The translations under genes were made by a program, and so were the position numbers. This document shows, in pieces, positions 1 to 32,930 of a stretch of DNA of 32,930 nt. The DNA lies in assembly GCA_029935455.1 (NCBI GenBank), contig JAOZKI010000024.1, positions 1 through 32,930 of the forward strand, written 5' to 3'. This stretch comes from Lysobacterales bacterium (GTDB lineage: Bacteria; Pseudomonadota; Gammaproteobacteria; Xanthomonadales; SZUA-36). The notes beneath the pieces were generated by a model. It was not told the DNA's origin. It worked only from the letters and a program-made list of their open reading frames with translations, and ran no database searches. The stretch's first letter is position 1. Every line of letters starts with the position of its first letter.

Positions 1-1026
1 CTTCACCCCGGTAGGCACCGCGATGAGCATGGTCGCATACATGAAGAACAGCTCGCCTTCCAGGGGCATGCCGACGGTAAACATGTGGTGGGCCCACACG
101 ATAAACGACAGGAATGCGATGGAGGCGGTGGCGTAGACCATGGCGGCATAGCCAAAGAGCGGCTTGCGGCTGAAGGTCGGCAGGATTTCCGACACCACGC
201 CGAAGGCCGGAAGAATCATGATGTAGACCTCCGGGTGCCCGAAGAACCAGAAAATATGCTGGAACATAACGGGATCACCGCCGCCGGCGGCATTAAAGAA
301 ACTGGTGCCGAAGAAGTGATCGGTCAGCAGCATGGTGACCGCTCCGGCCAGCACTGGCATCACCAGAATCAGCAGATAGGCGGTAATCAGCCAGGTCCAG
401 ACAAACAGAGGCATGCGCAGCAGGGTCATGCCCGGCGCGCGCATGTTCATGATGGTCGCGATGATGTTGATTGCACCCATGATGGAGGAAATACCCATCA
501 TGTGGACGGCAAAGACCACGAACGCAAAGCTGTCACCGGTCTGCAGGCTGAGCGGCGGATACAGGGTCCAGCCACCCGCCGGGCCACCAGAGTCCATGAA
601 CAGCGTGCTCAGGAGCATGGTGAAGGCGAAGGGCAGAATCCAGAAGCTCCAGTTGTTCATGCGGGGCAGCGCCATATCCGGTGCGCCCACCATCAGCGGG
701 ATCATCCAGTTCGCGAAACCGACCCAGGCTGGCATGACCGCGCCGAAGACCATGATCAAGGCGTGCATGGTGGTCATCTGGTTGAAGAAGTCCGGTTCCA
801 CCAGCTGCAGGCCAGGCATGAACAACTCGGCGCGGATGACCATGGCCATGCTGCCGCCGATAAAGAACATCAGCAGCGCAAAAATCAGGTATAGCGTTCC
901 GATGTCCTTGTGGTTGGTGGTAAAGACCCAGCGTGCCAGAAATCCTTCCGGCTTGTGATCGTGGTCGTCGTGGGCGTGGCTGTCGTCTTGACCAACTGCG
1001 ATGTCGTCGCCAGTGATGCTGCTCAT
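1..1026 (-). CDS. ctaD: Cytochrome c oxidase subunit I, N-terminal part (runs off left edge)
   Basis: Subunit I of an aa3-type heme-copper oxidase, the inner-membrane catalytic subunit that reduces O2 and pumps protons. The reading frame on the minus strand gives 342 codons from an ATG at 1026 to the window edge, so the C-terminal part is missing here. The N-terminus is His/Asp-rich (HAHDDHDH), followed by multiple membrane helices. The [10 protein letters not shown] segment holds a heme a ligand His. GHPEVYIM holds the His-Tyr pair at Cu[11 protein letters not shown] holds the two further CuB His residues, and AVPTGVK holds the K-channel Lys, which is the last residue in the window. The gene lies 4 nt after the ctaC stop, so the two are co-transcribed. 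Identification is firm. The remaining cta genes would be expected further left. Confidence 0.97.
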
Positions 1027-1030
1027 GGGC

Positions 1031-2191
1031 TTATCCCTTGTTGAAACCAGTGATGTCGGCGGGCTGGATTGCCTCGCCGGTGTCGTTACCGAAGGCGTTG
1101 CGCGTGTAAGTCAGCGCCGCGGCGATGTCTGACGGCGTCAGTACTTCACCAAAGGCCTGCATGGCCGTACCAGCGCGTCCTTCAAGCACGATGCGGATGT
1201 GATCTTCGATGGGGCCCGTGGCCACGGCGCTCCCGGCCAGGGCTGGGAACGCTTCGCCCAGCCCCTTGCCATCGGCCTGATGGCAGGTGGCGCACTGCTT
1301 ACCGTAGACGTTCTCGCCCCGGTCCATCAGTTCCGCAAATTCCCACTCGCGGCTGGCCTCGCTGGTGGCGGCCAGATTCGCGACGGACTGACTTTCTACC
1401 CAGGCCGCATACTCGTCCTGTTCTTTGGCGATCACCACGATGGGCATGAACCCATGGTCCTTGCCGCACAGCTCGGCGCACTGGCCGCGGTACACGCCGG
1501 GCTTGTCGATCTGCACCCAGGCTTCGTTAATAAAACCGGGAATGGCGTCACGTTTCCAACCGAAGTCCGGTACCCACCAGGCGTGGATGACGTCGTCTGC
1601 GGTAATCAGGAATTTGATTTTTTTGCCCACCGGCAGCACCAGCGGCCGATCAACATCCAGCAGGTAGTTGTCCACGTCGCGCGGGTCAATGCCTGAACCC
1701 AGCTGGCGGGCCTGATTGGAATCGGCGCTCAGCGTGCTGACGAAGGCAATGTCTTCTTCCATGTACTCGTACTTCCATTTCCACTGGAAGCCGGTGATTT
1801 TGACCGTCATTTCCGCACCGACGGGCGATTCCATCTCCACCAGAGCTTTGGTGGCGGGCACGGCCATCACGATCAGGATCAAAACCGGAATGATGGTCCA
1901 GGCGATTTCGGCCTTGGTGCTGTGGGAAAACTGCGCGGCCTCATGTCCTTTACTCTTACGGTGCAACACGATGGAGGTGAACATGGCGGTGAAGACAAGA
2001 ATGCCGATCACCACACAGATGTACAGAATCACCATGTGCAGGTCGTAGTGGGTATTGGCCAGGGAGGAAACCCCGCGACGCATGTTGATCTCGTTGCCCG
2101 TGTACATGGGCGCTACCAGTGCCAGCCAGGTCGCGGCGGTAACGGCCACGAGACAAGCGAGAGCAACAATTACGGTATTTTGCTTTTTCAT
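1031..2191 (-). CDS. ctaC: Cytochrome c oxidase subunit II with fused C-terminal cytochrome c domain
   Basis: Subunit II (386 aa) carries the CuA electron-entry site on the periplasmic side. An N-terminal hydrophobic segment (about 7-28) is probably a signal or anchor, and two membrane helices follow at about 52-75 and 96-113. The cupredoxin domain has the CuA ligands His203, Cys238, Glu240, Cys242, His246 and Met249 (core [12 protein letters not shown]). A class I cytochrome c domain is fused at about 285-370, with the heme motif CATCH (300-304) and a likely axial Met344 in GTAMQAFG. This is the caa3-like arrangement, in which the oxidase carries its own cytochrome c. It is the first gene of a minus-strand operon with ctaD 4 nt downstream, preceded by a promoter candidate at 2396-2424. 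The SD-like AAGG lies about 10 nt before the ATG. Confidence 0.97.
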
Positions 2192-2395
2192 GCAGTATTT
2201 GCCTTGTGCAACCCTTGGGTTGCCGTCAGTAGTGACCTGCTTGTATGTCTCCGAAATCCGCCGGTCTGCGTTCGCAGCGTGGAACTCGTAACGGGTTCGA
2301 CGAGAGTACCGGAGCGGCTCCGGCGCCGGGGGATTACGGGGTCCAGGACAGGCCTGATTGGAGACGTAGGTCTAGCAGTGGTTCGACAACGTCCT
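2192..2395 (-). other. Long structured 5' leader of the ctaCD transcript
   Basis: No gene is seen here. If the promoter at 2396-2424 is right, about 200 nt of untranslated leader precede ctaC. It holds several inverted repeats: GCAACCC/GGGTTGC (arms 2208-2214 and 2217-2223) just upstream of the ribosome binding site, CCGGAGC/GCTCCGG (arms 2309-2315 and 2317-2323), and the 10-bp palindrome CCGGCGCCGG (2320-2329), which overlaps the second repeat so that the two could be alternatives. The first hairpin would sit close to the SD. A regulatory role is inference. Confidence 0.4.
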
Positions 2396-2424
2396 ATTGT
2401 AAGGAGGCCGAGCACGCTGAGCAA
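2396..2424 (-). promoter_or_regulatory. Candidate sigma-70 promoter of ctaC
   Basis: Read on the minus strand, TTGCTC (2419-2424) is separated by 17 nt from TACAAT (2396-2401). The -10 matches 5 of 6 consensus bases, the -35 matches 3 of 6, and the spacing is ideal. It faces ctaC, with a predicted transcript start near 2389. Confidence 0.5.
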
Positions 2425-2491
2425 GAACAACTGAGCTTTCTACATGACATTATTTAACGGCAATTTAAGGTCCCGGGCTGCTTGACCCTAC

Positions 2492-2520
2492 TTGGCGAAA
2501 AGCAGGTCGAGCACTACACT
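2492..2520 (+). promoter_or_regulatory. Candidate sigma-70 promoter of putA, with a palindrome over the -10
   Basis: TTGGCG (2492-2497) and TACACT (2515-2520) are 17 nt apart and each match 4 of 6 consensus bases. An 11-bp inverted repeat, CTACA-C-TGTAG (2514-2524), covers the -10 box. This is where a repressor could act. The PutA encoded here seems to lack the DNA-binding domain used for self-repression in enteric PutA, so any regulator would be a separate protein. Confidence 0.45.
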
Positions 2521-2576
2521 GTAGGGCCCCCTCCAGTGGGCGCTGCCTGCGGCGGCAAATTTGGGAGTAGAAGCAC

Positions 2577-5500
2577 GTGACCGAACGCCAGTCCTTTCAA
2601 TTTCTGAGCACCTCCATGCCGCCGCGTGACGCGCTGCGTGATGCCATTAATCAGGCCTATCTGGCCGATGAGCAAGCCACGGTAGAGCGGCTTTTACATG
2701 AGCTGACGCTGACAGAAACGGCGACCCAGCGAGTGAATCAGCGCGCGGCCCAGTTGGTCGCGGCCGTACGTGAGCGCAAGCAGGAGCAGGGCGCGCTGGA
2801 TGCCTTCATGCAGGAATATGATCTGTCTTCCGAGGAAGGGGTTGTGCTCATGTGTCTGGCCGAGGCGCTGCTGCGCATTCCCGACGCAGATACGGCTGAG
2901 AAGTTGATTGCCGACAAACTGCAGGCGGCGGACTGGGAGGCACATCTGGGCAAGAGCTCATCCCTGTTCGTGAACGCGTCTACCTGGGGTCTCATGTTGA
3001 CCGGCCGTTTGGTCGAGCTGGGCCGGGATACGCGGCGAGATTTCCGCTCCGGTCTGCGGCGGCTGGTTAATCGCAGTGGGGAGCCTGTGGTGCGCACGGC
3101 GATTCGTCAGGCCATGCGCATCATGGGATTTCAATATGTGATGGGGCGCAATATTGATGAGGCACTGGATCGGGCTGAGAAAAAGCACAATCGCGCCTAT
3201 CGCTACTCCTTTGACATGCTTGGTGAGGCGGCGCTGACCTGGCCGGATGCGGAGCGTTATCTGGAGGCTTATCGGGCCGGCATACGGGCCGTGGGGAAAC
3301 GACGTGGCGCGGAGGATATCTTTTCCGCGCCGAGCATTTCCGTCAAGTTGTCCGCGCTGCATCCGCGCTATGAGTTTGGTCAGCGCGAAGCGGTGCTGCG
3401 CGAGCTGACCCCGCGCGTGCTGGGCCTGGCCCGCCTGGCCCGCGAGCAGGACATGGCATTAACCATTGATGCGGAAGAAGCGGATCGCCTGCTGCTGTCA
3501 CTGGATGTTATCGCAGCGGTACTGGAAGCGCCCGATTTGGCCGGCTGGAATGGCTTCGGCCTGGCGCTACAGACCTATGCCAAGCGTGCGCCCGCTGCGA
3601 TCGACTGGCTGGCGGCGGTGGCTGAGCGCACGGGCCATCGCATTCCCCTGCGGCTGGTGAAAGGGGCCTATTGGGATACGGAGATCAAGCACGCCCAGGA
3701 AGAGGGCTTTGACGGTTATCCGGTGTTCACGCGCAAGGCGAATACGGACGTGTCCTATCTGGCCTGTGCCCGACAGGCCTTGGCCCAGCGGCAGGCTTTT
3801 TACCCCCAGTTTGCAACCCATAATGCACACACCATTGCCATGATCACGGAGCTGGCCGGCGACCGGTTGGACTATGAGTTTCAGCGGCTGCACGGAATGG
3901 GCGAAGACCTCTATGGCGAGGTGCTGGCTGGCGACGGCTTCCAGGCAGCCTGTCGTGTCTACGCGCCCGTGGGTAGTCATGAAGATTTGCTGCCGTACCT
4001 GGTGCGGCGCCTGCTGGAGAATGGCGCCAATACCTCCTTCGTTAATCGCATCGTTGATGAGAGCCTGCCGGTGGAGCAGGTGGCAGAAGATCCGCTGGCC
4101 AAGGCCCGATCGCACGCTCAGCATTCGCATCCTGCCATTCCCCTGCCGAGCGCAATTTTCGGCGCACGCCGCACCAATTCCAGCGGCGTGAATCTGGCCG
4201 ATGAGCGCGCGCTCAGCACGTTGGCGGAGGCCATGCAGACCTACGCGGATTGCCAGTGGCACGCGCGCCCGTTGTTGGCGGAGGGCATGGCGGAGTCGGA
4301 TACGCCGCCGCTGTCTGTTGCGAACCCGGCCCAGCCAAATTCCGTGACCGGCACGGTCATTAACGCGACCGCTGAACAAACGAATCAGGCCATCGAAGCG
4401 GCGCGGGCCTATGCACCCAGCTGGGATGCGACGCCGGCGGATGAACGTGCGCAGGCACTGGAACGGGCGGCCGATTCGCTGGAAGCCTGCATGCCGGAGT
4501 TTTTGGCGCTGTGTGTACGTGAAGCGGGTAAGACCATTAATGATGGCATTGCCGAGATTCGTGAGGCGGTGGACTTTCTCCGCTACTACGCGGTCGAGGC
4601 ACGGTCCCGCTTCAGCGAACCCATACCCTTGCCGGGGCCTACCGGTGAGCGTAATGAGCTGAGCCTGCACGGACGTGGTGTCTTTGCCTGCATCAGCCCC
4701 TGGAATTTTCCCTTAGCCATCTTTCTGGGACAGGTCAGTGCGGCGCTGGCAGCCGGCAATACGGTGCTGGCCAAGCCCGCCGAACAAACGCCTCTGATCG
4801 CCACCCGGGCGGTCAATCTTCTGCATGCGGCGGGTATTCCCCGGGCGGCCCTGCAGCTACTGCCAGGTGATGGCGCTACCGTCGGCGCCCGTCTGTCGGC
4901 GCATGCGGCCGTGGACGGTGTGGCCTTTACCGGATCTACGGAAACCGCGCGATTGATCAACCTGTCGCTGGCCCAGCGGGAGGGCCCCATCGCTGCACTT
5001 GTGGCTGAGACTGGTGGGCAAAACGCCATGCTGGTGGATTCTTCGGCCCTGCCGGAGCAGGTGGTGCAGGATGTGGTGGCCAGCGCCTTTTTGAGCGCCG
5101 GTCAGCGCTGCTCAGCGCTGCGCATTCTCTATCTGCAGGAAGATGTTGCGGATCGCATTATCGAGATGCTGGCGGGCGCCATGAGAGAGTTACGCCTGGG
5201 CGATCCTGGCCTGCTGGCAACGGATATCGGGCCGGTGATTGATCCGCAGGCGCTGGCCGTACTGGAAGCGCATGTGGCCCAACTGGACGCCAACGCCACG
5301 TTGCTGGCGCGCGCGCCCCGGGCGCCGGTGGACGGCCACTTTTTTACCCCGTGCGCCTATGAAATTGAGCGAATCGATATGCTGGAGCGGGAAGTGTTTG
5401 GCCCGATTCTGCACGTGATCCGCTACCGCGCCAGCGAGCTTGATCAGGTACTGGATGCGATCAATGCGACCGGCTACGGACTAACACTGGGCGTCCATAG

Positions 5501-5741
5501 CCGCATCGAGACCACGCAGCGCCACATCGCGCGGCGCATGCAGGTTGGCAATTGCTATATCAATCGAACCATGACCGGAGCGGTGGTCGGAGTGCAGCCT
5601 TTCGGCGGTGAGGGGCTGTCGGGAACTGGACCAAAAGCCGGTGGTCCACATTACCTACTGAAGTTCGCCACCGAGCGAACCCTGACCGTTAACACGACCG
5701 CCGTGGGTGGCAATGCCTCGCTGCTGGCAATGGAAAACTAG
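2577..5741 (+). CDS. putA: Bifunctional proline dehydrogenase / L-glutamate gamma-semialdehyde dehydrogenase
   Basis: PutA (1054 aa) oxidises L-proline to glutamate in two steps: an FAD-dependent proline dehydrogenase barrel and an NAD-dependent aldehyde dehydrogenase, linked by channelling of the intermediate. The PRODH half includes RLVKGAYWD (359-367) and the region around YAPVGSHEDLLPYLVRRLLE. The ALDH half starts at about residue 570, with ISPWNFP, the nucleotide-binding FTGST, ETGGQNA and the catalytic Cys845 in SAGQRCSALR. The N-terminus has no ribbon-helix-helix repressor domain, and the length fits the short bifunctional PutA class rather than the roughly 1300-aa trifunctional one. 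The GTG start at 2577 has GGGAG 9 nt upstream. The stop lies 3 nt before the next gene, a GspA-like ATPase, which is an unexpected partner. Confidence 0.96.
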   Translation: MTERQSFQFLSTSMPPRDALRDAINQAYLADEQATVERLLHELTLTETATQRVNQRAAQLVAAVRERKQEQGALDAFMQEYDLSSEEGVVLMCLAEALLRIPDADTAEKLIADKLQAADWEAHLGKSSSLFVNASTWGLMLTGRLVELGRDTRRDFRSGLRRLVNRSGEPVVRTAIRQAMRIMGFQYVMGRNIDEALDRAEKKHNRAYRYSFDMLGEAALTWPDAERYLEAYRAGIRAVGKRRGAEDIFSAPSISVKLSALHPRYEFGQREAVLRELTPRVLGLARLAREQDMALTIDAEEADRLLLSLDVIAAVLEAPDLAGWNGFGLALQTYAKRAPAAIDWLAAVAERTGHRIPLRLVKGAYWDTEIKHAQEEGFDGYPVFTRKANTDVSYLACARQALAQRQAFYPQFATHNAHTIAMITELAGDRLDYEFQRLHGMGEDLYGEVLAGDGFQAACRVYAPVGSHEDLLPYLVRRLLENGANTSFVNRIVDESLPVEQVAEDPLAKARSHAQHSHPAIPLPSAIFGARRTNSSGVNLADERALSTLAEAMQTYADCQWHARPLLAEGMAESDTPPLSVANPAQPNSVTGTVINATAEQTNQAIEAARAYAPSWDATPADERAQALERAADSLEACMPEFLALCVREAGKTINDGIAEIREAVDFLRYYAVEARSRFSEPIPLPGPTGERNELSLHGRGVFACISPWNFPLAIFLGQVSAALAAGNTVLAKPAEQTPLIATRAVNLLHAAGIPRAALQLLPGDGATVGARLSAHAAVDGVAFTGSTETARLINLSLAQREGPIAALVAETGGQNAMLVDSSALPEQVVQDVVASAFLSAGQRCSALRILYLQEDVADRIIEMLAGAMRELRLGDPGLLATDIGPVIDPQALAVLEAHVAQLDANATLLARAPRAPVDGHFFTPCAYEIERIDMLEREVFGPILHVIRYRASELDQVLDAINATGYGLTLGVHSRIETTQRHIARRMQVGNCYINRTMTGAVVGVQPFGGEGLSGTGPKAGGPHYLLKFATERTLTVNTTAVGGNASLLAMEN

Positions 5742-5744
5742 ACT

Positions 5745-7388
5745 GTGTATCTGAGCCATTTCGGCCTGTCCGAAGCGCCATTCTCCATTACGCCCGATCC
5801 CGGCTTTATTTTTCTGAGCGGCCGCCATCGGGAGGCCCTCGCGCACCTGCTTTACGGCGTGGGGCAGGGTGGTAGTGGTGGCTTTGTGCAACTGACGGGT
5901 GAGGTTGGCACGGGTAAGACCACCTTGTGCCGTGCGTTGCTCGAGCAGGTGCCAGCGGGAACCCGCATTGCACTGGTGCTCAATCCCCTGATGAACCCGG
6001 TGGAGATGCTGGCGGCAATCTGTGAGGAATTGGCCATCGACACAGAGGGGGCAGTCGGTAGCGCCAAACTGCTGGTAGACCGCCTCAATGCGTATCTCTT
6101 GACCGCTTACGAGGCCGGTGACCGGGTGGTACTGGTGATTGATGAGGCGCAGAACCTGGCGCCGGAAGCACTGGAGCAGGTGCGACTGCTGACCAACCTG
6201 GAGACCAGCAAGCAGAAATTGCTGCAAATTATTCTCTTGGGTCAGCCTGAGCTGCGTGATTTGCTGCAACGACAGAGTCTGCGCCAGCTGGCACAGCGCA
6301 TTACGGCGCGCTATCACCTGACGCCGTTGAACGCCGAGGAAACGCAACAGTATCTGGCCCATCGTATGTTGGTAGCCGGCGCGGCCAGAAACCCCTTTAC
6401 CCGCGCAGCGGGGAAGGCGCTCTATCAGCGCTCACAGGGTGTGCCGCGGCTGATTAACATTATCGCGGACCGGTCCTTGGTGGCGGCCTATGCGGCCGAG
6501 CGGGAGCGGGTTGATGCGCGCATGGTGCATGCGGCGGCGGATGAAGTTCAGCTGGGCGAGCCACGGGTGCGCGGCTGGTCCCAGCGCTGGTGGGCCAGCG
6601 CTGCGGCATTGCTATTGGTGGCCGGCGGCGCATGGGGATGGCACGCATGGCAAGCGCGCGACGCGGGCCGTGCCGCTCCAGGGGCGGCCATGACTGCGCC
6701 CAATGCTGTGGCTGCAGCGCCGCGACCCGAGCCCGCCCTTGAATCCAGTCCGCAGCCAGTGACGACGGTCCTGCCGGCGCTAGGAACGCTGGATCGCGCC
6801 TGGCTGGACGCGCAGGATCTGCGCGCTTTTCAGGGCCTGGCTGAAGCCTGGCAGCGCGGTGACGACGCGGCGCTGCTGGAAAGCAGCTGTCTGGGTCAGG
6901 AGGGTTTGGGCTTTGCCTGCGTGCGCGACCAGGGTAATTGGCAACGCATCGCTCAGCTGGGCCTGCCCGTGGTGCTGGTTTTACCCGGTGCCCCGGCTCA
7001 CCACGTGTTGGTGAGCGGCCTGCAGGATCAGCGCGTGCGGATCGGTTCCGGTGCCGCAGCGGAATGGATGGATCGTTCTGCGCTGGAGGCCCATTGGTTT
7101 GGCGAGTTTCTCGTCGCCTGGCCACAGGACCAGGACTGGCCGCAGGAGATTCGTCGTGGCGATCAAGGTGGTCCGGTCATGCGGGTGCTGGATCTGGCCA
7201 CGCGCGCTGAACCACCCTATGCAGGTGAAGCGGCCTTCGGCACTGACTTCGAACAGTGGTTAATGCGCTTTCAAACCCGCAACGGCCTGCATGCGGACGG
7301 TATCGTCGGCCCCAAGACCCTGCTCTACCTGATGCGTTTTTCAATCCAGGAACCCCGTCTGCTTACGGCGCAGGAGACCGTCCGCTAA
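5745..7388 (+). CDS. gspA: GspA/ExeA-type AAA ATPase with periplasmic peptidoglycan-binding domain
   Basis: The 547-aa protein has the architecture of ExeA/GspA, an inner-membrane ATPase that with GspB helps place the type II secretion secretin through the peptidoglycan. The cytoplasmic AAA domain starts with the family hallmark YLSHFGLSEAPFSITPDP. It has Walker A GEVGTGKT (52-59) and Walker B VVLVIDEA (128-135). A single membrane helix lies at about 283-301. The periplasmic part has a C39-peptidase-like region (about 350-475) and a C-terminal peptidoglycan-binding repeat (about 497-530, with DGIVGPKT). The start is GTG at 5745, 3 nt after the putA stop, so translation is probably coupled. 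The gspB-like gene follows 2 nt later. No other type II secretion genes are in the window, so the true client (secretin or other) is not shown. Confidence 0.88.
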   Translation: MYLSHFGLSEAPFSITPDPGFIFLSGRHREALAHLLYGVGQGGSGGFVQLTGEVGTGKTTLCRALLEQVPAGTRIALVLNPLMNPVEMLAAICEELAIDTEGAVGSAKLLVDRLNAYLLTAYEAGDRVVLVIDEAQNLAPEALEQVRLLTNLETSKQKLLQIILLGQPELRDLLQRQSLRQLAQRITARYHLTPLNAEETQQYLAHRMLVAGAARNPFTRAAGKALYQRSQGVPRLINIIADRSLVAAYAAERERVDARMVHAAADEVQLGEPRVRGWSQRWWASAAALLLVAGGAWGWHAWQARDAGRAAPGAAMTAPNAVAAAPRPEPALESSPQPVTTVLPALGTLDRAWLDAQDLRAFQGLAEAWQRGDDAALLESSCLGQEGLGFACVRDQGNWQRIAQLGLPVVLVLPGAPAHHVLVSGLQDQRVRIGSGAAAEWMDRSALEAHWFGEFLVAWPQDQDWPQEIRRGDQGGPVMRVLDLATRAEPPYAGEAAFGTDFEQWLMRFQTRNGLHADGIVGPKTLLYLMRFSIQEPRLLTAQETVR

Positions 7389-7390
7389 TC

Positions 7391-8170
7391 ATGTCTATCT
7401 TGCTTGAAGCATTGCGAAAATCGGAACAGCGTAAAACGCTGGGCGCTACTCCGGGCTTGCACACGCCGGAGCCACCCGTGGCTGGGCCGGAACCGGGCCG
7501 TTGGCAGCGTCCGCTGCGCTGGTCAGTGCTGGTGGTGCTCTTGCTCGGCGCTGCGCTGCTTCTGTGGCGATGGTGGCCGCTACCGGATACTGAAACCGTT
7601 GAGTCGGCGCAGCCAGCGGCGGAGCGACCGGCCGAGGCAGCGGCCCGGACGGTGGATGAGTCACCGGCGGCACCGGTGCGACAACCGCGCTCACCGGTGG
7701 AAGGCCTGAGTCATGATGAGCCGTTTGTGAAAGCGCAGCGGCCGAGCGCGGAGCCAAAATCACCGCCGGCTGCATCGGCCCCGCCGCCTGCGACCAAGGC
7801 AGTGGCCGAGACGTCAGCGCCGGAGGCCGAGTCCCCACCATCGCCCGCCAGCGCAGAGACGAAACCGACCATCGCGCCGCCGCGTCAGGCCGAGCGGACA
7901 GCGGCAAAACCGGCACCGGAGCAAAATGCCGAGGTGCGCAACGCTCCCATCAGTTTTTGGCAACTGCCAGAGAATCTGCGTACCCGCTTTCCGGCCGGCA
8001 AGATCAATGTGCTCGTTTATGCTGATGCGCCGGCCGATCGTTTCGTGGTCATGCAGGGCAAGCGTTATCTGGAGGGAGATGCGCTGGGTGAGGGCTTTAA
8101 GGTGCATCGTATCGAGCCGGGCCGGGTGGTGTTTTCACACCGCGCCTACCGCTTTTTCATCACCCAGTGA
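7391..8170 (+). CDS. gspB: GspB-type general secretion pathway accessory protein
   Basis: A 259-aa bitopic membrane protein. The N-terminus SILLEALRKSEQRK is the typical start of GspB/ExeB proteins, and a single membrane helix follows at about 43-62. A long Pro/Ala/Glu-rich periplasmic linker (about 65-190) leads to a compact C-terminal domain (about 190-259, with LPENLRTRFP, NVLVYA and HRAYRF) that matches the known T2SS-B domain. The ATG at 7391 is chosen because it begins the family N-terminus and lies 2 nt after the gspA stop; an open frame reaches back to 7256 inside gspA but that extension has no family support. GspA and GspB form one complex in species where they have been studied. Confidence 0.86.
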   Translation: MSILLEALRKSEQRKTLGATPGLHTPEPPVAGPEPGRWQRPLRWSVLVVLLLGAALLLWRWWPLPDTETVESAQPAAERPAEAAARTVDESPAAPVRQPRSPVEGLSHDEPFVKAQRPSAEPKSPPAASAPPPATKAVAETSAPEAESPPSPASAETKPTIAPPRQAERTAAKPAPEQNAEVRNAPISFWQLPENLRTRFPAGKINVLVYADAPADRFVVMQGKRYLEGDALGEGFKVHRIEPGRVVFSHRAYRFFITQ

Positions 8171-8369
8171 TGGGTGCATGCCCCCGCCTGGAGGCAGTTC
8201 GGCTGGCCTGCGCATAGTTAATGTGGCCTTGCGGCCACGCTTGCGTTGCACAGGCTCCGCCCCTACATAGTTCGATGGAGTGCATAGCACGCAGCCGTCA
8301 TTCGGATCCGGTCATCGCAATGTATGACCCCGCACCGGCACCATCATTGATTAGGAATCGTATCCCGCC
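8171..8369. other. Intergenic stretch with REP-like inverted repeats
   Basis: No gene is seen. The stretch includes a stem GTGGCC-TTGC-GGCCAC (8223-8238), two copies of CATAGTT (8213-8219 and 8266-8272) flanking that stem, and GTGCATAGCAC (8280-8290). The minus-strand text TGTAGGGGCGGAGCC next to a GC-rich stem resembles repetitive extragenic palindromes of gammaproteobacteria. Only one copy is present in this window, so the repeat status is unproven. No T-run follows the stem, so it is not a standard terminator. Confidence 0.35.
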
Positions 8370-8696
8370 ATGGCCAAAGAACCGCTATACCGCGTCGCCT
8401 TCCATAATCACGGCAAGGTCTATGAACTTTACTGCACCGGTGTGACCAGCAGTGGTCTCTGGGGTTTCCTGGAGATCTCCGGCATGCTGTTCGACAGCGA
8501 TGCGCTGGTGGTTGACCCTACGGAAGAGAAAATGCGCGAAGAGTTCGCTGATGTGGAGGTGTTGCACGTGCCCATGCACGGGGTGTTACGTGTTGAGCAG
8601 GTGCGACGCAAAGGACAGGCGTTGATCCGTGACCGCGAGAGCGGTGAAAAGGTGACGCCGTTCCCCATGACACCGCCCGCCCGGCCCGGGCAGTGA
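8370..8696 (+). CDS. DUF1820 family protein
   Basis: A 108-aa soluble, slightly acidic protein with no signal peptide or membrane segment. The sequence pattern (YRVAFHNHGKVYELY, the SSGLWGFLEISG core, DPTEEKMREEF and VLRVEQVRRKG) matches the DUF1820 family found widely in gammaproteobacteria, which has no established function. The length is usual for the family. It seems to be a single-gene unit: about 200 nt separate it from gspB, and its stop lies only 5 nt from the stop of the convergent ctpA-like gene, leaving no room for a separate terminator. Confidence 0.8.
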   Translation: MAKEPLYRVAFHNHGKVYELYCTGVTSSGLWGFLEISGMLFDSDALVVDPTEEKMREEFADVEVLHVPMHGVLRVEQVRRKGQALIRDRESGEKVTPFPMTPPARPGQ

Positions 8697-8701
8697 TCCG
8701 C

Positions 8702-9925
8702 TTATCGATCGTCTTTGGCCGGTTGTCGGCCTGCCAATAGGGCCAGCGCCCTGGCCAGTTCCGCGTCTTGCCCATCGGCGCCCTTGCTGGCCTCCACCTC
8801 GATGTCCGGCGCCACCCCGGTGCCTTCGATCTGGCGCCCCGAGGGTGTGAAATAGCGCGCTGTGGTCAATCGCAGCAGGGAACCGTCCTCGAGATACATA
8901 GAGGATTGCACCGTGCCTTTGCCAAAACTATTGCTGCCGATCAGTTGCGCCCGCCCGTGATCCTGCAGGGCGCCAGCCACGATTTCTGCAGCTGATGCGC
9001 TACTGCCGTTAATTAGCACCGCCGTCGGCACATCGGGTGCCCACTGGCCCGGTTCGGCATGATATTCAAACTGGCTGGATGGATAGCGTCCACGCGTGTA
9101 CACCACCAGTCCCGCATCAAGAAAGCCGTCAGCGAGGCGAGTAGCGCCCCGCACCACACCACCGGGGTTGTCCCGCAAGTCCATCACGATACCCTGCAGA
9201 TGGCCGTCGGCCTCGCGCTGGAGTGATGCGAGCTGCTCGCCGAATTCCTCGCCCGTACCGGCGTGGAAATGATTGACCCGCAGGTACGCTACCTGCGCGG
9301 GAAGCAGGCGGCTGCTCACGCTGGCGGTGAGGGGTACGCCGCGGACCAGAGTCACGCTACGTGGGGGCAGCTGGCCGCTGCGCAGGCGCAACGCGACTTC
9401 GCTACCTGGGCGGCCACCGAGGGCGTCTATGCTGGCCGCCAGGGACCGCCCCCGCACGGGGACGCCGTTGATGGCAAGGATCAGATCCCCACTTCTGACG
9501 CCGGCCCGGTAAGCCGCCCCATGGGTGAAGACCTTGCTAATGACCAGGCGTTGCTTGCGCACCTGTACCTGGACGCCGATGCTGCCGGCCGGGCTGCCAG
9601 GCTTCGGGCCTTGGGGTGCGGTCACTGCCGCTCGCTCCGCGGCAGGCACGAAGGCGCTGTAGTCGTCCAGCTCCTCCAGCATGCCCAGTAATGCGGCGTC
9701 CAGCAGTTGCTTGCTGGGCGTGGCATCAACGTAGTGCTTGCGAACGATGTTGAACACATCCGCGAAGGTGCGCAGCTGCGCCAGCGTGGGAGCCGGCTCC
9801 GCCTTCTCCGCCGGATGGTCGGCTGTGTTTCCCATGGCCAGCATGGGCGCTGCAAGCAACAGGGCACAAAGTGCTGTTGCCGCCCTGCGCTGCTGCCCCG
9901 CTACATTTTTTGCTCGCTGCATCAT
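8702..9925 (-). CDS. ctpA: S41-family carboxyl-terminal processing protease (CtpA-like)
   Basis: A 407-aa periplasmic serine protease that would cleave substrates near their C-termini. It has a signal peptide (about 1-32), an N-terminal helical part (about 47-105, with DDYSAFVP), a PDZ domain (about 113-195, with GAAYRAGVRSGDLI and IDALGGRPGS) and an S41 core with MDLRDNPGG. The catalytic serine is Ser309 in NGSSASAAEI and the catalytic lysine is Lys336 in SFGKGTVQ. It lies 17 nt downstream of the envC-like gene, in the common order gpmI-envC-ctpA. Relatives near envC are thought to act in cell-wall hydrolase control. Two ATGs in tandem (9925 and 9922) are possible starts, with weak SD. The exact substrate cannot be seen. 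Confidence 0.92.
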   Translation of the reverse strand: MMQRAKNVAGQQRRAATALCALLLAAPMLAMGNTADHPAEKAEPAPTLAQLRTFADVFNIVRKHYVDATPSKQLLDAALLGMLEELDDYSAFVPAAERAAVTAPQGPKPGSPAGSIGVQVQVRKQRLVISKVFTHGAAYRAGVRSGDLILAINGVPVRGRSLAASIDALGGRPGSEVALRLRSGQLPPRSVTLVRGVPLTASVSSRLLPAQVAYLRVNHFHAGTGEEFGEQLASLQREADGHLQGIVMDLRDNPGGVVRGATRLADGFLDAGLVVYTRGRYPSSQFEYHAEPGQWAPDVPTAVLINGSSASAAEIVAGALQDHGRAQLIGSNSFGKGTVQSSMYLEDGSLLRLTTARYFTPSGRQIEGTGVAPDIEVEASKGADGQDAELARALALLAGRQPAKDDR

Positions 9926-9942
9926 GTTTGAAATCCAGTTTT

Positions 9943-11097
9943 CTAGCGCTGTATCCAGTTGGCAGGATCGACCGCCTTGCCTTCACGGCGCAGCTCAAAA
10001 TACAAGCCTTCGCGTTGATCGGTGCCGCGCCCGCTGGTGGCGATCACGCTGCCGCCCTCAACCCAGTCGCCCACGGCCACTCGCAGGCTCTCATTGCGGC
10101 CGTAGAGACTCATAAAACCCTCACCATGGTCGAGAATGAGAAGCAAGCCATAGCCTCGTAGCCAGTCCGCATAGGCCACCCGACCGTAGGCGACAGACCG
10201 AACCTCGGTCCCTGCAGGCGCAGCGATGAGCCAGCCTTGCCAGCTCATGCCACCACCCCGGGATTGTCCGAAAGCGGCGCGAACGGGCCCCGTCAGCGGC
10301 AGCTGCAGTTGACCGCGTGCTGGCGCCTTCGCGAGGCGCCCCTGAAGATCATTGGGGATATCGGCGAGTGCATCATCCAGCCGTTCCAGCAGCGTTTCCA
10401 GATCACGCCGGTTGGCGAGCAGTTCTTGCAGGCGCACCTCATCGCTGCTCATGCGGGCTTGCAACTGCTCAACGTTGGCACGTTGCTCGTCACGCTTGTC
10501 CTGTAACAACTGTTCCTCGCGCTGCTGCTCCTGTTCGATAGCGCTGAGCGTTGTAAGTTCCGCGGCCAGTTCCACCTGTACCTCATCCAAGGCGGTCAGG
10601 GCCGCTTGCAATTCGCTAATGCTTTCGGACTGCGCCTGACTGAGGCGATCGTAGTAGCCGAGCAGCCGGGTCAAGCGGGCTGGATCTTGCTGGTTCATGA
10701 TCAGCCGGAGGCGTGACTGGCGCGCCATTTTCCACGCCATCAGCAGCTGCTGTGACAGCGCTTCTTCGCGCGCGGCCAGCTGCTCTAGTTGGTCTTGCTG
10801 CTGTGCTTCCAGCGTTGTGACCCGGCGGCTCTGCGCGATGCGCTCGGCGCGGGTCCGGGCCAGACGGTCGCTGCGGGTCTGTAATTCCCCGTCCATGGCC
10901 CGCAAGGCCTGCTGTTCGGCAGAAAGTGTGCCCCGGGCGGCACTCAGTGTGGCCTGTAATTCTTCAATTTCCCGCGCCAGCTCGGTCAGCCGGGCCTCCG
11001 TATCCGAGCGGTTCTGAGCACCGCCCGGGGAGGCCAGCAGCAGGCCGGCTGCCAGCAGCAGGCGGGCCAGCGCCAGGGGGCGGCTGCCTGGGGTCAA
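9943..11097 (-). CDS. envC: EnvC-type murein hydrolase activator, degenerate LytM domain
   Basis: A 384-aa periplasmic protein with a signal peptide (about 1-27), a long coiled coil (about 30-225, rich in Glu, Gln and Arg) and a C-terminal LytM/M23-fold domain (about 265-384). The zinc ligands of active M23 peptidases are absent: the segments that would hold them read SWQGWLIAAP, FMSLYG and LYFELRREG. This is the EnvC pattern of a non-catalytic activator of cell-separation amidases. The start is unusual: TTG at 11097 overlaps the gpmI stop (TTGA, 2-nt overlap), and no ATG or GTG precedes the signal peptide in frame, so translation is probably coupled to gpmI. It is cotranscribed with ctpA. 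Confidence 0.9.
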   Translation of the reverse strand: MTPGSRPLALARLLLAAGLLLASPGGAQNRSDTEARLTELAREIEELQATLSAARGTLSAEQQALRAMDGELQTRSDRLARTRAERIAQSRRVTTLEAQQQDQLEQLAAREEALSQQLLMAWKMARQSRLRLIMNQQDPARLTRLLGYYDRLSQAQSESISELQAALTALDEVQVELAAELTTLSAIEQEQQREEQLLQDKRDEQRANVEQLQARMSSDEVRLQELLANRRDLETLLERLDDALADIPNDLQGRLAKAPARGQLQLPLTGPVRAAFGQSRGGGMSWQGWLIAAPAGTEVRSVAYGRVAYADWLRGYGLLLILDHGEGFMSLYGRNESLRVAVGDWVEGGSVIATSGRGTDQREGLYFELRREGKAVDPANWIQR

Positions 11098-12638
11098 GCG
11101 ACGCTGCGCTGGGCGTCAGCCATATGGAGCAGGGATCGTCCCGTCATGGCGTCCGGCTGGCGCAGGTCGAGCAGGGCCAGTATCGTGGGGGCGAGATCCC
11201 GCAGGCTCCCATTGCGTATGGCTTTGACAGTTCGGCCCCGGAACACGAAGGGGACCGGGTTGATGGTGTGGGCCGTATGTGCCTGGCCACTTTCTGGATC
11301 GGTCATCTGTTCGATGTTGCCGTGGTCAGCGGTCACCATCAGCTCGCCGCCGACCTCGTCCAGTGCCGCGCAGGTTTCACGCAGGCACTGGTCGACGGCC
11401 TCCACTGCGGCCACCGCCGCGGTCATGCTGCCCGTGTGCCCGACCATGTCTGGGTTGGCCACATTGCAAAGGATCAGGTCGTAGTTGCCGGAACGAATGG
11501 CCTCAACCAGTTGCTCAGCGAGACGAGGGGCGCTCATCTCCGGTTGCAAATCATAGGTGGCAACGGCGGGGGAGGGCACCAGGCAGCGCTCTTCATGCGC
11601 AAATGGCGTTTCCTGGCCGCCGTTCATAAAGAAAGTCACATGGGCATACTTCTCGGTCTCGGCGATGCGCAGCTGTTGCAGGCCGGCCTCGGCAACCACT
11701 TCGCCCAGAAGGTCAGGTAGTAGTTCTTTGGGAAACGCAATGTCCATGGGCAGGCCAGCCAGGTACTCGGTCATGCCAACGAAGGCCGCGAGCGCCGGGC
11801 GACGCACGGGGAAGCCGTCAAAATCCGGTTCCACGAAGGCCCGACTCAGCTGGCGGGCACGATCAGCGCGGAAATTGATAAACAGTACGGCATCGCCATC
11901 GTGCATGCCGTCGTAGTCGCCGATGCAGGTCGGCGGCACAAATTCGTCACTCTCGTCGCGCAGGTAGGCCTCGCTGAGCGCGGTGCTGCCGGTGCGGGCC
12001 CGCGTTGCGCTGTGGCCCTGGACGAGCGCCTGCCAGGCACGTTCAACCCGATCCCAGCGCTGATCCCGGTCCATGGCGTAATAGCGACCGCTGAGCGTTG
12101 CGAGCCGGGCATTGCTAGCGGTCGCCAGCAGTTCTTCCATGGCCGTGAGCGAAGGCTGGGCGCTACGAGGCGGCATGTCCCGCCCGTCGAGAAAGGCATG
12201 CACGGCGACGCGTTTGGCACCCCGCTCCAGGGCCAGCCGCACGGTGGCCTGAAAGTGTTCGTCATGGCTGTGCACGCCGCCCGGTGACAGCAGCCCCATC
12301 ACATGAACCGTACCGTCGCTGGCGATGGCCGCATCAATGGCATCGCAAAGCGCCTTGTTGTGCGCAAAGCTGCCATCTTCAAGCGCCTTGGAAATCCGCG
12401 TGTAGTCCTGATAAACCACGCGTCCGGCACCGATGTTCATATGGCCCACTTCCGAGTTGCCCATTTGACCCTCGGGCAGGCCAACGGCGGCACCGGAGGT
12501 TTGTAGCAGGCTGTGTGGGCATTGCTCCAGCAGTGCGTCCCAGGTCGGCGTCTGACCGCAGCTAATGGCGTTGTCAGCGGCCGCCTCGCGGTGGCCCCAG
12601 CCGTCTAAAATCATCAGGACCAGTGGTTTGCGTGGCAT
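11094..12638 (-). CDS. gpmI: 2,3-bisphosphoglycerate-independent phosphoglycerate mutase
   Basis: GpmI (514 aa) interconverts 3- and 2-phosphoglycerate in glycolysis and gluconeogenesis, using two Mn ions and a phosphoserine intermediate. The start LMILDGWGHRE gives the first metal Asp. The catalytic serine is in QMGNSEVGHMNIGAGR. Further metal ligands lie in VTADHGNIEQM, with AHTINPVPFV near the end. Length and order match the family. ATG at 12638 has AAGGTG about 5 nt upstream. It is the first gene of the gpmI-envC-ctpA operon and is divergent from the rhodanese gene, sharing a 112-nt promoter region (12639-12750). Confidence 0.97.
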   Translation of the reverse strand: MPRKPLVLMILDGWGHREAAADNAISCGQTPTWDALLEQCPHSLLQTSGAAVGLPEGQMGNSEVGHMNIGAGRVVYQDYTRISKALEDGSFAHNKALCDAIDAAIASDGTVHVMGLLSPGGVHSHDEHFQATVRLALERGAKRVAVHAFLDGRDMPPRSAQPSLTAMEELLATASNARLATLSGRYYAMDRDQRWDRVERAWQALVQGHSATRARTGSTALSEAYLRDESDEFVPPTCIGDYDGMHDGDAVLFINFRADRARQLSRAFVEPDFDGFPVRRPALAAFVGMTEYLAGLPMDIAFPKELLPDLLGEVVAEAGLQQLRIAETEKYAHVTFFMNGGQETPFAHEERCLVPSPAVATYDLQPEMSAPRLAEQLVEAIRSGNYDLILCNVANPDMVGHTGSMTAAVAAVEAVDQCLRETCAALDEVGGELMVTADHGNIEQMTDPESGQAHTAHTINPVPFVFRGRTVKAIRNGSLRDLAPTILALLDLRQPDAMTGRSLLHMADAQRSVA

Positions 12639-12750
12639 GCTGCACCTTCTTCAGCCGGCGTGGACGCCGGTAAACCTTGAAAAGCCCGTTCGCGCCACAA
12701 CATGAGCGCAGTAGCGGGAGACAATAAACTATTATCACAGAGGTGCCTGC

Positions 12751-13176
12751 ATGCAGCAATTGATCGAATTCGCGGGGAATCACGCGCTCCTTTCGGCCGC
12801 TTTTCTGGGCACGCTGGCGGTACTGGCGTATACGGAAATTGCGCGGCGGCGGGTCGGCTATCAAACCTTGGATAGCAATCAGGCAGTGGCTTACATTAAC
12901 GGGGAAGACGTTCATGTTTTGGATCTGTCCTCATCCGCTGACTTTGCCAAGGGGCACATTGTGGATGCTGAGCACATGGCCTTGAGCCGGATTCAAAACC
13001 CGGGCCCTGAGCTGTCCGCCATGTTGGACAAACGTTTATTGCTGACCTGTAAAAATGGCCAGACCTCCATGCAGGCGGCGGCCTTGCTGACGAAGCAGGG
13101 TGCCCAGCAGGTAGCCGTGCTGCGGGGTGGGACGGTGCAGTGGGCCAGCGATAATTTCCCTCTGACCCGCAAGTGA
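12751..13176 (+). CDS. Membrane-anchored rhodanese-like protein (YibN-like)
   Basis: A 141-aa protein with one N-terminal membrane helix (about 11-29) followed by a rhodanese domain. The active-site loop CKNGQTS starts with Cys100 and fits CxxGxxS, so persulfide chemistry is possible. GHIVDAEHMALSRI is the conserved preceding segment. The neighbours (divergent gpmI, downstream secB and gpsA) correspond to E. coli yibN. The E. coli locus has grxC between yibN and secB; here only 125 nt separate the two genes, so grxC is absent from this place. SD AGAGG lies 7 nt before the ATG. Function in cells is poorly known. Confidence 0.88.
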   Translation: MQQLIEFAGNHALLSAAFLGTLAVLAYTEIARRRVGYQTLDSNQAVAYINGEDVHVLDLSSSADFAKGHIVDAEHMALSRIQNPGPELSAMLDKRLLLTCKNGQTSMQAAALLTKQGAQQVAVLRGGTVQWASDNFPLTRK

Positions 13177-13212
13177 CACGCGGCCTAACGCTGGCCGCCG
13201 GCTTCCCATCGG

Positions 13213-13221
13213 TGCGATAAT
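13213..13221 (+). promoter_or_regulatory. Candidate extended -10 promoter of secB
   Basis: TGC-GATAAT (13213-13221) fits an extended -10 element with no clear -35 box. It would give a leader of about 75 nt to secB containing a hairpin CCGGCC-AAGAG-GGCCGG (13248-13264). Confidence 0.35.
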
Positions 13222-13301
13222 CTGCGCCTGAAGCCAAACAGGAAAGTCCGGCCAAGAGGGCCGGGAAAAGACCAATCCATCTATCAATAGAGTGAACGAG
13301 C

Positions 13302-13817
13302 ATGTCTGAAGAGCAGAACGAAATTCCCGGCGCCGGCGCAGCGCCAGCCAACGAGCCCCGTTTCCAGTTGCAGAAGATCTACGTCAAGGACGTGTCTTTC
13401 GAACTGCCAAACGCACCGATGATTTTCCAGGAAGAGGGTGCCGCTGAAATCAAGCTGAACCTGTCCCAGCGCGTTAACACGCCGCAGGAAGGTATCTTCG
13501 AAGTGGTACTGACCGTGACGGTCACCGCCACCACCGCGGAGAAAACGGCCTACCTGGCAGAAGTTCATCAGGCCGGTCTGTTCGCCATCTCGGGTCTCGA
13601 TGATGCCCAGCAGACAGCGGTGCTCAACACGCTGTGCCCGCACTCCCTGTTCCCCTACGCGGCGCGTACGATCACCGGTCTGGTGGCGGATGGTGGCTTC
13701 CCGCCGCTGGTGCTGCAGCCGATCAATTTCGAGCAGGTCTATCAGCAGCGTCTGCGTGATGCTCAGGCCCAGCAGGCCGAAGCAGCAGCGGATATGGAAG
13801 TTCAGGGTAACGCCTGA
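13302..13817 (+). CDS. secB: Protein-export chaperone SecB
   Basis: SecB (171 aa) is an acidic cytosolic tetramer that holds secretory preproteins unfolded and hands them to SecA. Family segments are visible: [55 protein letters not shown]-type text (here [14 protein letters not shown]) and [17 protein letters not shown]. The N- and C-termini are acidic and Ala-rich, as is usual. The ATG at 13302 begins the conserved acidic N-terminus; SD is weak. gpsA follows after 2 nt, so the two are probably cotranscribed. Confidence 0.97.
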
Positions 13818-13819
13818 AT

Positions 13820-14842
13820 ATGCCTGGCGGCGCCATTGCCGTACTCGGGGGCGGTTCCTGGGGAACCGCCCTGGCCATGCAACTGGCCCGCAATGGCCAG
13901 CAATGCCTGCTTTGGGCGCGCAGTAAAGAGCAAGTTGCTGCCATGCAAGCCCAGGGAGAAAACGCCCGTTTTCTCCCCGCAATTCCCTTTCCGGAAGGTC
14001 TCCAAGTCACCGCAGATTTTGAACAGGCCGTGCGCCGGAGCAAGCGCCTGATTTTGGCCGTTCCCAGCCATGCGTTTGGTGACGTGGTGCGTCGTTTGCA
14101 GCCCCTGCTGAGCGATCAGCCCGGGGTGGCCTGGGCCTGCAAGGGCTTTGAGCCGGGCACTGGGCGGCTGCTGCATGAGGTGGCTCGAGACGTGCTGGGG
14201 CCGGAACCTGGGCTGGCGGCCGTCACGGGGCCATCATTTGCCCGGGAGGTGGCGCTCAATCTGCCCACCGCCGTTACCATCGCCGGCACCGATGAGGCCT
14301 GGGCTACGGATCTGGCCGGTGCGTTACATGGACAGCAGTTCCGGGCCTACACCAGCACCGATATGATCGGTGCCGAACTCGGTGGGGCGGTGAAGAACGT
14401 GCTGGCGGTGGCGACCGGCATCTGTGATGGCATGGCCTTGGGTGATAACGCCCGAGCAGCCCTGATTACTCGCGGTTTGGCGGAGTTAATGCGCCTGGGT
14501 GTGGCGCTGGGTGCACGCCCGGAGACGCTGATGGGGCTCGCTGGCATGGGTGATCTCGTGCTGACCTGCACCGGTGATTTGTCCCGCAATCGGCGTTTGG
14601 GATTGGCCCTCGGCAAGGGGCAGGATGTCACGACCGCCGTGCGCGAGATTGGTCAGGTGGTGGAGGGCGTGGGTACCGCCAGTGAAGTCCAGCGCCTGGC
14701 GGAAAAATATCAGGTCAGCATGCCGCTGTGCACGCAGGTGCACGGCATTATCCATCTCGGTTGGAACCCCGTGGAAGGTTTGCGGCGCCTACTCGCTCGC
14801 GAACAGAAGGCAGAACTCGAAGATCGCCCGGGCGAGGCCTAG
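13820..14842 (+). CDS. gpsA: Glycerol-3-phosphate dehydrogenase [NAD(P)+]
   Basis: GpsA (340 aa) reduces dihydroxyacetone phosphate to sn-glycerol 3-phosphate for phospholipid synthesis. The Rossmann motif [13 protein letters not shown] is at the N-terminus. [10 protein letters not shown] and the catalytic lysine segment [18 protein letters not shown] are present, as are [11 protein letters not shown] and NRRLG of the C-terminal domain. It starts 2 nt after secB, in the common secB-gpsA order. Its TAG stop lies inside a CTAG tetranucleotide that also provides the stop of trmL on the other strand. Confidence 0.97.
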
Positions 14843-15303
14843 ACGAGACTGGGAAAGTCCAGCTGTCGCAATGCCTCAAACGCAACAATGGCGGCAGCGT
14901 TCGATAGATTCAGGCTGCGACTCTCTGGCTGCATGGGCAGGCGCAGCACCGCGGTCAGTTCCGGATCACTTAACAGCGTAGCAGGCAGGCCACGGGTTTC
15001 GGGCCCGAAAAGCAGGCCATCGCCGGCCGCAAAGGCCACCTGGTCATAGCGTTTTTGCCCTTTCGTTGACAGGCCGTAGAGCTGGCCGCCAGACCACCGC
15101 AGCAAAAACTGGGACCAGTCCTGGTGCTGCTGCACCACCGCGAGATCCCGATAATCCAGGCCCGCCCGGCGTAGACGCCGGTCTTCCAGTTCAAAGCCCA
15201 GCGTGCCCACCAGGTGCAGCTGCAGGCCCGTGTTGGCGCACAGGCGCATGAGGTTGCCCGTATTGGGCGGTATTTCCGGTTCGTACAGGATCAGGTGCAG
15301 CAT
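14839..15303 (-). CDS. trmL: tRNA (cytidine/uridine-34-2'-O)-methyltransferase
   Basis: TrmL (154 aa from the chosen start) is a SPOUT methyltransferase that 2'-O-methylates the wobble base of certain leucine tRNAs. The start [20 protein letters not shown] is the family N-terminus. [10 protein letters not shown] and [17 protein letters not shown] form the knotted SAM-binding region. The open frame extends 24 codons upstream to 15375, but that part has no family character and the E. coli protein is about 157 aa, so ATG 15303 is preferred; a clear SD is lacking. Its stop overlaps the gpsA stop on the opposite strand by 4 nt. Confidence 0.93.
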
Positions 15304-15621
15304 GCGGGGCACGATAGCGGAATTGGCCGCGCCATGTCGACGGAGCGGCCCGATCTGCTGAGTTTCCCGGGTCATGCTCGGGCCATGCGGGTTGGCCCTG
15401 CCGGGGCTTGCTGATCACGCGCTGTACGCCTGTTCCGAGCAGCAGTTGAGCGGCTGGCTGGGCGCGTAATTTGCGATAAAGCGTTTATCGGCGCTAGCAA
15501 GGACACCGATTAGGCCGTTTGTCAGGGCCCCGGTTCAGCCCGCCAAGAGGGTCAGTAAGCAGCTGATTTTATTGTTTTAAGCCCGGACTTACGGAGCGCT
15601 TTTGGCGGCTGCAAAATCCAT
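15304..15621. other. Intergenic region upstream of the nrdJ promoter
   Basis: No gene is seen in this stretch of about 320 nt between the start of trmL and the nrdJ promoter. An inverted repeat CGATAAA-GCG-TTTATCG (15474-15490) has 7-bp perfect arms and no T-run, so it is more like an operator than a terminator. It lies about 130 nt upstream of the nrdJ -35 box. Confidence 0.4.
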
Positions 15622-15650
15622 TTGACAGACCCCAGCATGGGGCGTATTGT
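15622..15650 (+). promoter_or_regulatory. Strong sigma-70 promoter of nrdJab
   Basis: TTGACA (15622-15627, perfect) and TATTGT (15645-15650) are 17 nt apart. The spacer holds a palindrome CCCCA-GCA-TGGGG (15630-15642). The predicted transcript start is near 15657, directly before the NrdR boxes. Confidence 0.7.
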
Positions 15651-15662
15651 AATCGCTCGCAG

Positions 15663-15678
15663 ACACAATATCTTGTGC
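15663..15678 (+). promoter_or_regulatory. NrdR box 1
   Basis: ACACAATATCTTGTGC closely matches the known NrdR-box consensus (CACAA and TTGTG arms around a 4-nt centre). It lies just downstream of the predicted transcript start, where NrdR binding would repress. Confidence 0.78.
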
Positions 15679-15695
15679 TGCTTCAGGGGGCGGGG

Positions 15696-15711
15696 GCACA
15701 ACAACTTGTGC
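15696..15711 (+). promoter_or_regulatory. NrdR box 2
   Basis: GCACAACAACTTGTGC has the same CACAA-N4-TTGTG arms as box 1, starting 33 nt later. NrdR boxes usually come as a pair about three helical turns apart; 33 nt is slightly more than the usual 31-32. Confidence 0.75.
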
Positions 15712-15751
15712 CATACACGCACAGAAAATCAGACAAAACACGAGAGAATTC

Positions 15752-17899
15752 ATGAGCAGCGTCCAAGCCGAGGCCTCAGCAACTACCACGCAAGACATCC
15801 CATATCAGGAAGCATCCCTGGACATTTGGGACAAAAAATACCGACTCAAATCAAAAGCTGGCGACATTATTGATCAGGACATCAACGCGACCTACGAGCG
15901 TGTGGCGAAAGCCCTGTCGCAGGTAGAGAAGACCAAAAAAGAGCGTGATTACTGGCATGAGCGCTTTCTCTGGGCCCTGCGCCGCGGCGCCATTCCTGCC
16001 GGGCGCATCACGTCCAACGCGGGCGCCCGGGAGCACAAGCCAGCAACCTCCACCATTAATTGCACCGTATCCGGGACCATCAAGGACTCCATGAACGGCA
16101 TTCTGGACAAGGTGCATGAAGCGGGTCTGACGCTGAAAGCGGGCTGCGGTATCGGCTACGAGTTTTCGACGCTGCGGCCGAAAGGCGCCTATGTGTCTGG
16201 CGCCGGGGCCTACACCTCGGGCCCTCTGAGTTTCATGGATATCTACGACAAGATGTGTTTCACCGTGTCCTCGGCCGGCGGCCGACGTGGTGCCCAGATG
16301 GCGACCTTTGAGGTGGGCCATCCGGATGTGATGGAATTTATCCGCGCCAAGCGCGAAGACGGTCGTTTGCGGCAGTTCAACTGCTCCTTGCTGATCACTG
16401 ACGAGTTTATGGATGCGGTCGCCAAGGGTGAGGACTGGCCGCTGGCCTTTCCCGTCGCCGAGGCGGAAGCCGACGAGGTGAATCTGGATGACGATCAGCA
16501 GGTTCTGTGGCGCGAATGGCCCATGGATGATGACTACATCACCCGGGAAGATGGCCTGGTAGCCTGCAAAATCTTCAAGAAGATTCCCGCGCGGCGCGTG
16601 TGGGACATGATCATGGCCTCCACCTATGATTTCGCTGAGCCGGGCTTCATTCTTGTGGACCGCATCAACGAGATGAACAACAACTGGTTCTGTGAAAACA
16701 TCCGCGCCACCAACCCCTGCGGTGAACAGCCGCTACCACCCTATGGCGCATGCCTGCTGGGGTCGGTCAATTTGACGCGCTTCGTTGATGCACCGTTTAC
16801 GGACCAGGCCAGCTTTGACTGGGAAGCCTACCGGGAGGTGGTAAAGGTGTTCACGCGCATGCTGGACAACGTGGTGGAAATCAACGGCCTGCCGCTGGGC
16901 AAGCAGCGTGACGAAATCCAGCACAAGCGCCGCCATGGCATGGGCTTTCTGGGGCTGGGTTCCACCATGACCCTGTTGGGCATGAAATACGGTGCCGAGG
17001 ATTCCATCGAATTTACCGAGCGGATCGCCCGTGAAATGGCGCTGGCCGGCTGGGAAGAAGCGTTGGAACTGTCCCGCGAAAAAGGCCCGGCGCCCATTAT
17101 GGAAGAAGAATTCACGGTCACCGGCGATATGCTGCGCAAGCGGCCGGAAATGCGTAAAGACGGCTACAAGGCGGGGGACAAAATCCCGGGGCGCATACTG
17201 CATGCGCGCTACAGCCGCTATATGCAGCGCGTCGCGGAATATGAGCCGGAGCTGGTTAAGGCCCTGGAAGAGGAGGGGGCACGGTTTACGCACCACACCT
17301 CCATCGCGCCAACCGGCACCATCTCCCTGTCGCTGGCCAATAACGTGTCCAACGGTATTGAACCCAGTTTCGCGCATCACTACAGCCGCAACGTGATCCG
17401 GGAAGGCCGCAAGACCAAGGAGAAGGTTGAGGTTTATAGCTTTGAGCTGCTGGCCTACCGGCACATGGTGAATGATCAGGCCATGCCCTACGCGGAAGCG
17501 GAAGCTGCGCAGCTGCCGGACTACTTTATCGCGGCTGATGATATTACGCCGAAGCAGCACGTGGACATTCAGGCTGCAGCGCAGATCTGGGTCGATTCCA
17601 GTATTTCGAAGACTGCCAACGTGCCGACCGAATATCCCTATGAGGACTTTAAGGACATTTACACCTATGCCCATGGCAAAGGCCTGAAAGGCTGCACCAC
17701 CTTCCGCTTTAATCCGGAAGCCTTCCAGGGGGTGCTGGTGAAAGAGGATGATCTGGCCAATACCACCTACCGTTTTGTGCTCGAGGACGGTGAGGTGGTC
17801 GAGGTTAAGGGCAATGAGGAAATCGAATACGACGGCGAGATGCACACGGCCGCAAACCTGTTCGATGCGCTCAAAGAAGGTTACTACGGCAAGTTCTAG
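15752..17899 (+). CDS. nrdJa: Class II (adenosylcobalamin-dependent) ribonucleotide reductase, large part
   Basis: The 715-aa catalytic part of a split B12-dependent ribonucleotide reductase that makes deoxyribonucleotides without needing oxygen. STINCTVSG holds a redox cysteine (Cys104) of the active-site pair. LKAGCGIGYEFS and SSAGGRRGAQM belong to the family core. The NPCGEQPLPPYGACLLGSVN loop holds Asn321, the thiyl-radical Cys323 and Glu325. There is no N-terminal ATP-cone. The C-terminal redox/zinc module is missing from this polypeptide and is encoded by the next gene, as in the Pseudomonas aeruginosa NrdJa/NrdJb pair. The ATG at 15752 follows tandem NrdR boxes, so NrdR control is likely. 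The neighbours make this an independent two-gene operon ending at a terminator. Confidence 0.93.
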   Translation: MSSVQAEASATTTQDIPYQEASLDIWDKKYRLKSKAGDIIDQDINATYERVAKALSQVEKTKKERDYWHERFLWALRRGAIPAGRITSNAGAREHKPATSTINCTVSGTIKDSMNGILDKVHEAGLTLKAGCGIGYEFSTLRPKGAYVSGAGAYTSGPLSFMDIYDKMCFTVSSAGGRRGAQMATFEVGHPDVMEFIRAKREDGRLRQFNCSLLITDEFMDAVAKGEDWPLAFPVAEAEADEVNLDDDQQVLWREWPMDDDYITREDGLVACKIFKKIPARRVWDMIMASTYDFAEPGFILVDRINEMNNNWFCENIRATNPCGEQPLPPYGACLLGSVNLTRFVDAPFTDQASFDWEAYREVVKVFTRMLDNVVEINGLPLGKQRDEIQHKRRHGMGFLGLGSTMTLLGMKYGAEDSIEFTERIAREMALAGWEEALELSREKGPAPIMEEEFTVTGDMLRKRPEMRKDGYKAGDKIPGRILHARYSRYMQRVAEYEPELVKALEEEGARFTHHTSIAPTGTISLSLANNVSNGIEPSFAHHYSRNVIREGRKTKEKVEVYSFELLAYRHMVNDQAMPYAEAEAAQLPDYFIAADDITPKQHVDIQAAAQIWVDSSISKTANVPTEYPYEDFKDIYTYAHGKGLKGCTTFRFNPEAFQGVLVKEDDLANTTYRFVLEDGEVVEVKGNEEIEYDGEMHTAANLFDALKEGYYGKF

Positions 17900-17928
17900 C
17901 GCTCCGGCGTGCGAGCAGCCACCGCAGA

Positions 17929-17944
17929 GGCGCCCCCGGGCGCC
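17929..17944 (+). repeat. GC-rich hairpin between nrdJa and nrdJb
   Basis: GGCGCC-CCCG-GGCGCC lies in the 73-nt gap between the two reductase genes. There is no T-run, so it may tune the relative output or stability of the two parts of the message rather than end it. Confidence 0.4.
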
Positions 17945-17972
17945 CCGGTTACGGAATGAAAGAGAGAAGACT

Positions 17973-18704
17973 ATGTCCATCAAGATCGACAGCAAGATTG
18001 TAGGTTACGAAGTTGCCAAGCCTCAGGATGAGGCCGAGGCTGTAGAAACGCCGACTCCGGAAGTGCGTGAGACAGCGAAAGTTATTCGCATGACGGAACA
18101 GGTTCAGCGTCCGGAAGGCTATGAGGCGCTGGAGGGCTCTACCTACAAGATCAAAACGCCTCTGGATGATCACGCTATGTATGTGACCATCAACGATATC
18201 GTGCTCAATCCGGGTACGGAGCATGAGCAGCGGCGACCGTTTGAGATATTCATCAATTCCAAAAACATGGACCACTTTCAGTGGATTGTGGCGCTAACGC
18301 GGCTCATGTCAGCCGTGTTCCGCAAAGGCGGGGATGTCACTTTCCTGGCCGAGGAGCTGCAGGCCGTGTTCGATCCGAAAGGTGGTTATTTCAAACCGGG
18401 TGGCAAGTTCATGCCTTCGATCATCGCTGAAATCGGTGCGGTGATTGAACATCACCTGCAGAAAATTGGTCTGATGGAGAAAGAGCAGCTGTCCGAACAG
18501 CAGCAGCTCTTGCTCGACCAAAAGCGTGCCGAGGCCGAGGCTTCCGCGGAAAAAAAAAGCCTGACTGAAACAAACCAGGCGGACGGAGAGGACGCGGGTT
18601 ACCCGGCCTCGGCAACGCTTTGTCACAAATGCCACACGAAAGCAGTGGTAATCATGGATAACTGCGCCACCTGTCTGAGCTGTGGCTACAGCAAGTGCGG
18701 CTAG
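17973..18704 (+). CDS. nrdJb: Class II ribonucleotide reductase, C-terminal part (NrdJb)
   Basis: A 243-aa protein that corresponds to the C-terminal part of single-chain NrdJ. An N-terminal segment (about 1-60) is acidic and poorly ordered. The middle (about 55-168) has the family text YVTINDIVLN, RRPFEIFINSKNMDHFQWI and KGGYFKPGGKFMPS. A Gln/Glu-rich helical linker follows (about 168-205). The C-terminal cysteine cluster (Cys217, 220, 231, 234, 237 and 242; CxxC, CxxC, CGYSKC) is the zinc-binding and redox-relay tail that reduces the active-site disulfide. ATG 17973 is chosen over an upstream in-frame opening because it starts the family sequence, with an AGAGAG SD-like run before it. In Pseudomonas NrdJa needs NrdJb for activity. 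Confidence 0.92.
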   Translation: MSIKIDSKIVGYEVAKPQDEAEAVETPTPEVRETAKVIRMTEQVQRPEGYEALEGSTYKIKTPLDDHAMYVTINDIVLNPGTEHEQRRPFEIFINSKNMDHFQWIVALTRLMSAVFRKGGDVTFLAEELQAVFDPKGGYFKPGGKFMPSIIAEIGAVIEHHLQKIGLMEKEQLSEQQQLLLDQKRAEAEASAEKKSLTETNQADGEDAGYPASATLCHKCHTKAVVIMDNCATCLSCGYSKCG

Positions 18705-18730
18705 GGTCGCGGGCGTAACGGTCTCAATTG

Positions 18731-18761
18731 AAACCGCCACCGGTCGTGGCGGTTTTTTTTT
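18731..18761 (+). terminator. Rho-independent terminator of nrdJab
   Basis: A 10-bp perfect stem (18731-18740 with 18746-18755, AAACCGCCAC/GTGGCGGTTT) with a 5-nt loop runs into a T-tract (18753-18761). It lies 26 nt after the nrdJb stop. Confidence 0.92.
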
Positions 18762-18765
18762 GCGC

Positions 18766-18795
18766 TTGGTGGGGCACCCGGGAGAGCGCTAAAAT
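18766..18795 (+). promoter_or_regulatory. Candidate promoter of the membrane protein-deoA-deoD-cdd operon
   Basis: TTGGTG (18766-18771) and TAAAAT (18790-18795) are 18 nt apart; the -10 matches 5 of 6 consensus bases and the -35 only 3. It starts 5 nt after the nrdJ terminator, which fits a new transcription unit here. Confidence 0.4.
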
Positions 18796-18823
18796 CAGGT
18801 ATACATGAACGGGAGATGTGATC

Positions 18824-19426
18824 GTGCTTGCAGCCCTGATCCGTGTCGTATTTTATAGCGGCCTGGCGGTCGCCATTGCCTATCTTTTGGTGCTGGAAGC
18901 CACGGTCCTGCAGGGGGTAGATCGTTTCGCCGAGTTGGGTTTTGTTGAACTCACGCAGGCGGCTTTTCTGGCCATGAGCATGGCGGTCTGTCTCTGGCAG
19001 GTGCGCTTCGTTCCCGAGCGTTCCGCGCTGGCGGCCTGCCTGGCCATGGTTTTTGCGATTCTGCTGGTGCGTGAAAACGACCAGATCTTTGAACTGTGGC
19101 TGGTGCACGGATTCTGGAAGTGGCCGGCCTTGCTTGTCTTTATCGGTTTGCTGACCTACTTCATACGCCATCGCCATGAGGTGCTGTCACAGCTTGATGA
19201 GCTGGTGCCAACGCTGGCATTTGGTGTGCTGCTAGCGGGCTTTGCCACGCTGGTTTTTGCCCGGATTTTTGGCAGTTCCCAGCTGTGGGAAGTGGTCATG
19301 AGTGATGCCTATCTGCGCGTGGTCAAGCAAGCGGCGGAGGAGGGTACGGAGGTATTCGCTCTGGGCTTGATGATGACCGGGTGCATTGAAATGGCGCTGG
19401 CTGGTCGGAGGCTTGGCCGTGCATAG
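18824..19426 (+). CDS. Unrecognised integral membrane protein, first gene of the nucleoside operon
   Basis: About 200 aa with about six predicted membrane helices (roughly 3-21, 38-56, 68-84, 95-113, 127-148 and 176-192). Between helices there are charged segments: RENDQIFELW after helix 3, and WEVVMSDAYLRVVKQAAEEGTEVF before the last helix, a conserved-looking acidic amphipathic stretch. I do not recognise the family. Start choice: GTG 18824 has GGGAG (18811-18815) 8 nt upstream; GTG 18818 in the same frame is too close to that SD. The gene overlaps the next membrane gene by 8 nt, and through it is coupled to deoA. A nucleoside-related membrane role (transport, sensing) is only a guess from position; it does not look like a known nucleoside transporter. 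Confidence 0.75.
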   Translation: MLAALIRVVFYSGLAVAIAYLLVLEATVLQGVDRFAELGFVELTQAAFLAMSMAVCLWQVRFVPERSALAACLAMVFAILLVRENDQIFELWLVHGFWKWPALLVFIGLLTYFIRHRHEVLSQLDELVPTLAFGVLLAGFATLVFARIFGSSQLWEVVMSDAYLRVVKQAAEEGTEVFALGLMMTGCIEMALAGRRLGRA

Positions 19427-19832
19427 TGAACTGCCAGCCGTGCCGGGGCGCGCCTTGTTGGTGTTGGCGCTGGTGCTTATGGCTTTGCTGGAGTGCATGC
19501 TGGGCGGGTCAAAGCTGTTGCTGGGGCTCTTGCGTGAGGATCGCAGTGACTGGCTGCTGCCCTCCGGTTTCGCGCTAGGTTTTGGCCTGTGCTATGGGGT
19601 GCTGGCTTACGGAGTGTGGTTTTTGCGCGTCTGGACGCCCATGCTCACGGTGCTGCTGACGCTGTTGCTGCTGGCCTACGGGTTGCTGCGTTTTACGCAG
19701 GACAGGGAACCGGATCTGGCACTCATACTGGTGTTCCTGCTCGCCATGGCCACCAATCTTGCAGCTCTGGCCTGGGCCCATTCGGCGCGCGAGAGCCTGG
19801 GGCAGGCCTTGCCTGATACGGCGCGTGATTGA
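19419..19832 (+). CDS. Unrecognised small integral membrane protein
   Basis: About 137 aa with four predicted helices (roughly 10-36, 45-68, 72-91 and 100-120), short loops and a polar C-terminus (SARESLGQALPDTARD). I do not recognise it. GTG 19419 is chosen because GGAGG (19407-19411) lies 7 nt upstream and this removes a hydrophilic extension; an in-frame ATG at 19386 is possible but inside the previous gene. It overlaps the upstream membrane gene by 8 nt and the deoA start by 8 nt. The strict packing suggests these two proteins are made together, perhaps as partners in one membrane complex (inference). Confidence 0.72.
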   Translation: MHSELPAVPGRALLVLALVLMALLECMLGGSKLLLGLLREDRSDWLLPSGFALGFGLCYGVLAYGVWFLRVWTPMLTVLLTLLLLAYGLLRFTQDREPDLALILVFLLAMATNLAALAWAHSARESLGQALPDTARD

Positions 19833-21168
19833 CGCACTCGACCTGCTGAGGGACAAGCGGGACGGCAAGCCGCTCAGTCGTGAGCAGCTCTACTGGCTGG
19901 CCGATGCGGTGATCAGCGGCGCGGCGGAAGATGCGCAGCTGGGTGCTTTTCTCATGGCGGTCTATCAGCGTGGCATGAGCGCTCAGGAACAGGCGCATCT
20001 GACCCTGGCCATGCGCGATTCCGGCACGGTGCTGCGCTGGCAGGATCTGCCGGGGCCCGTGCTGGACAAGCACTCTACCGGCGGTGTGGGCGATTTAGTC
20101 AGTCTCGTTTTGGCGCCCATGGTGGCCGCCTGCGGTGGTTTTGTGCCGATGATTTCAGGCCGGGGGCTGGGGCACACAGGCGGTACCCTGGACAAGCTGG
20201 AAAGCATTCCGGGCTTTTGTACCCAGCAGTCTGAATCATCCATGGACGCGCTGTTGCGCACCAATGGCCTGTTCATTGTGGGCCAGAGCGCGACGCTGGC
20301 GCCGGCGGACCGGCGCCTGTATGCCCTGCGTGATGTGACCGGTACCGTGAGCTGTCAGCCGCTGATTGTTGCCTCCATCCTATCGAAGAAACTGGCCGAA
20401 GGTCTGCAGGGGCTGGTGCTGGACATTAAGACGGGTAATGGGGCGATCATGCGCCGGCATGCGGAAGCAGAAGCGCTCGGTCAGGCCCTGTGTCATGTCG
20501 CCGTCGCTGCGGGTCTGCCCTGTTCGGCCCTGGTTACCGATATGAATCAGCCCCTGGCCAGCAGCGCCGGTAACGCGCTGGAGGTGGCCATGGCTGCAGA
20601 TTTTCTCAGGGGTCACAGCGTACCGGAGCGCCTGCGTGAAGTGGTTTTCGCGCTCGGCGAAGAGCTCTTGCAAGTAGGCCGCCTGGCCGCTGATGCAGCT
20701 GGCGCGCGGGCCCAATTGGAGGCGGTTTTGGTCAGCGGTGCGGCGGCGGAGTATTTCGCCCGTATGGTGGCAGCTCAGGGCGGCCCTGGGGATTTTATGG
20801 AACGCCCTCGCAGCTATCTGCCCAGTGCGCCGGTCCAGCTGCCTTTGCTGGCCACCGAGCATGGCGCCGTCAGCAATATTGATACGCTCCGGCTGGGTGA
20901 AGCGGTGCGCAATCTTGGCGGCGGGCGACGCCAGCTGCATGACCGCATCGACGCGGCCGTGGGTATCTCAGATTGCGTGCAGCTCGGCACGCGCGTGCAT
21001 CGGGGTGACCGGCTTTTGACCCTGCATGCGGCCAGTGAGACGCAGGCCCGGGAAGTTCTCGGCAGCTTGGCTTCGGCTTTTATGATCACTGCCGAGGCCT
21101 CGCCGCCCGCTATTATCTATCAGCGTCTGTCGGCGCCAACATCATCGCAGGAGAAGCGTATCCGATGA
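19825..21168 (+). CDS. deoA: Thymidine phosphorylase
   Basis: DeoA (447 aa) splits thymidine or deoxyuridine with phosphate to the base and 2-deoxyribose 1-phosphate. AMRDSGTVL, the phosphate-binding DKHSTGGVGD, PMISGRGLGHTGGTLDKLESIPG and ILSKKLAEGLQGLVLDIKTGNGA are the family signatures, in order through the N-terminal half; NMGGGRRQ-type text (here NLGGGRRQLHD) is in the C-terminal half. GTG 19825 is preferred because DALDLLRDKRDGK aligns with the usual N-terminus; an open frame back to 19759 gives an unrelated extension. It has no good SD and overlaps the preceding stop by 8 nt, so coupling is likely. deoD overlaps its end. Confidence 0.94.
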   Translation: MIDALDLLRDKRDGKPLSREQLYWLADAVISGAAEDAQLGAFLMAVYQRGMSAQEQAHLTLAMRDSGTVLRWQDLPGPVLDKHSTGGVGDLVSLVLAPMVAACGGFVPMISGRGLGHTGGTLDKLESIPGFCTQQSESSMDALLRTNGLFIVGQSATLAPADRRLYALRDVTGTVSCQPLIVASILSKKLAEGLQGLVLDIKTGNGAIMRRHAEAEALGQALCHVAVAAGLPCSALVTDMNQPLASSAGNALEVAMAADFLRGHSVPERLREVVFALGEELLQVGRLAADAAGARAQLEAVLVSGAAAEYFARMVAAQGGPGDFMERPRSYLPSAPVQLPLLATEHGAVSNIDTLRLGEAVRNLGGGRRQLHDRIDAAVGISDCVQLGTRVHRGDRLLTLHAASETQAREVLGSLASAFMITAEASPPAIIYQRLSAPTSSQEKRIR

Positions 21169-21881
21169 GTACACCGCATATTGAAGCCTCAGTGGATGAC
21201 TTTGCTGAACTGGTGCTTATGCCAGGCGACCCGCTGCGCGCGAAAGCGCTGGCGGAGGGCGCGCTGAGCAACGTGCGTCAGGTTAATTCGGTGCGCAATA
21301 TGCTGGCTTTTACCGGCTCCTGGCGAGGTCATGAGGTGTCGGTCATGGGCTCGGGTATGGGTATGCCTTCCATCAGCATCTACGCGCATGAACTGTATGC
21401 CCAGTTCGGCGTCCAGCGCATCGTGCGTGTGGGCACCTGCGGTGCCTTGCATGCCCATATGGCGCTGGGCGATCTGATTCTGGCCACCGCTGCCAGCACG
21501 GACTCGGCCATGAATCGGCAGCGCTTCCAGCAGTGGGATTTAGCCCCAGCCGGTGACTTTGCTATGTTGGAGTCGGTCAGCCGTCATGCGCGGGCAGCCG
21601 GTTTGACGCTGCATGCCGGTGAAGTCTTCTCTACCGACTACTTTTACCACCCGGACCCGGATTTTGTCGCCCATGTCAGCCGGCTGGGTATTTTGGCGTT
21701 GGATATGGAGACGGCGGCGCTTTATGCCCTGGCCCGCGAACACGGGCGCCGGGCCATGACGGTGCTGACGGTGAGCGACGTGTTGCCCACCTCCCAGCAC
21801 TTCAGTCCTGCGGAACGGCAGGCGGCTTTTGGCCATGTGGCGGATTTGCTGCTCACAGCACTGCTGGAGGAGGGCGCATGA
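21165..21881 (+). CDS. deoD: Purine nucleoside phosphorylase, DeoD type
   Basis: DeoD (238 aa), the hexameric bacterial type, splits purine (deoxy)ribonucleosides with phosphate. The sequence starts STPHIEA (His for the neighbouring active site), then VLMPGDPLRAK (phosphate loop), GSGMGMPSISIY and RVGTCGA. The ribose-binding DMETAA carries Asp where most relatives have Glu. The catalytic aspartate lies in TVSDVLPTSQ. ATG overlaps the deoA TGA (ATGA), and cdd overlaps in the same way downstream, so three salvage enzymes are translated in tandem. Confidence 0.95.
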   Translation: MSTPHIEASVDDFAELVLMPGDPLRAKALAEGALSNVRQVNSVRNMLAFTGSWRGHEVSVMGSGMGMPSISIYAHELYAQFGVQRIVRVGTCGALHAHMALGDLILATAASTDSAMNRQRFQQWDLAPAGDFAMLESVSRHARAAGLTLHAGEVFSTDYFYHPDPDFVAHVSRLGILALDMETAALYALAREHGRRAMTVLTVSDVLPTSQHFSPAERQAAFGHVADLLLTALLEEGA

Positions 21882-22297
21882 CCGTCGCGCCGGAGCGGAT
21901 TGAGGCTGCCGTGGCGGCACTGCGACCGGCGGCGCGCGCGGCCAGTGCTAACGCGCACGCCCCCTACAGCGGTTTTCATGTGGGTGCGGCGCTGCGCACG
22001 GTGGAGGGTACCGTGTTTGCCGGCTGCAATGTGGAAAGTGCGTCCTATGGCCTTACCCAGTGCGCGGAACGCAATGCGCTGGGGGCTGCAATCAGTGCCG
22101 GCGTTAAACCCGGTGAGACCAGCATGATGGTGATTTATCTGCCCGGCTCGAAGCCGCTGCCGCCCTGCGGTGCCTGTCGCCAGTGGATGGTGGAGCTAAT
22201 GCAGCCCGCGGCACTGGTGGTGTCCTGCTGTGATGGTGAAGCGACGCAAGCCTGGCAGTTGGCAGATCTGTTGCCAGGCCCCTTTCTTGGGCCCTGA
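21878..22297 (+). CDS. cdd: Cytidine deaminase (homotetrameric type)
   Basis: Cdd (139 aa) converts cytidine and deoxycytidine to uridine and deoxyuridine, feeding deoA upstream. Zinc ligands are Cys62 in QCAERNAL and Cys97 and Cys100 in PPCGACRQ; Glu64 is the catalytic acid/base. YSGFHVGAAL and GCNVESASYGLT are family segments. The three-cysteine site and short length mark the tetrameric class. The start overlaps the deoD stop by 4 nt (ATGA). There is no deoB or deoC gene in this operon, so release of the sugar phosphate is handled elsewhere or not at all. Confidence 0.95.
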   Translation: MTVAPERIEAAVAALRPAARAASANAHAPYSGFHVGAALRTVEGTVFAGCNVESASYGLTQCAERNALGAAISAGVKPGETSMMVIYLPGSKPLPPCGACRQWMVELMQPAALVVSCCDGEATQAWQLADLLPGPFLGP

Positions 22298-22327
22298 GCT
22301 AAGTCTGATCGTCCATGCGAGCGGGCG

Positions 22328-22909
22328 ATGAGCTTGTTTGACGCCGATCTAGGCCTGCCGCCCGGGTTCGATTACCAGCGTGACTTCGTGCCGGATCACG
22401 AGGTTCTGGAGCGGGTGCTGTGGGAGCGCCTGGACTGGTTCCAACAGGAAATCATGATGTTCGGCAAGCCGGTACTGCAGCCGCGTCTGGTGGCCTGGTA
22501 TGCCGAGACCGGTGTGGATTACGGCTATAGCGGTATCCGCCTGCAGCCGCGGGCTTTTCCAGCGCCTTTGGACACGCTTCGCGAGCGCCTGTTCCGGGCC
22601 CTGGGGCAGCGCTTTAACTCCGTCTTATGCAACGGCTATCGCGATGGCGCTGACTCCATGGGCTGGCATGCGGATGATGAGCCGGAGCTGGGTCCCCGGC
22701 CTCTGATTGCTTCTATCAGTTTGGGGCAGACACGCCGCTTCCGTATCCGTTCGCGCGTGAGCCAGGAATCGCTGGGCCTGGATCTGGAACCGGGTAGCCT
22801 GTTAGTGATGTATGGGCACAGCCAGCGGGACTATCAGCATGCCTTGCCGAAGACGCGCCGGGCGGTGGGCCGGCGCATCAACCTGACCTTTCGCCAGGTA
22901 TGGTCTTAA
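22328..22909 (+). CDS. alkB: AlkB-type 2-oxoglutarate/Fe(II) dioxygenase
   Basis: A 193-aa DNA or RNA repair oxygenase that removes alkyl groups from bases by oxidative demethylation. Iron ligands are His114 and Asp116 (GWHADDE) and His171 (YQHALPK). The RxNxTxR motif (Arg183, Asn185, Thr187, Arg189 in RRINLTFR) binds 2-oxoglutarate and the substrate base. [18 protein letters not shown] and [17 protein letters not shown] are close to the ALKBH2-like class. It lies 30 nt after cdd and could belong to the nucleoside operon. It is convergent with dxs: the two stop codons share the TTAA at 22906-22909. Confidence 0.93.
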
Positions 22910-24807
22910 GCGGAAGCGGAGCGTAGCGGCGCTTCCAGCCCCATTTGCTGCATGCGTTCCTGAATGCGGCGGCTGATACCGGCTTCGTCCAGGTCGTCCT
23001 CTTGCAGGCACTCTTCACGGGAACCGTGCTCGATATAGCGATCACTGAGACCAAGGTTCAGAACGGGCACCGTAAGACCTTCGGCAGCGAGCAGTTCGTT
23101 CACGCCACTGCCGGCGCCGCCGGCAACGGCATTTTCTTCTACTGTCACCAGCAGGTCATGGCTGCGGGCCATGCGGCATAGCAGTTCCCGATCCAAGGGC
23201 TTCACAAAACGCATATTGATCACGGTCGCGTCCAGCTGTTCCGCCAGCGCTTCACAGGGTGCGAGCATGCTGCCAAAGGCCAGCAGGGCGACGCGACGGC
23301 CTTCGCGGCGCGTTTCGGCCTTGCCGATGGGAATGGTGGCGAAGTCGCTGGCGGGAATCCGTCCCGGACCTTTGCCGCGTGGATAGCGTACCGCTGCCGG
23401 TCCGGCATGCTTGAAGCCAGTGCTCAGCATGCGTCGACATTCGTCTTCATCGGCGGGCGTCATGATGACCAGGTTGGGAATGCAACGCATAAAGGACAGG
23501 TCAAAGGCGCCTGCGTGCGTCGGGCCATCGGGCCCCACCAGGCCAGCGCGGTCGATGGCAAAAAGTACCGGCAGGTTCTGCAGGGCCACATCATGAATCA
23601 TCTGGTCGTAAGCACGCTGTAGAAAGGTGCTGTAAATGGCGACCACCGGATGGCTGTCTTCACAGGCCATGCCCGCGGCCAGGGTTACCGCATGCTGCTC
23701 GGCGATGCCCACGTCAAAGTACTGTTCCGGAAAACGTTCAGCGAATTCCACCATGCCCGAGCCCTCGCGCATGGCGGGCGTAATGGCCAGTAGGCGTCGG
23801 TCCTGGGCGGCCATGTCGCACAGCCAGCGTCCGAACACCTCCGTATAGCTGGGGGCGCTTTCGCTGCTGGCGGGTTGGCTGGGTGCCACGCCCCGCTCGC
23901 GGTCGAACGGCCCCACCGCATGATATTTGACCGGATCGGCCTCGGCCGGCGCATAGCCTTTACCTTTCTTGGTGATAATGTGCAGCAGGTTCGGGCCCTC
24001 CACGGACTGGGCCGTGCGCATGATGGTCAGTAGCGCCGGCAAGTCGTGGCCGTCGATGGGCCCGAGATAGTTGAAGCCCAGTTCTTCAAACAGCGTACTG
24101 GGCATGACCATGCCTTTCACATGTTCTTCCCAGCGGCTCATAAAGCGCCAGGTGGCCGAGTCCCGGTCCATCATGCGCTTGCTGCGCTCCCGCAGGCTGG
24201 TCACTGTCGGGCCGCTCATGAGCCGACCCAGCATGCGGGTCATGGCGCCGACATTGGGGCTGATGCTCATCTGATTCTCGTTCAGCACCACCAGCATATT
24301 GGGGTTAACGTCACCGCCGTGATTCAGCGCCTCAAAGGCCATGCCGGCGGTCATGCCGCCATCGCCGATAACCGCCGCAACCCGCCGGTCCTCGCCGAGA
24401 CGGTCCGCGGCCAGTGCCATGCCCAGGCCCGCACTGACGGAGGTTGAAGAATGGCCGACGCCAAAGGTATCGAACTCGCTCTCGCCGCGTTTCGGAAAGG
24501 GGGCCAGACCGTCCTTGCGCTTGATGGACGTGATCTGATCTCGTCGACCGGTCAGGATCTTGTGCGGATAGGCCTGATGGCCCACATCCCAGACAATCCG
24601 GTCATGGGGCGTCTCGTAGAGATAATGCAGCGCTACGGTCAGCTCAATGCAGCCCAGACCCGCGCCAAAGTGCCCGCCGGCACTGGCTACGGAATCGATC
24701 AGAAACTCACGCAGCTCCGATGCAACCTGTGGCAACTGGGTTTCATCCAGCTGGCGCAGATCTGCGGGGCTGTTGATCGTGTCGAGCAATGGATACCGGC
24801 TTGCCAT
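22906..24807 (-). CDS. dxs: 1-deoxy-D-xylulose-5-phosphate synthase
   Basis: DXS (633 aa) joins pyruvate and glyceraldehyde 3-phosphate with thiamine diphosphate, the first step of the MEP isoprenoid route. [16 protein letters not shown], the cofactor motif GDGGMTAG (148-155) with Asn in [11 protein letters not shown], and the PYR-domain [11 protein letters not shown] and [18 protein letters not shown] are all present. ATG 24807 is chosen because it starts [13 protein letters not shown], the family N-terminus, with AGGA about 6 nt upstream; a longer frame from 24840 would overlap ispA. ispA, one step further down the isoprenoid route, is immediately upstream. Confidence 0.97.
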
Positions 24808-24817
24808 AAAAGTCCTG

Positions 24818-25738
24818 TCAGTGGGAGCGGTGGATGGCATATTCCGCCAACCATCTTAAAACGTGGGTGTCACCGGGCAATCCTTCAAGCTCAGCGATGG
24901 CTTGTGCACACAGTTTTTGTGCCTGTGCCTGAGAGGCCTGCATGCCCAGGACGGAGGGAAAAGCCGGCTTGTTCCGAGCCGCGTCGGCATGCACGGGTTT
25001 GCCCGTGTCCTGGCTGCTGGCCGTTACATCGAGTACATCGTCATGAATCTGGAAGGCCAGCCCCACGGCTTCCCCGTAGCGCGCCAGCTGATCGCCCCAC
25101 GGTTCAGGCTTACTGGCCAGACGTGCGGGCGCGGTCACACAGACGCGGATCAGGGCCCCGGTTTTGAGCCGATGCATGGTTTCCAGCGCTTCGTAATCGA
25201 TGGTCTGGTCGATGGCTGCCAGATCAAGCATCTGTCCGCCGGCCATGCCGCCGGCACCGCAGGCGGAAGCGATCTCCCGGATGATCTGTACCTGAGCCAA
25301 TGGCTTTTGCGACAGCATCGGGTCGCTGGCGAGCACCTCAAACGCCAGCGCCTGCAGGGCATCTCCCGCGAGAATGGCCGTCGCTTCGTCGAACTGCCGG
25401 TGATTGCTGGCTTGTCCACGCCGCAGATCATCGTCATCCATGGCCGGCAGGTCATCATGGATCAGGGAGTAGCTATGAATCAGCTCGATCGCTGCGGCGA
25501 TCGCGAACAGGGCCGCAGGGCCAAGCCCCAGCGCCTGGCCAGCACCGAAAACCAGCAGCGGGCGCATGCGTTTGCCGCCCGCCAGTGCTGAGTAGCGCAT
25601 GGACGCTAGCAGGCGCTCCGGTGCGCCGCCACGGGTGGCCAGCAGCGACGCGAATTGCGGTTCGAAGTCGCTAAGCCACTGTGCCAGCAGTTCCCGCGGC
25701 TCAGGCGTCGGGATCGAAGGGCTGTGCGGAAGACTCAT
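24818..25738 (-). CDS. ispA: (2E,6E)-farnesyl diphosphate synthase
   Basis: IspA (306 aa) condenses isopentenyl and dimethylallyl diphosphates to geranyl and farnesyl diphosphate. The first Asp-rich motif is [10 protein letters not shown] (95-104) and the second is DDVLD (233-237). GGKRMRP (54-60) binds diphosphate, and LKTGALIR is also present. The chosen ATG 25738 gives about 10 residues more than E. coli IspA and overlaps the end of xseB by 38 nt; AAAGG lies just before it. No better downstream start was seen. The order xseB-ispA-dxs is the classic gammaproteobacterial one. Confidence 0.95.
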
Positions 25739-25940
25739 CGTCGGCCTTTAGCAGTTGCTCAATGCTGAGCTGAGCATTATCGAGGACGCGCTGGCAATGC
25801 CGTGTGAGTTCCACACCGCGTTTGAATTCATCCAGCGATTCATCCAGTGGCAGGTCTCCTGACTCCAGCTTACGCACCAGGGCTTCCAGCTCGCCCAGTG
25901 CGGCTTCAAAATCAGGTTTTTCCGTCGCATTCTCGGCCAT
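25701..25940 (-). CDS. xseB: Exodeoxyribonuclease VII small subunit
   Basis: XseB (79 aa) is the small helical subunit of the single-strand exonuclease VII. PDFEAALGELEALVRKLESGDLPLDESL (helix pair) and FKRGVELTRHCQRVLDNAQ are the family signature; the C-terminus is acidic. Length matches E. coli. It is 51 nt after tilS, with AGGA 9 nt before the ATG, and its end overlaps the ispA start. The large subunit gene xseA is not in the window, as is common. Confidence 0.95.
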   Translation of the reverse strand: MAENATEKPDFEAALGELEALVRKLESGDLPLDESLDEFKRGVELTRHCQRVLDNAQLSIEQLLKADDESSAQPFDPDA

Positions 25941-25991
25941 GAATCGTGTTTCCTGGTGGCGGGCAACAGAGCCCGGAAAAGTGGGGCTATT

Positions 25992-27353
25992 TTACCGTGT
26001 GCGCGGCGCTACTGCATGCTTCCAGGCCCAGGCCATGCCCCGGTCTTTGGGTGACCAACGCAATTGGGCACCGCAGGCGGCCAGTTCGCGTGCAAAGGGC
26101 TGGTAGAGCAGTTCATCACCCACGGCGAGAATCTGGTCGCCACGGCGCAAAACGGGCAGGCCGTCGCGCTGCCAGGGAGGGAATCCCCGTTCACGCAGCC
26201 AGTCCTTCAGCTGCAAATGCGGTCCATCAGCGCGGCGTTGAAATCGATCTCCGGGCTGACGGGAGCCCAGGTTGAGCGGTTTCTCCAGCCGCTCTGCACC
26301 GAGGAGTTCCAACTGGCCACAATGGGCCGTCAGGCGCTCCGAAGGCTGTCCATTCCAGGGTGAATGCTCGGGAACTCGCTCGGCCCTGATGGGGTCAAGC
26401 CACAGCAGTCCGCGGTGATGGAGTAGCTCATGCCCGGCCCAGTGCATGGCGATCCGATCATCATCGCCACGCGCAGCCAGCTGTGCACACAGGGCCAGGA
26501 GCTGGCGTCGGGGGGCGGGTGCCGCCTGCAGCGTCCGCAGCCAGCCACGCAGGAGCAGTAGCAACCGGTCTTGATGTAGTTCGGCGGGCGGCAGTTTCAG
26601 AACGCCTGGCATGGGCGTTTGCCGCGCCAGTAGTTGTCGGGTGTCCGCCTGCAGTAATTGGTCGCTGGTGGCACAGTGCTGCGCGCTCTGCGCCAGGGCG
26701 CGGTCTGCCGCAGGCCAACGCGAGCGCAGCCGTGGCAGAATTTCATGTCGCAGATAATTGCGATCGGCATCCGTGCGCTCGTTGGACGGGTCCTGTAGAT
26801 ATGTCCCGCCCTGCTGCGCCAGCCAGTGGTGCAAGCTGGCCCGGGAAAAGCTCAGTAAAGGTCTCAGTAACTGCCCAGCTCCCAGCGGCCGTGCGGCTGG
26901 CATGGCAGCCAGTCCGGCGGGTCCGCTGCCACGCATGAGATTGAGCAGCAGTGTCTCTGCTTGGTCTTCCCGATGGTGGGCCGTGCACACCACATCTCCC
27001 GCTTCCAGCAGGGTTTCCATGGCGTCGTAACGCCAGCGCCGCAGTTGTGCCTCGGGGCTGTCCTTGGGCAGAGGGGACGCCGGCGGTGGCAGGTGGCGAA
27101 AGGGCAGGTCAAGACGCTGGCATGCAAGGGCGCAGTGTTCGGCCCATTTCGGTGCGTCCGCATGGACGCCGTGTTCCACATGAACAGCGGCCAGCTGCAT
27201 GGGTAGCTGCCGCCGCAGGCTGGCCAGGGCCAGCAGTAGGGCGCTTGAGTCAGGCCCACCGCTGTAAGCCACCCAGCAGGTGCCGCCGCTGGGCAGCTGC
27301 TGCGACCAGGGCAGCAGCGCACTGGGTTCAAAACTATGGGGGCCTTGCCCCAT
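25992..27353 (-). CDS. tilS: tRNA(Ile)-lysidine synthetase
   Basis: TilS (453 aa) attaches lysine to C34 of the minor isoleucine tRNA so that it reads AUA and no longer AUG; it is essential where that tRNA exists. The N-terminal PP-loop ATPase motif is SGGPDSS (31-37). Further segments are HVEHGVHADA, VCTAHHREDQAETLLLNLMRGSG and NYLRHEILPRL. The C-terminal domains include LKDWLRERGFPPWQRDGLPVL. The ATG lies 4 nt after the accA stop, with AGGA inside the accA end, so the genes are translated in series. Confidence 0.94.
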   Translation of the reverse strand: MGQGPHSFEPSALLPWSQQLPSGGTCWVAYSGGPDSSALLLALASLRRQLPMQLAAVHVEHGVHADAPKWAEHCALACQRLDLPFRHLPPPASPLPKDSPEAQLRRWRYDAMETLLEAGDVVCTAHHREDQAETLLLNLMRGSGPAGLAAMPAARPLGAGQLLRPLLSFSRASLHHWLAQQGGTYLQDPSNERTDADRNYLRHEILPRLRSRWPAADRALAQSAQHCATSDQLLQADTRQLLARQTPMPGVLKLPPAELHQDRLLLLLRGWLRTLQAAPAPRRQLLALCAQLAARGDDDRIAMHWAGHELLHHRGLLWLDPIRAERVPEHSPWNGQPSERLTAHCGQLELLGAERLEKPLNLGSRQPGDRFQRRADGPHLQLKDWLRERGFPPWQRDGLPVLRRGDQILAVGDELLYQPFARELAACGAQLRWSPKDRGMAWAWKHAVAPRTR

Positions 27354-27357
27354 GGGG

Positions 27358-28314
27358 CTAATCCTTAAAGCGTCCGAGTGACAGCAGCCGCTGGTAGCGC
27401 TGATCCAGCAGTTCGTCAGTGTTCAGCTGCGTGAGTTCGCCCAGTTGGGCCTCCAGGCAGTCAGCAACGCTGGTGGCCACGGTCTGCGGATCCTTATGCG
27501 CACCGCCGAGCGGTTCGGGAATGACCTGATCGACCAGCTTGAGACGCGACAGGCGATCCGAGGTGATGCCGAGCGCGGAAGCCGCTTCCTGCGCATTGGC
27601 GGCGTCCTTCCACAGAATCGATGCGCAGCCCTCAGGTGAGATCACCGAGTAGGTACTGTACTGCAGCATGTTGACGCGGTCACCGACACCGATAGCGAGC
27701 GCTCCGCCGGAACCGCCCTCGCCGATGATGGTGCAGATAATCGGGGTGCGCAGACGTGACATGGTGGCCAGGTTGCGTGCGATCGCTTCTGATTGGCCGC
27801 GCTCTTCCGCACCCACACCGGGATAGGCGCCGGGGGTGTCAATGAAGGTGATGATGGGCAGGCTGAAACGTTCCGCCATGTTCATCAGGCGCAGCGCTTT
27901 TCGGTAGCCCTCGGGTCGCGGCATGCCAAAGTTCCGAAACACCTTGGCTTTTGTGTCGCGGCCTTTCTGATGTCCAATCACCATGACCGCGCGATTGCGA
28001 AAGCGCGCCAGACCGCCGACGATGGCATGGTCATCGGCAAAGGCCCGATCCCCATGGAGTTCATGGAACTCCTCGAACAGCAGATCAACATAGTCCAGCG
28101 TGTAGGGCCGCAGCGGATGGCGGCTCAGTTGGGACACCTGCCAAGGGTCCAGGTTGGAGAAAATATGCTCCACCTTCTGTTGCATCTTGGCCTGCAGCCG
28201 CTGGATCTCTTCCTCGAGGTTCAGGGCGTTATCGGAGCCGACGTTTCGTAGTTCGTCGATCTTCTCCTGCAGCTCGGCAATGGGCTGCTCGAAATCAAGG
28301 TAATTCGGATTCAC
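27358..28314 (-). CDS. accA: Acetyl-CoA carboxylase carboxyltransferase subunit alpha
   Basis: AccA (318 aa) forms the carboxyltransferase with AccD and makes malonyl-CoA, the committed step of fatty acid synthesis. [19 protein letters not shown] is the family N-terminus, starting at GTG 28314. [56 protein letters not shown] and [13 protein letters not shown] are the core segments. It is between gluQ (39 nt upstream) and tilS (4 nt downstream). accA-tilS is a common neighbourhood. Confidence 0.97.
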
Positions 28315-28353
28315 GGGCTTCGCTATGCACTCGGGTTGGCGAGAGTATACCCC

Positions 28354-29238
28354 TTAGTGCGGGATCACGATATCGCCACCCTGCTTGGGAATGCGTTCCG
28401 AACGCCAGTTTCTTCTTGCCCATTGCCAGCGTTCGGCCAGCGTTGCATGCGCGGGTGGTGCATGTCCGAGAAAGCGCAGGGCGGCACCCAGTGCAGCCCG
28501 GGGCTCCTGCTGGCTGAGGGGGTCTGAGGCGTAGCGCTTGCCCAGTTTGCGGCCCTGTGGGTCCGTGACCAGCGGCAGATGAAGATAGCCCGTTTCCGGC
28601 AGGCCAAGCAGCGACTGCAGATGACGCTGGCGCGCCGTCGAGTCGAGCAGATCGCTGCCACGCACCACATCGGTGACGCCCTGGAAGGCATCGTCAACCA
28701 CTACGGCCAGTTGGTAGGCCGTGAGCCCATCGGCTCGACGCACCACAAAGTCACCACAGCTTCGCGTGAGGTTTTCCGATTGCGGGCCCTGCAGGCGATC
28801 GTCGAACGTGATGGGGGTGTCGTGGACCCGGGCGCGCAAGGCCCGGCCTTCACGTCCGGGCGGAAGGCCATGGCGACAGGTGCCCGCATAGGGCTCGCCG
28901 GAAGGGATTTCCGAGCGGGTACAGGCGCAGGGAAACAGCCAACCGGCCTGGTTTAGCTGTGCCAGGGCCTGCTCATAGGCTCGGCTGCGCGTGCTTTGCC
29001 ACAGCACATCACCATCCCACTGGAAGCCGAAGCGGCGTAGCTCAGCGAGCTGTGCCTCGGCCGCGCCCGGGACCGTTCGCGGTGGGTCAAGATCCTCGAT
29101 GCGTAACAACCAGTGGCCGTTGCGGCTGCGTGCTTCCAGGTAGCTGCCAACAGCGGCAATTAACGAGCCAAAATGCAGATCGCCGGTAGGCGAGGGCGCA
29201 AAGCGCCCCACATAAGCCGCTGCGCCAGCGCGAGCCAT
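28354..29238 (-). CDS. gluQ: Glutamyl-Q tRNA(Asp) synthetase
   Basis: GluQ (294 aa) is a truncated glutamyl-tRNA synthetase paralogue that puts glutamate on queuosine 34 of tRNA(Asp) rather than on the tRNA end. The HIGH-like motif is in RFAPSPTGDLHFGSL and the KMSK-like motif is KLGKR. The zinc site has CAC in CACTRSE and Cys in YAGTC. The anticodon-binding C-terminal domain of full synthetases is absent, as expected. It starts 3 nt after the stop of the FimX-like gene, so the two are probably translationally coupled. It is usually found after dksA, which is not the case here. Confidence 0.92.
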   Translation of the reverse strand: MARAGAAAYVGRFAPSPTGDLHFGSLIAAVGSYLEARSRNGHWLLRIEDLDPPRTVPGAAEAQLAELRRFGFQWDGDVLWQSTRSRAYEQALAQLNQAGWLFPCACTRSEIPSGEPYAGTCRHGLPPGREGRALRARVHDTPITFDDRLQGPQSENLTRSCGDFVVRRADGLTAYQLAVVVDDAFQGVTDVVRGSDLLDSTARQRHLQSLLGLPETGYLHLPLVTDPQGRKLGKRYASDPLSQQEPRAALGAALRFLGHAPPAHATLAERWQWARRNWRSERIPKQGGDIVIPH

Positions 29239-29241
29239 TGG

Positions 29242-31335
29242 CTACTGGCCGATGACCCGGGGTTCTTCCTGTAGAAAGTCGCCGGAAACCAGTTTTACGC
29301 CGCTCTGCCACAACAGCGCTAAATCTTGGGAGGTAGGGATGTTGCTGGCGATGGTCTGGATGTGCTGCTGGGACGCGCTGCTCACTACTGTGCGAATGTG
29401 GTCCAGGCGTTCCGGATGATCCTGCAGTTCGCCCGTGAGCGTGGATGACAGGGTGACGTATTGCAGCTCCAGGCACTCCAATAGCGCAAGCTGCTTGGGG
29501 TCATTTTCCAGCCCCGTGAGCGCGAATCCGATGCCGCTGCCAGCCAGTTCTTCCTGGACCCGACGAGCGGCTCGAGGTTGTTGTTGCGCCGCGCGTGCCG
29601 GCCACTGCAGCACTACCCGCTTGCCGGGGATACGCAGATCCTGCAGCGTACGCTGAAACCAGGTAGCAAAGCTGAAGTCCTGCAGCGAATTTCCGCTGAC
29701 CGCCAGCAATTGGCGTGCATCGCTGTCGGCCACGGCCCGCAGCAATCCCGGCAGGATATGCCGATCGATCTGGCTGGCCAGCTGTCCGCGTTCAGCAGCC
29801 GGCATAAAGCTGGCAGCGGCCAGGTCGCCATTTTCCTCATGCATGAAGTACCGATTCTCCACCAGACCCTCTGGTTCCCCTTCGAGGCTGCTGATGGAGC
29901 GCTGTACCGTGTAGAAGTCTTCGTTCTCCAGGGCGTAGCGAATGCGCGCTTGCCACTCACTCTCTTCGTCATCGGAGATGCCCGCGGCCAGTGCGGGCTT
30001 GTAGCGTTTCACCATATTGCCTTCCGCGCAGGCGAGCGCGCAGGCATGGCGTGCCTTTTCCAGACAGTCGTCTGCCTCATGGTGTTGTTGCCGGTCCAAA
30101 AGCAGCAGTCCCACGCTGCCAGTTTTTGGCAGGGGAAAGCCCGGTTGCTCAGGTCCCAGCTGCTCAATGCCGCTGCGAATCTTCTCCGCCAGACGGCGCA
30201 GGCTGGCTTTGTCTCGACGGTAGGCGAAGATGGCATAAGCCTGATCATTGATTCGCGCAATGTCGTCCTGTTCCTCCAGGCAGCTGAGTAACTCGTCAGC
30301 CGTCGCCTGCACGTAATGATCCATCTCTGTAATCGAAAGCTCACGCAGCTGCTCGATGCTGTCATCCAGCTCCAGGAAGTACACGGCGGCGCTTTCCTGT
30401 TCGGGAATGCTACCCAGGCGCTCATTGAGATGCTGCAGGAATGGACCGCGTCGGAACATGCCGGTCAGCGGGTCCAGCGGGCTCTCGCCGGACGTGGGCT
30501 TTGATTCCCTTGCCGGGGCGGTCCCTAGGGCTGCCGTTTCGGGCCCTGGGGCCGCTGCCGGTAGGGGGGCGGCGGCCTGCCGAGGCTGGTCTTCTACCAC
30601 CAGCAGCTGCACGCAGTTCTCGCCTTCAAAACGCACCGAGGCAAATTGGACCGTGGATTCGATCGGTTCGCCCTGCTGCGGAATGAATTTGAATGGTTGA
30701 GGTCCAGCGGGGAACTCGTCCCGTCCGAAAGCGCGAATCAGTGCCTTCAGGTCCGTATTGTCCTGCTGCAGGATCTCGAGTAGGGAAATACCCGCAAGCT
30801 GCTCCAGCGTGTCAACGCCAATCAGCTCCAGATAGGCGGCGTTGGCAGCGACATGCAAGCCTTCGTGCAGATAGGCTACCGGGTCCCGGGTGCTGTTGAG
30901 CAGCAGGCCCAGCCGTTCTTCCAGTTCTTCTTCTTGCTGCCGGTGCTGACTGGCTGACTGAGTTGCCTGATCCAGCGTTATCAGCTGCCTGACCAGCCCC
31001 GTCAGCTGTTCATCACGACCAATCAGAAAAGCGGGTGCGACGGCGCCGGCCTCCTGGAGTGCCGCTGACTCGGCGGCAGCGGCTTCGACCGCGAGAAAGA
31101 TGTTGGTCTGCTGGCACATCTGTGCTGCCACGGTAAGCGGCATGAGCGTCGATGCCATACTGGTATACAGGGCAAGCACCGGGCGGTGATCGGCCGCCAG
31201 TCGTTCTAGCTTGGCGACATTATCGGCATGCAAAACGCGAATTGAAATTCCTGCATTTCTTAGCGTGCTATTGATTTGCACGGCACGATCAGGCTGCGGG
31301 TCAATTACCAGTAGGAAGGCATGTCTGTCTTGCAT
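29242..31335 (-). CDS. fimX: FimX-like protein: REC-like, PAS, degenerate GGDEF and degenerate EAL domains
   Basis: A 697-aa cytosolic protein with the domain order of FimX, a c-di-GMP receptor for type IV pilus function in Pseudomonas and Xanthomonas. Residues about 1-125 form a response-regulator-like domain, about 140-250 a PAS domain (NSTRDPVAYLHEGLHVAANA), about 251-285 a Pro/Ala linker, about 286-450 a GGDEF-fold domain (LDPLTGMFRRGPFLQHL) and about 460-697 an EAL-fold domain ending in SGVKLVSGDFLQEEP. GGDEF is replaced by RINDQ (361-365). The EAL motif position reads about RYF (495-497), and the usual catalytic Glu, Asn, Asp and Lys segments are not recognisable. Enzyme activity is therefore unlikely. 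The frame opens at 31563, but the upstream 76 codons are unlike any domain; ATG 31335 is preferred. Confidence 0.72.
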   Translation of the reverse strand: MQDRHAFLLVIDPQPDRAVQINSTLRNAGISIRVLHADNVAKLERLAADHRPVLALYTSMASTLMPLTVAAQMCQQTNIFLAVEAAAAESAALQEAGAVAPAFLIGRDEQLTGLVRQLITLDQATQSASQHRQQEEELEERLGLLLNSTRDPVAYLHEGLHVAANAAYLELIGVDTLEQLAGISLLEILQQDNTDLKALIRAFGRDEFPAGPQPFKFIPQQGEPIESTVQFASVRFEGENCVQLLVVEDQPRQAAAPLPAAAPGPETAALGTAPARESKPTSGESPLDPLTGMFRRGPFLQHLNERLGSIPEQESAAVYFLELDDSIEQLRELSITEMDHYVQATADELLSCLEEQDDIARINDQAYAIFAYRRDKASLRRLAEKIRSGIEQLGPEQPGFPLPKTGSVGLLLLDRQQHHEADDCLEKARHACALACAEGNMVKRYKPALAAGISDDEESEWQARIRYALENEDFYTVQRSISSLEGEPEGLVENRYFMHEENGDLAAASFMPAAERGQLASQIDRHILPGLLRAVADSDARQLLAVSGNSLQDFSFATWFQRTLQDLRIPGKRVVLQWPARAAQQQPRAARRVQEELAGSGIGFALTGLENDPKQLALLECLELQYVTLSSTLTGELQDHPERLDHIRTVVSSASQQHIQTIASNIPTSQDLALLWQSGVKLVSGDFLQEEPRVIGQ

Positions 31336-31589
31336 AATTTGAATTAAGTCCTGAATATAAATCCATTTAAAACATATATTAAGGGTAAATACCTCAATAC
31401 ATTTGTCGGGCTTTTCCGGCCCTTTCGCGTGCCAGCAATGGAGCCGCCGGAGCCACTGGCTGCGACATGGCTGAAGCGACGCTGCTTTCAGGGTATTATG
31501 CCTGCTTTCTCGGTATGCAGACATCTGCCTATCTTGGCAAAATCCGGCAGCCGACACGAACAACCTGCAGACAGGAAACGGAGCAGCGC
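31336..31589. other. Divergent control region between the FimX-like gene and efp
   Basis: No gene is seen. The part next to the FimX-like gene (about 31330-31410) is AT-rich against a GC-rich background and includes an inverted repeat GGTA-AA-TACC (31384-31393). On the plus strand TATTAT (31494-31499) could be a -10 box for efp, with no good -35. No confident promoter can be named. Confidence 0.35.
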
Positions 31590-32159
31590 ATGGCTTCTTA
31601 TAGTACTAACGAATTTCGCAGTGGTTTAAAGATCATTCTGGATGGTGATCCCTATAACATTGTCGAAAATGAGTTCGTCAAACCGGGTAAGGGGCAGGCG
31701 TTCAACCGCGTCAAAATTCGTAATCTGATCACGGGGCGGGTCATTGAAAGAACGTTCAAATCCGGCGAATCGGTGGAAGCCGCTGACGTGTTTGAGACGG
31801 ACGTGCAGTACCTCTACAGCGATGGGGAAGACTGGCACTTCATGCACCCGGAGTCTTTTGAGCAGTATGCCTGCGGCAAGGACATTATCGGTGACGGCGC
31901 TCAGTGGATGAAAGAAGAGGACATGTGTTCCATGACCTTGTTCAACGGCGCGCCGCTGAGTGTGTTGCCGCCCAAGTTTACGGTCATGAAGATTATTGAA
32001 ACGGATCCCGGTCTCCGTGGTGACACCTCCGGCAGCGGTGGCAAGCCGGCCACGCTGGAATCCGGTGCGGTGGTGCGCGTACCTCTGTTTGTTCAGGAGG
32101 GTGAGGTGATCAAGGTCGACACACGCACTGGCGAATACGTGGCCCGCGTGAAGGACTGA
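31590..32159 (+). CDS. efp: Translation elongation factor P
   Basis: EF-P (189 aa) relieves ribosome stalling at polyproline stretches. The three-domain protein starts [37 protein letters not shown] holds Lys34, the residue that is modified in E. coli (beta-lysylation); the loop here is the same, so an EpmA/EpmB-type modification is likely but those genes are not in the window. [25 protein letters not shown] is the C-terminal domain. ATG 31590 starts the family sequence at the right length; the frame continues up to 31467 but that part has no homology-like character. A GGA run lies upstream. Confidence 0.97.
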
Positions 32160-32169
32160 TAGATTCCGC

Positions 32170-32930
32170 ATGGCCGTCCGGGGCACCTTGCTGCTGCCGC
32201 AATTTCTGTTACCCGTGCGTCCGGCGGGCACCGTGCTAGAGCGCCATGCACTGCGCATGGTGGGCGAGCGCATCGACGCGCTGTTACCCGCAGAAGACGC
32301 CCTGGTCCGCTTTCCGGAGGACCTGCAAGTAGCCTTGCCCCGGCACGTTCTTATGCCGGGCATGATCAACCTGCATACGCACTCGCCCATGACGCTCCTG
32401 CGGGGAGTCGCAGACGACCTGCCTCTAGAGCAGTGGCTGCGAGATCACATCTGGCCAGCAGAACAACGTCTGGTGACTGCGCAGTTCGTGGCTGACGGCA
32501 CGCGCCTGGCCATGCTGGAGATGCTGCTCAGCGGTACCACCTGTTTCAATGAGCAATATTTTTTTCCTGAGGTGATCGCCCGTGAAGCGCGCGCCTTCGG
32601 CATGCGTGCCTCGGTTGGCGTGCCAATCATCAACGTGGCTACGCCCTGGGCGGATGGCTTGCGGGCGTGCCTCGCGCGGGCGGAGGCGTTGATGGAGACG
32701 GTCGCTGATGACCCTCTGGTGGAGGCCTGCTTGTCTCCCCACGCGCCCTACACGGTGGATGATCACGCGCTGCAGGAAGTGGCTGCGCTGGCCGCGGCGG
32801 GCCAGGTGCAGATCAGTATGCACGTGCTGGAAACTGCCGCTGAGCGTGCGCAACACGAACAGACGTACGGCATGGGGCCGCTGGCCCGGCTGCAGCGTTT
32901 TGGCTTGCTGGGCCCCGATTTTCTGGCCGA
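32170..32930 (+). CDS. mtaD: MtaD/TRZ-ATZ-type amidohydrolase, N-terminal part (runs off right edge)
   Basis: The first 253 codons of a metal-dependent amidohydrolase related to 5-methylthioadenosine/S-adenosylhomocysteine deaminase. A short beta-rich part (about 1-62) precedes the barrel. MPGMINLHTHSPMTLLRGVADDLPLEQWL holds the metal ligands His69 and His71 and the family signature, DHIWPAE follows, then SPHAPYTVDD and a further metal His in MHVLET. The likely role is deamination of MTA or a related adenosine, linked to the methionine cycle. It starts 10 nt after efp with no clear SD. Which substrate is used cannot be told from this part. Confidence 0.82.
   Translation, partial: MAVRGTLLLPQFLLPVRPAGTVLERHALRMVGERIDALLPAEDALVRFPEDLQVALPRHVLMPGMINLHTHSPMTLLRGVADDLPLEQWLRDHIWPAEQRLVTAQFVADGTRLAMLEMLLSGTTCFNEQYFFPEVIAREARAFGMRASVGVPIINVATPWADGLRACLARAEALMETVADDPLVEACLSPHAPYTVDDHALQEVAALAAAGQVQISMHVLETAAERAQHEQTYGMGPLARLQRFGLLGPDFLA

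Follow-up and report, generated by a model that had tools for sequence, protein, structure and literature searches.

The window analysed here is the whole stretch of 32,930 nucleotides from a Lysobacterales bacterium (GenBank assembly GCA_029935455.1, contig JAOZKI010000024.1, positions 1 to 32,930, forward strand). It carries fimX between flanking genes that we take to be efp (elongation factor P) on one side and gluQ and accA on the other. The same gene order was found at the other loci of family f1, as far as those loci extend. Family f1 comprises 39 genomes of 14 genera, all Lysobacterales/Xanthomonadales MAGs, of which 22 combine a completeness of 90% or more with a contamination of 5% or less. 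The features of the locus are the following:

28354..29238, minus strand: gluQ-like gene, conserved downstream neighbour of fimX (synteny)
29242..31335, minus strand: fimX, intact uninterrupted frame of 697 codons (697 aa) plus stop
29269..29946, minus strand: EAL domain, residues 464-689 (Pfam, E 3e-26)
30019..30477, minus strand: degenerate GGDEF domain, residues 287-439 (Pfam, E 7e-9)
30241..30255, minus strand: RINDQ (residues 361-365) in the place of the GGDEF motif (alignment)
30592..30915, minus strand: PAS domain (around residues 141-248) carrying a conserved HEGLH-type motif; the Pfam PAS score of 20.8 bits falls short of the cut-off (22.6)
30961..31335, minus strand: REC region, delimited by us as residues 1-125 (no Pfam hit; domain order as in the FimX literature, available part of PMC8389850)
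31590..32159, plus strand: efp, conserved divergent neighbour of fimX (synteny)

The fimX frame stays open further upstream, to 31563, and the nearest homologue begins at the place of 31335. Pfam matches were above the cut-offs for GGDEF and EAL, below threshold for PAS (at 144-246) and lacking for REC. The top PDB sequence matches of the protein were FimX GGDEF-EAL chains (7lkq, E 5e-22; 4j40, E 3.5e-21), and most FimX proteins of the family aligned to it from about residue 7 through to the end. The closest named relative, at 87% identity, is the MAG Lysobacterales bacterium DT_121 (L031), which is probably the same genome as G003 in our set, as their figures are identical. In a tree of FimX proteins from the order, f1 formed one clade (support 1.0) adjoining family f9 (0.92), and efp adjoined fimX in 16 of 20 loci from across the order (L093-L112; the exceptions were L097, L098, L099 and L103). 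Judged from sequence, the window gene is a true FimX orthologue. A first-pass annotation had named it FimX-like, and the PDB matches, the tree and the locus position bear this out; the strings RINDQ, VVLQWPA, LTGLEND and GDFLQEEP that it quoted are all present in the protein. No second fimX match was found in the genome of the window. An AlphaFold2 model of the EAL domain, computed from a two-row alignment of the window protein and L031, reached a pLDDT of 40 and a pTM of 0.26 and was not used.

Two other places in the window were recorded. At 15752-18704 (plus strand), the end of a ribonucleotide reductase barrel gene (15752-17899) overlaps by 152 bases with a TSCPD-domain frame (17748-18704) that is read in a different phase; the pair is possibly a split or frameshifted gene. 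At 5745-8170 (plus strand), an AAA plus peptidoglycan-binding protein, presumably GspA/ExeA-like, is followed by a T2SSB-domain protein, apart from the main secretion operon.

The FimX proteins of the family were aligned with MAFFT together with order relatives and intermediates and two solved FimX chains. Ligand and metal contacts of the EAL domain were taken from the available text of PMC3527489 and are given in P. aeruginosa numbering. The positions of interest in the window are the following:

29953..29955, minus strand: W461, equivalent to X. citri Trp445, which the available part of PMC11656802 lists among the PilZ contacts; Trp in 35 of 35 family FimX
29851..29859, minus strand: E493-N494-R495 facing Glu475-Val476-Leu477 (EAL/EVL motif), Glu kept
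29845..29847, minus strand: F497 in place of the c-di-GMP contact Arg479
29764..29766, minus strand: D524, the contact Asp507, kept
29452..29454, minus strand: T628 in place of Lys616
29341..29343, minus strand: N665 in place of the guanine-stacking Phe652

The contacts kept in the window protein are Glu475 (E493), Asp507 (D524) and Gln565 (Q577). Those replaced are Leu477 (R495), Arg479 (F497), Gln596 (G608), Lys616 (T628), Phe652 (N665), Glu654 (P667) and Tyr673 (D686), and two further positions are changed as well (His533 to A545, Ser595 to T607). The contacts are therefore not intact, which leaves standing the earlier suspicion of an altered c-di-GMP site. The statement that all signature residues are lost went too far, as E493, D524 and Q577 are kept. 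The EAL segment had been called unrecognisable; Pfam recognises it, and its ENR aligns to Glu475-Val476-Leu477. The X. citri FimX chain itself reads QAF for EAL and has Asp for Tyr673, with Arg and Phe kept. Since that protein binds c-di-GMP despite QAF and Asp, missing EAL letters alone are uninformative, and the telling losses are those of Arg479 and Phe652.

The degenerate GGDEF motif had also been remarked on in the first-pass annotation. GG[DE]EF was found in none of the 67 aligned FimX proteins, the two PDB chains included; degeneration of this motif is the usual state in FimX. At the ExLxR-type c-di-GMP contact motif (named in the available part of PMC10333796), the window protein reads ENRYF. 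The full set of residues expected of a catalytic DGC or EAL PDE is lacking, with RINDQ in place of the GGDEF motif, no DDFG-like segment and Thr for Lys616. An alignment error behind the missing Arg479 was considered and rejected, because the position opposite Arg holds Phe in MAFFT and, as we read them, Met, Tyr and Met in three phmmer alignments, never Arg; intermediates reading EAFVYM, EAFTYL and ETCSYL fix the register at this position. A substitute c-di-GMP site of the RxxD inhibitory type in the GGDEF domain was also rejected, being absent from the window protein and present in one of 66 FimX proteins (G050; G025 left out).

The genome of the window (2.63 Mb, completeness 100, a draft of 130 contigs) encodes a single GGDEF domain and a single EAL domain, both of them in FimX, and no HD_5 domain. 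Across f1, GGDEF (PF00990) was detected in 35 of the 39 genomes, exactly once in 34 and twice in G061, and in none of G006, G007, G019 and G020; EAL was detected in 36 of 39, once in each. By coordinates these matches sit on FimX, except for the extra GGDEF of G061. The lowest five GGDEF scores of the family all belong to the genus of the window. HD_5, the marker of HD-GYP, gave one weak partial match, in G062, among the 39 genomes. A single-sequence search missed FimX in three of 61 genomes (G006, G019 and G020), and a profile search returned only weak matches in G019 and G020 and none in G006, which is 92% complete and has PilZ. Within the scope of PF00990, no c-di-GMP synthesis seems evident in f1. 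The extra GGDEF of G061 belongs to a 1742-aa kinase-AAA-GAF-GGDEF protein (L157:5346-10574) on a 12.5-kb contig (C77) of a MAG with 6% contamination; the protein is possibly foreign.

Neither Arg479 nor Phe652 was present in any of the 35 f1 FimX proteins examined. Their loss is therefore a property of the family; the first-pass annotation had implied one odd copy. Several other pocket residues were well conserved in the same proteins (E475 and D507 in 35/35, Q565 in 34/35, K616 in 29/35), and the position of Asn476 held N in 29 of 35. A pocket that was simply abandoned would have no need to conserve E475, D507, Q565 and K616 in this way.

As an order-wide control, 299 genomes were scanned, 260 of them outside f1, with about the best 11 GGDEF candidates per genome scored. 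At least four GGDEF matches were found in 251 of the 260; the remaining nine, with zero to two matches, all belong to family f9. Single matches occurred in G054, G107, G135 and G139, and two in G167 (the best at 1.2e-45); G135 has a separate EAL-type match besides FimX. Four small f9 genomes of 1.3-2.1 Mb (G115, G190, G207 and G219) had no GGDEF match and no FimX match better than 1e-4. FimX can thus disappear together with the c-di-GMP genes, which for the most part did not happen in f1.

The GGDEF-rich FimX proteins used for comparison came from 25 genomes fetched out of the 251, and G061 and G167 were placed in the low-GGDEF group despite one further GGDEF each. Outside f1, Arg479 was present in none of the five low-GGDEF f9 FimX proteins (one or two GGDEF matches), where the position holds Cys in four and Lys in G135, and in 23 of 25 GGDEF-rich ones (6/6 in f9 and 17/19 elsewhere). 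The two GGDEF-rich exceptions are G048 (Leu; locus L103) and G041 (Ala; locus L109). Phe652 was found in 0/5 low-GGDEF f9, 0/6 GGDEF-rich f9 and 12/19 other GGDEF-rich proteins, with His in five. Pocket change is thus not strictly tied to DGC loss, as G048 and G041 lack Arg479 and GGDEF-rich f9 lacks Phe652; the latter also indicates that the stacking residue could go first. In the FimX tree the low-GGDEF f9 members are split by a node with a support of 0.04. From these patterns we claim at least two independent losses, perhaps three, related sequences not being independent.

Conservation was compared between the contact positions and all other EAL columns. Among GGDEF-rich FimX proteins outside f9 (n=19), the twelve contacts of PMC3527489 (available text) scored 0.76 against 0.59 (permutation P 0.003), and the six c-di-GMP contacts alone 0.77 against 0.59 (P 0.024). 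The same contacts in f1 scored 0.66 against 0.61 for the twelve (P 0.20) and 0.62 against 0.61 for the six (P 0.46). Adding the six GGDEF-rich f9 proteins (n=25) weakened the contrast of the rich group (twelve contacts, P 0.015; six, P 0.025). An alternative set of eleven columns gave 0.80 against 0.59 in GGDEF-rich FimX (P 0.0007) and 0.65 against 0.61 in f1 (P 0.26), but this set omitted 533 and 595 and included 671, a position that is not ligand-binding in P. aeruginosa FimX according to the available text of PMC3527489, and the twelve-contact figures are preferred. The PAS motif was alike in f1 and GGDEF-rich FimX in the rows compared.

Between the window and G003, its nearest relative, dN/dS was 0.10 overall and 0.045 for the EAL domain, and across the eight f1 pairs that were computable of nine run, EAL values ranged from 0.035 to 0.138 (Nei-Gojobori method; dS is saturated in several pairs, and two pairs share G030). 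The lowest pairwise identity within f1 FimX was 26% (34 sequences), so the present state of the protein has lasted through deep divergence. These values indicate that f1 FimX is under purifying selection and that the gene is not decaying. A relic kept by chance might be suspected from the loss of the main contacts and from the low GGDEF scores in the genus of the window; it is extremely unlikely, given the conserved synteny, the retention of the gene across that divergence and the lack of an internal stop among the f1 matches listed, and we rejected it on dN/dS and synteny.

The first-pass annotation had proposed a search of the genome for pil genes and further FimX copies. The genome of the window has pilZ, two pilT-family genes and an operon with pilM and pilQ; this operon also contains three genes without a family match, which are named pilN, pilO and pilP by their position. 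A PF00437 search, run on this 130-contig draft only, detected no pilB, and the sole full-length T2SSE (GspE/PilB-type) ATPase is GspE in the type II secretion operon (L148, contig C94). Between that operon and a phosphoribosylformylglycinamidine synthase gene lies a gene for an exosortase H-associated membrane protein (L148:9579-10190, minus strand). The PilZ protein of the genome matches X. citri PilZ at 4e-43 and ends in THTM, and the gene ahead of pilZ is, we assume, holB-like.

PilZ was found in 33 of the 39 f1 genomes, one apiece, with no match in G003, G007, G018, G020, G030 and G062; G003 (99% complete) and G018 (96%) have FimX with PilZ undetected. Among 30 family PilZ proteins examined of the 33 found, Ile10, Phe28, Phe49, Leu51 and Trp69 are invariant, and Met117 is present in 29, the thirtieth sequence running into masked sequence. 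In X. citri PilZ, Ile10, Phe49 and Leu51 are needed for FimX binding and Trp69 for PilB binding (available part of PMC8389850). On the FimX side, M488 and A493, named as X. citri PilZ contacts in the available part of PMC11656802, are not conserved, GGDEF-rich genomes included, and position 487, named there as a Met contact, is Glu in this numbering.

Together, these results suggest that FimX persists in f1 without c-di-GMP and works with PilZ on type IV pili; we regard this reading as somewhat probable. It builds on orthology, loss of the main contacts, the family-wide lack of other DGC and PDE domains (the listed exceptions apart), purifying selection and conserved PilZ surfaces, all of which are seen in the sequences. 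The f1 family would have lost both synthesis and breakdown of c-di-GMP, and FimX would have dropped ligand control while retaining its protein contacts. The EAL barrel, its mouth altered, may be locked permanently in the PilZ-binding form, so that FimX would promote pilus assembly with any leftover regulation passing through the conserved PAS or REC domain. Accepting this means inferring that c-di-GMP is absent from the cell and is not bound, that a FimX-PilZ-PilB complex forms and that PAS supplies an input. Against it stand the undetected pilB and the fact that PilZ and FimX are not always detected together (G003, G018 and G006), besides the pocket residues still conserved in f1, the loss of Arg479 or Phe652 in some GGDEF-rich genomes, the variable PilZ contacts M488 and A493 and the seeming stabilisation of X. 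citri complexes by c-di-GMP. The pure-scaffold role suggested by the first-pass annotation fits the conserved PilZ partner surface and an EAL domain under purifying selection.

A change of ligand in the barrel, in which E475, N476, D507, Q565, K616 and E652 hold metal, phosphate or another nucleotide, is unlikely. It would account for E475 and D507 being invariant in f1, for the near-invariance of Q565 and for the frequent Asn at 476. Moreover, 25 of 34 sequences have both Lys616 and Glu652, and Thr or Arg in place of this Lys is paired with Asn, Asp or Glu. However, the contact positions in f1, taken together, do not exceed the remaining EAL columns in conservation, by the permutation values given above, and in the genus of the window Lys616 is changed in 6/6 and Glu652 in 5/6. 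The Lys-Glu pair could also be an internal salt bridge filling the empty site, shared by descent among related sequences. Quite unlikely is that weak c-di-GMP binding persists, with the molecule supplied by a cyclase outside PF00990 (such as a CD-NTase), by a gene that the MAGs do not cover or by uptake from neighbours. X. citri FimX does bind with QAF, Asp507 and Gln565 are kept in the window protein, MAGs are incomplete, and strong GGDEF matches occur outside FimX in G061 of f1 and as a second match in G167 of f9. Nevertheless, the residues missing from 35/35 family proteins, Arg479 and Phe652, are those kept in both the X. citri and P. aeruginosa chains, and further GGDEF, EAL and HD-GYP domains are missing repeatedly over 39 genomes, the named exceptions apart.

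A third alternative concerns the partner. After loss of pilB, FimX and PilZ might have turned to a different target such as the type II secretion ATPase, as the genome of the window has gspE, two pilT-family genes, pilM, pilQ and pilZ with pilB undetected. We hold this to be very unlikely, because the PilB-binding residues of PilZ (Trp69, Phe28 and the C-terminal Met) vary little or not at all among the 30 family proteins, that of this genome included, and this speaks for PilB having remained the partner; the PF00437 search, moreover, covered one draft genome only.

For the wider statement, the chances seem about even: f1 would have lost c-di-GMP signalling and kept FimX under strong selection, the barrel being either a self-locked PilZ-binding module or a receptor for another ligand, and at least one further lineage (f9) would have taken the same course independently. 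If so, FimX would not depend on c-di-GMP for its core job in type IV pilus extension, and the messenger would be an added control. The f1 case suggests how the receptor of a second messenger may survive after the messenger itself is gone. A FimX lineage lacking c-di-GMP is not described in the open-licence papers searched, including the available parts of PMC12533971, PMC8389850, PMC11656802, PMC3527489, PMC5595344, PMC10333796 and PMC4823724.

Among known systems, E. coli makes c-di-GMP. Its CsrD resembles the window protein in having a degenerate GGDEF-EAL pair and in being reportedly independent of c-di-GMP (available part of PMC10333796), although it acts in another pathway, the decay of the RNAs CsrB and CsrC. 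For XOC_2393, another GGDEF-EAL protein, a c-di-GMP-independent action on pili is speculation only in the available part of PMC4823724.

The need of FimX for c-di-GMP is an open disagreement between P. aeruginosa and X. citri. P. aeruginosa FimX must bind c-di-GMP for PilB binding and pilus assembly (PMC5595344, available part). It probably has the same domains as the window protein, and the equivalents of its Glu475, Asp507 and Gln565 are kept there, whereas its Leu477, Arg479, Gln596, Lys616, Phe652 and Glu654 are replaced (contacts from the available text of PMC3527489). In X. citri, PilZ joins FimX to PilB, and ATP hydrolysis is more than twice as high in the ternary complex, on which added c-di-GMP had no effect according to the available part of the review PMC11656802; the binary complexes are seemingly stabilised by c-di-GMP (PMC8389850, available part). 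In keeping FimX, and mostly PilZ, without visible c-di-GMP synthesis, f1 is a natural experiment on the ligand need of FimX and offers proteins that could directly serve as candidates for a ligand-free form.

X. citri FimX (7lkq, 4fou; available part of PMC8389850) is like the window protein in its dead GGDEF motif, its retained Trp445, a PilZ partner that agrees in the key surface residues and, probably, its REC-PAS-dGGDEF-EAL order. It differs in keeping Arg481 (Arg479) and Phe654 (Phe652) and in binding c-di-GMP, whereas the window protein has both residues replaced and its genome, in contrast to X. citri, holds no other GGDEF/EAL protein. The f1 system may represent the X. citri arrangement carried to its end, with no ligand control and with the partner contacts retained.
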